Positions 1 to 64,000 of a DNA stretch of 64,000 bases are shown in pieces; within the stretch, counting starts at the first letter, position 1; every line of letters begins with the position of its first letter. Below the pieces are notes generated by a model. It made no database searches, had not been told where the DNA came from, and saw only the letters and a program-made list of their open reading frames with translations. This DNA comes from Lachnospira multipara LB2003. GTDB lineage: Bacteria > Bacillota > Clostridia > Lachnospirales > Lachnospiraceae. The DNA is taken from the NCBI RefSeq assembly GCF_000702205.1, contig NZ_JNKW01000005.1:62001-126000 (forward strand), in the 5' to 3' direction. The position numbers and the translations under genes are program-made.

Positions 1-1061
1 GTATATGCAATTCCTGACTTACCAGCACGTCCAGTTCTTCCAATTCTATGTACATAATTATCTGATTCTTCTGGTAAATCATAATTAAATACATAATTTA
101 ATTTAGGAATATCAAGGCCTCTAGCTGCCACATCAGTTGCAACTAAAATCTGCATCTGACCCGCTCTAAATCTATCAAGCGCATCCTTTCTTTGACCTTG
201 AGTCTTATCACCATGTATTGCCACTGAATTAAGGCCAGCCTTTACAAGGCAAGAATTCAATCTGTCTGCACCCTTTTTAGTTCTAGTAAATACAATGGCA
301 TTTTTTCTATCCTTTTTAGGGAGGGCAAGGTTTTCCTCAGTTTGAATTTCCTCCTTTAAAAAATGAATAAGTATCTTATCCTTATATTCGCCTTTTGTAT
401 AAATTAGACGCTGTTCCACTGTAGATGCTGTGTCATTTTTTGCTGCAATCTGTATTCTAACAGGATCCTTTAGTAACTGTCCTGCTAAATCCTCCACAGA
501 TTTATCCATAGTTGCAGAGAACATAATCATCTGTCTCCATTCAGGAAGCAATGTATTAATCTTCTTAACATCAGGAACAAAGCCCATATCAAGCATTCTA
601 TCAGCTTCATCTAATACAAAGAAATCCACTGATTTAAAATCAATAAATCCCTCATCATATAAATCTAATAGTCTTCCCGGTGTTGCAACTATAATGTCAG
701 CGCCCCTTTTAATCTGAGCAATTTGGTTGCCTTTTTTAGCGCCACCATATAGACATACTGTTCGTAAATCCATATAACGACCGTATTTTTTAAAATTTTC
801 AAAAGTCTGAATTGCTAGTTCTCGTGTCGGTGTAAGAATAAGTGCCCTTACTCTTGCTCTCTTTCTAAACTCTATAGCATTTAAAATAGGTAAGGCAAAA
901 GCTGCAGTCTTACCTGTACCAGTCTGCGCTAAACCAATTACGTCCTTGCCTTCCATAATTACAGGAATTGCTTTTTCCTGAATTGGTGTAGCCTCTTCAT
1001 AACCAGCTCTTCGAATCGCGTTTAAAATATCTTTCTTAATTCCAAATTCTTTAAATTTCAA
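1..1061 (-). CDS. DEAD-box ATP-dependent RNA helicase (3' end cut by window)
   Basis: ATP-dependent RNA helicase of the DEAD-box superfamily, which remodels RNA duplexes in the cytoplasm in ribosome assembly, RNA decay or cold adaptation. The translation begins MKFKEFGIKK and shows the Q-motif region (ATPIQEKA), Walker A (AQTGTGKT), motif II (VLDEAD), an SAT motif and motif VI (HRIGRTGRAGKSG) close to position 1. The C-terminal tail lies outside the window, so the subfamily (CshA-like or other) cannot be fixed. The start is a TTG at 1061-1059, preceded by GGAAAGAGAG; no in-frame ATG fits better. A promoter (1166-1194) and a terminator-like hairpin (1079-1117) precede it, suggesting leader attenuation. 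Confidence 0.93.
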   Translation of the reverse strand, partial: MKFKEFGIKKDILNAIRRAGYEEATPIQEKAIPVIMEGKDVIGLAQTGTGKTAAFALPILNAIEFRKRARVRALILTPTRELAIQTFENFKKYGRYMDLRTVCLYGGAKKGNQIAQIKRGADIIVATPGRLLDLYDEGFIDFKSVDFFVLDEADRMLDMGFVPDVKKINTLLPEWRQMIMFSATMDKSVEDLAGQLLKDPVRIQIAAKNDTASTVEQRLIYTKGEYKDKILIHFLKEEIQTEENLALPKKDRKNAIVFTRTKKGADRLNSCLVKAGLNSVAIHGDKTQGQRKDALDRFRAGQMQILVATDVAARGLDIPKLNYVFNYDLPEESDNYVHRIGRTGRAGKSGIAY

Positions 1062-1078
1062 TATGTTTCTCTCTTTCC

Positions 1079-1117
1079 AAAAAAAAGACTGATCAAAAGC
1101 ACATCGCCCGATCAGTC
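1079..1117 (-). terminator. Terminator-like hairpin in the helicase leader (candidate attenuator)
   Basis: On the minus strand a perfect 8-bp stem (GACTGATC with GATCAGTC, 1110-1117 and 1087-1094) encloses a 15-nt loop and is followed by eight T (1086-1079). The helicase ribosome site follows at once and its TTG start is at 1061. It could end the phosphatase transcript (stop at 1223). A good promoter lies between the two, however, so it is also a leader attenuator of the helicase transcript. Confidence 0.75.
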
Positions 1118-1165
1118 GTAGGTCTTTATGTTTCTTAGTACTTTATTCACAAAAATAGCTACATT

Positions 1166-1194
1166 ATTATACAGTACTTTCCCACAAAATACAA
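1166..1194 (-). promoter_or_regulatory. Sigma-A promoter of the DEAD-box helicase leader
   Basis: Minus strand: -35 TTGTAT (1194-1189), 17-bp spacer, perfect -10 TATAAT (1171-1166). The predicted start is near 1159, giving a leader of about 100 nt that contains the hairpin at 1079-1117. Confidence 0.65.
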
Positions 1195-1222
1195 AACATA
1201 TATTAATTTTTTCCTAAACATT

Positions 1223-1681
1223 TTATAAACTTTCCAAAAGCCTTGTTACACCTAACTCAATATCATCCCAAGTTGTATTAAAATCACCTGTATACCATGG
1301 ATCAGCCACTCCTCTTTTAAGGCCTGCATACTCCATCATAAGATGAATCTTATTCTCAGGATCACTTTTCCAAAGCCTCCTCATATTTCTAATATTGTTC
1401 TCATCCATTGCTATTAATAAATCGAAATTATCATAGTCTTCTAATACAATCTGGCGTGCTCTCTTTCCAGCACAATCTATTCCATGTGCTCTTAAAACAT
1501 CCCTTGCTGGTGGATATACCGGATTTCCCACGCCTCTCCAAATCTCTTCAGAAGAAGTCGCAGCCGATTCCACATAAAACTCCCCTTCACGTCCCATTTT
1601 CTTAATTTTATCTTTCATAATAAATTCTGCCATTGGCGAACGACAAATGTTGCCGTGGCAGATGAAAAGTATTTTTATCAT
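1223..1681 (-). CDS. Low-molecular-weight protein-tyrosine phosphatase
   Basis: Cytoplasmic phosphatase of the LMW-PTP family (152 aa, normal length). The P-loop CX5R is at residues 8-14 (CHGNICR, then SPMAEF) and the general-acid loop appears as ADPWY near residue 127. It hydrolyses phosphotyrosine or possibly phosphoarginine; the substrate cannot be read from sequence. It is a single gene on the minus strand. No tyrosine kinase gene is adjacent, so a capsule or exopolysaccharide role is not supported here. Confidence 0.93.
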   Translation of the reverse strand: MIKILFICHGNICRSPMAEFIMKDKIKKMGREGEFYVESAATSSEEIWRGVGNPVYPPARDVLRAHGIDCAGKRARQIVLEDYDNFDLLIAMDENNIRNMRRLWKSDPENKIHLMMEYAGLKRGVADPWYTGDFNTTWDDIELGVTRLLESL

Positions 1682-1757
1682 TGTCTTAAATTCCTTATAA
1701 ATGCTGTATTTACGGGCTTTCCCGATGTTTTTAACAATGTATCATCTCTTCTATTTG

Positions 1758-2219
1758 TTAACTATTTTTATCATATTCTGTTGCGTATTTAAAGCGATAC
1801 ATTCCTTTTCCTTTTCCTGTGACAGGCACTATCGTCTCTGTCTCCTTAAGCTTTGTAATAAGATTTCTGGCTGTTCGCTCGGAACATTCAAGTATTTTTT
1901 TGATATAAGCAGAACTAAACACTTGATTGACCTCCAAGTTATCGTACACCCTTTTCATATTATCAATTGTTGGCTCATTATAGTTTTTATTTGTACAAGC
2001 TTGTAAAAAAGCATCTCTAAAAAGTTTAATCGGCAAGTTTTGTTCTTCAACATTGCCGTTTTGAACTGAATCGGCAACTTTTAAGTCTTCAATCGGCAAC
2101 TTTTGATAAGACGAACTCATAATTGTCGTCTTGAGAATAAACGTATTGTTATCAAACACAGGATCTGGAAGTCCAATTGCTTCCAACTCCTTACACATAC
2201 GATCAACGCCCTCTCCAAC
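1758..2219 (-). pseudogene. C-terminal remnant of an AlbA_2/AAA_4-type (RecG-like) DNA-binding protein
   Basis: The reading frame directly after the Fic stop codon translates as VGEGVDRMCKEL...GLPDPVF, the typical C-terminal stretch of AlbA_2/AAA_4 'ATP-binding' transcriptional regulators. It ends in a winged-helix segment finishing GKGKGMYRF. No N-terminal domain exists upstream; the frame runs back into the TAA of the Fic gene at 2222-2220. A Met codon at 2198 allows a 146-aa ORF, but no convincing ribosome site precedes it. I read it as the leftover of a larger gene truncated by a deletion or recombination. Its C-terminal wing motif resembles that of the neighbouring Fic protein. Confidence 0.65.
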
Positions 2220-3359
2220 TTACTTATCTTCCGTATTCTTAAAAAGATACTTCCCTTTGCCTTTTCCCTTCATTGGATAAATTAAATCCAATTCAAGCAT
2301 TCTTTTTAACAAAGCAGATGAAGGAGATGCTGTTAATCCTAGAATATTTTGCACATCTGTTCTTCCAAAGAACCGGTCATATCCAAATTCACAAAACAAA
2401 TCTCGAATGTGCTGTTTTGTCTTTGAGCTTAGCTCATTCGGTATTTCAATATCCTGTTTTATCTCCTGAATGTCCTGTTTCGAGTCTCCAATATCCTGTT
2501 TTATTCCCTGAATGTCCTGTTTTGCATCTTTCCATCTAACATGAAGATATCTATTTTTCAGTTCATTTGTTTCTCCTAGCAAAAGATTTCTTAAAAACAA
2601 TTCCAAATACTCTGTTGTTTCCCGAATATTTTTCGTATAATCGTTATAATTTGCTCTAACCAAAGCATTTCTAAAATACCAGGAATTCTTTGCAAACAAA
2701 TCATTAGTTACATCAAATCCTAAGGACCTCAAATATTTAATGAGAAATACTGCTGTCGTTCTCGTATTCCCCTCACCAAATGCATGAATTTGCCATAGAT
2801 TCGAAACAAACTCTGCCAGATGAGGAATCAGCTCTGCCACAGCAGAAAATGCATACTTGTACTCTCTTTCCTTTTGCATATCGTATTCTAGCATTTCCCT
2901 GAGTTCAAGAGCATTTCCATAATTCACCGAAGCACCATCTAACACCCATTCTCGCTTTGATATGTTGTAATCTCGAATTTTCCCGGCATGAGAAAATACT
3001 CCTTCAAAAATTCTTCTATGAATTCCAATATACTGAGGAACCGAAAATGTAAATGCATTTTCAGATAGAATCGCTGCGATTCTACCCGCGACAATATCTG
3101 CTTCTCTGTCTCTATCACTGCTTTCTTTTCTATCTGTCGATGCAATATAATAACTCTCAATCAGTTTATTAGCCTCAGGCAAAGAGATATTTCCTTCAAT
3201 ATTATCTTTCGCAACTTTTTTAAGATAATCAGATGTTTTTAAACCATCAACTGCTTGGAGTCCCATGGCAGTATACCATGCATAACCCAAATCTTTTTTT
3301 GATGGCTCTGATTGTTTTATATATTCTTCAAATGGGTCATTTTTTATATCATCCACCAT
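2220..3359 (-). CDS. Fic family protein (protein AMPylase-like)
   Basis: Fic-domain protein, 379 aa, predicted to transfer AMP or another nucleotide group to a protein hydroxyl. The core motif is at residues 192-205 (HAFGEGNTRTTAVF), a variant of HPFxxGNGR that keeps the catalytic His and the Arg. The N-terminal 100 residues resemble the VbhA-like antitoxin/Fic N-terminal arrangement, but I do not see a clean S/TxxxE(G/N) inhibitory helix. Residues 280-304 are a four-fold KQDI repeat forming a probable coiled linker to a C-terminal winged helix ending GKGKGKYLF. The start has a strong AGGAGG site. The small HTH gene lies 20 bp upstream, and together they look like a two-gene operon. Confidence 0.85.
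   Translation of the reverse strand: MVDDIKNDPFEEYIKQSEPSKKDLGYAWYTAMGLQAVDGLKTSDYLKKVAKDNIEGNISLPEANKLIESYYIASTDRKESSDRDREADIVAGRIAAILSENAFTFSVPQYIGIHRRIFEGVFSHAGKIRDYNISKREWVLDGASVNYGNALELREMLEYDMQKEREYKYAFSAVAELIPHLAEFVSNLWQIHAFGEGNTRTTAVFLIKYLRSLGFDVTNDLFAKNSWYFRNALVRANYNDYTKNIRETTEYLELFLRNLLLGETNELKNRYLHVRWKDAKQDIQGIKQDIGDSKQDIQEIKQDIEIPNELSSKTKQHIRDLFCEFGYDRFFGRTDVQNILGLTASPSSALLKRMLELDLIYPMKGKGKGKYLFKNTEDK
2452..2524 (-). repeat. 21-bp tandem repeat in the Fic linker
   Basis: Units start at 2452, 2473, 2494 and 2515 (last one partial), each opening with TCCTGTTT on the plus strand. They encode the KQDI-x3 heptads of the Fic protein. The 21-bp period keeps frame, so unit number could vary without breaking the protein. 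Confidence 0.85.
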
Positions 3360-3379
3360 ATTTCTCCTCCTGATTTATT

Positions 3380-3568
3380 CTATACGTCGTTTTCTTTCTT
3401 CATTTTTCGAACCTTTCTAGGATCTTCTGGTTTTTCCGCATTGTCCGGGATAAGCCATATCCCCTTATTAATAGCACCTTCAACGCGACCTTCTTTACAT
3501 AGAATCTGTACTCTACGCGCGGTTATTCCCCAAATCTTTGCAATTTCTGAAGTTGTTAAATATTCCAT
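3380..3568 (-). CDS. Small helix-turn-helix (excisionase/MerR-like) protein
   Basis: A 62-aa protein starting MEYLTTSEIAKIWGITARRVQ, a canonical helix-turn-helix of the excisionase/MerR N-terminal type. It is followed by a short wing (GAINKGIWLIP) and a basic tail. Proteins of this type often sit directly upstream of Fic genes in Clostridia. It is probably a DNA-binding autoregulator of the pair. A sigma-A promoter (3609-3637) lies about 40 bp upstream of its start. Confidence 0.75.
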   Translation of the reverse strand: MEYLTTSEIAKIWGITARRVQILCKEGRVEGAINKGIWLIPDNAEKPEDPRKVRKMKKENDV

Positions 3569-3608
3569 AGATTTCTCCTATTAGATTAAGTTAAAATCCA
3601 ACAATTCT

Positions 3609-3637
3609 ATTATATTCGTAGCAGCGAACATTTACAA
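3609..3637 (-). promoter_or_regulatory. Promoter of the HTH-Fic operon
   Basis: Minus strand: -35 TTGTAA (3637-3632), 17-bp spacer, -10 TATAAT (3614-3609), with transcription toward the HTH gene. Confidence 0.6.
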
Positions 3638-3640
3638 GAA

Positions 3641-3682
3641 AAAGGAAAGGAATATGGCGCATTTGCCACATTCCTTTCCTTT
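3641..3682 (-). terminator. Intrinsic terminator of the 3684-4241 gene
   Basis: A perfect 13-bp outer stem (3641-3653 with 3670-3682) extends inward through GGC/GCC. On the minus strand it is followed by a run rich in T (CCTTTTTCTT). The stem begins directly after the TGA stop codon at 3684. Confidence 0.8.
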
Positions 3683-3683
3683 A

Positions 3684-4241
3684 TCATTTTACTACAACTA
3701 CTTCTCTTTTATATGCCGGCGAATACTCCTCATCCCACTCTTCCAAGAAATCATCATTATCAGAGATTTTATCAATCAAATCATATCCTCTCTGAATTGT
3801 TATTTCCTCAGAAAACGGAACTGTATCCTTCTCAAAAGATATCTCACGACCACCCACTTCGAAAATAATTGCTCTCGTAAGCCAAACCTCATATGCAGGT
3901 TCACCGTTAATCGCCATAGTCTGCTGTTCGTTAACCATCTTTACCGAAGTAATCTCTTCTCCTACAGGTGTAGATATCATTTCAACATTCTTGAATGCTG
4001 ACTTTATCATTGAATCCGCTGTAACTGATAATTTAGCTACTGCCATATCATCTATTGCGCCGAAATAATCGACTGCCTCCTGCACATTGGTAAATGCATA
4101 CACTTCATCACCAATATACAATCCAACTATCTGTGTCACGCTATTGGTATACTCAAAAGCATCGCACTTATACTTAACAAACGACTTTCCAATCCAACTC
4201 TGTATTAAATTGGAATCAAATCTCATATCTATAGTTTTCAT
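3684..4241 (-). CDS. Unrecognised 185-aa protein
   Basis: I do not recognise this protein. It starts MKTIDMRFDSNLIQSWIGKSF and shows alternating short beta-strand-like segments, no membrane segment and no signal peptide. The C-terminal part is acidic (DNDDFLEEWDEEY) before a basic end. A well-formed terminator follows it. It leads a run of small unknown genes (to 6.7 kb) that could include immunity-type proteins, but nothing in its own sequence proves that. Confidence 0.6.
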   Translation of the reverse strand: MKTIDMRFDSNLIQSWIGKSFVKYKCDAFEYTNSVTQIVGLYIGDEVYAFTNVQEAVDYFGAIDDMAVAKLSVTADSMIKSAFKNVEMISTPVGEEITSVKMVNEQQTMAINGEPAYEVWLTRAIIFEVGGREISFEKDTVPFSEEITIQRGYDLIDKISDNDDFLEEWDEEYSPAYKREVVVVK

Positions 4242-4299
4242 GGCACATTATCCTTTCATCTTTTTTTTAAAAATCCGCGAAAAAATCATCCATGACCCT

Positions 4300-5058
4300 T
4301 TATGAGATTCGAATCATTTGTTCATAGATTAAAATCTCTTTATCGAATATATTTCTATTATCGTGGTAGTGTCCAAAGAACCACTTTTTATAGTTCACAT
4401 TGTTTTTTATAAACTCCAAATAATCCGTCTCTCTATCCGGCTTATACATAGTGCCTCCCAATAGCACCTGCGTACTACTAGAACAACAATGTGTAATAAT
4501 AAAATCCACAGTATAATCATGCTTTCGCAAGTTGTTTCTGCCTTCTTCCATCTCTTCTTCATTCGCAAGTTCCTGTTCCCACCAAGAGAGATGGTTGATA
4601 CGATAAAGTTCATATTCTTTATCGAGTCTTTTCTTCTTTAGCTTAAAGTCCGGGTCATCGGTTTCAAGAATTCCACCCGTTACATCATGACTGCTTGCAC
4701 CACCAAAAGTAAAAATCTTCTTTTCATCTATTTCAAAAACTTGACCACGCATTAAATGCAGCACATGTGGTCTGAGTTCATGAACCTTGCCTCCATGCCA
4801 CTCCTTAACAGGATAACTATTCAATCTATCAAAGTTTTCATGATTGCCATCGACAAACAAAAGCGTGTATGAACGTTCTTCAAACCAGTCAAGCCAATGC
4901 TTCTCATTTTTGCTCTCCTGCCCCACATTCCAAACTCCACCAAAATCACCACAGATAATCACATAATCATCCTTAGTCATTTCCATTTGTTCAGGAAAAT
5001 TATCCATATTAAATCTACGTTTAAAGTCAGCATGCGTATCTCCAGTAATATAAATCAT
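4300..5058 (-). CDS. Calcineurin-like metallophosphoesterase
   Basis: Cytoplasmic metal-dependent phosphoesterase, 252 aa. The ordered metal-site motifs are visible: GDTHAD near residue 6, GDFGGVW near 37, GNHEN near 71, a late ITHCCSS near 190, and GHYHD near 229. These are the Asp, Asn and His ligands of the family. The substrate (phosphoprotein, nucleotide or nuclease-type) cannot be assigned. The start has CGGAGGAATT upstream. It lies about 59 bp upstream of the 3684-4241 gene on the same strand. Confidence 0.88.
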   Translation of the reverse strand: MIYITGDTHADFKRRFNMDNFPEQMEMTKDDYVIICGDFGGVWNVGQESKNEKHWLDWFEERSYTLLFVDGNHENFDRLNSYPVKEWHGGKVHELRPHVLHLMRGQVFEIDEKKIFTFGGASSHDVTGGILETDDPDFKLKKKRLDKEYELYRINHLSWWEQELANEEEMEEGRNNLRKHDYTVDFIITHCCSSSTQVLLGGTMYKPDRETDYLEFIKNNVNYKKWFFGHYHDNRNIFDKEILIYEQMIRIS

Positions 5059-5298
5059 AGTAATTCCTCCGTAATATTATTCTATCCTAATATGCTTATG
5101 CTTTTCCATCTCCATTTAGGGTGATTTTTCAGATTTTACAACATCAATTATTATTTTGACAATTTGTGACCACATGCCCACTTTTTATCAAATATTTAGT
5201 TCAGTTCATATATCGACCGAGATGGTCATTTTAAACACGTTGTTGTTACGGTACACGACTCATTTCATTGCATAATTCTCCACGCTCATAATAAAAAG

Positions 5299-5338
5299 CA
5301 ACCACTTTTCATAAATTACTGCTAACGAAAAGTGGTTG
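5299..5338. terminator. Bidirectional terminator-like hairpin
   Basis: A perfect 12-bp stem (5299-5310 with 5327-5338) and a 16-nt loop. T-rich tails lie on both strands, with TTTATTCTTATTTT on plus and CTTTTTATT on minus. Confidence 0.6.
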
Positions 5339-5458
5339 TTTATTCTTATTTTACAAATTATTCTTCATAATTTCCAAGTAATTCTCTGGAAAACCAATCA
5401 ACTCCAAATCAATATCATTTCTGTAGTCATATATCACTTTTTACAGTGTCTGCAACGT

Positions 5459-5485
5459 AAAAAAGCTGAGCACAAGTCTCAGCTT
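5459..5485 (-). terminator. Intrinsic terminator downstream of the 5610-5855 gene
   Basis: Minus strand: AAGCTGAG, a 7-nt loop, CTCAGCTT, then TTTT. The stem arms are 5478-5485 and 5463-5470. Confidence 0.7.
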
Positions 5486-5609
5486 GGTCCCCAATGCCAA
5501 AAAGACTTTGGGCAACTCTGTTACATATAATATATTCAAAAAAAAGAAAAATTGCAATAGATTATATTGTTTTCATCTTTTCCTTATCCAAAACACACCA
5601 TTATTCATT

Positions 5610-5855
5610 TTAATAAATCCAAATATCCTCTTCTGTAATTGACTCCAACATGCGAAGCACAGTGACTCCATCTTGCTCTACTTTTATGAGTTCATCAACA
5701 GTCTCCACTTCCGTTGTCTCCTGATAAAACTCACAGAATGAAATCACATCTTTACCGTCAATCACTCCATACGTTATAGAATACTTTTTTCCATTGAACT
5801 TAAATTCAATCTCACGTCCCTCAGAAACATATTCTCTTAACTGATCTAAATTCAT
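5610..5855 (-). CDS. Unrecognised 81-aa protein (paralogue-like of 6008-6286)
   Basis: Small cytoplasmic protein of unknown function. I place the start at the ATG 5855-5853 (MNLDQLREYV), because GGAGGT sits 7 bp before it; an upstream in-frame ATG at 5945 has poorer support. It contains GREIEFKFNGKKY, which matches in spacing the GEEVIYTYHGKKY of the next gene upstream. The two look like divergent copies of one small family. Such paired small proteins are often immunity or housekeeping accessories of secreted toxins, but no toxin gene is visible here. Confidence 0.6.
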   Translation of the reverse strand: MNLDQLREYVSEGREIEFKFNGKKYSITYGVIDGKDVISFCEFYQETTEVETVDELIKVEQDGVTVLRMLESITEEDIWIY

Positions 5856-6007
5856 TTGTTTTACCTCCGTATCTGAACTATCTCTATGCATCTTTACATT
5901 ATCGTAATAGATTATCTTATGCTGATGCGGAACATTAGGATGCATCTTAGGGTATCCTCAAATATTTCCCATTGAGTGTTAGTTGAGGTAGCGCCCAAGG
6001 GGATTTT

Positions 6008-6286
6008 TTATTCGTCTACCCATTCCATTTCCTTTTCACATTCCCAGAAAGTTCTTCCATCAAATAATGGTTCTTTTAAAAACGCATCTAAACTTGCAGA
6101 ACAATCCAATCCTTTTACACTCCATAAAACGGATGCTGTGGGTTCCCACTGCTGCAGCTCGAAATAATACGTTCCATCATCAAGATTATATCCTTGCGAA
6201 AAATACTTTTTTCCATGATAGGTATAAATCACTTCTTCACCACCCCAGAGTTTATCTACGAATTCATCAATATTTCCATTAATCAT
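6008..6286 (-). CDS. Unrecognised 92-aa protein (paralogue-like of 5610-5855)
   Basis: Small acidic protein starting MINGNIDEFVDKLWGGEE, with an AGGAG-like site before the ATG. It shares with its downstream neighbour an N-terminal helix followed by GEEVxYxYxGKKY and then alternating strands. Several Trp residues (for example QQWEP, SVLWS, TFWEC) give it an SMI1/immunity-like flavour, but this is only impression. No membrane segment. Confidence 0.6.
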   Translation of the reverse strand: MINGNIDEFVDKLWGGEEVIYTYHGKKYFSQGYNLDDGTYYFELQQWEPTASVLWSVKGLDCSASLDAFLKEPLFDGRTFWECEKEMEWVDE

Positions 6287-6356
6287 AATTCTGCTCCTTT
6301 AAAAAACTGCTTATAATATTTCCATCCCTTTCAATCAGCAATGCAATAATTAGTCT

Positions 6357-6665
6357 TTATAAACTATCTACATAATCCTTAGCTTCCACAAGACTTACAC
6401 CTGTAAATTCTCTTACCATTTTAATTGCTTCCACAACTCTACCTGCTCTTTTAAGATTAAGGACCTGTGAATAAGCACTACTATTTAATCTAATTTTACC
6501 ACTATTCGAATTAATACCAGACTGACCGATGGGCTTATTAAGAGCAACTGGTGAGCTATTTATATTATGCTTTCCAACTTCGCTTTTAGCTTCGTTATTA
6601 AAAAAATTGTTATAAACAAAAACAATAATAGCCAATACAACTAAACCGATTAATATATATATCAC
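6357..6665 (-). CDS. Membrane-anchored protein with ribosomal L7/L12 C-terminal-like motif
   Basis: A 102-aa protein. Residues 2-20 form one hydrophobic segment (IYILIGLVVLAIIVFVY), followed by a polar Ser/Asn-rich linker. The last 25 residues (AIKMVREFTGVSLVEAKDYVD) resemble the C-terminal domain motif of ribosomal protein L7/L12 (IKVVREITGLGLKEAK). It is not rplL: the N-terminal dimerisation domain is missing and it is probably bound to the membrane. Function unknown; it may bind a partner through the L12-like fold. Confidence 0.65.
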   Translation of the reverse strand: MIYILIGLVVLAIIVFVYNNFFNNEAKSEVGKHNINSSPVALNKPIGQSGINSNSGKIRLNSSAYSQVLNLKRAGRVVEAIKMVREFTGVSLVEAKDYVDSL

Positions 6666-6722
6666 TTCTCACACCTCACTTTTTTCTACTTCTTTTTCAT
6701 TCTAACATAGGCAAAATAAAAA

Positions 6723-6757
6723 TTAAAATCCAGCCAAGAAATTTGACTGGATTTTAA
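6723..6757 (-). terminator. Terminator of the nitroreductase operon
   Basis: An 11-bp perfect stem (6723-6733 with 6747-6757) and a 13-nt loop. On the minus strand the tail is AATTTTTATTTT. It follows the stop at 6777. Confidence 0.75.
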
Positions 6758-6776
6758 AGAACTCTATATATAAAAT

Positions 6777-7541
6777 TTATTTTTTCTTACCAACTGCTGC
6801 CAGATAAATTACAAATTCATCTTCACCATCAAGATCAAGCAATGCATCCACCCTATCCTGATCATAGATACCAATTGCACAAGTTCCTGCATCTATAGAT
6901 TCACTTGCAATATATAGATTTTGACATATATGTCCAACATCAATAAGAATCTTTTTATGGGTCATTATATTAAACTTATACTCTCCACGATATGGAACTG
7001 CTGACCATGCAAAAAGTACTGCTGCACCATTGGCAAAACCTGGAAGGTAAGGCTGTTTAGAATCTAGCATAAAACTCTCAATAACTTCCTGCATCTTATC
7101 AATACTCTTTATAAAAGCAAGTTCATTATCTAAAGGACGATATCTATAAATACCCTGCTCTAAACCCTTAACATTTCTTACAATAATATAAGTCTCAATA
7201 GGATAACACGCCCCACCTGATGGCACCGCTCTTTTTTTATTGCCCTTAGAGTCAATATCAGTAACGCCAAAACTTGCCCATAAAAGGTATGAAAGTTCTT
7301 CAAAACTAATAGCTTCATCCGAATAATTTCTCACGCTTCTTCTAGATTTAATATTATCAAACGTATCATTACACTTTACAATATCCTTAGATGGACTTGC
7401 TAACTTTATAAGCCTTTCACCATCTTTTACCTGCTTTTGTGCTGCCGGCTTTTCTAAGCCAAGAACCGCATCAGTCTTAATTCCAGCCATATCACTAAAA
7501 TATGTCTTTAGGAATCGTCTGTTTTCTTTAATCGTAGCCAT
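6777..7541 (-). CDS. SagB/ThcOx-type nitroreductase family protein
   Basis: FMN-dependent oxidoreductase of the nitroreductase fold, 254 aa. Visible marks are the RRSVRNYS FMN-phosphate motif near residue 67, PSGGACYPIE near 107, and DVGHICQNLYIASE, the long helix typical of SagB/ThcOx-type members. No azole-peptide precursor or cyclodehydratase gene is nearby, so it is more likely a free-standing NAD(P)H-dependent reductase than a toxin-maturation enzyme. It lies 13 bp after the CMD-cupin gene and is probably co-transcribed from the MerR-type promoter at 8450-8480. Confidence 0.85.
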   Translation of the reverse strand: MATIKENRRFLKTYFSDMAGIKTDAVLGLEKPAAQKQVKDGERLIKLASPSKDIVKCNDTFDNIKSRRSVRNYSDEAISFEELSYLLWASFGVTDIDSKGNKKRAVPSGGACYPIETYIIVRNVKGLEQGIYRYRPLDNELAFIKSIDKMQEVIESFMLDSKQPYLPGFANGAAVLFAWSAVPYRGEYKFNIMTHKKILIDVGHICQNLYIASESIDAGTCAIGIYDQDRVDALLDLDGEDEFVIYLAAVGKKK

Positions 7542-7554
7542 AAAAATAGCCTCC

Positions 7555-8355
7555 TTATTTATTAACAGCTTTAGCGTAATCCTCCTCTGTTACTGCTTCG
7601 CACCATTCATTGCTTGTCTCCTCACCCTCTACTTCAATTGCAAGGTGTGAGAACCATGAATCAGCCGCTGCTCCATGCCAATGCTTAACCTCTGCTGGAA
7701 TATTTATAATAGTTCCAGGAGTCATTTCAACAGCATCTTTTCCCCATTCTTGATAGAAACCTCTACCTCCAACGCAGATAAGCATCTGTCCACCACCAGA
7801 TTTTGCATGATGAATATGCCAATGATTTCTACATCCTGGTTCAAAAGTTACATTAAACATAGGAACCTGCTTATCTGAAACTTGAGCAAGATAACTCTGT
7901 CCGTCAAAAAATTTTCCATAAGGATTAGGCTCTCCAACTGGGAAGAAGATTGATTTTTCATAAGACTCTTTAGTTTGCACCAAATTCTCTTCTGTCTCCC
8001 CGTTAACTTCCTTAGCCAAGCTTTCTACATCCTCGCCATAAACTTCCTTAGCCAAATTAAACACAGCCCATGCCTTTGGCCAACCAGCATAGAAAGCTAC
8101 ATGTGTTATGATTGCTGCCATTTCTTTTTGAGATACACCATGCTTTTGGGCATTATCAATATGATACTTAAGACTGCTATCAGTAATACCCTGAGCCATA
8201 AGCGACACAACTGTAATTATGCATCTCGTTTTTACATCAATATCCTGATTGTTCCAATTTTCACCAAATAGCACATCATCATTAAAATGTGCAAACTCCG
8301 GCGCAAATTCCCCAAGCTGATTTCTTCCTGCTGTTTGTACAATTTTCTCTGTCAT
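7555..8355 (-). CDS. Carboxymuconolactone decarboxylase-like/cupin fusion protein
   Basis: 266-aa two-domain protein. Residues 1-115 are a CMD/AhpD-like domain (GENWNNQDIDVKTRCI, then HIDNAQKHGVSQKEMAAIITHVAFYAGWP). They lack the CxxC of AhpD, so a simple peroxidase relay is unlikely. Residues 135-260 form a cupin with metal-ligand histidines (NHWHIHHAKSGGGQ and PAEVKHWHGA). Such fusions sit beside flavin reductases in anaerobes and are thought to handle quinone-like or reactive carbonyl compounds. The promoter upstream has the 19-bp spacer of MerR-controlled genes. Confidence 0.88.
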   Translation of the reverse strand: MTEKIVQTAGRNQLGEFAPEFAHFNDDVLFGENWNNQDIDVKTRCIITVVSLMAQGITDSSLKYHIDNAQKHGVSQKEMAAIITHVAFYAGWPKAWAVFNLAKEVYGEDVESLAKEVNGETEENLVQTKESYEKSIFFPVGEPNPYGKFFDGQSYLAQVSDKQVPMFNVTFEPGCRNHWHIHHAKSGGGQMLICVGGRGFYQEWGKDAVEMTPGTIINIPAEVKHWHGAAADSWFSHLAIEVEGEETSNEWCEAVTEEDYAKAVNK

Positions 8356-8449
8356 TAGTTTTTCCTCCTTATTCTATTCCTAATCCGTCTATCTAACTTC
8401 AATCTACACTAAAAATACGACTAAAGACTCAATTACATCTAACAGATAC

Positions 8450-8480
8450 AATATACACCTTCGAGTTAACTCCAAGTCAA
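8450..8480 (-). promoter_or_regulatory. MerR-type promoter (19-bp spacer with dyad)
   Basis: Minus strand: -35 TTGACT (8480-8475), a 19-bp spacer, -10 TATATT (8455-8450). The spacer holds a near-perfect dyad centred on GTTAAC (8459-8476; arms CTTCGAGTT and AACTCCAAG). This is the architecture of promoters twisted open by MerR-family activators. No merR gene is next to it. Confidence 0.75.
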
Positions 8481-8511
8481 CAGCTAATTTAAATCAAATA
8501 AAATATTTACC

Positions 8512-9243
8512 CTACTCAATAATTCTTCCATCACAAGATATTGTTACTACTTGCCATGGAATAAACTTACCACTATTTTTTAGAGCTGTAATAGCTGCTG
8601 CCTGCAAGCCTCCGCAACATGGCACCTCCATACGCACAATTGTGACGCTTTTTACTGAATTATTGGCAATAATAGAAGTAAGCTTTGTAGAATAATCAAT
8701 GTCATCAAGCTTAGGACAAGCAATAATTGTAACTTTGCCCTTCATAAAATCCTCATGCATGTTGGCATATGCATATGCTGTACAATCAGCAGCAATCAAT
8801 AAATGCGCATCATCAAAGAAAGGTGCCATTTCAGGAACCAATTTAATTTGACATGGCCACTGATTAAGTCTTGATGGATGCAAGTCATTTTTTAATACTA
8901 ACTTGTTAGCTTCCAAATTAACATCTCTATTAAATGTTCTCATTCTAGAACCAGGACATCCACTAGATTGGCCAACATTTATCCTGTTACTGTCATTTGT
9001 CAGCTTCTTTTTCTTACTTTCCATAACTGCTGCTTCATCATAAGCTGGCGCATCCCTGTGTTCAAAACTTATAGCATTAGTTGGACAGCTAGGAAGACAG
9101 TCCCCAAGTCCATCGCAAAAATGCTCACGTACAAGCTTAGCCTTACCATCAATAATTTCTATAGCACCTTCATGACAAGCGCTTGCACATAAACCACAAC
9201 CGTTACATAACTCTTCATCAATATGAATAATCTGTCTAAGCAT
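8512..9243 (-). CDS. FrdX-like iron-sulfur (ferredoxin-domain) protein
   Basis: 243-aa protein with two N-terminal 4Fe-4S motifs: CNGCGLCASAC near residue 13, and a variant CDGLGDCLPSCP near 43. These are followed by a larger domain with scattered cysteines (GQSSGCPGS, AADCTAY, PCCGG). This layout matches the ferredoxin-like FrdX proteins that occur beside Crp/Fnr regulators and hcp in anaerobes; hcp is not in this window. I start it at ATG 9243, preceded by GAGAGGT, rather than at the Met 22 codons upstream. The promoter region is shared with the divergent Crp/Fnr gene. Confidence 0.8.
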   Translation of the reverse strand: MLRQIIHIDEELCNGCGLCASACHEGAIEIIDGKAKLVREHFCDGLGDCLPSCPTNAISFEHRDAPAYDEAAVMESKKKKLTNDSNRINVGQSSGCPGSRMRTFNRDVNLEANKLVLKNDLHPSRLNQWPCQIKLVPEMAPFFDDAHLLIAADCTAYAYANMHEDFMKGKVTIIACPKLDDIDYSTKLTSIIANNSVKSVTIVRMEVPCCGGLQAAAITALKNSGKFIPWQVVTISCDGRIIE

Positions 9244-9337
9244 TTTTATACCTCTCATTCTATTTCTTATATATAAATGTAAAGCAGGCATTTTAAATTC
9301 GCTTTGCAACTTAGCCTTAGCTTTACCGATCGTGAGA

Positions 9338-9379
9338 ATTATAATATACTAAGAAAAAAGAATACGTGGTTATAACCAC
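9338..9379 (-). promoter_or_regulatory. Crp/Fnr-type operator and promoter of the FrdX-like gene
   Basis: A perfect 14-bp palindrome GTGGTTATAACCAC (9366-9379) lies upstream of a minus-strand -10 TATAAT (9343-9338). With a start near 9331 the palindrome centre (9372.5) falls at about -41.5, the class II activator position for Crp/Fnr proteins. A plus-strand TATAAT (9340-9345) overlaps for the divergent regulator, for which the palindrome would lie downstream of the start, in a position to repress. Confidence 0.6.
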
Positions 9380-9394
9380 CAACGAGGTTTAAAT

Positions 9395-10069
9395 ATGGAT
9401 AAAATAGAATTAATGAATAATCCTCTATTTAATAATCTTACTGATACGGATTTCAAAAAGGCAATGACAATTCTAAATCCCACAAGTAAAAAATACCACA
9501 AAGGTACAATAATCCTTAGAGCCGGCGAAACAACAACTAGACTAGGCATTGTTCTATCAGGTAGCGTTAATATTGAAAGTAATGATATCTGGGGAAACCG
9601 AAGTATTCTAAATCACATTAATAAAGGACAACTTTTTGCAGAAGTTTATGCCCTTCTAAACCCTGAAATTATGCTTGTTGATGTCATCGCCAATACTGAT
9701 TGCGAAATACTTTTCCTTGATATTTCAAAATTACTATCCATAACAGGCACTACTAATAGTAACTTTAATAAGCAAATAACTAATACTCTTCTTAACAATT
9801 TACTTACCATAACCGCAAGAAAAAATTTACAATTATCAAAACGCAGCTTTCATACAGCTAAAAAAACAATACGTTCTAGAGTTATGTCCTATTTAAACTC
9901 AGTTTCATTACAGGCAGGAACTAACGATTTTTCCATACCATATAATCGCCAACAACTAGCCGATTATTTAAATTTAGAGCGAACTGCCCTATCTAAAGAA
10001 TTAGGAAAAATGAAGAAGGACAGACTAATAAGCTTTCATAAAAACCATTTTAAAATTCTAGATACATAA
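9395..10069 (+). CDS. Crp/Fnr family transcription regulator
   Basis: 224 aa. It has an N-terminal cyclic-nucleotide-binding-like beta barrel (HKGTIILRAGETTTRLGIVLSGSVNIE) and a C-terminal helix-turn-helix (NRQQLADYLNLERTALSKELGKMKKD). The N-terminus lacks the cysteine cluster of Fnr, so no Fe-S sensor is evident; a small ligand or haem is possible. It is divergent from the FrdX-like gene, as in HcpR-type nitrosative-stress loci of anaerobes. It probably acts on the palindrome at 9366-9379. Confidence 0.9.
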   Translation: MDKIELMNNPLFNNLTDTDFKKAMTILNPTSKKYHKGTIILRAGETTTRLGIVLSGSVNIESNDIWGNRSILNHINKGQLFAEVYALLNPEIMLVDVIANTDCEILFLDISKLLSITGTTNSNFNKQITNTLLNNLLTITARKNLQLSKRSFHTAKKTIRSRVMSYLNSVSLQAGTNDFSIPYNRQQLADYLNLERTALSKELGKMKKDRLISFHKNHFKILDT

Positions 10070-10099
10070 AAAGTGTGGATGTAACCCATCCACACTTTT
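10069..10099. terminator. Bidirectional terminator between Crp/Fnr and chemoreceptor genes
   Basis: A perfect 13-bp stem (10069-10081 with 10087-10099), a 5-nt loop, and A/T runs at both ends. It lies at the stop of the plus-strand regulator and just past the stop of the minus-strand chemoreceptor. Confidence 0.88.
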
Positions 10100-10118
10100 A
10101 CTTTATTTAATGTCTAAT

Positions 10119-12158
10119 TTATTCAATTGTAAACTGATTAAGTAATCCATTAATAGAATCTGCCGATTGAGAAACAGAGTTTGCTGAATCCTCAACATGA
10201 CTGCTTCTATCTGCAATATCGTTAGCAGAAACAACTAAATTTTCTACCGTTGCAACAACTTCTTCTGAACTTGCTGACTGCTCCTGTGAAATTGCAGCTA
10301 CATTAGAAGCAATATCATTAACATCATTCATCAAGCCAATCATAGATTGCATGATTCCTGCAGCACTATCAAGTTCCTTAATAATAACAGAGAAGCTATC
10401 TCCTGCCTTTTTAACAGCCTCGCTACTCTCTCCAATAGCCTCCATATTGTTTTGAGATTTATCAGTAAGTTTAGCAATCTCATCTGTAATTTCATGAATA
10501 ATATTAGCAATATCCTTAGCTGCATCCTGACTGTTAGAAGCTAGATTTCCAATTTCTCCAGCAACAACAGCAAATCCCTTACCTGCTTCACCTGCTCTTG
10601 CAGCTTCAATACTTGCATTAAGTGATAAGAGGTTAGTCTGTTCTGAAATAGAATCAATCATTCTAACAATCTCGTTAATCTTATCTGCAGATGTCCTTAC
10701 TACATTAACAACATCATTCATTTCACCCATTGATTCAGTAATACGATCCATGTTCTGTTCAACATTAATCATATCCTTTTTGCCGACATCAGCCTGCTTT
10801 ACAAGATTTAACATTACCTGGTTAGTTTCATTACCATTCTCTGTTAAATCTGAGATTGACTGTGCAAGGTCTGTTGCATTTTGTGCAAGCTCTGTAACAG
10901 CTCTTGAAATTCCATCCATTGCCTCTTCAATCTGTTCCATTGAAACTGACTGATCCTTAGCTTCCTTTGCCATAAAGTTAGAAGCTTCCTTAGATGTGTC
11001 TGACTCTCTTTGTAATTGGTCAGCTCTCTCCATAATTTCACTAATGGTTTCTTTCATCTTGTCTACATAATTAGACATTTCAATACTGATAAGTCCAATT
11101 TCATCACCACTGCTTGCTGGCATAGTAGTTGTAAAATCACCATTAGAAATATTTAAAATACTATCTGTAAGGCTGCCAACAGGTTTTGTAATAATTCTGT
11201 TAATAGCAACAAGAATAACCGCTGTTACAATTACAAGTACAACCAACATAATAATAATTGCAACAATTCTAAAGTGGACAGATTTTGCAAGAACATCCTT
11301 TTCTGCCACAACTGATACAAGAACCCATGTAGTACCCGGTATATCATACTTAGATACATAATTCTTAGTACCATTATCCATCTTTAAATCAATTACTTCT
11401 GTCTCTGATGTATTATAAGCATACTGTACAAGTTCATTAAGATATTTACTATTAGCACTTGAAATTAACGTACCATTTAAACTTGAATCACTATACGAAA
11501 TAAATTGTGTTTCTGAAATAACAGCTGATCTACCTGTAGACATAGGAGTTAGACCAGAAACCTCTTCATTTAAATCATTTAAAAATACATCCATAGCCAT
11601 TACAGCTTTAGTACCATCATACAAATCTACTCTTCTAGCAAATGTAACACATAAAACCTTCGTAGCTGCATCAACATATGCATCTGTTATTTTAAAAGTA
11701 TCATTTTGCATGCCAAATTTATACCAATCTCTTTGGGTAGGTCTCCATGAAGCCTCCTGAATTGTACCATTAGCAAACATATAACTGTCATCTTCAAAGC
11801 CAAGATAAATACCAGTATTCTCAATCGGCTGATAATTTACAGAAGGAGTTATATATTCCAATATAGCATCATGGTTTTCAAACTCTACATTCTCTAAGGT
11901 ATCTGCATACATACCAAATTTTGATGTCAGCATTTGAAATGGTGAACCTAATTTACTTGCATTTTTTTCTGTTTCAGCCTGTAAATCCATCTTAGATAAT
12001 TCCATCATAGAAGATGAAGCCTGTTGATTAAGGAAAAAAATGATTACTATAATTCCAATTGCTATAACAGGTAAAATAGCAATTAACAAGGTAGTACTAA
12101 TACTCCTTTTGACTTTTGGCTTAGCCGTTCCATCCATTAAAGCGTTTTTCTCGTTCAT
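10119..12158 (-). CDS. Methyl-accepting chemotaxis protein (dCache-type sensor)
   Basis: Inner-membrane chemoreceptor, 679 aa. TM1 spans about residues 21-43. An extracytoplasmic double-Cache-like sensor runs to about 295 (motifs [31 protein letters not shown]). TM2 is near 298-322, followed by HAMP and a long signalling coil. The hairpin tip is present ([29 protein letters not shown]). Dicarboxylate or amino-acid ligands are typical for such Cache sensors, but the ligand here is unknown. It fits the flagellar genes at 55-60 kb and stands alone with its own promoter at 12219-12247. Confidence 0.95.
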
Positions 12159-12218
12159 AGATAATATCTCCTATCTTTTGCATACTTATTCAGTTTTTCA
12201 CGTCTGTTACTTAGTATT

Positions 12219-12247
12219 ATTATAGCTTTTATTCTGAAGATATACAA
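12219..12247 (-). promoter_or_regulatory. Sigma-A promoter of the chemoreceptor gene
   Basis: Minus strand: -35 TTGTAT (12247-12242), 17-bp spacer, -10 TATAAT (12224-12219). No sigma-28 -10 octamer is seen in this leader. Confidence 0.6.
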
Positions 12248-12287
12248 GCATATGCAGCAATTCAAATTAGATTTTTAACATAAAAAA

Positions 12288-12313
12288 GCATAGGTACAAT
12301 TAAGTACCTATGC
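12288..12313 (-). terminator. Terminator of the OYE-MFS operon
   Basis: A perfect 10-bp stem (12288-12297 with 12304-12313) and a 6-nt loop. On the minus strand it is followed by TTTTTTATG. It lies 19 bp past the transporter stop. Confidence 0.85.
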
Positions 12314-12331
12314 CTTTAAACCTATATAGAA

Positions 12332-13564
12332 TTAATTAGAAGATTTTCTTCTTGTAACCAATCTGAACAAGAATGTAAATACAAGACCAATTACTGCAAA
12401 GCAAATTGCATACATGAATGCTGTCTTATATTCTCCCGTACTTGCAAAAGTATTACGCATAATCTGAGGACCAAAGTAACCTGCAATAGCAAAACCAATG
12501 AACATAATACCATAGTTAACACTGTTGTTCTTTGGACCATACTGATCAGCTGTAAAGCCTGGATAAACTCCCATAAATGAACCATAACTTATGCCAACAA
12601 CTGATACGCCAACATAGAATAATGCAACAGACTGACTATCTGATGATAAGAATAGACATGCTAAACCAACAATTGATAATACACATGCGATTGAAAGTGC
12701 ATTAATTCTACCTAATTTATCTGATAAGAAACCTGCAAAAATTCTACCAAATGCATTAAATAAAGCGATTACAGAAACTGCTATAGCAGCAGCTGCAGGT
12801 GTCATACCTACCATACTCTGAGCTACTGATGATGCCTGAGAAGTAATCATCATACCTGAAAAAGCACCACATGTAAGTAAGAAAAGCATAACATAAAACT
12901 CTGGTGTCTTAATCATACCCTTCCAATCCTTTTGTTCTCTGTTAAAAGCAGCCTTTACAGGTGGATTCCATCCTGCTGGCTTATAATCCTGTGGACACTG
13001 CTCAACAAATAATACTGAAATAATAATAAGAACAATAAATGCAACGCCTACTGCCTTGAATGCAAATGGTGCGCTTGTCTTATCTACAATTGCAGTAACA
13101 ATTGGAGGTAAGATTACTGAACTCATACCATAAACTGCAGTAGTTATACCACCAATAAGACCTCTCTTATCAGGGAAAAACTTAACACAAGTAGATACTG
13201 TACTACCATATGCCATACCAAGACCTAAACCACCAATGATACCGTAAGTAACAATTAAGAAACCTACGCTTGTAGCAAATCCTGAAAGGAACATTCCAAG
13301 ACCCCACATAATACCACCAACTAAAATTACTCTCTTTGGTCCCATATGATCATTAAACCAACCACCAGTAATCATAGTAATAGGTCCAACAGAATTAGCT
13401 ATTGTATAAACTAAAGCTAAATCACCAGCTGTAACACTAAGTCCAAGTGAATTATTAAAATAACCTGCCATTGCTGAAGAGAATACACTCCAAGCATAAA
13501 TAGAACCTAATACAAGGTTAATAAAACAACATGCGATCAAAACGACCCATCTTTTCTTATCCAT
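12332..13564 (-). CDS. MFS transporter, oxalate/formate antiporter (OFA)-like family
   Basis: Polytopic membrane protein, 410 aa with about 12 hydrophobic segments, starting MDKKRWVVLIACCFINLVLGSIYAWSVF, the typical OFA-type N-terminus. The family exchanges small organic acids. It lies 47 bp after the flavin reductase gene, so I infer import of that enzyme's unsaturated acid substrate or export of its product. The start is the ATG at 13564 with TTGGAGAT before it; an upstream TTG (13576) lies inside that ribosome site. Confidence 0.88.
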   Translation of the reverse strand: MDKKRWVVLIACCFINLVLGSIYAWSVFSSAMAGYFNNSLGLSVTAGDLALVYTIANSVGPITMITGGWFNDHMGPKRVILVGGIMWGLGMFLSGFATSVGFLIVTYGIIGGLGLGMAYGSTVSTCVKFFPDKRGLIGGITTAVYGMSSVILPPIVTAIVDKTSAPFAFKAVGVAFIVLIIISVLFVEQCPQDYKPAGWNPPVKAAFNREQKDWKGMIKTPEFYVMLFLLTCGAFSGMMITSQASSVAQSMVGMTPAAAAIAVSVIALFNAFGRIFAGFLSDKLGRINALSIACVLSIVGLACLFLSSDSQSVALFYVGVSVVGISYGSFMGVYPGFTADQYGPKNNSVNYGIMFIGFAIAGYFGPQIMRNTFASTGEYKTAFMYAICFAVIGLVFTFLFRLVTRRKSSN

Positions 13565-13611
13565 AAAAATCTCCAATTCATTAAATTTACTTTTGTATTT
13601 TCTGCTAAAAA

Positions 13612-15555
13612 TTAAATATCAAGAGCGGCATGATAACCCCAATATACAGCATTAGTTATAGTAGAAACCTTAGCTGCATCACCAATTACACGAACGAAAG
13701 GAGCTGTGTTTCGTAAAGCCTCAACCATATCTGTACGTGAGCGCTGTCCTAATGCACAAATTACGCTTTCGCCAGGAACTAACACTTCTTCACCCTGTGC
13801 ATTTTCACATACAACACCTTCTGAAGTTACCTTAACTGCTTTAAATCCTGTATGAACAGTTACATATTTATCAATTTCCTTTAATAATAAAGGACGATGA
13901 CGTACATTCGCATCTGGAGCTAATTGATCACGCATTTCAATAAGTTCTACATGCTTACCTTCCATACCTAAGTGAATAGCACATTCGCAACCTGCAAGGC
14001 CACCACCCATTACAACAACCTTGTCAGTAACTTTGTCTTTTTCCTTATAGTAGTTATTAACTACAACTACATTATCACCATCAAGACCAGGAATTGGTGG
14101 AACAAGTGGAGATGAACCAACTGCAATAATTAATGCATCTGCATTTTCTTTTTCTGCATATTCCTTAGTTACTTCTGTATTAAGTCTAATTTCAACACCA
14201 GCTTTTCTAGCTAATTTTTCATATGTAGCTGTTAACTGATACATTTCATACTTAAATGGAAGAGCCTGCTCACTCTTAAGAATTCCACCAAGTTCATCTT
14301 CCTTCTCACAAAGAATTACTTCATGACCACGTCTTGCTGCTGTATATGCTGCATAAAGTCCACCAGGACCACCACCAGCTACTAATACCTTCTTCTTAAC
14401 TGGTGCAGGACATACCTCATCACCCTCAATTTCACGTCCAATAAGAGGGTTAACTGTACAACGACGTGTAGATGTAGCTGCACGCTCTGCCATACATGTA
14501 AAGCATCTTAAGCAACGAACAATCTCATCATCACGATTCTCTGTAATCTTCTGTGGTAAATATGGATCTGCAAGAAGTGCACGTCCCATATAAACAATAT
14601 CAGCTTTTCCAGATGCAATAATTTCTTCCATCTGAGCTGGATCATTAAGACCACCAATTGTAGCTACTGGAACCTTAACATGCTTCTTAATTTCTGCTGC
14701 AAGGAACACGTTACGTCCATGTTCTTCAAACATAGAAGGATGTGTAATACCAAATGTCTTCTGATATGTACCAGCTGAAACATGAAGAATATCTACATAG
14801 TCTTCAAGCTGCTTAGCAATTTCAATTCCTTCTTCAAGACCGTAACCACCTTCACAGAACTCAGAACCAGACATTCTAAATTCAATTGGGAAACGTGGAC
14901 CTACTGCATTTCTAATAGAAGTAAGAATTTCCTTAGCAAGTCTACATCTATTCTCAAGACTTCCGCCATATTCATCTGTTCTTTGGTTAAATAATGGTGA
15001 AAGGAACTGATTTATAAGCCAGCCATGACCACCATGTACCATAATCATTTCAAAACCGGCACGCTTTGCCATAGCAGCAACATCACCATAAGACTTAACG
15101 ATTTCATCAATCATTTCCTTAGTCATACCCTGAACTTCAACGCCATCAGGTCTAACTGTGTCCATTGGACCCCACTGCTTCATAGTCTTCTGCTTTGTCT
15201 TATCTGTCATGTATGTTCCAGCAAACATACCAGAATGAGAAAGCTCTAATGAAGGCATACCACCATGTCTTCTAATTGCATCTGCTGTATAAGTTGCACA
15301 TGCTAAAGAATTAAGAATTGCTGGATTAAGTCTGTATGCATGACTTCCATCAGATTCATGAACCATACATTCTGAAACAGTAACTGCACCAGCACCGCCC
15401 TTAGAACGAAGTTCATAAAAAGCTGTAGACTTAGGACCAATACAGCCATCATTAGTTATATCTGTTCCACCCATTGGAGCTGAGAACATTCTGTTTCTAA
15501 AAGTTACACCAGCAACAGTTATGGGACTTGTTAAATGTGGATACTTTCTTTCCAT
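13612..15555 (-). CDS. Old-yellow-enzyme-type NADH:flavin/2,4-dienoyl-CoA reductase family Fe-S flavoprotein
   Basis: 647 aa, three-part enzyme. Residues 1-330 are an FMN-binding TIM barrel (FRNRMFSAPMGG, HGGHGWLINQFLSP, IEFRMSGSEF, YMGRALLADP). A cysteine cluster follows (CLRCFTC ... RRC) for a 4Fe-4S centre. Then comes an FAD/NAD(P)H module with GGGPGGLYAAY and GGGLAGCECA. Relatives include 2,4-dienoyl-CoA reductase, enoate reductase and BaiCD/BaiH. It should use NADH to reduce an activated C=C bond; the substrate is unknown. The start is the ATG at 15555, behind GGAGGT. Two Rex-like dyads lie upstream, suggesting control by NADH/NAD+ ratio. Confidence 0.92.
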   Translation of the reverse strand: MERKYPHLTSPITVAGVTFRNRMFSAPMGGTDITNDGCIGPKSTAFYELRSKGGAGAVTVSECMVHESDGSHAYRLNPAILNSLACATYTADAIRRHGGMPSLELSHSGMFAGTYMTDKTKQKTMKQWGPMDTVRPDGVEVQGMTKEMIDEIVKSYGDVAAMAKRAGFEMIMVHGGHGWLINQFLSPLFNQRTDEYGGSLENRCRLAKEILTSIRNAVGPRFPIEFRMSGSEFCEGGYGLEEGIEIAKQLEDYVDILHVSAGTYQKTFGITHPSMFEEHGRNVFLAAEIKKHVKVPVATIGGLNDPAQMEEIIASGKADIVYMGRALLADPYLPQKITENRDDEIVRCLRCFTCMAERAATSTRRCTVNPLIGREIEGDEVCPAPVKKKVLVAGGGPGGLYAAYTAARRGHEVILCEKEDELGGILKSEQALPFKYEMYQLTATYEKLARKAGVEIRLNTEVTKEYAEKENADALIIAVGSSPLVPPIPGLDGDNVVVVNNYYKEKDKVTDKVVVMGGGLAGCECAIHLGMEGKHVELIEMRDQLAPDANVRHRPLLLKEIDKYVTVHTGFKAVKVTSEGVVCENAQGEEVLVPGESVICALGQRSRTDMVEALRNTAPFVRVIGDAAKVSTITNAVYWGYHAALDI

Positions 15556-15572
15556 TGATATTACCTCCATAT

Positions 15573-15612
15573 GTGTTAAAAAATTAACATTCATTTGTTA
15601 TAATTTTAACAC
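15573..15612 (-). promoter_or_regulatory. Two tandem Rex-like dyads upstream of the OYE operon
   Basis: Site 1 (15573-15590) contains the perfect core TGTTAA-N4-TTAACA. Site 2 (15595-15612) reads TTGTTAT-AATT-TTAACAC. Each matches 12 of 14 fixed positions of the Rex consensus TTGTTAA-N4-TTAACAA. The region is AT-rich, so chance matches are possible. Confidence 0.45.
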
Positions 15613-15643
15613 TCCTTTTTTTATCAATCTATCAACAAAAAAT

Positions 15644-15676
15644 AAGTAGGTAGAAACAATTTGTTTCTACCTACTT
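15644..15676 (-). terminator. Terminator of the LysR gene
   Basis: A long near-perfect stem (15644-15656 with 15664-15676, 13 bp, extendable inward). On the minus strand it is followed by ATTTTTTG. It lies just past the stop at 15693. Confidence 0.88.
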
Positions 15677-15692
15677 AGATATAATATTATTC

Positions 15693-16565
15693 TTATTTCT
15701 TCTTGATTATCTTTTTTATGAACTCTTTTATTATTGCACTATCTTTATTTTTCTTATTAAATGCTACATAAATAGCCCACGGAATTGCATCCACAATAGG
15801 AATTAACTTAATATCTTTGTTAATACTGCCTCCCTTATGAATATTCACATCAATTCCAATACCAAGACCATTTTCTACAAATTCATAAATCATAGCAGCT
15901 TCCATGGTCTTAATCTTAATACTAGGATAAAAACCTGCATGCTCACATGACTGTACAAAGTTGTGATATGACTGATATTTTTCATTAAGTATAATAATAT
16001 TTTTCTCTTTCAAGTCATTTATTTCTAATTTATCCCTATTATAGTAGTCATGTCCCTTAGGAATAACCGCGCATAAGTCCCTACTGTTTATTTCCTGCTC
16101 AACATAATCTGAAGCAGCTAAACGACCAATAACTAATGCCACATCCAAATCTCCAGCTATTAGTTTTTGCTTAATATCTGGATTTTGACCCTCCTCCCAT
16201 ATTAGCTCATAATTACTAAATTTATCTTGGAAGAAGTCCATTTTATCCAAAGAAAGAGATCTTGATAATCCACAGGAATATCCAACTCTAAATAGTTCTT
16301 TTTCCCTCTTTAATTTGCCTAATTCTTTTTCTAAATCATCAGTATCACGAAGTATCTGCTGCCCTTTTTCATAAAAAATAATGCCAGCTTTTGTTGGAAT
16401 TAGTCCTGTCTTAGTCCTTTCAAAAAGCTTTATATGCAACTCTAATTCTAATCTGTCTAGTATCTTACCTAAGCCCTGTGGACTAATATACAAAGTTTTA
16501 GAGGCCTTATTAATACTTCTTGTTTCATAACATTCTATAAAACTACGAATATCTTTTAGTTGCAT
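15693..16565 (-). CDS. LysR family transcription regulator
   Basis: 290 aa. The N-terminal winged helix (MQLKDIRSFIECYETRSINKAS ... LYISPQGLGKILDRLE) is typical of LysR proteins. A C-terminal periplasmic-binding-like effector domain follows (GDLDVALVIGRL, then NGLGIGIDVNIHKGG). It sits upstream of the OYE-MFS operon on the same strand, separated by a terminator. The likely target is that operon, but autoregulation is equally possible. AAAGGAAG precedes the ATG. Confidence 0.9.
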   Translation of the reverse strand: MQLKDIRSFIECYETRSINKASKTLYISPQGLGKILDRLELELHIKLFERTKTGLIPTKAGIIFYEKGQQILRDTDDLEKELGKLKREKELFRVGYSCGLSRSLSLDKMDFFQDKFSNYELIWEEGQNPDIKQKLIAGDLDVALVIGRLAASDYVEQEINSRDLCAVIPKGHDYYNRDKLEINDLKEKNIIILNEKYQSYHNFVQSCEHAGFYPSIKIKTMEAAMIYEFVENGLGIGIDVNIHKGGSINKDIKLIPIVDAIPWAIYVAFNKKNKDSAIIKEFIKKIIKKK

Positions 16566-16585
16566 AAGTTCTTCCTTTCAATTCA

Positions 16586-17137
16586 CTAATTAAGAGTTAA
16601 AGTTGCATTCTCTATTCTGCAATACTTTTCTCCGTTCTCCTCATAAACAGCATATATTCCACATACAGTTACCTCTGCCTTATCCTCTGGATATTCCTTT
16701 GGATAAATGTGGCTACCATCGCCCCAGACAAATTCCATTCCTGACGAACAGCATCCAAGGGCATCAGAAATCAAGCAAAATGTATAATATGTATTATTGG
16801 ACTCATCATATGTAGCATAATACTGTCCTTTCATCTTTACTGTCTTACCTAAATATCTAGCTGGATTTCTCATCATATCATCTACAGTTGCATAGCAAAA
16901 AGTCTGACTCATTGTTGTTAGATCGTAATCTATCTTCTCAGACAAATTAGTTGATTTTGCACTATTCATTTCTGTTGATTCATTAACATTGTTTGTGCTC
17001 TTACTTGTTTCGATATTACTACCCGTCTTATTTAACTCATTTTCATTTTTCTGACTAACATGATTGCAATTAACAATATTAATCGAGAGTATCATTATGA
17101 CAATAACTAGTAATAATTTTTTGGCTTTTCTTTTCAT
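16586..17137 (-). CDS. Putative lipoprotein of unknown function
   Basis: 183 aa. It has a basic start (MKRKAKK), a hydrophobic segment at residues 8-22, then Cys 25 in the weak lipobox IVNC, and a long Ser/Thr/Asn linker to about residue 75. The C-terminal domain contains GKTVKMKGQYY, LGCCSSGMEF and KAEVTVCGIY, a strand pattern suggestive of an OB-fold with three or four cysteines. It is probably anchored on the outer face of the membrane. It precedes the LysR gene by 20 bp and may share its transcript. Confidence 0.65.
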   Translation of the reverse strand: MKRKAKKLLLVIVIMILSINIVNCNHVSQKNENELNKTGSNIETSKSTNNVNESTEMNSAKSTNLSEKIDYDLTTMSQTFCYATVDDMMRNPARYLGKTVKMKGQYYATYDESNNTYYTFCLISDALGCCSSGMEFVWGDGSHIYPKEYPEDKAEVTVCGIYAVYEENGEKYCRIENATLTLN

Positions 17138-17236
17138 AAAAATACAATATCTCCTTTGATGTCAAAAATACTTGAATGTATTATAACATGAAACTAGTTT
17201 TTTCCAAAATTTTAAAACTGCGCATTTAATATTAAT

Positions 17237-17266
17237 ACTAAGATTATAGTTTCCAAAAATCTTAGT
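17237..17266. repeat. 9-bp inverted repeat beside the uxuB terminator
   Basis: ACTAAGATT (17237-17245) and AATCTTAGT (17258-17266) with a 12-nt loop. It lies between the hexuronide-operon terminator and the lipoprotein gene and may be part of the terminator region or an operator. Confidence 0.5.
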
Positions 17267-17274
17267 AAAAAAAA

Positions 17275-17326
17275 GAAGTACTTAACCTTCATCTAATTTC
17301 TTAGTTGATAATGGTCAAAGTACCTC
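17275..17326 (-). terminator. Terminator of the hexuronide operon
   Basis: An imperfect stem (17275-17287 with 17313-17326, core GTACTT/AAGTAC) with runs of T on the minus-strand side (eight A at 17267-17274 on plus). It lies past the UxuB-type stop at 17382. Confidence 0.6.
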
Positions 17327-17381
17327 TTTTTTTAGCTATATTTAAGGAAATTAAGATATATTATTATGATGCATATTAGAA

Positions 17382-18224
17382 TTATACACCAGAATAAGCA
17401 GAGAAACCTGCATCGATAGGGAGTACAACGCCTGTAATTGCGCTAGCTGCCTTATCGTCGCAAAGGAAGAATACACCACCAAGTAATTCTTCGCTATCAA
17501 CGAAACGTCCCATTGGTGTACCCTTTAAAATCTTCTCAGAACGAGCTGTTGGAGTACCATCTTCATTAAATAAGAGTGCTCTGTTCTGGTTAGATACTAA
17601 GAATCCTGGAGCGATTGCATTGCAACGAATTCCTGTACCAGCAAAATGTGTAGCAAGCCACTGAGTGAAGTTACTAATAGCTGCCTTAGCTCCTGAATAT
17701 GCAGGGATTTTTGTAAGTGGTGTATAAGCATTCATAGACGAAATATTAAGAATGCTACCAGACTTCTTCTCTACCATATCCTTAGCAAAAATCTGAGTAG
17801 GGATTAATGTTCCCTGGAAGTTAAGCTTAAATACAAAGTCAACTCCTGAAGCATCGAGATCAAAGAAAGTCTTCTGACCTTCCTTAGCTTCATGCTGATA
17901 TTCGTTATCTGTTGTTGCTCTTGGATTATTTCCACCAGCACCGTTTACTAAAATGTCACAAGGACCGAAATCCTTTAAGATAGCCTGATGTACTTCTTCT
18001 AACATTTCTGGTTCAAGTACATTTGCCTTATAACCCTTAGCAATAAAACCTTCTGCTGTTAATTCTTCAGCAACCTTCTTAACTGCTTCTTCGTTAAGAT
18101 CAAGTAAAGCTACCTTAGCGCCAGCCTGTGCAAAAGCTCTTGCCATATCACTACATAAAACTCCACCTGCACCTGTTACTACTACAACTTTTCCTGTAAA
18201 ATCAATGTTTAAAGGTAAATTCAT
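17382..18224 (-). CDS. uxuB: D-mannonate oxidoreductase/fructuronate reductase, SDR type
   Basis: 280-aa short-chain dehydrogenase that interconverts D-fructuronate and D-mannonate with NAD(H). It has the cofactor loop TGAGGVLCSDMA, the NGAGGN motif, the catalytic Ser (LNISSMNAY) and YxxxK (YSGAKAA). The long insert with NPRATTDNEYQHEA is typical of the SDR-type UxuB of Firmicutes. It is last in the operon, 32 bp after uxuA. I take the ATG at 18224, since the ATG at 18245 overlaps the ribosome site AAAGGAAG. Confidence 0.9.
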   Translation of the reverse strand: MNLPLNIDFTGKVVVVTGAGGVLCSDMARAFAQAGAKVALLDLNEEAVKKVAEELTAEGFIAKGYKANVLEPEMLEEVHQAILKDFGPCDILVNGAGGNNPRATTDNEYQHEAKEGQKTFFDLDASGVDFVFKLNFQGTLIPTQIFAKDMVEKKSGSILNISSMNAYTPLTKIPAYSGAKAAISNFTQWLATHFAGTGIRCNAIAPGFLVSNQNRALLFNEDGTPTARSEKILKGTPMGRFVDSEELLGGVFFLCDDKAASAITGVVLPIDAGFSAYSGV

Positions 18225-18256
18225 AATTCTAATACTTCCTTTCATAAATGTCTTTT

Positions 18257-19303
18257 TTATTCAATAACTCCGCCATTAGCTTCAATAAGTCCGTTAATAT
18301 AAGCTGAGCCAAGAGCTCTATCATATAGGCCATAACCTGGCTTACCTGTTTCACCCCAAATCATACGTCCGTGATCTGGTCTAAAGTATCCATCAAATCC
18401 TGTTTCAACTAATGCCTTAACAATAGCATTCATATCAAGACTTCCGTCCTTTGTTAAATGTCCAGATTCTTCAAAAGAAGTATCCTCTAAGATTCTTACA
18501 TTTCTAAGATGCATAAATCCGATTCTCTTCATTTCTGAATACTTTCTTACCATTGCTGGAATATCATTCTTAGGTGAACATCCAAGAGAACCAGTACAGA
18601 AACATAATGTATTAGATGGACTATCTACAATTGAAAGATATCTATCAATATTAGCTTCACAAGTGATTACTCTAGGAAGACCAAAAATTGGATATGGAGG
18701 ATCATCTGGATGAAGTGCCATAACTACACCACATTCCTCAGCAACAGGAATAACTCTTTCAAGGAAATACTTAATGTTCTCCCAAAGACCTTCCTCACCT
18801 AATTCTCCATAAGCTTTAATAAGTTCTCTAACCTGGTCCTGTGTATAGCTTGAATCCCAACCTGGAAGATGAATATCATCCTTTAAAGGATCAAGACCCT
18901 TTAACTGATTCCAATACATAACAAGGCTTGTAGAACCATCTTCTGCCTTTTTATCAAGCTGAGTACGTGTCCAGTCAAATACTGGCATAAAGTTATAAGT
19001 TACACACTTAACACCGTACTTAGCACATCTTCTAATTGATTCACAATAGTTTTCAATGTGTCTATCTCTTTCCTTAGTACCAAGCTTAATTTCTTCTGTT
19101 ACAGGAATAGATTCAACAACATCAAATACAAGACCATTTTCCTTGCACTTATCAGCAATATACTTAATGCTTTCTTCTGGCCAAACTTCACCAGGTTTAA
19201 CATCATATACAGCAGATACAATAGAACGCATACCTGGAATTTGTCTAATAAATTCTAATGTGACAGGATCACTATCACCATACCAACGAAATGAACTCTT
19301 CAT
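18257..19303 (-). CDS. uxuA: Mannonate dehydratase
   Basis: 348 aa, usual length. It dehydrates D-mannonate to 2-keto-3-deoxygluconate in the hexuronate pathway. The TIM-barrel signature segments are clear: FRWYGDSDPV at the start, YNFMPVFDWTRT, MALHPDDPPYPIFGLPR, a metal-site cysteine region (LCFCTGSLGCSP), HLRN, and FRPDHGRMIWGE near the end. It lies between the HAD phosphatase gene and uxuB. No uxaC isomerase, kdgK or kdgA is in the window. Confidence 0.96.
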   Translation of the reverse strand: MKSSFRWYGDSDPVTLEFIRQIPGMRSIVSAVYDVKPGEVWPEESIKYIADKCKENGLVFDVVESIPVTEEIKLGTKERDRHIENYCESIRRCAKYGVKCVTYNFMPVFDWTRTQLDKKAEDGSTSLVMYWNQLKGLDPLKDDIHLPGWDSSYTQDQVRELIKAYGELGEEGLWENIKYFLERVIPVAEECGVVMALHPDDPPYPIFGLPRVITCEANIDRYLSIVDSPSNTLCFCTGSLGCSPKNDIPAMVRKYSEMKRIGFMHLRNVRILEDTSFEESGHLTKDGSLDMNAIVKALVETGFDGYFRPDHGRMIWGETGKPGYGLYDRALGSAYINGLIEANGGVIE

Positions 19304-19319
19304 AGTTTTTCTCCAATCC

Positions 19320-20156
19320 TTACTTTAAATTATCTATAAATTCTTGTTCCTTTACCTGACCATATTCCTTATAATCAAGCTCGGTTAATTTAGAGATTCC
19401 CTTTGTTTTTAACTCTTCCCATGATTCTTTTTCATGGCGAACAAGTATAGGATAAAAATAAACATCATTTGATTTAGCTGCTGCCATATCTCCTGGCGCA
19501 TCACCAACCATTAAAATGTGATCATTTTCATAGCCTAAACTCTTAAGCTTCTCAATACATAAAGCCTTAGTACCAGAGTCCTGGCAGCATAAGCAATCAA
19601 CATAGTCTGTTAACTTAAATCGCTGCCATTCCTCCACTACTGCTTCCCTATTGGCACTTGAAACAACTGCAATGTCAGCAACAGTGTGTGCCATCTTTAA
19701 CCCCTCTAGGACATTATCGAAAGGTTTCTTCAAACTATCATCTAATTCATTAATAGACTTGTTAACTGCATTAGACCAGTTTAAAGCCTTAGAAAAAATA
19801 GGACATCCTGTATCCTTAAACATTTTTTCAACAGCTCTATTACTTAATTCTGCTGCAGTTTCAGTCCAACTTAAAAACTCATCAATATACGGTATTTCGC
19901 AGTATTTTTTATTAATCTCATCTAATGCCTTAGCAAGCCCAGCGAATCTATTGATACCTCTTGTCATGCTATAAAGATTAATCTCATTCCATCTAACTAG
20001 AATTTCATCATTCCACTTAGATAGGTTCCATTCAGCTACCATACATGGTCCAAAGCAATTAAAATGCTTAATATCCATAGTATCCATAGCACAACCATCG
20101 CTATCAACGCAGATTAAAAAGTCTTTATTTTTCTTAAATTCACTTAAATTAACCAT
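19320..20156 (-). CDS. HAD family hydrolase
   Basis: 278 aa cytoplasmic phosphatase-like protein. Motif I is VDSDGCAMDTM (nucleophile and acid Asp), motif II is VVSSANREAV, and motif IV is MVGDAPGDMAAAK. The cap is helical and lies between motifs I and II. It is encoded within the hexuronide operon, 16 bp before uxuA. It may act on a sugar phosphate or a misphosphorylated intermediate, but the sequence does not say which. Confidence 0.88.
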   Translation of the reverse strand: MVNLSEFKKNKDFLICVDSDGCAMDTMDIKHFNCFGPCMVAEWNLSKWNDEILVRWNEINLYSMTRGINRFAGLAKALDEINKKYCEIPYIDEFLSWTETAAELSNRAVEKMFKDTGCPIFSKALNWSNAVNKSINELDDSLKKPFDNVLEGLKMAHTVADIAVVSSANREAVVEEWQRFKLTDYVDCLCCQDSGTKALCIEKLKSLGYENDHILMVGDAPGDMAAAKSNDVYFYPILVRHEKESWEELKTKGISKLTELDYKEYGQVKEQEFIDNLK

Positions 20157-20176
20157 AGCTATTCCTTTCTAAGAAA

Positions 20177-21919
20177 CTATAATCTTGTATCCCAACGGCC
20201 ACAGAATACAGTCTCATCTGCTTTACCATTAAATGTATCTAAACCTATCATCTTCTCAATTGCTGCTCTAATATGTTCTCTCTTTGGTGAATAAGCATTA
20301 ATAAATGTATGAATTTGAGGTAAATCAATTAAATGATTTGTGTAATTTAAACTCATAGCAATTGTAGGTACTTCTTCGTTATACCAAGGAAGCTCACAAC
20401 TGTGATTTACACTCCAACGAAGTCTTACATTATTTTCCTGTGCATATCCCTTTACGTTTACAACAATAAGTGCTAAATCATGGCTTTCTACAAAGCTCTG
20501 TCTTGTCTGATGATTTAACATCTTAATAAAGTTCATTGGTGAAACACCATTTTCAACTTCAAGGTCATGATAGTTAGGACACACATCTACTTCAAAACCA
20601 GCTTTTTCTAGCTCCTCTATAACTACATTTTTAACAGGATCTCCTGTATAACCCTTAGTTGTTGGTGTTGAACCTACATAAACTAAGAATAATCTCTTCT
20701 TTTTATTGACATCTACTGGAATGTTATTTCTTGTATCCTTAACAAGAGTTATACATTCTTTAGCTGCCTTAATGGCAAATTTATGATGTTCTTCACAACC
20801 AATAATAGAAAGGTCCTTAGCTGGAATATTTCTATCTGGGCTATTAAGATGTAAATGAGCCTTAAGGCCTAAGATTCTGTGAAGGGCATCACTTAATCTT
20901 TCCTCTGTTAATCTGCCTTCTTCATAAGCCTTCTTAACATAACCAATATCTTCTTTAACATCGTTGGCAAAAAGGAACATATCACAACCTGCAATAATTG
21001 CTCCTGGAACTGCCTCTGAACGCTTGCTTGTTGCACTAAGGCCAACCATGTGTGAAGCATCTGTAATTACAACACCATTAAAGCCCATATCCTCTCTTAA
21101 AAGGTCTGTTAATAATTCTTTTGAAAGTGTAGCTGGCTTAATATCTTCATCCTTAATACCAGGTACTAACTTTCTAGACATTTCTGGAAGAGCAATATGT
21201 CCTACCATAATTGCCTCAAGGCCTTCCTTAATAAGACTTCTATATACATAACCAAAGTTATCTTCCCATTCTTCAACGGACATATTATTAACACCCATAA
21301 CAAGATGCTGATCTAATTCTTCAACACCATCACCTGGGAAATGCTTAGCTGTACATGCCATATTAGGATTAGCTGCCTTAACACCCTTTATATAAGCTCT
21401 AGCATTTTCTAACACCTTTTCTGGATCAGAACCAAAGCTTCTTGTATTAACGATTGTATTTCTCCAGTTCTTATAGATATCAACTACAGGATTAAACATC
21501 CAGTTACAGCAAAGTGCTGATGCTTCTTTAGCTGCTACATAACCTAAGTTATATGCATTTTCAGTATTTCCACCTGCACCACATTCTGCTGCGGTAGCTA
21601 CAAAAGTACCACTTTTACTTACACCGATTCCACCATCATCACAGTTAGCAGCTATAAATAAAGGAGTCTTACTTGTCTTCTGATAAAAAGAGTTCTGATG
21701 GTAAACTGTTTCATTATCTCCACCCTGCCAGCGAAGACCACCTTGGTGAGATACTTCTAAGCTTTCCTTTATCTTCTCCTCATCAACTCCTGGAACTGCC
21801 TTTAACAATACAAAAAGCTGTCCGATTTTTTCATCAATTGACATTGAATTAATTGTTTCTTCTACCCACTGAATCTGTGAATCATCCAAATTAAATGGAC
21901 TTTTCTTTAAATCTACCAT
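20177..21919 (-). CDS. Glycoside hydrolase family 3 protein
   Basis: 580 aa. The GH3 N-terminal barrel shows KHFPGDG followed by DQH, MVGHIALPE, and the nucleophile region VVITDASHMVG. A C-terminal alpha/beta domain ends the protein. No signal peptide is seen, so it acts in the cytoplasm on sugars brought in by the adjacent GPH symporter. The catalytic motifs resemble the NagZ/beta-N-acetylhexosaminidase branch. The operon context with UxuA/UxuB points instead to a beta-glycoside containing a uronic acid; this is inference. Confidence 0.88.
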   Translation of the reverse strand: MVDLKKSPFNLDDSQIQWVEETINSMSIDEKIGQLFVLLKAVPGVDEEKIKESLEVSHQGGLRWQGGDNETVYHQNSFYQKTSKTPLFIAANCDDGGIGVSKSGTFVATAAECGAGGNTENAYNLGYVAAKEASALCCNWMFNPVVDIYKNWRNTIVNTRSFGSDPEKVLENARAYIKGVKAANPNMACTAKHFPGDGVEELDQHLVMGVNNMSVEEWEDNFGYVYRSLIKEGLEAIMVGHIALPEMSRKLVPGIKDEDIKPATLSKELLTDLLREDMGFNGVVITDASHMVGLSATSKRSEAVPGAIIAGCDMFLFANDVKEDIGYVKKAYEEGRLTEERLSDALHRILGLKAHLHLNSPDRNIPAKDLSIIGCEEHHKFAIKAAKECITLVKDTRNNIPVDVNKKKRLFLVYVGSTPTTKGYTGDPVKNVVIEELEKAGFEVDVCPNYHDLEVENGVSPMNFIKMLNHQTRQSFVESHDLALIVVNVKGYAQENNVRLRWSVNHSCELPWYNEEVPTIAMSLNYTNHLIDLPQIHTFINAYSPKREHIRAAIEKMIGLDTFNGKADETVFCGRWDTRL

Positions 21920-21980
21920 TTTGTTTCTCCTGTTCTTATTAATACAATCAAAAAATATCTATATTATCATTTGCTTACTT

Positions 21981-22352
21981 CTAAATGATTACACGCTTAT
22001 CTTCATCGCTTTTTAAAAATGCCGCATACCAAATGTCTAAAATACTCATAGCAAAAGATAGACCTGTAAAACTAACTAATAAATAAATAACGCCAGTAAT
22101 ATATTTCTTTACCGCAAACTGATGAATCCCAAAAATTCCTCCAAACAAAGCAAGAAGGCAATATTTTTTCTTACTTATTCTAACTGGAAGTCTTTTTTCT
22201 TTGTGATCAACAATTAAATTAAGTATCTTCTTCCATATATGTGTTTTTTGCTTAATTTCTAATTCTTTTTTAAGATTACTTAATTCTTGTTCAGCAGCAA
22301 TAAACTCATTAATATCTACTTTTTCATCTTTAGAAAGTTCCTTATTTAGCAT
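21981..22352 (-). CDS. TM2 domain protein
   Basis: 123 aa. The N-terminal 60 residues are charged and helical. A TM2 domain follows: two hydrophobic segments at about 66-82 and 88-108, with the typical FGGIFGIHQF turn and an Asp in the second segment (SILDIWY). Function unknown. Its place inside a sugar operon, 18 bp after the symporter gene, is unusual and may be incidental. Confidence 0.75.
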   Translation of the reverse strand: MLNKELSKDEKVDINEFIAAEQELSNLKKELEIKQKTHIWKKILNLIVDHKEKRLPVRISKKKYCLLALFGGIFGIHQFAVKKYITGVIYLLVSFTGLSFAMSILDIWYAAFLKSDEDKRVII

Positions 22353-22369
22353 TTTTAAACTCTCCTATT

Positions 22370-23839
22370 CTATGCGATCTTATTCTGTTCCTTAATTCTT
22401 GCAATTTCTTCTTGTATTTCGTTCATCTTATCCTTAGATAATGGATAGAACTTCATTGCAATAATGTTACAGATAAGGCCAAATAAAATTAAGCCATACA
22501 TACCAACCATACCAATAATAAATAACTTAGTACTATAAGGTGTCTCTGCAGTTGGAAGTGCATGTGTAAAGCCTATAGCTGCGCACATTAAACCAACAAT
22601 TGTTGAAGCAAGTGATGAAATTAACTTATCTACAAAACTAAATAATGTACCGATCATACCAGGCACATACTTTCCACTTCTATAAACTTCATAATCAGCA
22701 CAGTCAGCTGTCATTGTAATAACTACATTAGAGCAAACTGTATTAAAGCCGTTATAAAGAAGTGTAAATACTAAGAATAGTACTGTGAATACTGTCCAAC
22801 CCTTAAATACGCCATCTCCTGGAAGACTAAGAGTTGTTGGATCTCCAAGCACAAAGAGAAGAATTAAAGCTACACAGCTAAATAATGCTCCCCATGAACC
22901 AATCTGCATTGATTTTTTCTGACCAAACTTAGCTGAAACTAAACCAGCTATAAATATGATAAAAATCATATTAGGAATAATTGTATAGGCATTTAACACG
23001 CCTGAAACTGCTGCGTTGCCACAAACAATACCATAAACAATAAGAGTAATTGTTGCATCACCCTTTGCCTGAACAGCAAGCTTATCTGTTGATGCAGATA
23101 CAACTAACATCTGAATTGCTCTATTATTCTTAATAATTTCAACATAGTCCTTAAATGAAACTTTTGAAACTCCACCAATACCATAGAATTCTTCTCTATC
23201 CTTCTCAATTAAAGAGATTATAACGATTACAGAACATACAACTGAGAAGATTACACAGAATATCCAGTGTTCAGTAAAGAAATCCATGTTAAAGCTAAAG
23301 TGATGTTTCTTTAAAAGGTATGTGTATGAATAATATGGCATAGCTGCAAAGAAAATAGCATTACCAAGTCCAATAAATACTGATAATAATGGTCTTTGCT
23401 TAGGATCATTAGTCATACAAGTCTGAGCTGATTTTGTAACTACACACTGTAATGTGTAACCAACAATATAGAAAGCATAGAAAACAACAAAAGCTACAAA
23501 TCTAAACGCCTTAGGAAAATTTGGTACAACAAAAAACATTATTGCACTCATACAAATCATTATTACTTGACCAATAACAACGAAAGGTCTATTTTTACCA
23601 AATTTACCGTTTGTCTTATCTACCACAAAACCAATAAATGGATCTGAAACACCGTCCCAGATTCTCATAACTGTTACAAGTGATGATGCTAATACAACAC
23701 CAACTCCAATCATTCCTGTCAAATAATAGGAAATGAAAGTCATTAACCATAAATACATATTTGTTGCTACATTATTGAGGGAAAACCCAAATAATTGCCA
23801 TAATTTAGCTTTATGAATTCCCTGTTCATCTTTTCCCAT
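22370..23839 (-). CDS. GPH family glycoside-pentoside-hexuronide:cation symporter
   Basis: 489 aa membrane protein with about 12 hydrophobic segments. The MelB/UidB-type marks are present: WDGVSDPFIGFVVDKTNGKFGKNRPFV near residue 60, which is the conserved Asp-rich loop. It should import a glycoside or hexuronide with Na+ or H+. It is first in the operon and followed by TM2, GH3, HAD, uxuA and uxuB, so a glucuronide or galacturonide-type substrate is likely. The start is preceded by GAAGGAG. Confidence 0.92.
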   Translation of the reverse strand: MGKDEQGIHKAKLWQLFGFSLNNVATNMYLWLMTFISYYLTGMIGVGVVLASSLVTVMRIWDGVSDPFIGFVVDKTNGKFGKNRPFVVIGQVIMICMSAIMFFVVPNFPKAFRFVAFVVFYAFYIVGYTLQCVVTKSAQTCMTNDPKQRPLLSVFIGLGNAIFFAAMPYYSYTYLLKKHHFSFNMDFFTEHWIFCVIFSVVCSVIVIISLIEKDREEFYGIGGVSKVSFKDYVEIIKNNRAIQMLVVSASTDKLAVQAKGDATITLIVYGIVCGNAAVSGVLNAYTIIPNMIFIIFIAGLVSAKFGQKKSMQIGSWGALFSCVALILLFVLGDPTTLSLPGDGVFKGWTVFTVLFLVFTLLYNGFNTVCSNVVITMTADCADYEVYRSGKYVPGMIGTLFSFVDKLISSLASTIVGLMCAAIGFTHALPTAETPYSTKLFIIGMVGMYGLILFGLICNIIAMKFYPLSKDKMNEIQEEIARIKEQNKIA

Positions 23840-23884
23840 AATACATTTTCTCCTTCAAATTTAAGTGATTTTTCTTGTATTGTC

Positions 23885-24000
23885 AGTATAAATGCTAATC
23901 CCTTTTTCTTCTCGTACAATATTACTTTATTCTAGCACATATTTAATATTACTATTTATTAGCATTAATTTTATGCTAAAATATATACATATTATGCTAG
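23885..24000. promoter_or_regulatory. ATGCTAA repeat array between the hexuronide operon and the AraC gene
   Basis: The heptamer ATGCTAA, or a close variant, occurs at 23892-23898, 23959-23965 (reverse), 23973-23979 and 23994-24000 (ATGCTAG). The last two are 21 bp apart, two helical turns, as expected for AraC-type half-sites. A minus-strand -10 TATACT (23890-23885) beside the first copy lacks a good -35, in keeping with an activator-dependent promoter. Confidence 0.5.
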
Positions 24001-24053
24001 TATATTGTATACAATTGTTACAGTTTTAACATTGGTTTGAATTGGGAGGTTAT

Positions 24054-25280
24054 ATGAACGTTGACTTAATCGATAATTATAAAGATATTCTTGATAATCA
24101 GGGAATACAATTTTTACTTATTCCTAAGACCCTTAATAATTTAAGTTTAATAGACTACAAATTCCGTGAAACCACATATAAAGACTTTGATTACAAGGAT
24201 ATCCTAAACAAAGTAAAAAAAGAATGTAACGATTCTCCTGTGCTATTCTATAAAGATGATTTAAATCTAAATTACTGCTTTTTTGAATTACCTTTAATTT
24301 TACAAAATGAATATAAAGCTAGATACGTCTTTCTTGGGCCTGTAATTTACAGATTTGTTACTCAAAAAGACCTAGACTCCGTTATAAAAAGACACAATTT
24401 CCCACTGGCCCTATCAAGAGATCTCCTAGAGTTTTACAATAGAGTACCATCTCTACCAACACATGATTTTTGGATTTCTCTTCTTATGCCACTACTAAAA
24501 GCGCTTTTTGGAACAGATAACAACTACCATTACGTAGATTTAGAGACTCAATTTAACCAAGAAGATAGCGATAATACATATGAATTAGAAGAAGTTAATG
24601 ATAACACATCATTTCAAGCTGTTTTTGATAGATATAAAGCTGAAGAAGCAATGTTAGAAGCCGTTACAATGGGGGATTCTAAGGATGCCATTGAAAAATT
24701 CCATAAATTCAGACAATTTAATATAGCTCCAAGAACCCCTGATAACTTAAGAAATGTCAAAAACTTTTTGATTATTTTTAATACTAATTTACGACAGGCT
24801 GTAGCTAAGGCTAAGATTCATCCATATTATATAGATGGCTTATCAAGAGAATTTGCTGTAAGAATTGAAACAACAAATAACATATCTCAATTAGAAAGTT
24901 TAAGTATAACTATGATTAGAAAATACTGTATGTTGGTTCATAACTACACAACTAAGGATTATTCTCCTGTAATAAAATCATGTATTGAAAAAATAAGATT
25001 TGAATATAACGAGAACATAACCCTAGATTCCCTAGCAAGTTATGTAGCTGTTACTCCTAATTATCTATCACTACAATTTCATAAAGAAACAGGGCAAACC
25101 ATAACAAACTATATCCAAAATGAACGTTTGGAACATGCAATTTTACTACTAAATTCCACCAACGATTCCATTCAGGAAATAGCTGCCTTATGCGGTTTCC
25201 CTGATCCAAATTACTTTACACGAGTTTTTAAGAAGAAAAAAGGAATTACACCAAAAGAATATCGTAAAAATATTAATTGA
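24054..25280 (+). CDS. AraC family transcription regulator
   Basis: 408 aa. The C-terminal 100 residues are the double helix-turn-helix (ENITLDSLASYVAVTPNYLSLQFHKETGQTI ... IQEIAALCGFPDPNYFTRVFKKKKGITPKEYRKN). The N-terminal 280 residues form an unnamed ligand domain. It is divergent from the hexuronide operon and is its probable activator. The start is the ATG at 24054, directly behind GGGAGGTTAT; a TTG at 24042 overlaps that site. Confidence 0.92.
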   Translation: MNVDLIDNYKDILDNQGIQFLLIPKTLNNLSLIDYKFRETTYKDFDYKDILNKVKKECNDSPVLFYKDDLNLNYCFFELPLILQNEYKARYVFLGPVIYRFVTQKDLDSVIKRHNFPLALSRDLLEFYNRVPSLPTHDFWISLLMPLLKALFGTDNNYHYVDLETQFNQEDSDNTYELEEVNDNTSFQAVFDRYKAEEAMLEAVTMGDSKDAIEKFHKFRQFNIAPRTPDNLRNVKNFLIIFNTNLRQAVAKAKIHPYYIDGLSREFAVRIETTNNISQLESLSITMIRKYCMLVHNYTTKDYSPVIKSCIEKIRFEYNENITLDSLASYVAVTPNYLSLQFHKETGQTITNYIQNERLEHAILLLNSTNDSIQEIAALCGFPDPNYFTRVFKKKKGITPKEYRKNIN

Positions 25281-25283
25281 TAG

Positions 25284-26093
25284 CTAATTTTTCATAAAAC
25301 AATCATATCTAATTGAAGTGCCCTTATAAGAGAATTCAGGTTTTCTATTACCTAAAATTTCTGCTTTCATAGGGCGCTTTATTATTATCTTCTTAGGGTT
25401 AAGACTTAGTGCTGCGCTTACCATTTCATCTCCATTAAAACAAGGTCTTTCTAACTTCTGTAAAAGCTGAAATTTTTTCTTAATCTTTGAGGACTTCTGT
25501 CTTTCAGGAAACATAGGGTCAAGATAAATTAAATCAGGCATATTAGAAACCACCTTATTCTCACTAAGCAAGCAATCTCTCATATCTAGCATAGCTTTAA
25601 TACTATCTCCTTCAACAAGCTTCATTCTCATTACCATATCTTTAATTTCAGGAATCTTTCTAGCCCTAATTAAAGCATCCTTTAAAAGAGCAGCAATTAC
25701 AGGATCTTGCTCATAAAGTGTAACTTCAAAACCAGCTGCAGCTAAGATTAACGAATCCTCTCCAAGGCCTGCTGTTGCATCCATAGCTCTTAATTTGCCC
25801 TCTTCGTCCTTTAATTTAGCTGCTCTTGCAATAAGTTCATGTTGCCACATATCAGCTTTAACTCTTGGCACCATACTTGTAAAATCACCCTGTAATTTAA
25901 GTTTTCCACCAACTAATGATAATCCGTCATTATCATACACAAGAGCTAAATCCTTATCCCCAATTTCACTTAAATCCTTCACCTGTCTAACATTTAAATG
26001 ATTAGCAAGCATCTCACCATCTTGCTTATATCTTTTGTGATTTACACAAACAACTAATTCTACAACTTCTTTGTCATTATTATTTTTACTCAT
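25284..26093 (-). CDS. rsmJ: 16S rRNA (guanine1516-N2)-methyltransferase RsmJ-like
   Basis: 269 aa AdoMet-dependent methyltransferase. Motif I is AMDATAGLGEDSLILAAAGF, followed by LYEQDP. The active-site segment YLDPMFPERQKSS and the C-terminal IIIKRPMKAE are characteristic of RsmJ (YhiQ). It would methylate G1516 of 16S rRNA. It is convergent with the AraC gene (3 bp apart) and sits 3' of the alcohol dehydrogenase gene, separated by a terminator. Confidence 0.85.
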   Translation of the reverse strand: MSKNNNDKEVVELVVCVNHKRYKQDGEMLANHLNVRQVKDLSEIGDKDLALVYDNDGLSLVGGKLKLQGDFTSMVPRVKADMWQHELIARAAKLKDEEGKLRAMDATAGLGEDSLILAAAGFEVTLYEQDPVIAALLKDALIRARKIPEIKDMVMRMKLVEGDSIKAMLDMRDCLLSENKVVSNMPDLIYLDPMFPERQKSSKIKKKFQLLQKLERPCFNGDEMVSAALSLNPKKIIIKRPMKAEILGNRKPEFSYKGTSIRYDCFMKN

Positions 26094-26142
26094 ACTATCT
26101 AATTCCTTTGCTTATAAACTAGTGATTATTTTACAATAAAAA

Positions 26143-26171
26143 AGTTGCTTTGCGCAAATCGCAAAGCAACT
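26143..26171 (-). terminator. Terminator of the iron alcohol dehydrogenase gene
   Basis: A perfect 12-bp stem (26143-26154 with 26160-26171), a 5-nt loop, and TTTTTTATTG on the minus strand. Confidence 0.9.
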
Positions 26172-26199
26172 CATATTTAAATTAATATTAATCTTAATC

Positions 26200-27408
26200 T
26201 TAGAAATCAACTTCTGTATCATAGTAGCAGCACTTAAGAAGCTTTTCCATTTCTTCTTGACTTGGCTGTCTTGGATTTGAGCCTGTACAAGCATCAAGAA
26301 TAGCATTAGCTGCAATATCTGGTAATTTCTTAAGGAATTCTTCTTCAGGAACAATAGTCTCACCTGGAAGACCACCCTCACCATAATTATTAATACTATG
26401 TGGAATATTAAGATCATCGTTCATCTGACGAAGATACTTAATTAAATTATCTATCTTCTCTGTTTCAGTATTACCACCAAGATTGATGAAATCAGCAATC
26501 TTAGCATATCTCTTAGCAGCAACTGGATCCTTAGAGTTAAACTTAATAACCTTAGGTAAATACATAGCATTAGCAGCACCATGAATGATATGTCCCTTTT
26601 CAAAAGCAGCTCCCGTCTTGTGTGCCATTGAATGAACAATACCAAGTAATGCGTTAGAGAATGCCATACCTGCTAAACACTGTGCATTATGCATAGATGA
26701 ACGACATGTCATATCGCCATTATATGACTTTACTAAGTTCTCCTTAATCATCTCAATTGCATGAAGTGCTAATGGATCTGTATAATCACAATTAGCTGTT
26801 GATACATATGCTTCAATTGCATGTGTCATAGCATCCATACCAGTGTGAGCTACTAATTTAACTGGCATTGTCTCAGCTAAATCTGGATCTACAATTGCAA
26901 TATCTGGTGTAATTTCAAAATCAGCTATAGGATATTTAATACCCTTAGAATAATCTGTAATAATAGAGAATGCTGTAACTTCTGTAGCTGTACCTGATGT
27001 TGATGGAATAGCTACAAAGTGAGCTTTCTTTCTAAGCTTAGGTAAACCAAATACCTTACACATATCTTCAAATGTAACTTCTGGATATTCATACTTAATC
27101 CACATTGCCTTAGCAGCATCAATTGGAGAGCCACCACCCATAGCTACAATCCAATCTGGCTCGAATTCCATCATTACTTCAGCACCCTTCATAACTGTCT
27201 CAACAGAAGGATCTGATTCAATACCCTCTATAAGCTTAACTTCCATACCAGCTTCTTCCAAATATCCCTTAGCTCGGTCTAGAAATCCCCCTCTTTTCAT
27301 CGATCCGCCACCAACGCAGATAACTGCCTTTTTTCCTTCTAAGGTCTTAAGCATCTCAAGTGATCCTTTACCATGATATAAATCTCTTGGTAAGCAAAAA
27401 CGTGCCAT
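26200..27408 (-). CDS. Iron-containing alcohol dehydrogenase
   Basis: 402 aa. NAD(P)H-dependent dehydrogenase of the Fe-ADH/butanol dehydrogenase family. It has the nucleotide motif GGGSPIDAAKAM, the metal-ligand Asp and His in HTGMDAMTHAIEAY and HSMAHKTGAAF, and a third His in KGHIIHGAANA. It would reduce an aldehyde to regenerate NAD(P)+ in fermentation. A perfect Rex operator overlaps its transcription start region. The start is the ATG at 27408 behind GGAGGT; a TTG at 27423 overlaps that site. Confidence 0.95.
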   Translation of the reverse strand: MARFCLPRDLYHGKGSLEMLKTLEGKKAVICVGGGSMKRGGFLDRAKGYLEEAGMEVKLIEGIESDPSVETVMKGAEVMMEFEPDWIVAMGGGSPIDAAKAMWIKYEYPEVTFEDMCKVFGLPKLRKKAHFVAIPSTSGTATEVTAFSIITDYSKGIKYPIADFEITPDIAIVDPDLAETMPVKLVAHTGMDAMTHAIEAYVSTANCDYTDPLALHAIEMIKENLVKSYNGDMTCRSSMHNAQCLAGMAFSNALLGIVHSMAHKTGAAFEKGHIIHGAANAMYLPKVIKFNSKDPVAAKRYAKIADFINLGGNTETEKIDNLIKYLRQMNDDLNIPHSINNYGEGGLPGETIVPEEEFLKKLPDIAANAILDACTGSNPRQPSQEEMEKLLKCCYYDTEVDF

Positions 27409-27441
27409 ATCAAAAACCTCCAATACATTACATATTTTTAG

Positions 27442-27459
27442 TTGTTAATTACTTAACAA
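27442..27459. promoter_or_regulatory. Rex operator
   Basis: TTGTTAA-TTAC-TTAACAA, a perfect match to the Firmicute Rex consensus. The dyad extends outward to 14-bp arms (TTTTTAGTTGTTAA). It lies just downstream of the predicted start (about 27461), where Rex would block transcription when NADH/NAD+ is low. Confidence 0.88.
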
Positions 27460-27467
27460 CTAAAAAT

Positions 27468-27496
27468 ATTATACCATGAGTGATAATTTTTCTCAA
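27468..27496 (-). promoter_or_regulatory. Sigma-A promoter of the iron alcohol dehydrogenase gene
   Basis: Minus strand: -35 TTGAGA (27496-27491), 17-bp spacer, -10 TATAAT (27473-27468). Confidence 0.75.
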
Positions 27497-27597
27497 TATC
27501 TTTGACACAATTTTATCAGTTTTATTTTCATTATTTACCATGTATACAATGTGTATATGTAAATATTCATACAAAAGTATTTGTTTACAATAAAAAA

Positions 27598-27642
27598 GGT
27601 CTAACAAAGCCCTTTACTCTTAAGTAAAAGATCTGTTAGACC
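27598..27642 (-). terminator. Terminator of the transketolase gene
   Basis: A 9-bp outer stem (27598-27606 with 27634-27642) with an inner CTTTTACT/AGTAAAGG helix. A T6 tail lies on the minus strand. Confidence 0.82.
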
Positions 27643-27684
27643 CTAATATTATTAATTATCCAAGCTAAAATTCTTGAATTTTAA

Positions 27685-29679
27685 TTATCTATTAACTACT
27701 TCTTTAACTGTCTTAGCAACATTCTCTGCTGTAAATCCAAAATGTTCGAAAAGTGTCTTAGCTGGACCTGAAGCACCAAAGCCCTTCATAGAAACAACTT
27801 CACCATCAAGACCAACATACTTATACCAACCAAAATCAGATAAAGCTTCAACTGCTACTCTCTTACGAACAGCCTTTGGAAGTACTGATTCCTTGTATTC
27901 TGCTGACTGAGCCTCAAATACATCCATAGATGGCATACTAACAACTCTAACATCAATACCTTCTGCTGCAAGACTTGCCTTAGCTTCTACAGCAAGTGAA
28001 ACTTCTGAACCTGAAGCAATAATAATTGCATCTGGAGTTTCCTTAGTTGAATCCTCTAATACATATCCACCCTTAAGAGCTTCCTTGCTTGAACCTGCAA
28101 GCTGTGGAAGATTCTGTCTTGTAAGAACAAGAGCTGTAGGTTCATTAGTTGAGCTAACAGCATGCATCCAAGCTGCAGCAGTTTCTGTTCTATCAGCAGG
28201 TCTGAATACTGAAATGCCTGGCATAGAACGGAAAGCAGCTAACTGCTCAATTGGCTCATGTGTAGGACCATCTTCACCAACACCGATTGAATCATGTGTG
28301 AATACAAATGTAAGTGGTAACTTCATAAGTGCTGTAAGTCTAGCCATTGGCTTTACATAATCACTGAATACGAAGAATGTAGCAACAAATGCCTTAAGAC
28401 CACCATGAAGTGCTAAACCATTACCAATTGCTGCCATTGCCTGCTCACGAACACCAAAGTGAAGGTTAGAACCAGCATAATTATCCTTAGAAAAATCGCC
28501 AGCACCCTTCATATTAGTCTTATTAGATGGAGCTAAATCAGCTGAACCACCGATTAAGTTAGGCATCTTAGTCTTAATAAGGTTAAGGATTGAACCAGAT
28601 GTAGCACGAGTAGCTTCAGCCTTATCTCCCTTAGCCCAATATTCTTCTGAATCAAATAATTCTGAAAGATCAGCACCACTAAAGTACTTATCCCAAAGTT
28701 CCTTCATTTCAGGATACTTTGCGCAATATTCTGCAAATAACTTATTCCAATCATCTTCAGCCTTAGCCTTTGCTTCACCAATCTTCTTATAGTTAGCATA
28801 AACTTCTTCTGGTACAAAGAAATCTTCCTTAGAAGGCCAGTTAATGTTCTCCTTAAGTGCTGCAACATTATCAACACCAAGAGGTTCACCGTGAGCGCTT
28901 GCCTTACCCTGCTTTGCTGGACAACCCTGACCAATAAGTGTATTAACCTTAATAATTGTAGGTCTTGTTGTATCAGCCTTAGCTTCTTCAATAGCCTTAC
29001 CAATAGCCTTAAGATCTGTACCATCTTCTACTTCTAATGTCTGGAATCCAAAAGCCTTAAATCTAGTTAAAACATCTTCTGTAAAGGCAATATCTGTGCT
29101 ACCTTCAATTGAGATGTTATTAGAATCATAAAATACGATTAACTTAGATAGACCAAGTGTACCTGCAAGTGAGAAACATTCTGATGAAATACCTTCCATC
29201 ATACAACCATCTCCACCAAGTACATATGTGTAATGATCTACTACCTTGTAATCATCCTTATTAAAAACCGAAGCTAAGTGAGCTTCTGCCATTGCCATAC
29301 CAACAGCCATTGCCATACCCTGACCTAAAGGTCCTGTTGTAGCTTCAACACCAACAGTGTGACCATATTCAGGATGACCTGCTGTAAGTGAGCCAAACTG
29401 ACGGAAGTTCTTTATATCATCAAGTGAGAGATTTCCAATTCCGAATAGATGTAATAATGAATATAAAAGCATAGATCCGTGTCCACCTGAGAGGATAAAT
29501 CTATCTCTATCTACCCAATCTGGATTGCTTGGGTTAAATTTCATATGGTTAGCCCATAATTCATATGCCATTGGAGCAGCTCCAAGTGGTAAACCAGGAT
29601 GACCTGAATTAGCCTTCTGAATGGCATCTGCTGATAAAACTCTTATTGCGTTTACTGACATCTCATCAATATTAGTCAT
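27685..29679 (-). CDS. tkt: Transketolase
   Basis: 664 aa, normal length for a single-chain transketolase. It moves two-carbon units between pentose-phosphate and glycolytic sugars. ThDP domain: AIQKANSGHPGLPLGAAPMAY, GPLGQGMA, and GDG followed by NN (GGDGCMMEG ... DSNNISIEGS). Pyr domain: FGVREQAMAAIGNGLALHGG and THDSIGVGEDGPTHEPIEQL. The C-terminal domain carries GWYKYVGLDG. The ribosome site AGGAG lies before the ATG. It is transcribed alone, between two terminators. Confidence 0.97.
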   Translation of the reverse strand: MTNIDEMSVNAIRVLSADAIQKANSGHPGLPLGAAPMAYELWANHMKFNPSNPDWVDRDRFILSGGHGSMLLYSLLHLFGIGNLSLDDIKNFRQFGSLTAGHPEYGHTVGVEATTGPLGQGMAMAVGMAMAEAHLASVFNKDDYKVVDHYTYVLGGDGCMMEGISSECFSLAGTLGLSKLIVFYDSNNISIEGSTDIAFTEDVLTRFKAFGFQTLEVEDGTDLKAIGKAIEEAKADTTRPTIIKVNTLIGQGCPAKQGKASAHGEPLGVDNVAALKENINWPSKEDFFVPEEVYANYKKIGEAKAKAEDDWNKLFAEYCAKYPEMKELWDKYFSGADLSELFDSEEYWAKGDKAEATRATSGSILNLIKTKMPNLIGGSADLAPSNKTNMKGAGDFSKDNYAGSNLHFGVREQAMAAIGNGLALHGGLKAFVATFFVFSDYVKPMARLTALMKLPLTFVFTHDSIGVGEDGPTHEPIEQLAAFRSMPGISVFRPADRTETAAAWMHAVSSTNEPTALVLTRQNLPQLAGSSKEALKGGYVLEDSTKETPDAIIIASGSEVSLAVEAKASLAAEGIDVRVVSMPSMDVFEAQSAEYKESVLPKAVRKRVAVEALSDFGWYKYVGLDGEVVSMKGFGASGPAKTLFEHFGFTAENVAKTVKEVVNR

Positions 29680-29770
29680 TGTTATAATCTCCTATATATC
29701 TCTATTAAAATAATGTAATCGTTGCCACTATAAAAAGTGACCTTGGCAAGCATACCATGTAAAACAAAAT

Positions 29771-29801
29771 ATTGCAAGGAAACCGACGGCTTCCTTGCAA
29801 T
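29771..29801. terminator. Bidirectional terminator upstream of transketolase
   Basis: An 11-bp perfect stem (29771-29781 with 29791-29801). The minus-strand tail is ATTTTGTTTTAC and the plus-strand tail TATTTTTATG. On minus it ends the TPR/AAA-like gene. Confidence 0.85.
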
Positions 29802-29864
29802 TATTTTTATGTTTTTTATACTTTTAGTAATGTACCTTTGCTGCCTTTTAAAAAAGAAGAACTA

Positions 29865-32381
29865 TCAATCTTTAAAATCTGACTCTGTAAGGTAAATCAT
29901 ATTACCATCTGTAGATTTCTTTTTCTTAAGTGCTCCAAAGAATTTTCTAGAAGCTCTTCTTTCTGAATTAAGAATTGCGTTGTTAATAATTTCCTTAATA
30001 TCATCAAGTTTAATATTATCATTAACATTCTTAAGCTTATCGATCTTTAAATATAATTCAAGTAATGCGTCATCATGAACTTCATACTGTCTCTTCTTAG
30101 CAAATCTCTTAGCCATTTCAACAAGTTCATTAACATTATACTGCTTAAGAACAATTCTATGATTAAATGTATTAGTAAGTTCTGGATTGAAATTAACTAA
30201 AACATTCATCTCTGCGTCTGAATCCTCAAGGATTACAATCATTCTGCCTGTATCCTGTTCTAGGCAATTAAGAATTTCATTAATTCTCTTTGGCTGAATT
30301 GTACCAGCGCCTTCAATAATAAGCACTGTACCTCTAAGCTTAGCCATTGCCTTAGTAATACCTCTGGCATTAATGCTATCGCCTGTTGTCTTCGCAATTT
30401 TTTTAGGAGCATCTGGATATAAATGATTAATTGCTCTTACAATTGCTCTTGCTAAATCAAGCTTATCAGCACTTGTGTTACCAGAAAGAAGAATATTACC
30501 TTTAACAGAATTAGTCATATTCATCTCGCCCTGTAAGCCCTCAAAGAAATCTACTAACTGCTCCTCAAGACCTGGCATATCTTTATATTTTCTAAAGATC
30601 TTAGCTAGTTCAGGATCAAGCTTTCTGCCGCCATCCTCTTCTTCTAAATCCATTTCGTCAATAGACTTCTTCATCTCTTCGATAATATCAGTTCTTTCTT
30701 CAACTTCATTTGTTGATTCCTCTACTGACTCTTTAACCAAATCTTCTTTAACTTCATCAGTAATTTCTTCTGTCTGTAAAACCTTTACACTTTCCTTTTG
30801 AATATCTTCTCCCATTTTATTCTCTACCCCGTCTTTTTCCTTATCAGCAAATTTCTCCTCTTTTACTGATTCAATCCAATCCATAAGACTTAACTGACCC
30901 TCTATCTGATCATCTAAGCCTGTTGTTTCCTCTTCACTATTAGTCTTAGACTCTAACTGAACTTCTTCCGGTTCTAACTCCCCAGTCTTCATAAAGCTAA
31001 CATCTGCTGTTTCGCTTTGTGCCGGACTAAATTCCTTATCTTCTTCGTTAATATATCCACTAATGTTCTTAGCGATTTCAGTCTGAAGATTCTGAGTATT
31101 ATTGATATCATATTCAGGAACTACTGTATCAAAGTTCTTTACATTCTCTTCAATACGAGCTTGTGTTTCTTTACGTTCTTCTTCTTCGTCTTCTTTATTA
31201 ATCTGATCAATATTATTTTCTATCTGCTTTTTAGCATTTTCAATGAGCTCTTTTAATGATAAATTAGCCTTATCTATACTACTTTCCATTGAACTTGCTC
31301 CCTGTATGCTAGGAGTAACATCAAGTTCTGGCTTTGTTACAACTGGACTTTCTTTATCATCTCTTCTAACTTTCTGTTCTTTAACTTCAGTTTCGTTATT
31401 CTCTTGCTTGTCCTTTTCAAGGGCTCTCATAACGAATTCTTTAATTTCTTCACTATCGTTAGTTTCTATAATATCTGTATTAGGACCATCTTTACCAGGT
31501 GCGCTAATTGTAGGAACATCATCAACCTTCTTACTAACAGGCTCTTTATGAAGAGCTGTGATTTCTTCAAGCTTCTTTGAAGCCTCGATTGATGCCTTCT
31601 CATCTTCTTCCTTCTTAATAATGTCTGAAACAGCTTTATCAAAAACTGCTTCCTTCTCATCATTATCAAGAACTTCTCCTACTTCATCTTTCTTAATCTT
31701 AACTAATTCTTTAGTTTCTTCGAATTGTTTTTCAAGATTAATATCAGATTTCTTTGCCATGGCATTATCAAAAATCTTCTTCTGAGTATTAGTAAGTTCT
31801 GCACCTAATTCGTTCTTTAGGGAAACAGCCATTTCTACATAATCGCCATCTTGGAACCATAAAACAATATTATCGCAAGTCTTAATACACTCATCTTTTC
31901 TATCTGTCTTAAAGTAGAGCTTAGCAAGCTCATACATATATTTCTCATCAATTTCATGTTCTTTATATTCTTCAAGAATCTCTACTAATTCATTATCACT
32001 AGCATTCTCCGCATGTCTTAACTCATATAAAAGAACATATTTATCAACATCTCTATGAGCAACATGAGCGTATTCCTCATATAACTCATCAGCCTCCTCA
32101 TAATCACCGATCTTAATGTTTAATTCTACTAATTTGTAGATTAACTTCTTTCCACCAAGATTTCTGTTATATGCAAGAATCGCCATGTCTCTTGCTTCAT
32201 CATAATCTTCAATTGCTTCAAATACATTAATTGCTGTTGCAAGAGCCTGCCAATCTTTACACTTAAGCCAATTAAGATCCTTGGCTATTCTTGCTGCCTC
32301 TTCGTATTCTTTCTTAGCTGCAAGTTTTCTTACTTGCTCCATTTTTATATTAAATTCATATTTATCCATAATTACAAACAA
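29865..32381 (-). CDS. TPR-repeat protein with a degenerate AAA (CbxX/CfxQ-like) domain
   Basis: 838 aa, cytoplasmic. Residues 10-200 are TPR-like helical pairs. Residues 220-590 are a highly charged, low-complexity linker rich in Glu, Lys, Asp and Ser. Residues 600-815 resemble a CbxX-type AAA domain, but with damaged motifs: the P-loop region reads GNTSADK instead of GxxxxGKT, and the Walker B region reads LIIEGAG. It is therefore probably a scaffold or a non-hydrolysing ATPase. It follows the JetABC-like genes but has its own promoter. The start is uncertain: the TTG at 32381 has the better ribosome-site spacing, the ATG at 32369 is the alternative. Confidence 0.7.
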   Translation of the reverse strand: MFVIMDKYEFNIKMEQVRKLAAKKEYEEAARIAKDLNWLKCKDWQALATAINVFEAIEDYDEARDMAILAYNRNLGGKKLIYKLVELNIKIGDYEEADELYEEYAHVAHRDVDKYVLLYELRHAENASDNELVEILEEYKEHEIDEKYMYELAKLYFKTDRKDECIKTCDNIVLWFQDGDYVEMAVSLKNELGAELTNTQKKIFDNAMAKKSDINLEKQFEETKELVKIKKDEVGEVLDNDEKEAVFDKAVSDIIKKEEDEKASIEASKKLEEITALHKEPVSKKVDDVPTISAPGKDGPNTDIIETNDSEEIKEFVMRALEKDKQENNETEVKEQKVRRDDKESPVVTKPELDVTPSIQGASSMESSIDKANLSLKELIENAKKQIENNIDQINKEDEEEERKETQARIEENVKNFDTVVPEYDINNTQNLQTEIAKNISGYINEEDKEFSPAQSETADVSFMKTGELEPEEVQLESKTNSEEETTGLDDQIEGQLSLMDWIESVKEEKFADKEKDGVENKMGEDIQKESVKVLQTEEITDEVKEDLVKESVEESTNEVEERTDIIEEMKKSIDEMDLEEEDGGRKLDPELAKIFRKYKDMPGLEEQLVDFFEGLQGEMNMTNSVKGNILLSGNTSADKLDLARAIVRAINHLYPDAPKKIAKTTGDSINARGITKAMAKLRGTVLIIEGAGTIQPKRINEILNCLEQDTGRMIVILEDSDAEMNVLVNFNPELTNTFNHRIVLKQYNVNELVEMAKRFAKKRQYEVHDDALLELYLKIDKLKNVNDNIKLDDIKEIINNAILNSERRASRKFFGALKKKKSTDGNMIYLTESDFKD

Positions 32382-32453
32382 TCCAACCTTTCACCCATAG
32401 TACATAATGTTACTAAACATTTACAGGTTTGTTACATTTTTGCACACGTGTAA

Positions 32454-32482
32454 ATTTTAGCACAGAACAGAAAGCTTGTAAA
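32454..32482 (-). promoter_or_regulatory. Promoter of the TPR/AAA-like gene
   Basis: Minus strand: -35 TTTACA (32482-32477), 17-bp spacer, -10 TAAAAT (32459-32454). It lies in the 162-bp gap after the JetC-like gene, which shows no clear terminator. Confidence 0.5.
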
Positions 32483-32543
32483 CCAATACACAACCTTCTA
32501 TACTGTGCCATTTGTTAAATCTTTGTGTTTTCTATACATTTGT

Positions 32544-35500
32544 CTATGTTAAAAAATCAAAGCTAGCCTGCTCATATTCCATTCTTGTATATTCAAGTTC
32601 AGACTCTTTTGTGTTGCTATAATAATCGACTACAACGGTCTGCTGTTTATTATCTACAAGCTTCTGACCTAATATATAATTAACATCAAAACGTCCGATA
32701 ATTGCTGGTGTAGCACCTCTTGCTGGTACAATTAACTGTACATGATTAGTAGCAAGAAGTTTAAAAATTGGCTCCCAGATATAAATATCCTTTGCAGCAC
32801 CAAATGGATTATCAATAAAAATTGTTTTTCCAGTTACGCCATCACTTGAATACTCATTCATATTAGAAATGTAATTAATTATTGCAATAAGGAACTGAAT
32901 ATAAATACCCTGTGACTGACCTGTTGAACCAACAGCCTCCTCATATTTAAGGTATCTTGATTGATCCTTAATTCGCTCTCTCTTATATAGATTAACTCTA
33001 ACGGCATTCATATCCGTAACTATAACTGAGAATAATCTCTTCCAACTTAATCTATTACGGATATATTTTAATCTCTCAGATAAATCCTTGAAACTTTCTG
33101 CCATTACAACGGTTTCATCAATATAATTAGACATTCTATCCTTATATAGCTCTTCCTTAACATATGGAATTGCAAGACTTATAATGCTAATTTGCTCACC
33201 ATCTAAATTAATATTTGATAATTTTGGCAATCTATCAAGTTCAGTCTTTATATTGGCACATGTCTGAATACATCTGTTTTCAAAGTTATCCTTAATTCTT
33301 TCCATATCTTCGATGCCTTTGCGAATTCTATCCTTTTCAAGTTCAATTAACTGGTTAGTTTCGCTAAGAGCAGCTATCATAGTCTCTGCTTTTTCAAAAC
33401 TATCAGGAGTATTAATAGATATCTTTATCTCTTCTGATAATTCCCTTGCATCAAAACCATTTAATAGGTCAATTAAGTTCTGCTTATTTTTAACAAATTC
33501 TTCTTTTTTCTTATATTCAAGCTTTCCTATTGCCTGGTATTCCTTAATTACATCTTCGTAATCATCTAGGTTAATGCTTAAGTTTGAACCTAGATTTGAA
33601 TCTACTGTTTCTGGTAATTCCATACCTGCATCTGCAACAATTCTTCTTAAGTCTCTTTCAATTACAGCTATTTCCTTTAGCTTTGATTCTGAATCCTTAA
33701 TAGCTTTTTCCTGATTCTTAACATCCTTTTTAAGCTTTTCTATTAATTCTTTATGCTGCTTTATAAAAGCCTCAGGATCATTACAATCAAAAGCCTTATA
33801 TTCACCATACTTCTCTTCGATCTGATTAATTCCATAACAAATTGAACCATCTAATCTATTATATAAAGCTTCCTTAGAATCAAGTTCAGCCATATTTTTC
33901 TTATGGTTCTTTTTAAGAGTTTCAAGCTCTTTTTTGTAATCCATAAGCTTGTTAGTTGCTAAATTAAATTGCTTTTCCTTAGAATATAGATTTTGCATTT
34001 CCTCAAGCTTAAAGCCTCTATATTCAATCTGATTAACGCACTTAGCTATTGAAGAGTTAAGATGTTGAATTAGGTTTTCCTTATCCTTAACATCTGCACT
34101 CTTTGAATTAAGAGCTGTTCTTAAGCCGCTAAATCTGCTCTCAAGTCCACTCTCATCATTCTCATAAATAGCATATATTTCTGTGCATTCAATGCTTGGA
34201 TCATAATACTGCTTATACTCTTCTTCCCAATTAGCCTTTAAATTAACAATCTTCTTATCATATGAATAATTAATCTCTCTTTGGCTATTTAACTGCTCTG
34301 AAAGCTTAGATAAATTATTCTCATAGTCTGTAACCTTTACCTTAGCTGCAGCAATTTTTCCCTCAAGAGAAGCTACTTCATTATATACATCAGAAATTTG
34401 AGCATTAAAGCTAATAATTGTCTTTAGCTTTTGTACTCTTTGTCCTATTTTTTCAACTTCTGTTTCAAGAGTTTCCTTATCTTTTTCTGATTCTCTAACT
34501 CTTTCATCTAGTTGATGTCTTTTTTCTTCATAAGACATTATTTCTTCTTCGTAATGACTAACTTTTCCCTCAATCTCATTAATAGACTGACTTTGATTAT
34601 TCTTATTCTTTAAGACTTGATAAGAAAAAACGAAGGTATAATCATTCCAAATTAGGTCTTTTCTATCCTCTAATGTCTTCTTTTTATATCTAATTTCTGA
34701 AAGTTCATCATTAGCAAGTTTCAATTCTCTATCAATATCAGCCTGATCTCGTAAGAAATTCATATCCTTTAAGGCAAAAACTACCAATTCCTTATTAACC
34801 TCTAGCTTTGTATCAATTAATATTTGCTCACTAATTACAGGAAAAATTACAGCACCTCTACCAAAATTAGTTAAGGTCTGATCATTTTTAATTCTTTCAA
34901 AATCGTTTTTTATAATGAAGCCATATTCAACAAAAGGTGTTCTCTTTAATACATCTCTTCGTTGTCCGACTGGTAGGGCATCAAACCACTCATGGCCTTC
35001 AACCACATCATCTCCATACTGTGAAACCAGATAATTTTTTAATCTTTCTCTTTCTTTATTATCACATGTATAAGTTCTTTTATTTACATTGTCTATAAAC
35101 TTAACAAGAGCCTTTTCTTCCCTTATAGCATCTTCGTAATCTCTATAAACACTTCTATATGTGTCCAATATCTGATCACATAAGCCTGCATTTAATTCCT
35201 TGCCATAAATGCTAATAATATTCTCTAATTTCTCATTACTACTAGCATCCTTTTCCTTATCTGTCGCACTGTCTGTTAATTGAACTTTTAAGACATCAAT
35301 TAAAGCTTTATTTGTGTTAATCTGTTCAGTTAGCTTATTTAATTCCTGTAAATCCTTTTTGTAAGAATCAGACACTGTAATGAGTTTTGCTTTATAGTCT
35401 GATAAATTCTTAGTATCATTCTTAAGCATTTCCTCTGCATTTTCAGGAACTAGAAGGCCAACTTCATCCATCATTGATTTTAGTCGTTTATTAGCTCCTT

Positions 35501-36980
35501 CTATACCATTCTTATTATGTTCTATAAGACTTTGTAATCCTGCAAGTTCCTTATCTGCCTCTCTTAGGTCTTTCTTTGCAACCTCATATTTAGCATTAAC
35601 ATTTTTCTCATCATTATCAGATAACTTCTTCTTACTAAGTAAATCATCTAATTTGCGATTATAAATCTTATAATATGCTCCTGCTAACTCCTTTAATTCC
35701 TTTAGAATGTCATCATCATCCCTTAATCTTCCATCAAGAGATGTCTTAACAGAAAGAAGATTATCATTATAATCTAAATAATCCTTATAATCTTGTAACG
35801 CCTCATAAAGATTAAGTTTTTTCTCTAAATCATCAATTTTTTCTTGTTCATTAGAAACAATATCCTTAGATTCCTTTACAAGTTTTTCTAATGCATCTAG
35901 TGAACGTTTCTCAGACATTACTTCTGCTATAGCAATGTTCTTATTCTCATAATCTAGGGATTCCTTTATTCTATCTAGGGCATGTCCTTTTTGTTCAACT
36001 TCAAGTTGCTTATTTCCATGCTCATAAATTGAGCAAAGTCCTAGATTATATAAATCCTTGGAAGTCTTATTTTTTCTATCGTAAAAATCTTTATATGTCT
36101 CTAGGTATTCCCTAAATCCGTCTATAGCTGCGACTTGGCTATCATAAGCGCTAAGACGTGCATGTTTTTTAGATAACTCCACTAACTTATCCTTGATATC
36201 AAGTAAAGTCTCTGCCATCTTTTCTTCGTCATTATCTACAGATAGTCTGTTATTAAAGGATTTCTGAATTATTTCTTCAATTAATAAGTCCTCAATTACT
36301 TTTCTACTTGTCTTATAATTAGTTTCAAAGTATGTTCTTACATGACCTTCTGTCTTATTTATTCCGCGAACAATTTCCCACGCACTTTCATAAATACCAT
36401 ATTTAGTAATAAAACTCTGATATTCACCCTTCTTGTCAAAAATATAAACTTCGTACTTAAAGTCCGTTTTATTCAATTCACGAAGATAGTTTTTAAGTCC
36501 ATTATAAGTGATTTTTTCTCCATTGCTTGAAAGTGGCAAGTTCTTAATATCATTGTCGCCAAACTCTCTATAAAAAAGACAATAATTAAAGTACTCGATT
36601 GAAGCACTGCTACTTGACTGGGCTAGACTATCATCTTGGTCATCGTCCCCTTGCTTACCCTTTCTTGCACAAAAACCTGTAGTCATATACGTAAAACCAT
36701 CTTTTACGTAACACTTATCAAGCTTCCATTCCACAAGAGAATGAATACAGGTATTTCCTCCTCCCTGTCTAAAAAGCTTCTCTATAGGCTGCTTTTCATC
36801 AAGAGTACAATTTGGAATCATATTCTGTAATAGTAAAAGCATAAGCAAACTTTTACCACCACCATTAGCCAAATCATATATAGTGTTTTTGCAATTAAAG
36901 CGCATAACAAAATCATCATAAACTTGAGTTGCAAAATTATATTTTACGTTATTAACACGAATTCTATTAATTTGCGGCAT
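32544..36980 (-). CDS. SMC-like ATPase of a Wadjet/MksB (condensin-type) complex, JetC-like
   Basis: 1478 aa, size and layout of MukB/MksB/JetC. The N-terminal head has Walker A near residue 43 (LANGGGKSLL). Long coiled coils flank a central hinge-like region at about 630-770 (ALPVGQRR, FVEYGFIIKNDFERI). The C-terminal head has a signature-like GSTGQSQGIYIQF and a Walker B-like IFIDNPFG at about 1386-1394, where Asn follows the Asp instead of the usual Glu. It overlaps the JetB-like gene by 14 bp, a sign of translational coupling. By family knowledge it should form an ATP-driven loop-extruding motor with the two genes upstream. Confidence 0.75.
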   Translation of the reverse strand: MPQINRIRVNNVKYNFATQVYDDFVMRFNCKNTIYDLANGGGKSLLMLLLLQNMIPNCTLDEKQPIEKLFRQGGGNTCIHSLVEWKLDKCYVKDGFTYMTTGFCARKGKQGDDDQDDSLAQSSSSASIEYFNYCLFYREFGDNDIKNLPLSSNGEKITYNGLKNYLRELNKTDFKYEVYIFDKKGEYQSFITKYGIYESAWEIVRGINKTEGHVRTYFETNYKTSRKVIEDLLIEEIIQKSFNNRLSVDNDEEKMAETLLDIKDKLVELSKKHARLSAYDSQVAAIDGFREYLETYKDFYDRKNKTSKDLYNLGLCSIYEHGNKQLEVEQKGHALDRIKESLDYENKNIAIAEVMSEKRSLDALEKLVKESKDIVSNEQEKIDDLEKKLNLYEALQDYKDYLDYNDNLLSVKTSLDGRLRDDDDILKELKELAGAYYKIYNRKLDDLLSKKKLSDNDEKNVNAKYEVAKKDLREADKELAGLQSLIEHNKNGIEGANKRLKSMMDEVGLLVPENAEEMLKNDTKNLSDYKAKLITVSDSYKKDLQELNKLTEQINTNKALIDVLKVQLTDSATDKEKDASSNEKLENIISIYGKELNAGLCDQILDTYRSVYRDYEDAIREEKALVKFIDNVNKRTYTCDNKERERLKNYLVSQYGDDVVEGHEWFDALPVGQRRDVLKRTPFVEYGFIIKNDFERIKNDQTLTNFGRGAVIFPVISEQILIDTKLEVNKELVVFALKDMNFLRDQADIDRELKLANDELSEIRYKKKTLEDRKDLIWNDYTFVFSYQVLKNKNNQSQSINEIEGKVSHYEEEIMSYEEKRHQLDERVRESEKDKETLETEVEKIGQRVQKLKTIISFNAQISDVYNEVASLEGKIAAAKVKVTDYENNLSKLSEQLNSQREINYSYDKKIVNLKANWEEEYKQYYDPSIECTEIYAIYENDESGLESRFSGLRTALNSKSADVKDKENLIQHLNSSIAKCVNQIEYRGFKLEEMQNLYSKEKQFNLATNKLMDYKKELETLKKNHKKNMAELDSKEALYNRLDGSICYGINQIEEKYGEYKAFDCNDPEAFIKQHKELIEKLKKDVKNQEKAIKDSESKLKEIAVIERDLRRIVADAGMELPETVDSNLGSNLSINLDDYEDVIKEYQAIGKLEYKKKEEFVKNKQNLIDLLNGFDARELSEEIKISINTPDSFEKAETMIAALSETNQLIELEKDRIRKGIEDMERIKDNFENRCIQTCANIKTELDRLPKLSNINLDGEQISIISLAIPYVKEELYKDRMSNYIDETVVMAESFKDLSERLKYIRNRLSWKRLFSVIVTDMNAVRVNLYKRERIKDQSRYLKYEEAVGSTGQSQGIYIQFLIAIINYISNMNEYSSDGVTGKTIFIDNPFGAAKDIYIWEPIFKLLATNHVQLIVPARGATPAIIGRFDVNYILGQKLVDNKQQTVVVDYYSNTKESELEYTRMEYEQASFDFLT

Positions 36981-37686
36981 TTTCTACTCCCCCGTTCATA
37001 ATCTCAGAAAATCTTCCTCTATATTCATCAAAATAATTTTCAATTAAGCTCTTAAATCTATCTGTTGGATAAAATCTATCCTGACTTTCCACTAATAATT
37101 CTTGACTTACAAGGAAATTAAGTACAATTTTTACAAAACCTGCTTTAGAATTTCTTGCAGCTCTAAGACCTGACTGTTCCTCATAAGTTGCTGCAGGAAG
37201 TTCATCCCAGCTAAGGGCAATCTGCTTAAAGGAATTCTCTTCAACCTCATCAAGTACAAGTCCTTTACTTTTATCTACTATTGATGAGCTTGTTTTTTCC
37301 ACATTATTTATTACATCTTCAACCCTTATAAACTCCGCATATGTAGAGCTAATGGTGTCTGTATAAAAAAGCATAATAACATTGTAGATTACAAAATATG
37401 ATAGATATAATTCCTTATTAACCCTAAGTCCCATCTTATTTCTAAGTTCTTCGTTAGTATATCCAAAGACCTTATTACTCTCTTTAGGACCCACAAATAA
37501 TGCATTATTATATTCATAAATATTTAAATTGAATTTCTTCAAAGACATATGAACAATGTCATATACCTCAGCATTAGTATTGTATTCCTGATAAAGTCCA
37601 GAATTATCGCCTTTTTCAGCCACCGATTCTCCATTAACAAGTTTAGATACAATATCTAACGCCTTATCTAAATTTCGATTTTCCAT
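36967..37686 (-). CDS. JetB/MksE-like small condensin accessory subunit
   Basis: 239 aa, helical with winged-helix-like segments near the C-terminus (FVKIVLNFLVSQELLVESQDRFYPTDRFKSL). The size and position between the JetA-like and JetC-like genes match the KITE-type subunit MksE/JetB (DUF6063-like in Wadjet type III). The sequence alone is weakly diagnostic, so the call rests largely on context. There is an 11-bp gap from the JetA-like gene and a 14-bp overlap with the JetC-like gene. Confidence 0.6.
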   Translation of the reverse strand: MENRNLDKALDIVSKLVNGESVAEKGDNSGLYQEYNTNAEVYDIVHMSLKKFNLNIYEYNNALFVGPKESNKVFGYTNEELRNKMGLRVNKELYLSYFVIYNVIMLFYTDTISSTYAEFIRVEDVINNVEKTSSSIVDKSKGLVLDEVEENSFKQIALSWDELPAATYEEQSGLRAARNSKAGFVKIVLNFLVSQELLVESQDRFYPTDRFKSLIENYFDEYRGRFSEIMNGGVENAAN

Positions 37687-37697
37687 AATTCTCCTTT

Positions 37698-39212
37698 TTA
37701 GCTTACCTTCCTGATTAAAATATCGCTAACTTCTAAATCATCGCCTATCTTAACCATATCGTCCTGTTGCTTAACTAATTCAATATTAATTCTATTGCTA
37801 CCCTCATAGCCCTCTTTTAATATTCCATCTAAAAATGTTTCATTATCCATTTCGCTTCCGCCAATTTTATATGTCTCTTTTTGACAAAGATTAACAAAAA
37901 ACGAGAAATAGTCCACATTTTTTAGAATGTTTTCATCATAAGTTTTTTTCATAAGTTCATTAAAGTCGCTTAAGCTTATACTTGTCTTCTTATGAAGGAC
38001 GCTTATAAGATTATTCATAATAAAGATGTAATTAAACTTAATTCTTGCATCTTCGATTTCATCCTCAAAGACAATATCCATTGCTTCTTCATTAATAACT
38101 TTTTCCTTATATTCATACTTGGCTGGCTTCATAGTTAAAGCCTCATCTATACTATTTAATCCAAAAGTCTTTTTAATGTTTGGCTTAAATAAAGGACCAA
38201 GCAATATGCTTAATGCATCTGCATTGTCTCTTTTTATCATAGCATTTAGAGTAGCTGTAAAATCCATATGACTTCTTAGTCTGCTTAACTTAGCACGTCT
38301 AACAGCATCATCTGTCATCTTCTGCATTTGTGTGCAATCTCTTAAAAGCTCTGCATGTCTATTCATAGCTATCTTTAGCTGATTTTCTAGATTATATATT
38401 TCATTAATAGTTCTATAATAACTTTCAGTTTTTTCCTTAGTGCTACTAGCATTTAGTCGATCTATGGATTTTTTTATTAATTCCTGATTTTTCTTAAATA
38501 ACTTTTCTTCATCTTCAAACCACTTCATTCCCGTTTCAACAAATTCTTCATATGCATCAATGCCCGCATAAACATCTGTTGATAGAATTAAAAGGACTTC
38601 GTTCTTCTTTTGTTTTAATCTGTTCACTTCTTCATTAATTCGCTCTACAACTTCAATACCACCTCTGAAGTTCTCTGAATTAATCATTTTTTCAAGAAGC
38701 AACTGAGATACATTTATTCTACTTTCATCTTTTATTTCTTTCGTATCAAGATAGAATTCTACCGCATCCGCACTTATGGAATACCACACTGTATTATTAC
38801 GTATCGTACTTTCTATAATTCTCATTCGTGAAACATATCTCTTTTTATCAATTGGATCAAAGTATGAAAATTCAAATGGTCTACCGTCATTTTTAATCTT
38901 ATCAAACACATAATCAGATATTTCCTTAGCCTCTTCCATTGTTAAATCAAGGCCAAAATCTCTTTTTAGTAGACTTTCTGTAAAATTAAGATACTCAATA
39001 TAGGTTACATCCTTTTCTTTAAAGTTATTCTCTTCAATGAAAAAACGTAAGATTGCCATTATGATATAACCCATATCAAGAACTTCATATTTACCATCCT
39101 TAAATTGAGAAAAATTGGTATCTATCAATTTAAAAAACGGATAGTATTTTTTTAGATTTAGCATTCGCTCACGGTGATCTGTTATAATATCACCCATCAT
39201 ATTTTCAGCCAT
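37698..39212 (-). CDS. JetA/MksF-like kleisin subunit
   Basis: 504 aa. The N-terminal part is helical with a winged-helix feel (HRERMLNLKKYYPFFKLI ... GYIIMAILRFFIEENN). The middle, about residues 215-330, is coiled coil (EVNRLKQKKNEVL ... ENQLKIAMNRHAELL). The C-terminus is a second small domain. This layout and the gene order fit the kleisin MksF/JetA (DUF5716-like). The start is the ATG at 39212 behind GGGAG; an upstream TTG (39248) would run into recR. It begins 43 bp after recR and appears to be part of the dnaX operon. Confidence 0.6.
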   Translation of the reverse strand: MAENMMGDIITDHRERMLNLKKYYPFFKLIDTNFSQFKDGKYEVLDMGYIIMAILRFFIEENNFKEKDVTYIEYLNFTESLLKRDFGLDLTMEEAKEISDYVFDKIKNDGRPFEFSYFDPIDKKRYVSRMRIIESTIRNNTVWYSISADAVEFYLDTKEIKDESRINVSQLLLEKMINSENFRGGIEVVERINEEVNRLKQKKNEVLLILSTDVYAGIDAYEEFVETGMKWFEDEEKLFKKNQELIKKSIDRLNASSTKEKTESYYRTINEIYNLENQLKIAMNRHAELLRDCTQMQKMTDDAVRRAKLSRLRSHMDFTATLNAMIKRDNADALSILLGPLFKPNIKKTFGLNSIDEALTMKPAKYEYKEKVINEEAMDIVFEDEIEDARIKFNYIFIMNNLISVLHKKTSISLSDFNELMKKTYDENILKNVDYFSFFVNLCQKETYKIGGSEMDNETFLDGILKEGYEGSNRINIELVKQQDDMVKIGDDLEVSDILIRKVS

Positions 39213-39255
39213 TTTATCTCCCTTGTGGCTCTTTAGCCAATCCCCCAAATATTAA

Positions 39256-39852
39256 TTACAATTCTGTTCTACCTTCAAGTGCACGAAGTAATGTAACTTC
39301 ATCAATATATTCTAGATCTCCACCTACAGGAACACCACTAGCAATTCTTGTTACCTTAATTCCTGTCGGCTTAATCATCTTGCTAATATACATGGCAGTT
39401 GTTTCGCCTTCTAGATTAGAATTAGTGGCAATAATAACTTCATCCACATCACCTTCTAATCTCTTTATAAGTTCCTTTAATTTAATATCACTTGGACCAA
39501 TTCCAAGCATTGGGCTAATAGCTCCATGAAGTACATGGTAAACGCCTTCATATTTACCTGTCTTTTCGTATGCTGCCAAATCCTGAGTCTGCTCCACAAC
39601 CATAATCACCTTATGATTTCTCTTCTCATCTCTACAAATCGGACAAATTTCCTCATCTGTTAATGTAAAACATGATTTGCAATAATGAATGTGACCTCTT
39701 GCCTCAACCATTGTATTAGCAAGGCGCTCCACCTCATCCTCAGGCATATTAATAATATGAAATGCCAGGCGCTGTGCACTTTTTGCGCCAACACCTGGTA
39801 ATCTTGAAAGTTCTTCTATTAGCTTATTTATATGTCCACTATAAATGTCCAT
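39256..39852 (-). CDS. recR: Recombination mediator protein RecR
   Basis: 198 aa, standard length. N-terminal HhH ([16 protein letters not shown]), the four-Cys zinc site ([18 protein letters not shown]), and a Toprim domain ([28 protein letters not shown]), then the C-terminal Walker-like EGETTAMYI. With RecO and RecF it loads RecA on gapped DNA. It overlaps ybaB by one base, in the classical dnaX-ybaB-recR order. Confidence 0.97.
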
Positions 39853-40202
39853 TAAAATAAACCTCCGCCAAGACCTGAAAGGCCTCCAGTAATCTTAGAC
39901 ATAGATGCTGCAGATTCTTCCTCGCACTTTCTAAGCGCTTCGTTAGCTGCTGCAACAATTAAATCCTGAAGCATTTCAACATCATCTGGATCAACAGCTT
40001 CTGGATCAATTGTAACCTTTGTAAGTTCTCTCTTACCAGTTACTGTAACTTCAACAACTCCACCACCTGCAGTTGCTGTGAATTCCTTACTTTCTAGTGC
40101 TGCCTGCTGCTCTTCCATCTGTCTTTGCATTCTCTGAGCCTGCTTCATTAAATTATTCATATTGCCAGGCATACCACCTGGAAAACCGCCTCTTTTAGCC
40201 AT
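39852..40202 (-). CDS. YbaB/EbfC family nucleoid-associated protein
   Basis: 116 aa. It starts [31 protein letters not shown] and has the conserved core [29 protein letters not shown]. It is a small DNA-binding dimer whose gene always sits between dnaX and recR. It overlaps both neighbours by one base. Confidence 0.96.
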
Positions 40203-41827
40203 TAGATCATTTCCTCCGTATTATCATCAATTTCAATTTCGACTCCACTAACAAGATCTTTAATATCTGTATATCTGTTGTAGAAGTCTTCATTATCATC
40301 TAATTTTGTTATAAGAAGATCAACTGTAACTCCAGTTCTTTCCTCTATTAAATCAACCAATTCAGCCTTTCTTTCTTCTCGGCTTAAATCGTTATAGCTA
40401 CTTAAAGATTGTATCATAATCTCTAAACGTTTTCCATCTTCAGAAAGCGTTACATGTGACTTTTCTAGCATTTCTTTAAGTCTAGCTTCCTCTATACTAT
40501 CAACTATGCTTCTCCAAGCTTTCGCAATACTTTTTATATCTTCTGGGACAGCCTTATAAACTCTCTTTGGTAGTTCTTCTTTAACAGCATCCCCTTTATC
40601 TGTATCACTCGCCGCTCTAATTGGTACCATTACAGCCCCTGATTTTATTTTATTTAAGGCTTCTTCTAATTTACCTTCTAAAATGGTAATTCTACTTGTA
40701 AGATCTGATATATCCTCACTATTTTCCATAGCAGGTCTCATAAGTTTAATTAAAGTAATTTCTAATTCAATTCTCTTTTGAGTTGCCAGCTTAAGCTTAG
40801 CAACACTTTCAGATAGAATTCTTATATAACGCATTAATGTATCAACATCAACAAGTTTACTTACCTCTACCATATCATTTAGGTTATCACTAGAAACATC
40901 AATAACGTCTTCTATTTCCTTAATATCTCCTGTTGTCTTAATAAGAAGAAGATTCCTTAAATACCAAATAAAATCATTAACAAATTGAACAAGATCTCGA
41001 CCTTGAATAATAATGTCTTCTATAAGATTCATACACTGTGTCACATCGCCCTTTAATATAATCTCCAAAAGATTCTTAAACACATCTGTGTCAACAGCGC
41101 CTAAAACCTCAAGTACATTCTCATATTTAAGGTCCTTACCAAGATAAAAAGCGATACATTGATCAAGTAAGGATAGGGCATCTCTCATTGAACCATCTCC
41201 AGCTTTAGCAATATATCTTAAAGCTCTATCTTCAACATTAATATTCTCAGCTTTCATAAGCTCTGAAAGTCTTGATGCAATTGTATCTATGGTAATTCTA
41301 TGAAAATCGTATCTTTGAACACGAGATAGAATTGTAATTGGTATCTTAGCAACTTCTGTAGTTGCAAGTATAAAAATTACATATGCTGGTGGTTCCTCTA
41401 AAGTCTTTAAAAGAGCATTAAAAGCACTTGTTGATAGCATATGTACCTCATCGATGATATATACTTTGTATTTACCTTCTGTTGGTGAATACTGAACTTC
41501 ATCGACAATCTGACGTACATCATCTACGCTATTATTAGATGCAGCATCCATTTCAATAACATTCATAGATACTCCAGCTGCAATAGCCTTACAAACAGAA
41601 CATTCCCCACAAGGATTTCCATCCACAGGATTCTCACAGTTAACAGCTTTTGCCATAATCTTAGCAATAGTTGTCTTACCAGTACCTCTTGTACCTGTAA
41701 AAAGATATGCATGTCCTATTCTATCCGCTTTTATTTGGTTTTTTAATGTTGTAACAATGTGGTCCTGACCCTTAACATCATCGAAATTATCAGGTCTCCA
41801 CTTTCTATATAATGCTTGATATGCCAT
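40202..41827 (-). CDS. dnaX: DNA polymerase III subunit gamma/tau
   Basis: 541 aa clamp-loader ATPase. Walker A GTRGTGKTTIAK near residue 44, the zinc module with cysteines around residues 64-82 (PCGECSVC), Walker B YIIDEVHMLS, and sensor SRVQRYDFHRI. A C-terminal tau-like tail continues from about residue 370. It is downstream of the SRP RNA gene, as in Bacillus. Confidence 0.97.
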   Translation of the reverse strand: MAYQALYRKWRPDNFDDVKGQDHIVTTLKNQIKADRIGHAYLFTGTRGTGKTTIAKIMAKAVNCENPVDGNPCGECSVCKAIAAGVSMNVIEMDAASNNSVDDVRQIVDEVQYSPTEGKYKVYIIDEVHMLSTSAFNALLKTLEEPPAYVIFILATTEVAKIPITILSRVQRYDFHRITIDTIASRLSELMKAENINVEDRALRYIAKAGDGSMRDALSLLDQCIAFYLGKDLKYENVLEVLGAVDTDVFKNLLEIILKGDVTQCMNLIEDIIIQGRDLVQFVNDFIWYLRNLLLIKTTGDIKEIEDVIDVSSDNLNDMVEVSKLVDVDTLMRYIRILSESVAKLKLATQKRIELEITLIKLMRPAMENSEDISDLTSRITILEGKLEEALNKIKSGAVMVPIRAASDTDKGDAVKEELPKRVYKAVPEDIKSIAKAWRSIVDSIEEARLKEMLEKSHVTLSEDGKRLEIMIQSLSSYNDLSREERKAELVDLIEERTGVTVDLLITKLDDNEDFYNRYTDIKDLVSGVEIEIDDNTEEMI

Positions 41828-41943
41828 AACTTTATCTCTCTTTTACAAATTTATAAATCTATTCTAAATTATAAATCAAATTACAAATATTTAAAAGCAA
41901 CATATTTAATCCACGCAATTGTAATTTCACTATATGATAACAA

Positions 41944-41975
41944 TTGCCACATAAGGTTAAACCTCATGTGGCTAA
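41944..41975. other. Hairpin between SRP RNA and dnaX
   Basis: GCCACATAAGG and CCTCATGTGGC form an 11-bp stem with one G-U/A-C difference and a 5-nt loop. Neither side has a strong T run, so it may be a weak terminator or an RNA-processing element of the SRP RNA transcript rather than a strict end point. Confidence 0.45.
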
Positions 41976-42006
41976 TAAAAAGATAAATTATTCCAATGTT
42001 TTAAAG

Positions 42007-42273
42007 CCGTGCGCTTTAGTCTCGAACAATCATCCACAGACGTTACCAGTATAGTTAGCTCGGCCCAGGCGACCTCTCGGCACATAGAAGGTTCTACTTA
42101 ATGCTGCTTCGTTCCCGACCTGACATGATTCATAGATTCCTATTGCGAAAGACCCAAACGTCATCACCACTTTTACCGGGCTGCTCCATAAAATCAAGCC
42201 CTCAACCAAAGCATCACCCCTGCTATAGCAGATTTCAGGTACAGGGTTCTGCTACCACCCCGGCTGCACGGTA
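42007..42273 (-). ncRNA. ffs: Signal recognition particle RNA (large bacterial type)
   Basis: The minus-strand RNA starts near ACCGTGCAGCCGGGG and ends near GCACGG; the two ends pair. Domain IV is at 42103-42122 with CAGGTC, a GGAA tetraloop and GAAGCAGC, the Ffh-binding signature. The length (about 267 nt) and the GGGTGGTAGC 5' region indicate the Alu-containing Bacillus/Clostridium form. The location next to dnaX-ybaB-recR and tadA matches Bacillus synteny. The ends are estimated from the promoter and the closing helix. Confidence 0.93.
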
Positions 42274-42279
42274 ATATAA

Positions 42280-42309
42280 ATTATACTTATAATTGCTCTC
42301 TTTTGTCAA
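42280..42309 (-). promoter_or_regulatory. Strong promoter of the SRP RNA gene
   Basis: Minus strand: perfect -35 TTGACA (42309-42304), 18-bp spacer, perfect -10 TATAAT (42285-42280). Its -35 overlaps the -35 of the divergent tadA promoter. Confidence 0.85.
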
Positions 42310-42331
42310 CCACATATAAATGTGATAAAAT
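42303..42331 (+). promoter_or_regulatory. Promoter of tadA
   Basis: Plus strand: -35 TTGTCA (42303-42308), 17-bp spacer, -10 TAAAAT (42326-42331). The spacer carries the dyad CACATataaATGTG. Confidence 0.65.
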
Positions 42332-42362
42332 CAATTATAAAGTTAGGAAATAAGGTGTTTAT

Positions 42363-42887
42363 ATGGAAGAAACCACAAACAGTATTGAAGAATTAAATTT
42401 ACATAAAAAATATATGCGACAAGCTATTACTCAGGCTAAAAAAGCTTATAAATTAAGGGAAGTACCTATAGGCTGTGTAATAGTACACGATGGAAAGGTT
42501 ATTGGCAGAGGCTATAATAGACGAAATACAGATAAGACAAGCCTTGGACATGCTGAAATAACAGCCATAAAAAAAGCAAGTAAAGTTATTGGAGATTGGA
42601 GACTTGAAGATTGCACAATCTATATAACCCTAGAACCTTGCCAGATGTGCGCTGGAGCAATTGTACAGGCACGAATTCCCAATGTTGTTATTGGTTCTAT
42701 GAATCCAAAAGCCGGATGTGCAGGATCCATTATTAACATATTAGATATTAGTGCCTTCAATCATCAGTGCAAAATTACAAAAGGCGTTTTAAATGAAGAA
42801 TGCTCTAATATGCTTACTGAGTTTTTTAAAGAACTTCGCGAATACAAAAAAGCTATGAAAAAACCAGACATCCAAAAATCCAATTAA
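42363..42887 (+). CDS. tadA: tRNA-specific adenosine deaminase
   Basis: 174 aa zinc enzyme that makes inosine at the wobble position of tRNA-Arg(ACG). Zinc and catalytic motifs: HAEITAIKKA (His and Glu) and LEPCQMCAGAI (two Cys). The family-typical GCVIVHDGKVIGRGYNRRN is present. It is first of a plus-strand group with a GNAT gene (12 bp downstream) and rsmA. Confidence 0.95.
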   Translation: MEETTNSIEELNLHKKYMRQAITQAKKAYKLREVPIGCVIVHDGKVIGRGYNRRNTDKTSLGHAEITAIKKASKVIGDWRLEDCTIYITLEPCQMCAGAIVQARIPNVVIGSMNPKAGCAGSIINILDISAFNHQCKITKGVLNEECSNMLTEFFKELREYKKAMKKPDIQKSN

Positions 42888-42899
42888 GGAGGACTTGTC

Positions 42900-43445
42900 A
42901 TGAAACTCGAATATGATTTGGGAGATTATGTTCTACGTGCTTTAGATGAAACTTATACACAGCAAGTGCTTGATTTTTATAGTAGAAATCAGGCTTCCTT
43001 TAATCAGTATGAAACAGATAAGCCTGTTAATTTCTATACACAAGAATATATTTCTCTAATGCTTAATGCGGAATTTAATGGATATATAAAAGGAAATTAT
43101 ATACGCTTTTATTTGTATAAAAAGGACATTCCAGACTACATAGTTGCAACTTGTTCTTTTTCTCATATTCACTATGCCGATACTAAAAGTTGCAATATAG
43201 GATATAAAGTTGATTCCCTATATCATAACCGAGGAATTGCAACAAGCTTAGTTTCACAATGTGTAAAAATCATGTGTGAAGAAAAAGGACTTCATAGATT
43301 TGATAGTTACATCTTACCAAGTAATGCTCCATCTCTTAGAGTCATGGAAAAACTCGGATGGATTGATGAAGGAATTGCCTATAAATACGCCTTTATTAAT
43401 GGTACTTGGAAAGATCACAAGCATTTTGTTTACATAAATAACTAG
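42900..43445 (+). CDS. GNAT family N-acetyltransferase (RimJ/RimL-like)
   Basis: 181 aa. The acetyl-CoA loop region is NIGYKVDSLYHNRGIATSLVSQCVKIM. The C-terminal half carries the typical YILPSNAPSLRVMEKLGWIDEGIAYKYAFINGTWKDH of protein-alanine or small-molecule acetyltransferases. The substrate is unknown. A strong AGGAGG precedes the ATG. Confidence 0.9.
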   Translation: MKLEYDLGDYVLRALDETYTQQVLDFYSRNQASFNQYETDKPVNFYTQEYISLMLNAEFNGYIKGNYIRFYLYKKDIPDYIVATCSFSHIHYADTKSCNIGYKVDSLYHNRGIATSLVSQCVKIMCEEKGLHRFDSYILPSNAPSLRVMEKLGWIDEGIAYKYAFINGTWKDHKHFVYINN

Positions 43446-43507
43446 ACAAATTTTACATTTTATAGATATAATATCTAGACTTACATTATGTATGAAAGGA
43501 TTTAATT

Positions 43508-44383
43508 ATGAAAAATTATGACAATGTAATGCACCTTGGTAATCCAACCAATACCATTGCAGTATTAAATAGATATGGTTTTAATTTCCAGAAAAAATTT
43601 GGACAAAACTTTCTTATTGATGAAAATATCGTAAGTAAGATTGTAAGAGAAGCCGGTGTAACAAAAGACGATTTTGTACTTGAAATTGGACCTGGTATTG
43701 GTACTATGACTCAGATTCTATGTGAGAATGCAAGAGAAGTAGTAGCCGTTGAAATCGATACAAAGCTTATACCAATTTTAAGAGAAGATACACTTAGATA
43801 CTATGATAACGTAACAGTTATTAACGAAGATATCCTTAAGCTTGATATCAACAAATTAGCAATGGAAAGAAATAATGGCAAACCAATTAAAGTTGTTGCC
43901 AATTTACCATACTACATTACAACACCTATTATTATGGGACTTTTTGAAAGTCATGTTCCACTAGATAGTGTAACAATCATGGTACAAAAGGAAGTAGCTG
44001 ACAGAATGCAGGTAGGTCCTGGCACTAAAGACTATGGTGCTCTATCATTAGCTGTTCAGTATTATGCTAAGCCTGAAATCGTACTTAATGTACCAGCTAG
44101 CTGCTTTATGCCAAAGCCAAATGTAGACTCAGCTGTAATTAAACTTAACAGATATCAAACACCAGCTTATGAAGTTAAAAATGAAAGACTACTTTTCAAC
44201 TTAATTAAAGCTGCTTTCTTACAGAGAAGAAAAACAATGCTTAATAGCGTTTCTAATGGTCTTTCAAATGTAACAAAGGAAGATTTAGCTAACGCACTTG
44301 AATCTATGGGCCTTCCAAAGACAGTCCGTGGAGAAGCCCTAACCCTTGAACAATTCGTAGAATTAGCTAATAAATTAGCTTAA
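43508..44383 (+). CDS. rsmA: 16S rRNA (adenine1518-N6/1519-N6)-dimethyltransferase
   Basis: 291 aa (KsgA). FGQNFLIDENIVSKIV leads into motif I LEIGPGIGTMTQ. The catalytic NLPYYITTP motif and the C-terminal LLFNLIKAAFLQRRKTMLNS region are all present. It dimethylates two adenines of helix 45 late in 30S assembly. Confidence 0.97.
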   Translation: MKNYDNVMHLGNPTNTIAVLNRYGFNFQKKFGQNFLIDENIVSKIVREAGVTKDDFVLEIGPGIGTMTQILCENAREVVAVEIDTKLIPILREDTLRYYDNVTVINEDILKLDINKLAMERNNGKPIKVVANLPYYITTPIIMGLFESHVPLDSVTIMVQKEVADRMQVGPGTKDYGALSLAVQYYAKPEIVLNVPASCFMPKPNVDSAVIKLNRYQTPAYEVKNERLLFNLIKAAFLQRRKTMLNSVSNGLSNVTKEDLANALESMGLPKTVRGEALTLEQFVELANKLA

Positions 44384-44406
44384 ACTTTTAACTTAATCTT
44401 TAAACA

Positions 44407-44470
44407 AAAAAGAGCCCTTATACTGATATGTACCCAGAATCCTGAACACATATCATACAAGGGCTCTTTT
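44407..44470. terminator. Bidirectional terminator between rsmA and metG
   Basis: A 12-bp perfect outer stem (AAAAGAGCCCTT with AAGGGCTCTTTT) plus an inner GATATGT/ACATATC helix. Both genes converge on it. Confidence 0.9.
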
Positions 44471-44546
44471 ATTATGTCTATTTTTTACAAAGCAGATACA
44501 AGAATCCGTTTTGCTTTTTCCTCATGATTTGTTAGAAGCGCTTTAA

Positions 44547-46550
44547 TTACTTAATCTCACTACCAGCAATAATATCCTTATCTACAGTAAGAACTGATAA
44601 ATTACCTTCATCATCACTTGCTGCAAGAATCATACCCTGTGATTCAACACCACATAACTTAACTGGCTTTAAGTTAGTAATAACAGCTACCTTCTTACCA
44701 ACCATTTCTTCTGGCTTATAGAAATTAGCAATACCAGATACAATCTGTCTTACCTCATCACCAATTCTAATCTGTGAACAAAGTAACTTCTTAGCCTTCT
44801 TAACTGGTTCGCACTTTAATACTTCACCAACTCTAATCTGGATCTTATCAAAGTCATCAATTGTAATTTCTTCCTTAGGCTCAACCTCTGGATACTTAAC
44901 ACCACCAGCTGCAGCTTTCTGTGCTGCCTGAATCTCTTCAACCTTAGCTAATACTTCTTCAAGATCAAGTCTAGCAAATAAAATCTCTGGCTTATCAGTA
45001 ACCTTAAGTCCTGACTCTCTTAAACCAAACTTATCTAAGTCATCAAAATCACGAACACCAGCTTCTACATTATCTGGATATAACTGAGCTAAAACTCTAT
45101 CTGTAGTTTCTGGCATGAAAGCCTTAAGTAAGTTAACACCAATTGTAATACCTTCAACAAGGTTATATAAAACTTCTTCAAGTCTTTCCTTCTTAGATTC
45201 ATCCTTAGCAAGTGCCCAAGGCATTGTCTCATCAATATACTTATTACATCTCTTAAAGAGTGTAAATACTTCTGTAATAGCATCAGCAACATGAAGTGTA
45301 GCCATCTTATCTTCTACCTTCTTAACTGTTCCTGTAACTACTGCCTTAAGATCAGCATCGTAATCAGCGCTATTACCTTCTTCATCAACAGCACCATCTG
45401 TATTAACACCTGTCTTATTAACAACACCATCAAAATACTTATTAGACATTGAGATTGTTCTATTAACAAGGTTACCAAGTGTATTAGCAAGTTCAGAGTT
45501 CATTCTCTCAACTAATAATTCCCAAGAAATAACACCATCATTTTCAAATGGCATTTCATGTAATACGAAATATCTAACTGCATCTACGCCAAACATATCT
45601 ACTAAGTCATCAGCATAAATAACATTACCCTTAGACTTACTCATCTTACCATCTGCCTGGATAAGCCATGGATGACCAAATACCTGCTTTGGAAGTGGTA
45701 AATCAAGAGCCATAAGGAAGATAGGCCAATAAATAGTATGGAATCTAATAATATCCTTACCAATTAAGTGAAGATCTGCTGGCCAATTAGCCTTAAATAA
45801 ATCAGAAGATTCACCATCGCAGTCATAACCAATACCTGTAATATAGTTTGTAAGAGCATCAAGCCATACATAAACAACATGCTTAGGATCAAAATCAACT
45901 GGGATACCCCACTTAAATGATGTTCTTGAAACACATAAATCCTGAAGACCTGGCTTTAAGAAGTTATTCATCATTTCGTTCTTTCTTGAAACTGGCTGAA
46001 TAAATTCTGGATGAGTCTCAATATAATCTATAAGTCTGTCTGCATATTTACTCATCTTAAAGAAATAAGCTTCTTCCTTAGCTGGCTTAACTTCACGTCC
46101 ACAGTCAGGACACTTACCATCTACAAGCTGTGATTCTGTCCAGAAAGATTCACATGGAGTACAATAAAGACCTTCATAAGCTCCCTTATAAATATCTCCC
46201 TGATCATATAATTTCTTAAAAATCTTCTGAACCTGCTTTTCATGTGGCTTATCTGTTGTTCTTATAAACTTATCATAAGAAGTATTCATTAAATCCCAGA
46301 TTCTCTTAATTTCTGTAGAAACTTCATCTACAAATTCCTTTGGTGAAACACCAGCTGCAGCAGCCTTCTCCTCAATCTTCTGGCCATGTTCATCACTACC
46401 AGTCTGGAAGAATACATTATATCCCTGCTGTCTTCTAAATCTTGCAATACTATCTGCAAGTACAATTTCATATGTATTACCTATATGTGGCTTACCTGAA
46501 GTATAGGCAATAGCTGTTGTCATATAGTAATTTCCTCTATTCTTTGGCAT
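44547..46550 (-). CDS. metG: Methionine-tRNA ligase
   Basis: 667 aa. Class I synthetase: a HIGH-like motif HIGNTYE near residue 22, zinc cysteines (CTPCESFWTESQLVDGKCPDC), KMSKSKGN, and a C-terminal tRNA-binding OB domain (QIRVGEVLKCEPVKKAKKLLCSQIRIG) for dimerisation. The start has AGGAGGAAG upstream. A promoter at 46652-46680 gives a leader of about 95 nt with a dyad at 46605-46626, but no T-box features. Confidence 0.97.
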   Translation of the reverse strand: MPKNRGNYYMTTAIAYTSGKPHIGNTYEIVLADSIARFRRQQGYNVFFQTGSDEHGQKIEEKAAAAGVSPKEFVDEVSTEIKRIWDLMNTSYDKFIRTTDKPHEKQVQKIFKKLYDQGDIYKGAYEGLYCTPCESFWTESQLVDGKCPDCGREVKPAKEEAYFFKMSKYADRLIDYIETHPEFIQPVSRKNEMMNNFLKPGLQDLCVSRTSFKWGIPVDFDPKHVVYVWLDALTNYITGIGYDCDGESSDLFKANWPADLHLIGKDIIRFHTIYWPIFLMALDLPLPKQVFGHPWLIQADGKMSKSKGNVIYADDLVDMFGVDAVRYFVLHEMPFENDGVISWELLVERMNSELANTLGNLVNRTISMSNKYFDGVVNKTGVNTDGAVDEEGNSADYDADLKAVVTGTVKKVEDKMATLHVADAITEVFTLFKRCNKYIDETMPWALAKDESKKERLEEVLYNLVEGITIGVNLLKAFMPETTDRVLAQLYPDNVEAGVRDFDDLDKFGLRESGLKVTDKPEILFARLDLEEVLAKVEEIQAAQKAAAGGVKYPEVEPKEEITIDDFDKIQIRVGEVLKCEPVKKAKKLLCSQIRIGDEVRQIVSGIANFYKPEEMVGKKVAVITNLKPVKLCGVESQGMILAASDDEGNLSVLTVDKDIIAGSEIK

Positions 46551-46604
46551 TTAACTTCCTCCTATCATTTTTATTATCAATCCATAATGGATAATAACTT
46601 TCGG

Positions 46605-46626
46605 CATTTGTTATATATATCAAATG
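46605..46626. repeat. Dyad in the metG leader
   Basis: CATTTG-TTATATATAT-CAAATG forms a 22-bp near-perfect inverted repeat between the promoter and the metG start. It could be an operator or a leader hairpin. Confidence 0.5.
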
Positions 46627-46651
46627 TATATTCTACAACGCATATTCTTAA

Positions 46652-46680
46652 ATGATAGTTAATTTAATTCCCTATGTCAA
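46652..46680 (-). promoter_or_regulatory. Promoter of metG
   Basis: Minus strand: perfect -35 TTGACA (46680-46675), 17-bp spacer, -10 TATCAT (46657-46652). Confidence 0.7.
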
Positions 46681-46718
46681 GCCCCGTTAAGCCACCTAAA
46701 AACCCAAGCTTAACCCAA

Positions 46719-48503
46719 TTAAAAGCTCTTTATCCAAGGCTCTAAATTGTCAAATAAAATATCAAATTGAATAGGTCCCATATCAAGAATATACCTATGG
46801 AATTCCTTAAGATTAAACTTAGAGCCTAACTCATCCTTGGCTTTTTCTCTAAGTTCAAAAATCCCAATCATACCAAAGGCATACTGTGTGTAATTACCAG
46901 GATTAGCAATAAATGCGTTATACATATTTTTATATGAAGCCTCACTAAAATTAAAGTACTGTCCTACATACTCACGCATCTTGTTATAATCCCATCCTAG
47001 ATAATTAACTCCAATATCACCTAGAGCATACACTATAAGCGTTGTTTCATAATTAAGTCCCATAATCTTATTTAGACTTTCATTTCCTGTATTGGCAAAG
47101 GAATAAGAAAGCACCTCAACATATGAAGCCCATCCTTCCATATACCCCCTTGGAGCAAGTACATATCTTATCCAGTAAGGATTAGAATTAATAAAGTACT
47201 GGGTTTGATATAAATGTCCTGGATACCCTTCATGTGCAATAGTTGGATATATTTCTTCTCTGCCTGCATTATTAATATAAATTGAATTCACATCTGCATT
47301 ATCAAGCTGCGGAATAAAATACATAGCGGGACTGGCATAATCTTCTAAAGATTTAGTAACATAAGAGACATTATAACTAGTCTCCTTAATCTCAGGAAAA
47401 TCCGCACTAATCTTTGACTTTAAATCCTCTATCATTGCAACAGGGTCACTCATACCAAAGGAAAAAGTGGACATCTTACTACTTATAGAATAATCACTAT
47501 AAATAATCTTACTCATTTCATCTAAAAGTTCATCCACATAATCCTCACCCAATTCAAAGAGATCATTTACTGATTCACCCCAACCAAGTTTTTTATTTAC
47601 CAAATATTCAAAGTATCTGCTTCCGTTAGGATAATTACAAATTCCTCCACTATACTTATTAGTTCCCTTAAGGGCTGCAAGACCAGTTGCTAGTTCTTCA
47701 TATCCCTTAACCACATTAGATTTAACAGCTTCGTAATTATCCTGCTTATATTTAGTTTTTTCTTCATCTGTAAGGCCACTAAACTTATCAATTCTCTCAT
47801 TAAAGCTAGCAATCATTACTCCGTCATCATTTAAAGCCTCATCCTTAAAGGAGTTACATGAATTAATAACTTCATCAGCTAAATCATCTGACAAAAAATA
47901 GCCTGCATCAGCTCTTAATTTCTCGTATTTTAAAATATCATTAAAATAATCATCCACATCAGCCACAAGCAATAAATATTCATCTATGTCCTTTTTTTCC
48001 ACAAATGAGTATTCTGCAAAAAGCAATGGTAACTGAACATGAATACCTATTGTTGGTGTTATATCTGTACTTAAAAGGTATAAATCTGCATTATTTTTTT
48101 CATTAGTAAACATCTTATAAAGTTCGTTATATGTGATTTTTTGCTTTTCATTTAATGTATTTACATCATACTTATTAAGCTCATTTAGAATTTCCTCGTA
48201 ATTCTTAGCAGACCCTAAGTTGTCATAATCAATTCTACCTAGATTCTTACTATAATTATTCACGCCAAAGTCAGATGGATGCTCCATATATGAATGAATG
48301 CTAATAAGGTCGGATTCCTCCATTATATCCACATAAAGCTCCTTTAGATACTCATCAAAGTCCTGACTACTATATTCCTTAACAGTCTCTATTTCGCTGC
48401 TTTGGACGTTTTCATTTTTCTTAGGCTGACTACATCCGCTAATTGAAAAAATAAGACATACACTAAGTACTAAGGAAACTGTAGTTTTAATTATTTTTTT
48501 CAT
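46719..48503 (-). CDS. DUF885 family lipoprotein (putative metallopeptidase)
   Basis: 594 aa. A signal peptide at residues 1-23 ends in the lipobox ISGC, so it is anchored on the outer face of the membrane. The DUF885 hallmark HEGYPGHLYQ (HExxxH-like zinc motif) is near residue 400, followed by APRGYMEGWASYVE with the probable third ligand. Family members are thought to be peptidases; no substrate is proven. A single gene. Confidence 0.88.
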   Translation of the reverse strand: MKKIIKTTVSLVLSVCLIFSISGCSQPKKNENVQSSEIETVKEYSSQDFDEYLKELYVDIMEESDLISIHSYMEHPSDFGVNNYSKNLGRIDYDNLGSAKNYEEILNELNKYDVNTLNEKQKITYNELYKMFTNEKNNADLYLLSTDITPTIGIHVQLPLLFAEYSFVEKKDIDEYLLLVADVDDYFNDILKYEKLRADAGYFLSDDLADEVINSCNSFKDEALNDDGVMIASFNERIDKFSGLTDEEKTKYKQDNYEAVKSNVVKGYEELATGLAALKGTNKYSGGICNYPNGSRYFEYLVNKKLGWGESVNDLFELGEDYVDELLDEMSKIIYSDYSISSKMSTFSFGMSDPVAMIEDLKSKISADFPEIKETSYNVSYVTKSLEDYASPAMYFIPQLDNADVNSIYINNAGREEIYPTIAHEGYPGHLYQTQYFINSNPYWIRYVLAPRGYMEGWASYVEVLSYSFANTGNESLNKIMGLNYETTLIVYALGDIGVNYLGWDYNKMREYVGQYFNFSEASYKNMYNAFIANPGNYTQYAFGMIGIFELREKAKDELGSKFNLKEFHRYILDMGPIQFDILFDNLEPWIKSF

Positions 48504-48550
48504 AAACTACCCCCAGTTATTATTAATTTTTACCCTCTCTATAAAAATCA

Positions 48551-48581
48551 AAACACATCTGATTAAAAATCAGATGTGTTT
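48551..48581 (-). terminator. Terminator of the DUF5685-DnaJ operon
   Basis: A 13-bp perfect stem (48551-48563 with 48569-48581), a 5-nt loop, and a T-rich tail (TGATTTTTAT) on the minus strand. Confidence 0.88.
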
Positions 48582-48622
48582 CTCTATTCCCTTAGTGTAT
48601 ATTATATCATTATAAAAATATA

Positions 48623-49351
48623 TTAACAACATAAATTGCAAAATAGCCATGTTCCAAGACATGTCATACATGAAATACCGCTATTAGCTGGGCTATATGA
48701 TTGCTGTCTTGCATTGTACCACTGTCCGCCACTTTCAAGATTCTGATAATAATTTCTATATTGGAAGTTATCTGGTTCCATTGAAACGGCTTTTCTAGCA
48801 TATTCTAATGCTGCTGCCCTATCTCCTCTTCCTGCTTGAGCGTTAGACATAATAAAATACCATCTTGCATCTCTATCCTCAATTGAATTAAGAATATTTA
48901 TAGCCTCTTCATATCTTCCAGAAGTTACATAATTAAGAGCAGATCTTAATTTATACGAAATCTCATCATCACCATTCATATTATTAGCATTTTCATAGAA
49001 GCCGCCAAAACCAAATGGGCCAAAGCCCCAGAAGTTTCCATATTCACCAAAATTACCAAAATCGCCCCATGGATTTCCTTGCGCATCTCCATCATATCTA
49101 TAGCTACTAGCACGTCCCGTACCATATCTATTCTGGCTATATGGGCCTTCGGAATAACCGCCCTCTTTTTCCTTCATTATTTGATTATAAGCTTGCTGAA
49201 CAGTCTTAAACATCTCCTCAGCCTGTTCCTTATTAGGATTGTTAATATTGGCATCTGGATGATACTTTCTACTTAATTTTCTATATGCTTTTTTTATCTC
49301 ATCTTCTGAAGCATTTCTTGAAACGCCCAAAATTTGATACGGATCTGACAT
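48623..49351 (-). CDS. J-domain protein with cysteine-rich tail
   Basis: 242 aa. The N-terminal J-domain ([31 protein letters not shown]) carries the HPD that stimulates Hsp70. The middle is Gly/Phe/Tyr-rich ([20 protein letters not shown]). Helical TPR-like repeats follow ([19 protein letters not shown] ... [15 protein letters not shown]). The end is [15 protein letters not shown], a possible metal- or membrane-binding tail. The start is the ATG at 49351 behind GGAGG; the GTG at 49363 lies in that site. It is paired with the DUF5685 gene, 14 bp upstream. Confidence 0.85.
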
Positions 49352-49365
49352 TTTAACCTCCACTT

Positions 49366-50202
49366 TTAAAGTTTCTTATCTTCTAGTCTTTTTCTTTTTA
49401 CTTCCTCAAATCTAATAAATACACCTGAGTAAATTATATTTCGTAAAATTTCTGCATTCTCAATTATTGGCAAGTATTCAAATTCCTTACCAACAACGGT
49501 CATATATGCTTTTAGCATATTCTCAATAAATATATCAAAATCCGGTTCCTTCTCATAACTCTTTAGACAGTTATAATTACCGGTTTTCTTATCCTTTTCT
49601 AAATCATCATAAGCATCCATTATATACACAAATTGACCAAGTGCCATTCCAATTCTAGATAGGCTTTGACTCCACTCGTCATTTTTCATACATAAAACAG
49701 CAGATAAGACCTTTCCAAAGGTTTGCGAAACCACGGAAATGCTCTGTTCATTATTCTTCTCACAAATAGAAAGTTCATGCAATCCCTCTTTAATAATTCT
49801 TGCCTTATCTTCATATTTGTCCATTATCTTATTAGCATTTCTTTTTAAAAGATCAGCATAAGCCTTACTATAAATCTTCTTCTCATCTTTCCAATCGTCT
49901 ACTAGATGATAATATGACATAAGTAAGTTCATATCTGCAATATAATCTGTAACTTCGCTTATGGTCATCTTTTGTTTCTTAATTGGATGCGCCTTACAAG
50001 TCTTATTAATTCTTGTAAGTTCAGGTTCATAAAGAGATGTAAGCAAAAGTACTGCCATTGTCATATCATAACTTAAAGTCATTTGACCTAAAAAGGAATA
50101 TTTTCTTTTTAAGCTATGACATAGACCACAATAAAAAGACTTGTATTCTTCATACTCTCTTATTTTTAATTCCGGTTTATTGACAATAACATAACCAAAC
50201 AT
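49366..50202 (-). CDS. DUF5685 family protein
   Basis: 278 aa, mostly helical. It starts [36 protein letters not shown], the family's usual N-terminus with a CGLCHSL motif. Later it has [16 protein letters not shown], an Asp-rich helix recalling isoprenoid-synthase second motifs. No signal peptide. Function unknown. Together with the J-domain gene it forms a two-gene unit that is common in Clostridia. Confidence 0.8.
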
Positions 50203-50350
50203 AGTTCTTATCTCCTTACGCGTTTAAGAATATCATAATACAAGTTACAATTCCATTATAATAGCATTAGGGGTTTATTAAAAAAATATTAAGTGGGAGT
50301 ATTTGACTTTGATTTGTAAATCTTATAGATTTTTTTGTTAGAAAAAAATA

Positions 50351-50394
50351 AAAGCCTTACAACCTAGGTAATTCCTAAATCATAAGACCTTCTA
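50351..50394 (-). terminator. Possible terminator of tRNA-Lys
   Basis: An imperfect long hairpin downstream of the tRNA (minus strand) with a TTTTATTTTTTT tail. Confidence 0.45.
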
Positions 50395-50395
50395 G

Positions 50396-50468
50396 TGCAC
50401 CGCCAGGGGTTCGAACCCTGGACACCCTGATTAAGAGTCAGGTGCTCTACCAACTGAGCTAGCGGTGC
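50396..50468 (-). tRNA. tRNA-Lys (anticodon CTT)
   Basis: 73 nt on the minus strand. The acceptor stem GCACCGC pairs with GCGGTGC, discriminator A, CCA not encoded. D-arm GCTCAGTTGGTAGAGC, anticodon loop ACTCTTAAT giving CTT (Lys), T-arm CCAGGGTTCGAACCCTGG. A consensus promoter lies upstream at 50507-50535. Confidence 0.96.
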
Positions 50469-50506
50469 TTATTTTGTTTTTCTGAAGCTCTGTAAGAACC
50501 TCATTT

Positions 50507-50535
50507 ATTATACATCAGTGAGTTTTGTTTGTCAA
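50507..50535 (-). promoter_or_regulatory. Consensus promoter of tRNA-Lys
   Basis: Minus strand: TTGACA (50535-50530), 17-bp spacer, TATAAT (50512-50507). Confidence 0.88.
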
Positions 50536-50922
50536 GCACTTTTTTTATTTTTTTTTGAAGGCTTGAAAACTTTCTGATGAAGTGTTGCTTGTCTTAGTAA
50601 TCTTATCTATAATTTACTAAGAAGACTTGTTCGTAAGAACTTGTGTCCCAACGAGATGTAATTATAGTAGAGGATTCATTTTTTGGCAAGTGTTTTTTGC
50701 AAATTTTTTCGGTTGTGTTTGTATATTATTGATATTTTCCGCCTTCAAACCCGCATAAACACTGAATTCTTTTTTGAAAATTTCTTAGAAAAAAATTGAT
50801 TTTTTCTTTGTTTTTTCTTAATTTTTTCCGATTTTCTTAAATAGAAATTAACTTTTACCTCTACTTATTTATGAAATAAAACTTTTATGATAGTCTATTT
50901 AAAACAACAAAAGGAGGACCTT
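50536..50922. other. 387-bp gap without a gene
   Basis: No ORF of weight. A 29-bp imperfect dyad (CTTAGTAAT ... TTTACTAAG, about 50594-50622) is visible, with several T-runs (50534-50555, 50795-50830). The 3' end must hold the promoter of the permease gene. Nothing else can be named. Confidence 0.4.
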
Positions 50923-52299
50923 ATGAAAAAAATATCATTTTCTTCTTTTTTTAAAAAGAAAAAGAAAGAACCAGAACATGAGGACAACAAAAAAGACTCC
51001 ATTGATATTTTAAAAGAAAACATTTCTAAAATATCAGATGTGGAATTTAATCCTATTAAAGAAGATCAAGTTAAAGAGAATACAGATGATCCATCAGCTA
51101 ATAACTCTAATAAATTCAAATTTATAAGAAACGATAAATACTTATCTATAGTAATTTATGGACTTATTTTCGTTCTCTTTTCTATTCTTATATATAAACT
51201 AATTGGCGACTTATCAATTACATCTAAAGCAATATCCGCTTTCTTCTCCCTTTTAGGGCCATTTATAACAGGCGCATTTATTGCTTTGATTTTGTATCCT
51301 TTGGTTAAACTTATATATAGGAACTTTTTTACTAACCTATTGCACATTAAGTCAGCTAAGCTAAAAAAGATACTATCAATACTTCTAGCTTATATTATTG
51401 CAATCGGATTTATTGCTATATTACTTGGATTTGTTATTCCACAAATCTATTTTAGTTTGCAGGAAATAATAGATAAACTACCTGTCTGGTATGACAATAC
51501 TTACAATTTCATTATTAACTTTGAAGACAAACACTCATACTGGACATTTATAAATTTTGACGACGTTAACAATTACATTCAAAGCATATTACCAAGATTA
51601 ACAAATTACCTAACAGGAATTCTATCTAATATGATTCCTTACCTTGTTAATACCTCAATGGCTATTATGAAGGGATTAGTTAATTTCATTATTGCTATTA
51701 TTGTTTCAATTTACATGATTTCAGATCATAAAAACTTATTCTATCACGCAAAAAGAGCTCTTTATGGAACACTTCCAAAAAAGACTGCTGATTCATTTAG
51801 AATAATAGTAAGAAACTGCGTTAACATCTTCCTTGACTTTATCTTTGGTAAAGCGCTTGATTCCCTAATCATTGGAATTCTTTGCTTTATTATAATGTCA
51901 ATTCTTAAGATGCCATACTCAGTATTAATAAGTGTAATTGTTGGTGTTACCAATATGATTCCTTACTTTGGACCTTATATTGGCGGTGTTATTGGTGGAT
52001 TATTTATTATTATTGCTAACCCTGTACTTGTTATTGGATATGCAATATTAATCCTTGTTATCCAGCAATTAGACGGTCTTGTTATTGGACCTAAGATTAT
52101 TGGAGATAGCACAGGTCTTAAACCATTATGGGTAATATTTGGTATTACAGTTGGCGGTAGCTTATGGGGAATTCTAGGAATGTTCCTTGGTGTACCTATT
52201 GTTGCTGTATTAGGATATATACTTAATCTTATTGTACAACACCTTCTTAACAAAAAAAGTGTAAAGATTAAGCCTTATGATTCATTTGATGAATTCTAA
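50923..52299 (+). CDS. AI-2E family transporter (PerM-like)
   Basis: 458 aa inner-membrane protein. A charged N-terminal tail of about 70 residues (FKKKKKEPEHEDN) precedes 7-8 hydrophobic segments. Family motifs include FIFGKALDSLIIGIL, IPYFGPYIGGVIGG and the C-terminal LDGLVIGPKIIGDSTGLKPLWVIF. Members export small molecules or exchange ions; an AI-2 role cannot be claimed. The start is the ATG behind GGAGGACCTT, 36 bp inside the longest frame. Confidence 0.92.
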   Translation: MKKISFSSFFKKKKKEPEHEDNKKDSIDILKENISKISDVEFNPIKEDQVKENTDDPSANNSNKFKFIRNDKYLSIVIYGLIFVLFSILIYKLIGDLSITSKAISAFFSLLGPFITGAFIALILYPLVKLIYRNFFTNLLHIKSAKLKKILSILLAYIIAIGFIAILLGFVIPQIYFSLQEIIDKLPVWYDNTYNFIINFEDKHSYWTFINFDDVNNYIQSILPRLTNYLTGILSNMIPYLVNTSMAIMKGLVNFIIAIIVSIYMISDHKNLFYHAKRALYGTLPKKTADSFRIIVRNCVNIFLDFIFGKALDSLIIGILCFIIMSILKMPYSVLISVIVGVTNMIPYFGPYIGGVIGGLFIIIANPVLVIGYAILILVIQQLDGLVIGPKIIGDSTGLKPLWVIFGITVGGSLWGILGMFLGVPIVAVLGYILNLIVQHLLNKKSVKIKPYDSFDEF

Positions 52300-52338
52300 A
52301 AATTGATTACTAACTTATATTTGTATAAAAGCTATAAA

Positions 52339-52397
52339 AAATCCCCCTGAATAGGTAATTCTATCTTAAATAGATAATTACATATTTAGGGGGTATT
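52339..52397. terminator. Bidirectional terminator between the permease gene and trmB
   Basis: CCCCCT and AGGGGG close an A/T-rich stem of about 24 bp with interruptions. The two genes converge here. Confidence 0.72.
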
Positions 52398-52401
52398 TCT
52401 A

Positions 52402-53043
52402 TTAATCTCTATTGGCAATTAGTTTACAAATTGCATTACCTGCTTCTGAGAACTTCTTCTCATATTCAGTCATTACATTGCCTTCATTCATTCTTGGCTC
52501 ATTGTGAAGATCTCTTGTATAATCTACTAAATTCCAATTAGCTTCCTTTACTTCTTCTAATGAGAAATTAAATAAATCAACATTATCTGTCTTAAATTCT
52601 ACTCTTCCATCAGCCTTTAAGATTTCATTATATCTTGCAAAAAACTGTCTTGATGTAAGTCTTCTTTTGGCATGACGATCCTTTGGCCATGGATCAGAGA
52701 AGTTTAGATATATTCTATCAACTTCATCCTTACCAAATACTTCTGTAATAGCCTCAGCATCCATTCTAATAAATCTCAAATTTGGTAATTGTAATTCATC
52801 CTGTTTTTCTACAGCACGTAATAAAACTGAAGAATACTTCTCTATACCTACATAATTAATACTTGGATTTAAGCTTGCAAGTGTAGTAATAAAAGTTCCC
52901 TTGCCCATACCAATTTCAATATGAATTGGATTATTATTCTTAAAAACTTCAGACCAAGTTCCCTTCATTCCAATAGGATCAGTGAAAACATATTCATTTT
53001 CCACCATAACTTCTCTTGCGCCAGGTACATTTCTTAATCTCAT
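52402..53043 (-). CDS. trmB: tRNA (guanine46-N7)-methyltransferase
   Basis: 213 aa. AdoMet motif EIGMGKGTFITTLA, then RMDAEAI, and the substrate loop YLNFSDPWPKDRHAKRRLTSRQF that defines TrmB. The C-terminal NVMTEYEKKF is present. It methylates G46 in the variable loop of tRNAs. Confidence 0.96.
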   Translation of the reverse strand: MRLRNVPGAREVMVENEYVFTDPIGMKGTWSEVFKNNNPIHIEIGMGKGTFITTLASLNPSINYVGIEKYSSVLLRAVEKQDELQLPNLRFIRMDAEAITEVFGKDEVDRIYLNFSDPWPKDRHAKRRLTSRQFFARYNEILKADGRVEFKTDNVDLFNFSLEEVKEANWNLVDYTRDLHNEPRMNEGNVMTEYEKKFSEAGNAICKLIANRD

Positions 53044-53239
53044 CTTTTCCTCCGCATATGGTTAAAGCCTTAGCTTCGATATTATTTTTTATGTAACTTT
53101 CGTATTATAAATGATTTTTTCTATTTTGCCAATATAAAGTTTAGCAAACCATAAGTTGCCACTTTTATCATTAATTATTATAATAAAATGTGATTTTTGA
53201 TGATAAATTATTTTTTCAAACTTAAAGGACGGAAATTTT

Positions 53240-54634
53240 ATGATAAAACTTAAAAAAATACTTAAGGCAGGAGTTGCACTTCTTAGTGCTAGTTTACTTC
53301 TCTTAACACCTGCAATTAATGCTACTGCTGCCATTTCATCTACTGGTAGCATTGTTTCTAATGTAGATACTTCTAATTTAACTTGGCCTAGTGCACCTAA
53401 TGTGCAAGCCGGAAGTTGTATATTAATAGATGCAGATACAGGTTCAATTCTTTATGAAAAAAATGCATATACAAAATGCTATCCTGCAAGTACAACTAAG
53501 ATTCTTACAGGATTATTAACTATAGAAAATTGCAGTTTATCTGAAAACATCACTTTTTCAAAAGCTGCTGCCGAATCTGTTAATATAACAGAAGATGCTA
53601 ATTTAGGCACTAAAGAAGGGGAAACATATACTGTTGAACAGGCACTTTATGGCATGCTTTTATATTCTGCCAATGAAATTGCTTATGGACTTGCTGAACA
53701 CGTAGCCGGCAACCTAGACAGCTTTGTTGATATGATGAATGCCAAGGCAAAGGAAGTTGGAGCACTTAATACTCACTTTGCTAACTCAAGTGGATTATAT
53801 GATAGCAATCACTATACAACAGCCTATGATATGGCAATGATTGCAAAGGCATGTTATAACAATGCAACCTTTGTAAATATTGACTCCACTTCTTCATCTT
53901 ATACTATTCCTGCAACTAACAAGACAGCAACACCAAGAACTTTTAGACATAGACACAAAATGCTATATGGCAGGGAATACTACTATGAATATTGCAAGGG
54001 TGGTAAAACAGGATTTACAGACCAGTCACAATATACCCTTGTAACCTTTGCAGAAAAAGATGGAATGAGACTAATATGTGTAACATTCCAAGAACCAAGT
54101 GATGAAAGCCGTTTCGTTGATACAAAGGCATTGTTTGAATGGGGTTTTGATAACTTTACAAAAACCACAACTTCAAGTAGTAATATTAGCTCACTATTAA
54201 CCAATGAGACAATTTATACATCTAGTGTATTCTCAAAAAAGCAGCTAAATTACAACCTTACAGCATCATTTATAACAATACCTAATACTGGTTCATCATC
54301 CGATGTTACTATTGCATTAGATGATAACTACGACCTAACCAATAACAATGGTGAATTAGGTATTCACCTTAAATACTTATTTGGCAATAATGTTGTAGGT
54401 ACAACAACCCTTAATATAAACACTTCAACAGCAGCTAAGGATTCATCCCTTCCATACTTAAATGCTACAGATAATCATTCAAAATATAGCGCCAAAAAAT
54501 GCCTATATATTAACATCTGGATTTTGCTTGGAGTTGTATTAATAATTGCTTTAGTTGCATATGTAATCTACTATCTTAACACATCAACTAATTACAAAAG
54601 ACGTAGAAGAGCAAAAAGAAAATTAAGATTTTAA
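53240..54634 (+). CDS. D-alanyl-D-alanine carboxypeptidase (DacF-like, class A low-mass PBP)
   Basis: 464 aa. A signal peptide covers about residues 1-30. Serine peptidase motifs: SxxK as PASTTK near 76, SxN as SANE near 139, and KTG as KGGKTGFT near 253. It trims the terminal D-Ala from peptidoglycan stem peptides. A predicted membrane segment at about 430-450 (IWILLGVVLIIALVAYVI) and a basic tail anchor it to the outer face of the membrane. A terminator follows. Confidence 0.93.
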   Translation: MIKLKKILKAGVALLSASLLLLTPAINATAAISSTGSIVSNVDTSNLTWPSAPNVQAGSCILIDADTGSILYEKNAYTKCYPASTTKILTGLLTIENCSLSENITFSKAAAESVNITEDANLGTKEGETYTVEQALYGMLLYSANEIAYGLAEHVAGNLDSFVDMMNAKAKEVGALNTHFANSSGLYDSNHYTTAYDMAMIAKACYNNATFVNIDSTSSSYTIPATNKTATPRTFRHRHKMLYGREYYYEYCKGGKTGFTDQSQYTLVTFAEKDGMRLICVTFQEPSDESRFVDTKALFEWGFDNFTKTTTSSSNISSLLTNETIYTSSVFSKKQLNYNLTASFITIPNTGSSSDVTIALDDNYDLTNNNGELGIHLKYLFGNNVVGTTTLNINTSTAAKDSSLPYLNATDNHSKYSAKKCLYINIWILLGVVLIIALVAYVIYYLNTSTNYKRRRRAKRKLRF

Positions 54635-54653
54635 TAAAAAGACACTTTAACAG

Positions 54654-54690
54654 CCCCCGACCAAGAATAAATCTTGGCCAGGGGTTTTAT
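54654..54690 (+). terminator. Terminator of the carboxypeptidase gene
   Basis: CCCC...CCAAGA, a short loop, TCTTGG...GGGG, then TTTT on the plus strand. Confidence 0.78.
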
Positions 54691-54761
54691 AATGAGGGGG
54701 ACTGGAAAGCATAATTTTTTCTGATCTAAATCAGAATCTATATATTTGATGTAAAATTGGA

Positions 54762-54800
54762 GATTCTCTAGGTGGGAGTTCCCTCTCCCACCCAAGGAGA
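54762..54800. repeat. GC-rich hairpin in the fliS/dac intergenic region
   Basis: GGTGGGAG (54771-54778) and CTCCCACC (54785-54792) form a strong 8-bp stem with a 6-nt loop, extended outward by CTCT/AGAG. It has no T run of note. It lies between two terminators. Confidence 0.6.
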
Positions 54801-54831
54801 GTCTATGGTATAGCACATCAAAAACAAATAC

Positions 54832-54850
54832 ATAAGACGTCTTGTCTTAT
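54832..54850 (-). terminator. Short terminator of the flagellin-fliS unit
   Basis: A 7-bp stem (54832-54838 with 54844-54850) with GTATTTGTTTTTG following on the minus strand. It lies 10 bp past the FliS stop. Confidence 0.55.
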
Positions 54851-54859
54851 AGAAACTGT

Positions 54860-55324
54860 CTAAACAATATAGCCTCTATTGGCATTACCAGATATAGATT
54901 CACAATATCCAGCTTTAGAATAAGTTAAACCAGCATATACATTCTGTGTGTTTTTCATAAGAGAAGCTGATTCATCCACCTTACTTACTTCATAAAAACT
55001 TTGTCTTAACTTTAATAATATATTTTGTAACTTACAGACCTCATCCCTATCAAATCTTGTAAAGTTACTTATTAGTCTTCTTTTTACAAAATTATAAATA
55101 ACAAACAAATTCTTAGATAAATCAAATTCCATATTAAGTCCAACAATCAATTCATCTATTGCTCGTTGTGCTCCAACAATCGCATGTCTTTTTTCTTCAA
55201 TTTCTTCCACTTCACAAGCTTCCTTCAAATAATCAAGTGCTAAGTCATAAATAATAACTACTAATTCTGTTCTATTTGCTTGAGAAATCCTATAAGAATA
55301 TGTTCTGATTAAATCATTATTCAT
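54860..55324 (-). CDS. fliS: Flagellar export chaperone FliS-like
   Basis: 154 aa helical protein. It starts MNNDLIRTYSYRISQANRTELVVIIYDLALDYLKEA, the FliS pattern (Tyr-rich start, then a helix with TxxELxxxxYD). It would hold unpolymerised flagellin for export. It is longer than usual (about 120-130 aa), with a Gly/Asn-rich C-terminal tail. It lies 27 bp after the flagellin gene. The fliD gene is not in the window. Confidence 0.78.
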   Translation of the reverse strand: MNNDLIRTYSYRISQANRTELVVIIYDLALDYLKEACEVEEIEEKRHAIVGAQRAIDELIVGLNMEFDLSKNLFVIYNFVKRRLISNFTRFDRDEVCKLQNILLKLRQSFYEVSKVDESASLMKNTQNVYAGLTYSKAGYCESISGNANRGYIV

Positions 55325-55350
55325 GGCTATCTTTCCTTCTTCTTAAAAAC

Positions 55351-56919
55351 TTACTTATTTAAAATCTGTAATACTTCTGCCGGTCTTTGATTTGCCTGAG
55401 CTAAGATAGATGTTGCAGCCTGAGTCATTACTGTATAACTTGTATATTCTGTCATTTCTTCTGCCATATCTGTATCTGTCATTACTGATAAAGCCTTAGT
55501 TAAATTTTCCACTGAAACATCTAAGTTATTTGTAGTATGTTCAAATCTATTCTCATATGCACCTAACTGTGATCTAACCTTATTAAGTCTTGTTATAGCC
55601 TCATCAACTATCTGAACAGAAAGTGTTGCTGTATATCCTGTCATAACGTTAATATTCTCAGTCTTTAGTGTATATGTGGAAATTTCTGGAATATTAATTA
55701 CTATTACCTGATCTTGGTTACCGCCAATATGCACACTTAATGTACCAACATCTGTTACTTCCTGATTGATCTTTTCAGCATTACCCTTTGACACAATTTC
55801 AGACTTTCCGTCTGTTCTTCTTTGGTCATTAAAAATTGTTCCTGATACATTTCCTGGAATATCTAGTTTAAATACCTTATTGTTAACATCTGTCACTGTA
55901 ATTTCTGTACCCTTTGTTGAAATAATTGCAGATGATTCAAAACCAACTCTTGTTTGAACACCATTAGATATTGTTGTTGTGAATTCTGCCTCACAGTCTT
56001 TACCTTCTGCAATAATTCCATCGCCAATTCCAGCCTCAGGCATACCAAGCATTGCAGCTAATTCAATGTTATCGCATTTAATCTCTAGTTTTTGATCTGA
56101 TCCAAATTGATTAGTCATCATAACCAAATATGAACCTGTATAATTAGTTGATGGACTAAATCCAGCATATTTAGTTCCATTAGATTTTGTGTCATTATCT
56201 GTAGGAGATGCTACTACAAATGCCTCACCACCAGCATTATTCATACCATCTACTAATTTTCCCATAATATTTCCTAGAGTGTCTCCCTCTGCAATTTCAA
56301 TTTTATAGCCATTAATGCTAATGTTTCCTGCCTGTCCTGCACTAATTGTCTGTGTGTCATTCATTGAAATTGTGAAAGAACTTACTGCCACAGCCTGTCT
56401 AGCATCTTCAGTAACAGTAACTCCATAAATACCTGCAACATAATTATCAGTACATTCAAGCTGATTAACTCCCTGATAATCTGAATACACTCTTCTTGTT
56501 AAATTACCATTTATAAGAGACTGAGTATTAAATTCTGTCTGATTTGATATTCTATCTATTTCATTATTAATGTTATCAATTTCTTCCTGAATAGCTCTAC
56601 GTTCAGAATCAGAGTTAACATCATTAACTGCCTGAACTGTAAGTTCCTTTAATCTTGCAAGCATAGACTGAATCTCACTTAAAGCACCTTCAGCTGTGTT
56701 TAATACAGATACCCCATCTGAAGAGTTATTGTTGGCTTGATTTAGTCCTCTAATCTGCATTCTCATTTTTTCAGATATAGCAAGACCAGCAGGATCGTCC
56801 ACTGAACTATTTAATTTAAAACCAGATGATAATCTCTCGATTGAGGTAGATAAAGCATTCTGTGCCTTCTGTAAAGCGTTATTAGAAACGATGGCTGAAA
56901 TATTTGTGTTAATTCTCAT
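55351..56919 (-). CDS. hag: Flagellin
   Basis: 522 aa. The N-terminal D0/D1 domain is MRINTNISAIVSNNALQKAQ ... SIERLSSGFKLNSSVDDPAGLAISEKMR. The C-terminal D0/D1 ends NLTKALSVMTDTDMAEEMTEYT ... ILAQANQRPAEVLQILNK. A variable surface-exposed part fills about residues 160-420. It is secreted by the flagellar type III system. The start is the ATG at 56919 behind AGAGAGGT; a longer frame with nine more codons has no better site. A sigma-28-like promoter is upstream. Confidence 0.95.
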   Translation of the reverse strand: MRINTNISAIVSNNALQKAQNALSTSIERLSSGFKLNSSVDDPAGLAISEKMRMQIRGLNQANNNSSDGVSVLNTAEGALSEIQSMLARLKELTVQAVNDVNSDSERRAIQEEIDNINNEIDRISNQTEFNTQSLINGNLTRRVYSDYQGVNQLECTDNYVAGIYGVTVTEDARQAVAVSSFTISMNDTQTISAGQAGNISINGYKIEIAEGDTLGNIMGKLVDGMNNAGGEAFVVASPTDNDTKSNGTKYAGFSPSTNYTGSYLVMMTNQFGSDQKLEIKCDNIELAAMLGMPEAGIGDGIIAEGKDCEAEFTTTISNGVQTRVGFESSAIISTKGTEITVTDVNNKVFKLDIPGNVSGTIFNDQRRTDGKSEIVSKGNAEKINQEVTDVGTLSVHIGGNQDQVIVINIPEISTYTLKTENINVMTGYTATLSVQIVDEAITRLNKVRSQLGAYENRFEHTTNNLDVSVENLTKALSVMTDTDMAEEMTEYTSYTVMTQAATSILAQANQRPAEVLQILNK

Positions 56920-56989
56920 TATAAAAACCTCTCTTTGTCCGTCCACCGCCCTGTGAGAAACTTTTTATTTTAACTTCCATGTACTATAT

Positions 56990-57016
56990 ATATCGGACCA
57001 ATTTCCTATTTCTTAA
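56990..57016 (-). promoter_or_regulatory. Sigma-28-like promoter of flagellin
   Basis: Minus strand: -10 octamer TCCGATAT (56997-56990), 15-bp spacer, -35 TTAA (57016-57013), near the TAAA/GCCGATAA consensus. The same octamer recurs upstream of the 57059-60124 gene. Confidence 0.6.
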
Positions 57017-57058
57017 CTCGATATTAGTAATTTCTTGTTTCAATAAAATTTAGTTTTT

Positions 57059-60000
57059 CTAGTAAACAAGCGCATTAACAGCTTTGCGTGCAAGGCTATA
57101 TAAGCTAGATGTAGAGACTTGTGTTTCTCCTATAGCAGTATTTATATTTTCTAGTTCCTCTACAAAATCCACCTGTTTAAAACTACCATCATTAACATAA
57201 GTATCCTTTATCTTGCCCTTTAAAATGTCCATTTTTTCCACACTTTTACTTACCTTAATACTTGCAGCAATTGTATCATTACTTACCTGCATATTAAGAC
57301 TAGTCTTTCCGTATTCCTTGCTATCTAATTCAATGGCTATTTGACCCTTAAACTCAGATGTTGAAACTAGCTTTAAGTTTATCATTCCTATTCCATCCTC
57401 TGATGTATAAGGTATTCTATACTCTCCTTTGTCTCTTAATTTTGATGCATAATTAAACTGTCTATTGTTAATTCTTAACAGTTCTAACATTTCAAAATTA
57501 AGATTAGAAAGTGCATTTGCTCCTGCCATTTCCATCATATTAGACGCACTAGAATCATTATTAGTCCCAACTAATCTACCCTCAATTGCTGCCTCAAGAC
57601 TATCATTACTAGCTTCCCTTAATTCTTCTATGTAATTATCAAGTTCTTCCTTTTGTCCAATTTTTTCTATTACTTCTCCTATGCCCTTTACTTTAACTGG
57701 ACTAATAGCTGCATTGGCAATAATAAAATTATCGGATTTAATTAATTCACTTACAGCCCTTAGATTTCCCATATTTTCTTCTAAATCTGCCTGTAATAAA
57801 TTATTATATATCCTATCTTCTACATTGCTTTTTTCTAGCAATTCTCTTGTGTATTCATTATCTAATTCCTGCTCTAATCTATAATCATATTCAACACTAA
57901 TATCATTGATAAATTTATTAACCGATTCCTTTTCAATTCCATATTTATTGTCGATTTTTTTCAATGTATTAGGTGTTATATAATTCTTATTATTGTTAAA
58001 TAATGCCTTATAATAGTTAATCTCGCCTTCTATGCTTGCTAGTCCTGTATTGTCATCTATTGTTCTATCAATACCACTGTGTTTTCTACTTTCAAAAGCG
58101 GTAATAAGATTTCCCATAGATACATCAGCGCCCTGCTTTATAAGACGACCAACCGATTCTCCAGCATCCTTAGTAAAAATATTCATCATTCTATAGATGC
58201 CTATAAACATCTTTCTTTCATCTGCTGTAATATTGTTTGTTCTATCTAATTTATACAAAAATTTTGCAAACTTTTCTTCATTAGCCAAACTTGCCTCACT
58301 ATTTTGTTCAACAAGATATTCATTTAGATCAGAGATGTCGCTTTCCATTGGATTAATACCATCTCTAATCATCTTAAGGGCTGTCTCTGGTTTCATATTA
58401 TTAATCAAGTTCTTAAGAGTTTCATTTACTGTCTTAACTTTATTAATATTATCAGTTGTCTCCTCCATGCCATTAAGAGCTAATATTCTAACTGCATCTC
58501 TATTAGCCTTATTATCTTCTAGTCCTAAACTATTTAATATTTCCACAGCACTATTTTTAACAGCCTTACTCATAGAATCCCCTAAGTCAGGTCTTATCTG
58601 TGTTCCAACTGTCTCATATGTCTTATCATATAAATCAAGCTTACTTTTTATTTGCATTCCCACATTTGCAACTGTGTTAATTGTGAGAATAGTTGCAGCT
58701 TCACTAGTATTAATAAGCTTACTAAAGGCAAAAAGAGGGGTTTCTTTAATTTCTTCAACACGAGTACTAACATCTATTGCTCTTCTTATATCAGCTGCTA
58801 AATTTCCTGTACTATCAAGCCCCTTTATAAGTTCTTCATTTAACTTACTTATTGGAGTTGATAATAGTTTATCTACATTATTTACCAAAAAGGCACTTGC
58901 ACTGCTTGTCATTAATATTCTTGTTTCAAGTAATGTATAATATGCAGCATTTGCCTTAGCATTATCTGTATTATTATCCTCTAAATTTATATCCTTAATT
59001 AAGGCCAAAGCTTCATTAGGATCAAATACTTCCTTCCCTTTATCATTAGCTTTAACTGCCTTATATATGTTTTCTAAGTTAATTGAAAGTTTATTGTCTA
59101 TGCAAGTTTTAATTTCCTTAATACCAGCATTATTACTTGCTTCATAAGCCATTTCAACTGCTTCTAGTTTGGAATATTTACTTGTTACATAAACATTATT
59201 TATGCTCTCACCAAGGGCTAAATTATCGACCATTTTATCTAATATTTGTGCCTTGCCCGTTAAACTTTTTATTTCGTTAACATCGACTGAATCTAGTTTT
59301 TCTAAATTTTCTAGATTAGTTGCTGTTACTGGAATGTCCGATTTTAACAAAAGCTTTGCATTTTCTAATGCAGCCTTTAAGTCTTCACAATTAGATGACT
59401 GAACAACTCTAACTAATTGATTTCTCATACCATCAAGATCTGCATCACTAATTGTGCTAGACATATTAAATGTGCTATTTGTAGCCATTTGTGCATTATA
59501 AATTCCATCAATAGTTGCTTCTACATTATTAGACACCATATATAATTTTGCCTTGCTATTTAAGCCTTCTAATTTGTCTATTTTTTTCATAGTATCTTCT
59601 ATAGATACCAAGTCTTCTTCTTTTAATTCTATACCCTTATCATTAAGCCTATTAGACACTTCATTAGCTAGAGCTTTACTTCCTGTTGCTTTTATTAAAG
59701 CCTCTTTATTAATTGGTGTGCCATAGGCTCTATAGTCCTTTGAATGCATTGCAAGTTCAACTCTTATCTTATCTATAATTGTAAGCATTTCATCCTTAGA
59801 TGCGTCTGTAAGATTATAGCCCTCTTTATCAATTCCTATAGCATCAGCTACACTTGAGCCTGACAACTTTTTCATAAGAGCTTTTAATCCAATTTGTGCA
59901 CCCTTAGCACTATCCATAATTTGAGATTTTACATCATTAGCTTCAGAAAGGAGTTCATCATATGCATTAATGCTTTTCTTCTCTCCATTAGACACAAAAG

Positions 60001-60124
60001 CAGCGGCAAATGTTTTATCTACACTTGCCGTCTTAGACATATTATTGTTTAAGATATTTATAGAATTATTACTTGTTTTTTCATTTCTATCTAAAAAAGT
60101 ATTTACATCTATATTTAAACCCAT
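57059..60124 (-). CDS. Large flagellar-associated protein, DUF6240-like with FliK-like C-terminus
   Basis: 1021 aa, almost wholly helical in its first 880 residues, with many Asn, Lys, Ser and Glu and no signal peptide or membrane segment. About residues 907-985 change to strands (GMINLKLVSTSEFKGQIAIELDSKEYGKTSLNMQVSNDTIAASIKV), similar to the C-terminal domain of hook-length control protein FliK. I think it resembles the DUF6240 family of Lachnospiraceae. It sits upstream of flagellin behind a sigma-28-type -10 element. It may be a filament- or hook-length or regulatory factor. It is not a typical FliK in size. Confidence 0.6.
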   Translation of the reverse strand: MGLNIDVNTFLDRNEKTSNNSINILNNNMSKTASVDKTFAAAFVSNGEKKSINAYDELLSEANDVKSQIMDSAKGAQIGLKALMKKLSGSSVADAIGIDKEGYNLTDASKDEMLTIIDKIRVELAMHSKDYRAYGTPINKEALIKATGSKALANEVSNRLNDKGIELKEEDLVSIEDTMKKIDKLEGLNSKAKLYMVSNNVEATIDGIYNAQMATNSTFNMSSTISDADLDGMRNQLVRVVQSSNCEDLKAALENAKLLLKSDIPVTATNLENLEKLDSVDVNEIKSLTGKAQILDKMVDNLALGESINNVYVTSKYSKLEAVEMAYEASNNAGIKEIKTCIDNKLSINLENIYKAVKANDKGKEVFDPNEALALIKDINLEDNNTDNAKANAAYYTLLETRILMTSSASAFLVNNVDKLLSTPISKLNEELIKGLDSTGNLAADIRRAIDVSTRVEEIKETPLFAFSKLINTSEAATILTINTVANVGMQIKSKLDLYDKTYETVGTQIRPDLGDSMSKAVKNSAVEILNSLGLEDNKANRDAVRILALNGMEETTDNINKVKTVNETLKNLINNMKPETALKMIRDGINPMESDISDLNEYLVEQNSEASLANEEKFAKFLYKLDRTNNITADERKMFIGIYRMMNIFTKDAGESVGRLIKQGADVSMGNLITAFESRKHSGIDRTIDDNTGLASIEGEINYYKALFNNNKNYITPNTLKKIDNKYGIEKESVNKFINDISVEYDYRLEQELDNEYTRELLEKSNVEDRIYNNLLQADLEENMGNLRAVSELIKSDNFIIANAAISPVKVKGIGEVIEKIGQKEELDNYIEELREASNDSLEAAIEGRLVGTNNDSSASNMMEMAGANALSNLNFEMLELLRINNRQFNYASKLRDKGEYRIPYTSEDGIGMINLKLVSTSEFKGQIAIELDSKEYGKTSLNMQVSNDTIAASIKVSKSVEKMDILKGKIKDTYVNDGSFKQVDFVEELENINTAIGETQVSTSSLYSLARKAVNALVY

Positions 60125-60185
60125 AAAAAAACTCCTTATTTCCTGTACTAATCTTCTCTACGATTAATATCGGAAACAAGGAGTT
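60125..60185 (-). terminator. glgB terminator overlapping a sigma-28 promoter and ribosome site
   Basis: Minus strand: a 14-bp stem (60185-60172 with 60143-60130, one G-U pair), a 28-nt loop, and seven T (60131-60125) leading directly into the ATG of the 1021-aa gene. The 3' arm contains the ribosome site AAGGAG (60137-60132). Confidence 0.75.
60167..60174 (-). promoter_or_regulatory. Sigma-28-like -10 element of the 1021-aa gene
   Basis: TCCGATAT on the minus strand, identical to the flagellin octamer. The -35 is weak (TATA 15 bp upstream). The predicted start, about 60160, lies inside the loop of the glgB terminator hairpin. Confidence 0.5.
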
Positions 60186-60205
60186 AAAATATAAGTTAAT
60201 GTTTT

Positions 60206-62167
60206 TTACCTATCAATTTTTGTTGGTAAACAACGGCTTACATCACCGTCAAATTCATAAACATTTATTCCATATCTATCAAGATCAATTAATAATGAAT
60301 CGTCATATCCATCACAATTTCCCTTAACTGATTGAATCTGCTTTGCCTGTTTTTCTTCATTATCACCTAGCACTAATTTATACTTACCTGCAATTGGTGT
60401 ACCAATTCTAAATGATGGTCTTTCAATTGGTGTAAAATTAAGAACAAAGAGTAAATTTTTCTTTCCAGAAGGACTAATTCTAATAAATGATAATACGCTA
60501 TTATCCTTGTCATTAGCATTAATCCATCTAAATCCCTTTTCATCATAATCTGTCGCATAAAGAGCTGGATATTTTTTATAAAGCTTCATACACTTTGATG
60601 TAAATTCCTGCATTGCCTTATGTGAAGGATCCTCAAGTAAGTACCAATCAAGGGATTTCTTCTCACTCCATTCATTCCACTGACCAAATTCCTGACCCAT
60701 AAATAAAAGTTTTTTACCTGGATGTCCTGTCATATATGCATAAGCCAATTTAAGGTTAGCAAATTTATCTTCCCTGTCACCAGGCATTTTTCCAAGCATA
60801 GAATTCTTTAAATGAACCACTTCATCATGTGATAAAACTAATATGAAATTCTCGCTATATGCATACATAAGTGAAAATGTAATTCGTCCATGGTTGAATT
60901 TTCTAAAATATGGATCCAACTTCATATATTCTGTAAAATCATGCATCCAACCCATATTCCACTTAAATGTAAATCCTAAGCATTCGCCATTATCAGGATC
61001 ACCTGATACCATAGGCCAAGCTGTTGATTCCTCAGCTATTGATATTGCCTGTGGGAATCTCTTTCTTAATATGCTATTAAAGTGCTTTAAAAAGCTCATA
61101 GCTTCTAGGTTTCCATTGTCGCCATATTTATTAGGAATCCAATTTCCATCTGATCTTCCATAGTCAAGGTATAACATTGAAGCTACCGCATCCACTCTTA
61201 ATCCATCTACATGGAACTTATCTATCCAATATAATCCGTTGGCAATAAGGAAGTTGGATACTTCATTCTTCTCATAGTCAAAAACCAAAGTTCCCCAATC
61301 TGGATGTTCGCCCTTTCTTGGATCTGCGTATTCATAAACACAACTTCCATCAAACTTAGCAAGTCCGTGAGCATCCTTAGGGAAATGAGCTGGTACCCAG
61401 TCAAGAATTACACCTATTTTTTTCTTATGCATATAGTCAACAAAATACATAAAATCTTCTGGTGTACCATATCTTGCTGTTGGAGCATAATATCCTGTTA
61501 CCTGATAACCCCATGAGCCATCAAATGGATATTCTGCAATTCCCATTAACTCAATATGTGTATATCCCATTTCTGATACATAATCAGCTAACTTATCTGC
61601 TAGCTCTCTATAACTAAAAAATCCATCATCTGAATCTTCTATTTTCTTTTTCCATGATCCTAAATGGCATTCATAAATTGACATTGGAGACTTTAAATGG
61701 TTTTCCTTTTTCTTAGCTTCAACCCATTTTTCGTCCTTCCATGTAAAGCCATTAAGATTTGTGATTTTTGATGCTGTTGCTGGTCTTAATTCTGCAGCAT
61801 TAGCATATGGATCTGCCTTATATAATGCTTCTCCACTCTGTGAAATAATTAAGAATTTATATAACTGATTCTCCTTAGCACCTTCTATAAATAAATCGTA
61901 AACGCCACCCTCTGATATTTTCTTCATATCATATCCGTATGCGTCCCAATTATTAAAATCGCCTACAACATAAACCTCTTTAGCCTTTGGAGCCCAGACA
62001 ACAAAATACACGCCTTCTTTGCCATCTTTTGTGCAAAGGTGCGCTCCCATTTTGTTATAGATTTCATAATGTGTTCCATTTCCAAAAAGATATGCATCAA
62101 GCTCTGTAAATGCAATATCCTTATAGTCTGGAAATGCGCATTTTTTCTCAATTTTTGCCTTACTCAT
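60206..62167 (-). CDS. glgB: 1,4-alpha-glucan branching enzyme
   Basis: 653 aa. An N-terminal CBM48 (FVVWAPKAKEVYVVGDFNNWD) is followed by a GH13 barrel. Catalytic residues sit in GLRVDAVASMLYLDYGR (nucleophile Asp), SIAEESTAWP (acid Glu) and VLSHDEVVH (Asp). It makes alpha-1,6 branches in glycogen. No other glycogen gene is adjacent. The start is preceded by AGAGGTGG. Confidence 0.96.
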   Translation of the reverse strand: MSKAKIEKKCAFPDYKDIAFTELDAYLFGNGTHYEIYNKMGAHLCTKDGKEGVYFVVWAPKAKEVYVVGDFNNWDAYGYDMKKISEGGVYDLFIEGAKENQLYKFLIISQSGEALYKADPYANAAELRPATASKITNLNGFTWKDEKWVEAKKKENHLKSPMSIYECHLGSWKKKIEDSDDGFFSYRELADKLADYVSEMGYTHIELMGIAEYPFDGSWGYQVTGYYAPTARYGTPEDFMYFVDYMHKKKIGVILDWVPAHFPKDAHGLAKFDGSCVYEYADPRKGEHPDWGTLVFDYEKNEVSNFLIANGLYWIDKFHVDGLRVDAVASMLYLDYGRSDGNWIPNKYGDNGNLEAMSFLKHFNSILRKRFPQAISIAEESTAWPMVSGDPDNGECLGFTFKWNMGWMHDFTEYMKLDPYFRKFNHGRITFSLMYAYSENFILVLSHDEVVHLKNSMLGKMPGDREDKFANLKLAYAYMTGHPGKKLLFMGQEFGQWNEWSEKKSLDWYLLEDPSHKAMQEFTSKCMKLYKKYPALYATDYDEKGFRWINANDKDNSVLSFIRISPSGKKNLLFVLNFTPIERPSFRIGTPIAGKYKLVLGDNEEKQAKQIQSVKGNCDGYDDSLLIDLDRYGINVYEFDGDVSRCLPTKIDR

Positions 62168-62405
62168 TTTTTATTACCACCTCTTACTCTTTTACAAACT
62201 AACATTAAATAATCTTTCGTTAGCTTTTACTTTCCCCTTTGTAAATAAACTTAACGTTTTTACTTTTTTTAGTTTAGCATATTTTCTTTATAATTACTAA
62301 TAAATTTTGACCTCAAGTCATTCTTTTTTTGCCCTTTTATCTGCTTTGTGCTATACTATCGCTTGAATTTATAATAAAAAAGATAATTAATCTTGGGAGG
62401 CCATT

Positions 62406-63374
62406 ATGTTTATATATCTTTTAGGCGATAGTTACTTTAAATGGACTACATTTTTTGGCGTAATATTCGCATTCATACTTACCTTTGCAGCTATCTCATT
62501 AGCTAAGGCTATTTTACCACGTGATGCCGGTAGAGCATTTGCTATTAACGGATCAAAATCTGTTGGTAAGCCTCGAGGAGCTGGTTTAGTATTTATACTT
62601 ACATTTGTAATTTCAACTCTTCTTTTTGTTAAGATTAATATAGAAATGTGCATCTACCTATGCTTAATAGTATTTGAGATGCTTTCAGGATATTTTGATG
62701 ACGCATCATCAAAGCCTTGGGGAGAATTAAAGAAAGGTCTTATTGATTTTGTTATTGCTCTTGTTTGTGCATGTACATTCCTTTACTTTAACCCTAACAC
62801 ATTTACACTAGCCCTTTTTGATAAAACTATAACTCTTAATCCAATTGTTTATGGTATTCTTATAATTATTCTTATCTGGGCAAGTATTAATGTTACTAAC
62901 TGTTCTGATGGTGTTGATGGTTTATGTGGAACATTATCAATTGTTACTTTATCAACAACTTATATTCTATTCCATGAAATCGCCTCATCAGAATTACAAT
63001 ATAGACATTGCGTAATTATTATGGTGGTTTGCTTACTTGCTTACCTTTGGTTTAACTCTTCACCTAGCCAGTTACTTATGGGTGATGCTGGTTCAAGAGC
63101 AATCGGTATTTTTATTGCCATCACATTCTTAAAGCTTCATAGCCCATTCTTATTTATTCCAATGGCTATTATGCTTATTCTTGATGGTGGTCTTGGCTTA
63201 GTTAAACTTACAATTATGCGTGTATTTAAAACTAAGAACTTCATGAAAAATCTTAGAACACCTATTCATGACCATATGAGAAAAAATAAGACATGGTCAG
63301 ATACACAGGTTGTTGCAAGATTCGCTATTATACAGCTTATAATTGCATTAGCAGTTATTTACGCCCTAGTTTAA
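62406..63374 (+). CDS. MraY-like phospho-N-acetylmuramoyl-pentapeptide transferase/GT4 family
   Basis: 322 aa, about 10 hydrophobic segments. Polyprenyl-phosphate transferase motifs: GYFDDASSKPWGELKKG (Asp pair), NVTNCSDGVDGLCG, MGDAGSRAIG, and a late PIHDHMRKNKTWSDTQVVARF that aligns with the MraY HHH-containing loop. It transfers a sugar phosphate to undecaprenyl phosphate, probably the lipid I step. It stands alone with a ribosome site GGGAGG, outside any dcw cluster. An alternative is a WecA/TagO-type enzyme. Confidence 0.82.
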   Translation: MFIYLLGDSYFKWTTFFGVIFAFILTFAAISLAKAILPRDAGRAFAINGSKSVGKPRGAGLVFILTFVISTLLFVKINIEMCIYLCLIVFEMLSGYFDDASSKPWGELKKGLIDFVIALVCACTFLYFNPNTFTLALFDKTITLNPIVYGILIIILIWASINVTNCSDGVDGLCGTLSIVTLSTTYILFHEIASSELQYRHCVIIMVVCLLAYLWFNSSPSQLLMGDAGSRAIGIFIAITFLKLHSPFLFIPMAIMLILDGGLGLVKLTIMRVFKTKNFMKNLRTPIHDHMRKNKTWSDTQVVARFAIIQLIIALAVIYALV

Positions 63375-63395
63375 TATTGAATTTAATAGACATTA

Positions 63396-63431
63396 AAAAA
63401 AGAATGAGAATTTTATTTCTCATTCTTTTTT
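63396..63431. terminator. Bidirectional terminator at the MraY-like/exonuclease junction
   Basis: A perfect 15-bp stem (63396-63410 with 63417-63431) and a 6-nt loop, with A and T runs on both sides. The stop of the exonuclease gene at 63413 lies in the loop. Confidence 0.88.
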
Positions 63432-64000
63432 ATTGCATTTCTTCTTTCAGCTTGTCTTTTTAAACGCTTATGTTCTCTTTCTTTGTTTTGTCTGTCTTTA
63501 ATTTTTTTAGCGCCTTCAATGTCTGTTTTTTTCATAATTCTGATCACATAATATTGGCCATTATCAGCTTGTTTTGTTCTAAATCGTCCCTTTATTAAGC
63601 CATGCTCTATACACTCAAAAAGCCCATAATAAACTTTTGAATTAGTTGCAAACCATTTTATTTTTCTCTTCATTGCTTTGCCACAATAAATACAATTGCA
63701 AGCTCTTACAACTCTATCGTCTGCTGCCCTTTCTCTTGAGTCAAATCCTCTAGAGATATATTTTTCATATTCACCATAATTTTGATATATTTCTTCTTTT
63801 CTTGTGTTAGGAATGAAATATGTATCTATACTTGTATAATGACCAACTTTTTTTAGGTCGATTTTTTGCAAAACCTTGGCAGTATAGTGTGCGTCAGAAA
63901 GAGCAGAATGATATTCTTCTGTTTCTCTAATTTTTAGTTCCTGAATTGCACTTTTTAGATTAAGCTTATCCTTACCATTAAGGTACATGTAACTATATAA
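63413..64000 (-). CDS. DnaQ-like 3'-5' exonuclease (5' end cut by window)
   Basis: The frame is open to position 64000, so the true start lies outside. The visible 195 residues begin with the end of an exonuclease domain: EYHSALSDAHYTAKVLQKI carries the ExoIII His and Asp. A C-terminal extension follows, with a possible zinc knuckle (CNCIYCGKAM) and a very basic Lys/Arg-rich end. The extension is common in clostridial exonuclease-domain proteins of unknown role. Confidence 0.75.
   Translation of the reverse strand, partial: LYSYMYLNGKDKLNLKSAIQELKIRETEEYHSALSDAHYTAKVLQKIDLKKVGHYTSIDTYFIPNTRKEEIYQNYGEYEKYISRGFDSRERAADDRVVRACNCIYCGKAMKRKIKWFATNSKVYYGLFECIEHGLIKGRFRTKQADNGQYYVIRIMKKTDIEGAKKIKDRQNKEREHKRLKRQAERRNAIKKNEK

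Follow-up and report, generated by a model that had tools for sequence, protein, structure and literature searches.

A JetD-less type III JetABC gene set, often beside recR, in Lachnospira multipara and its relatives

What a Wadjet-type JetABC motor might do in a genome that lacks the nuclease subunit JetD is the question raised by a locus of the gut bacterium Lachnospira multipara LB2003, in which the genes jetA, jetB and jetC lie directly behind dnaX, ybaB and recR (Table 1). The locus is part of a window of 64,000 nucleotides, the whole stretch of DNA that was analysed, and was compared with loci in genomes sampled from the same genus, family, class and phylum.

The jetABC trio and its protein families

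The initial annotation had described a tightly coupled JetA-JetB-JetC trio, and its coordinates, the 14-bp overlap of jetB with jetC and the 11-bp gap between jetA and jetB are borne out, as is the gene order A-B-C. The PADLOC type III profile matches (JetA3, JetB3, JetC3) each span nearly the full length of the protein. An upstream TTG at 39248 is an alternative start of jetA and would give a product of 516 aa. The distance from recR to the ATG of jetA is 43 bp, a gap from which the two genes are likely to be co-transcribed. By profile, the proteins belong to the Jet family, and no match to an SbcC- or RecN-like family was seen: at E<=1 Pfam found no family on JetA or on JetC (of the trio, JetB alone matched, to DUF6063), and the NCBIfam matches of JetC, to SMC models and two others, were weak and below cut-off. 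The Pfam JetA model PF18982 was uninformative as a probe, because it had no match in the L. multipara genome and none even in 14 controls. A sequence search for relatives of solved structure returned none that is credible, the matches of JetC being coiled coils; the kleisin nature of JetA and the KITE nature of JetB are predicted from the names of their families. The plan of an SMC protein with a kleisin and a KITE is that of SMC-ScpAB, and a check of the genome for that complex confirmed that canonical SMC and ScpA are also encoded. Unlike the true SMC, which scores 1085 bits against the SMC model, JetC matches this model weakly (27.9 bits) and over the coiled coil.

Table 1. Positions, within the window, of the trio and of neighbouring features
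Feature	Position	Strand	Description and evidence
SRP RNA, large bacterial type	42007..42271	(-)	Rfam RF01854, 171 bits
dnaX	40202..41827	(-)	ORF; name from reading; dnaX-ybaB-recR order same in relatives
ybaB	39852..40202	(-)	Pfam PF02575, 127 bits
recR	39256..39852	(-)	Pfam RecR domains and Toprim; directly 5' of jetA
jetA	37698..39212	(-)	Kleisin-like JetA3, 504 aa from ATG; PADLOC PDLC00560, 740 bits
jetB	36967..37686	(-)	KITE-like JetB3, 239 aa; PADLOC PDLC00571, 358 bits; Pfam DUF6063, 167 bits
jetC	32544..36980	(-)	SMC-like JetC3, 1478 aa; PADLOC PDLC00581, 1879 bits
Promoter-like site before c3	32482-32454	(-)	Sequence scan; number of such sites not above chance
c3	29865..32381	(-)	TPR protein with AAA-like C-terminal stretch; 3' of jetC
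Terminator-like stem, 14 pairs, just after c3	29771..29801	(-)	Number of such sites in region not above chance

Absence of JetD and the descent of clade R

The initial annotation had seen no JetD beside the trio, and profile searches of the full genome, which is 99.95% complete, agree in finding JetD neither at the locus nor elsewhere. Pfam JetD_C gave no match at E<=1 (this probe matched 2 of 14 controls), and a custom JetD3 profile, which matched all three controls known to hold JetD3, gave none at E<=0.1; genome G036 lacks the trio and so is no positive control for the JetD3 profile. The trio belongs to a set of loci, here termed clade R, that forms one branch with SH-aLRT 100 in both the JetC and the JetA trees. 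A jetD near the locus in related strains was looked for and found in no clade-R locus examined, JetD being absent from 80 of 80 named loci, 75 of which have at least 1 kb of upstream sequence. Outside clade R, JetD lies 5' of JetA in 50 of the 52 type III loci examined, and directly so in 15/16 canonical loci of the family, 18/19 at class level and 17/17 testable loci at phylum level; L035 and L246 are type III trios outside clade R that are also without adjacent JetD. In most other type III loci, the spot held here by recR is occupied by JetD.

Of 200 genomes drawn from the family of the window, which to judge by named relatives is the Lachnospiraceae, 32 carry clade R, and it was found in no other family of the class and phylum samples. 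Because clade R is one fully supported branch, with JetD-bearing loci as its nearest relatives in both trees, a single loss of JetD at the root of the clade is probable. The JetD-bearing type III loci closest to clade R in sequence (L233-L236 and L316-L320) resemble it in that the JetC signature, where readable, is GSxG[QE] and not SGGE, so this form of the signature is older than the loss of JetD. Unlike clade R, each has JetD directly 5' of JetA (partial at contig ends, L236), comes from another family of the phylum and has no adjoining recR. The first alignment had hinted that a JetC signature longer by one residue marks clade R; wider sampling ruled this mark out.

Clade R resembles Wadjet type III in its JetA, JetB and JetC families, their sizes and A-B-C order, Walker A, the DNPF Walker B and DUF6063 on JetB; it differs in being without JetD at its loci and in most genomes tested, in often lying by recR and in many residues of the head. 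Clade R is marked by 95 columns of JetC, some of which may be common to the few nearest relatives. As possible JetD-docking residues, five columns were considered that are conserved in JetD-bearing loci and relaxed or replaced in clade R; JetA and JetB contribute one each and JetC three, which is too few for an argument on lost docking.

Linkage to recR, dispensability and selection

A tie of the trio to dnaX-ybaB-recR across the family, proposed in the initial annotation, is recurrent but not universal: of the 80 named clade-R loci, 46 have recR 5' of jetA at a distance of no more than 0.6 kb, and the other 34 have no recR within 1.5 kb, although 5 of these 34 have less than 1 kb of upstream sequence. 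Within the genus, the trio is present in 17 of 22 genomes (12 of the 13 good ones), and all 17 copies occupy the recR site. The picture of a fixed, conserved trio stands as far as synteny and lack of mobility are concerned, no relatives of JetA having been found in the viral contigs, plasmids and phages searched. It does not extend to indispensability, for the site is cleanly empty in G600, a genome of the same genus that is 99% complete, and the trio is therefore dispensable.

The two ends of JetC carry the head motifs of an SMC protein, namely Walker A NGGGKS (Lys43), the signature GSTGQSQG (from 1351) and Walker B DNPF (Asp1390). Walker A and the signature are intact in 98 of 98 clade-R JetC sequences aligned. 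Since Walker B reads DN in type III and not DE, as in types I and II, the sequence does not assure hydrolysis of ATP by type III JetC, with or without JetD. Comparison of the coding sequences shows the trio to be under purifying selection, with dN/dS of 0-0.12 in the four pairs that are unsaturated (dS < 1). Median JetC identity among lineages is 40% with genes full-length, and an alignment of 80 JetA sequences has 41 invariant columns; in L064 jetA is broken into two ORFs. In the recR-linked group, JetC distance tracks DnaX plus RecR distance over 41 loci (rho 0.72, with 0 of 500 permutations as high, in a test that ignores saturation and shared ancestry).

Possible functions of JetABC without JetD

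On balance, clade R is probably a JetD-less type III SMC motor that would act on chromosomal DNA without cutting it, by analogy with MksBEF of Pseudomonas. Two papers present MksBEF as a three-subunit relative of JetABC, presumed to be JetD-less by loss, that is active on the chromosome alongside SMC (PMC10586767, PMC7485682). The two are likened by description, as three subunits without a nuclease. We know of no link between Pseudomonas MksBEF and recR. A type III Wadjet JetABC would have lost its nuclease, JetD, probably in a single event at the root of this clade within the family, and would since have been retained among the chromosomal genes, in many cases immediately behind dnaX-ybaB-recR. 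JetA as kleisin and JetB as KITE may bridge the JetC heads, and the complex is predicted to bind, and probably to extrude, loops of DNA; a motor that reaches the end of a circle would, without JetD, no longer cut, and would act uncleaving on chromosomal (or incoming) DNA. Its role may be that of an accessory condensin alongside SMC-ScpAB, perhaps at replication or repair. A motor without its blade, beside repair genes and inherited in many relatives, suggests that a defence motor has taken on a different task. Where the clade is linked to recR, the Toprim protein RecR sits in the place of JetD, itself a Toprim nuclease, and is a candidate new partner of JetABC, with RecO/RecF, in a loop extruder that might load recombination mediators onto stalled forks or gaps; this extension is a long shot.

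The patchiness of clade R (32 of 200 family genomes, and the empty site in G600) also fits defence. Together with the retained motor motifs, this dispensable pattern would suit a JetABC that still defends by sequestration or silencing, fully extruding small circles and keeping them compacted and uncut. Such a role is rather doubtful, set against window neighbours that look like housekeeping genes (by reading of ORFs), a fixed site in the genus, where presence is close to constant, divergence that follows that of neighbour genes, and the keeping of JetD by nearly all of the type III loci that were examined elsewhere. JetABC might also still cut, with a nuclease recruited in trans, whether from a second Wadjet operon (its JetD), from a Toprim protein that has diverged or from an unlinked gene. 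JetD_C has a match of some kind in 9 of 42 clade-R genomes tested, G151 and G174 also carry complete type III operons, and five genomes have weak JetD3-profile matches (14-25 bits). However, 33 of the 42, that of L. multipara included, have no JetD_C match; four of the JetDs, three of which were themselves scanned, adjoin a type I JetC, and one is a type II JetD beside its own JetC; the match in G014 runs off the contig end, and that in G115 is an open frame of 111 aa. Among the neighbours found by clustering to be recurrent (recR, c3, c22 and a radical SAM group), part of which were profiled, no nuclease was recognised. Cutting in trans is thus unlikely, and of the initial interpretation, the JetD-less trio recurring by dnaX-ybaB-recR is retained, but a universal linkage is not, and a nuclease encoded elsewhere is unsupported for most genomes, full-length JetDs elsewhere being paired with their own JetC.

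The gene c3, absent from the initial annotation, has a strong neighbourhood signal: of 65 testable named loci, 53 have it 3' of jetC at a distance of up to 2 kb, and it is near jetC also where recR is unlinked (13 of 23). This would be explained if its product, with a TPR_19 match (E 7e-4, below the Pfam cut-off) and a SpoVK match (44 bits, residues 700-835, below the model cut-off), had joined the complex as a fourth subunit. This is improbable, and c3 was rejected in that capacity, being near universal and found by recR without jetABC: of 200 family genomes, most of them lacking jetABC, 196 match its profile, although other TPR proteins may account for some of these matches; c3 directly follows recR at 6 of the 25 recR loci that have no jet genes; and it has its own promoter-like site, seemingly kept in the empty-site genome (by eye). 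Similar letters precede c3 in two relatives, also by eye; the promoter and terminator scans were set aside as evidence, their counts being at chance level. That the trio is what remains of a Wadjet system in decay, as the missing JetD and the split jetA of L064 might indicate, is scarcely credible against genes that stay full-length across such diverged lineages, copies that are intact in most genomes seen so far, invariant head motifs and low dN/dS.

The preferred reading, of a JetABC motor that acts without cutting, touches on the origin of MukBEF/MksBEF-type chromosomal condensins. A review proposes Wadjet as the ancestor of these condensins, with MksBEF arising via loss of JetD (PMC10586767), and clade R looks like a separate instance of such loss, inside type III. 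As JetD-bearing relatives are extant and an empty site exists in the same genus, a switch from defence to another role is testable by swaps and deletions. Matches to JetA, JetB and JetC profiles alone would mislabel clade-R genomes as possessing anti-plasmid defence.

The trio, its neighbours and the JetC head

On the same strand as dnaX-ybaB-recR, with the SRP RNA upstream of dnaX, the trio follows recR after 43 bp, and the ORF coordinates bear out the positions, the 14-bp overlap and the 11-bp gap that the initial annotation had given for jetA, jetB and jetC. The Wadjet/MksBEF-like character that it saw in the three products is borne out by PADLOC type III Wadjet models, which all three match over nearly their whole length (JetA3, 740 bits; JetB3, 358 bits; JetC3, 1879 bits); Pfam recognises only JetB (DUF6063). 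SMC and ScpA are both found in the same genome (GCF_000702205.1); therefore the trio is an additional complex.

Coordinates of the trio and of the related features in fetched loci (L-numbers)
Feature	Sequence	Coordinates	Strand
jetA	window	37698..39212	-
jetB	window	36967..37686	-
jetC	window	32544..36980	-
Walker B codons, JetC 1390-1391	window	32808-32813	
c3, gene 3' of jetC	window	29865..32381	-
Clean empty site of genome G600	L269	3600-11746	reverse
Type III trio without adjacent JetD	L035	8014-9630	
jetA in two ORFs	L064	10077-11626	

In the branch of type III JetABC that contains the window's trio (clade R), Walker A (NGGGKS) and the signature (GSTGQSQG, which fits the usual form S-x-G-Q) are identical in all 98 JetC sequences aligned. 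Walker B is DNPF in all 131 type III sequences aligned (98 of clade R and 33 others) and DE in five other JetC from this bacterial family, four of type I and one of type II (L309-L313; type II by eye). Since the usual position of the glutamate, the catalytic residue in SMC proteins, is thus an asparagine in every type III sequence aligned, the mode of ATP hydrolysis in type III is uncertain, with or without JetD.

Distribution of JetD

Pfam JetD_C has no match at E<=1 in the window's own genome, which is 99.95% complete. Because type III JetD scores low with JetD_C (23 bits), a profile, JetD3, was built from 14 type III JetDs and run on 32 clade-R genomes and four others, namely three controls with JetD (G046, G071, G135) and one genome without the trio (G036). 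Strong matches occur only in the three controls and in G151 and G174, each of which has a second, canonical type III operon in addition to its clade-R trio; weak matches of 14-25 bits occur in G014, G025, G040, G126 and G182. A wider run of JetD_C covered 42 clade-R genomes, G600 and two controls. It found no match in 33 of the 42, among them all 12 that were run of the 17 clade genomes of the window's genus, and a match in nine. Two of the nine are the canonical type III operons of G151 and G174; those of G197, G042, G182 and G040 each adjoin a type I JetC, the operons being of the size expected for JetA-B-C-D, and three of these four JetDs are themselves type I when scanned; G126 has a JetD of type II, accompanied by its own JetC; the match in G014 reaches a contig end; and that in G115 is an open frame of 111 aa, around which no operon of Jet size is seen. 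By profile, there is no JetD in the clade-R loci examined.

JetB3 matches 46 of 200 genomes of the window's family, Lachnospiraceae, in two score groups, clade R (32 genomes, 175-370 bits) and a second group (16 genomes, 54-91 bits), with two genomes belonging to both. JetD immediately precedes JetA in 15 of the 16 loci of the second group (two named by PADLOC; that of L042 cut by a contig end), the exception being L035. In the class sample 24 of 391 genomes have matches, and 20 of the 26 places were fetched; one of these is clade R and 18 of the other 19 have JetD 5' of JetA, the exception being L246. In the phylum sample 45 of 398 genomes have matches; the 19 places that score best below R, less G881, gave 18 loci, and JetD is present in 17 of 17 that are testable, L329 ending before JetA. 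JetD thus accompanies 50 of 52 type III loci examined outside clade R, and in the class and phylum samples scores at the level of R (>280 bits) are confined to the window's family. Quick trees of JetC and of JetA, each with 74 rows (41 picked R rows and 33 others) and both with long-branch warnings among JetD-bearing rows, place clade R on one branch (SH-aLRT 100) next to JetD-bearing rows. The pattern of JetD presence can be explained by three changes, one each for R, L035 and L246. L035 and L246 are type III trios outside clade R without adjacent JetD, and possibly represent further independent losses.

Retention beside recR

Within the genus the trio is present in 17 of 22 genomes and in 12 of 13 good ones, four of the five genomes without it being only 72-87% complete. 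The order dnaX-ybaB-recR-jetABC recurs in all 15 further clade loci fetched, the 16th locus of the set (L304) being a second, canonical operon of G590. In G600, a 99% complete genome of the same genus, the order is dnaX-ybaB-recR-c3-tkt with approximately 100 bp between recR and c3, a clean empty site that marks the trio as dispensable. Among jet-less genomes, c3 directly follows recR in 6 of 25 recR loci examined (29 found; G043 counted by coordinates), and lies apart from recR in 19 of 20 genomes picked by their c3 match. These data fit a trio that was inserted between recR and c3, long kept and cleanly lost at least once, and we infer that the site changed in that direction, insertion and then loss.

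Four pairs have dS below 1, and in these dN/dS is 0-0.12 in the Jet genes, 0.05-0.17 in dnaX and 0-0.01 in recR where present; the remaining pairs are near or at saturation, including that of the window (0.17 for JetC, no value for JetA or JetB). Across 41 loci with all four genes, distances in DnaX plus RecR correlate with those in JetC (Spearman 0.72, 0 of 500 permutations as high) and JetA (0.63), the former exceeding the correlation of DnaX with RecR (0.35), and nearest neighbours agree in 29 of the 41. Relatives of JetA were absent from 72,556 plasmids, from 50,697 phages and from the scanned viral contigs (0 of 135 pattern matches confirmed).

A scan of genome contigs gave 220 loci, of which the best 80 are named and overlap the family set, so that the two sets are not independent. 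Their labels name, among others, Lachnospira pectinoschiza, L. multipara, Diplocloster, Anaerosporobacter and Falcatimonas, with a few ill-fitting MAG labels (Bacteroides, Alistipes, Thermoflexaceae). At least 1 kb of upstream sequence is available in 75 of the 80; recR is 5' of jetA within 1.5 kb in 46 of the 80 (median gap 29 bp, largest 597 bp), and the commonest 5' gene in the remainder is c22, a family of ~760 aa (8 loci). In the subgroup L054, L070, L072 and L139, c22, with a weak cyclic-nucleotide-binding match, is 5' of jetA and often near tadA. Across 73 loci, jetB and jetC are spaced by a median of -14 bp. Of the 65 named loci with 2.5 kb to spare, 53 carry c3 no more than 2 kb 3' of jetC (37 of 39 with recR, 13 of 23 that lack it, and 3 of 3 whose upstream sequence is short). 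Genes other than c3 follow jetABC in L055, L057, L058, L069 and L075; they include a malic enzyme gene and, in four of these loci, one for a radical SAM protein (gene names from L055). The locus with a divided jetA, L064, ends soon afterwards at a contig end.

The c3 profile matches 196 of the 200 family genomes. Its product in the window is a TPR protein whose C-terminal part resembles the AAA domain of SpoVK, although neither match reaches the curated cut-off, and its architecture is reminiscent of EccA/SpoVK; by eye, its P-loop is degenerate in the window and intact-looking in some relatives.

Predicted role of JetABC without JetD

Most Wadjet work to date concerns type I, and JetD is the cutting subunit while sensing of shape and size comes from JetABC, according to passages of a review (PMC10586767) in which a remark on Pseudomonas puts JetD loss in print. 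Searches of the open-licence PMC literature (JetD loss; Wadjet with recR and dnaX, with Lachnospiraceae or with 'domesticated'; DUF6063) found no account of clade R; Wadjet and Lachnospiraceae are both mentioned in two papers. The nearest precedent is Pseudomonas MksBEF, a relative of JetABC proposed to have lost JetD. On the simplest reading, JetABC without JetD would be an accessory condensin acting on the chromosome, and its site beside recR suggests a possible link to repair.
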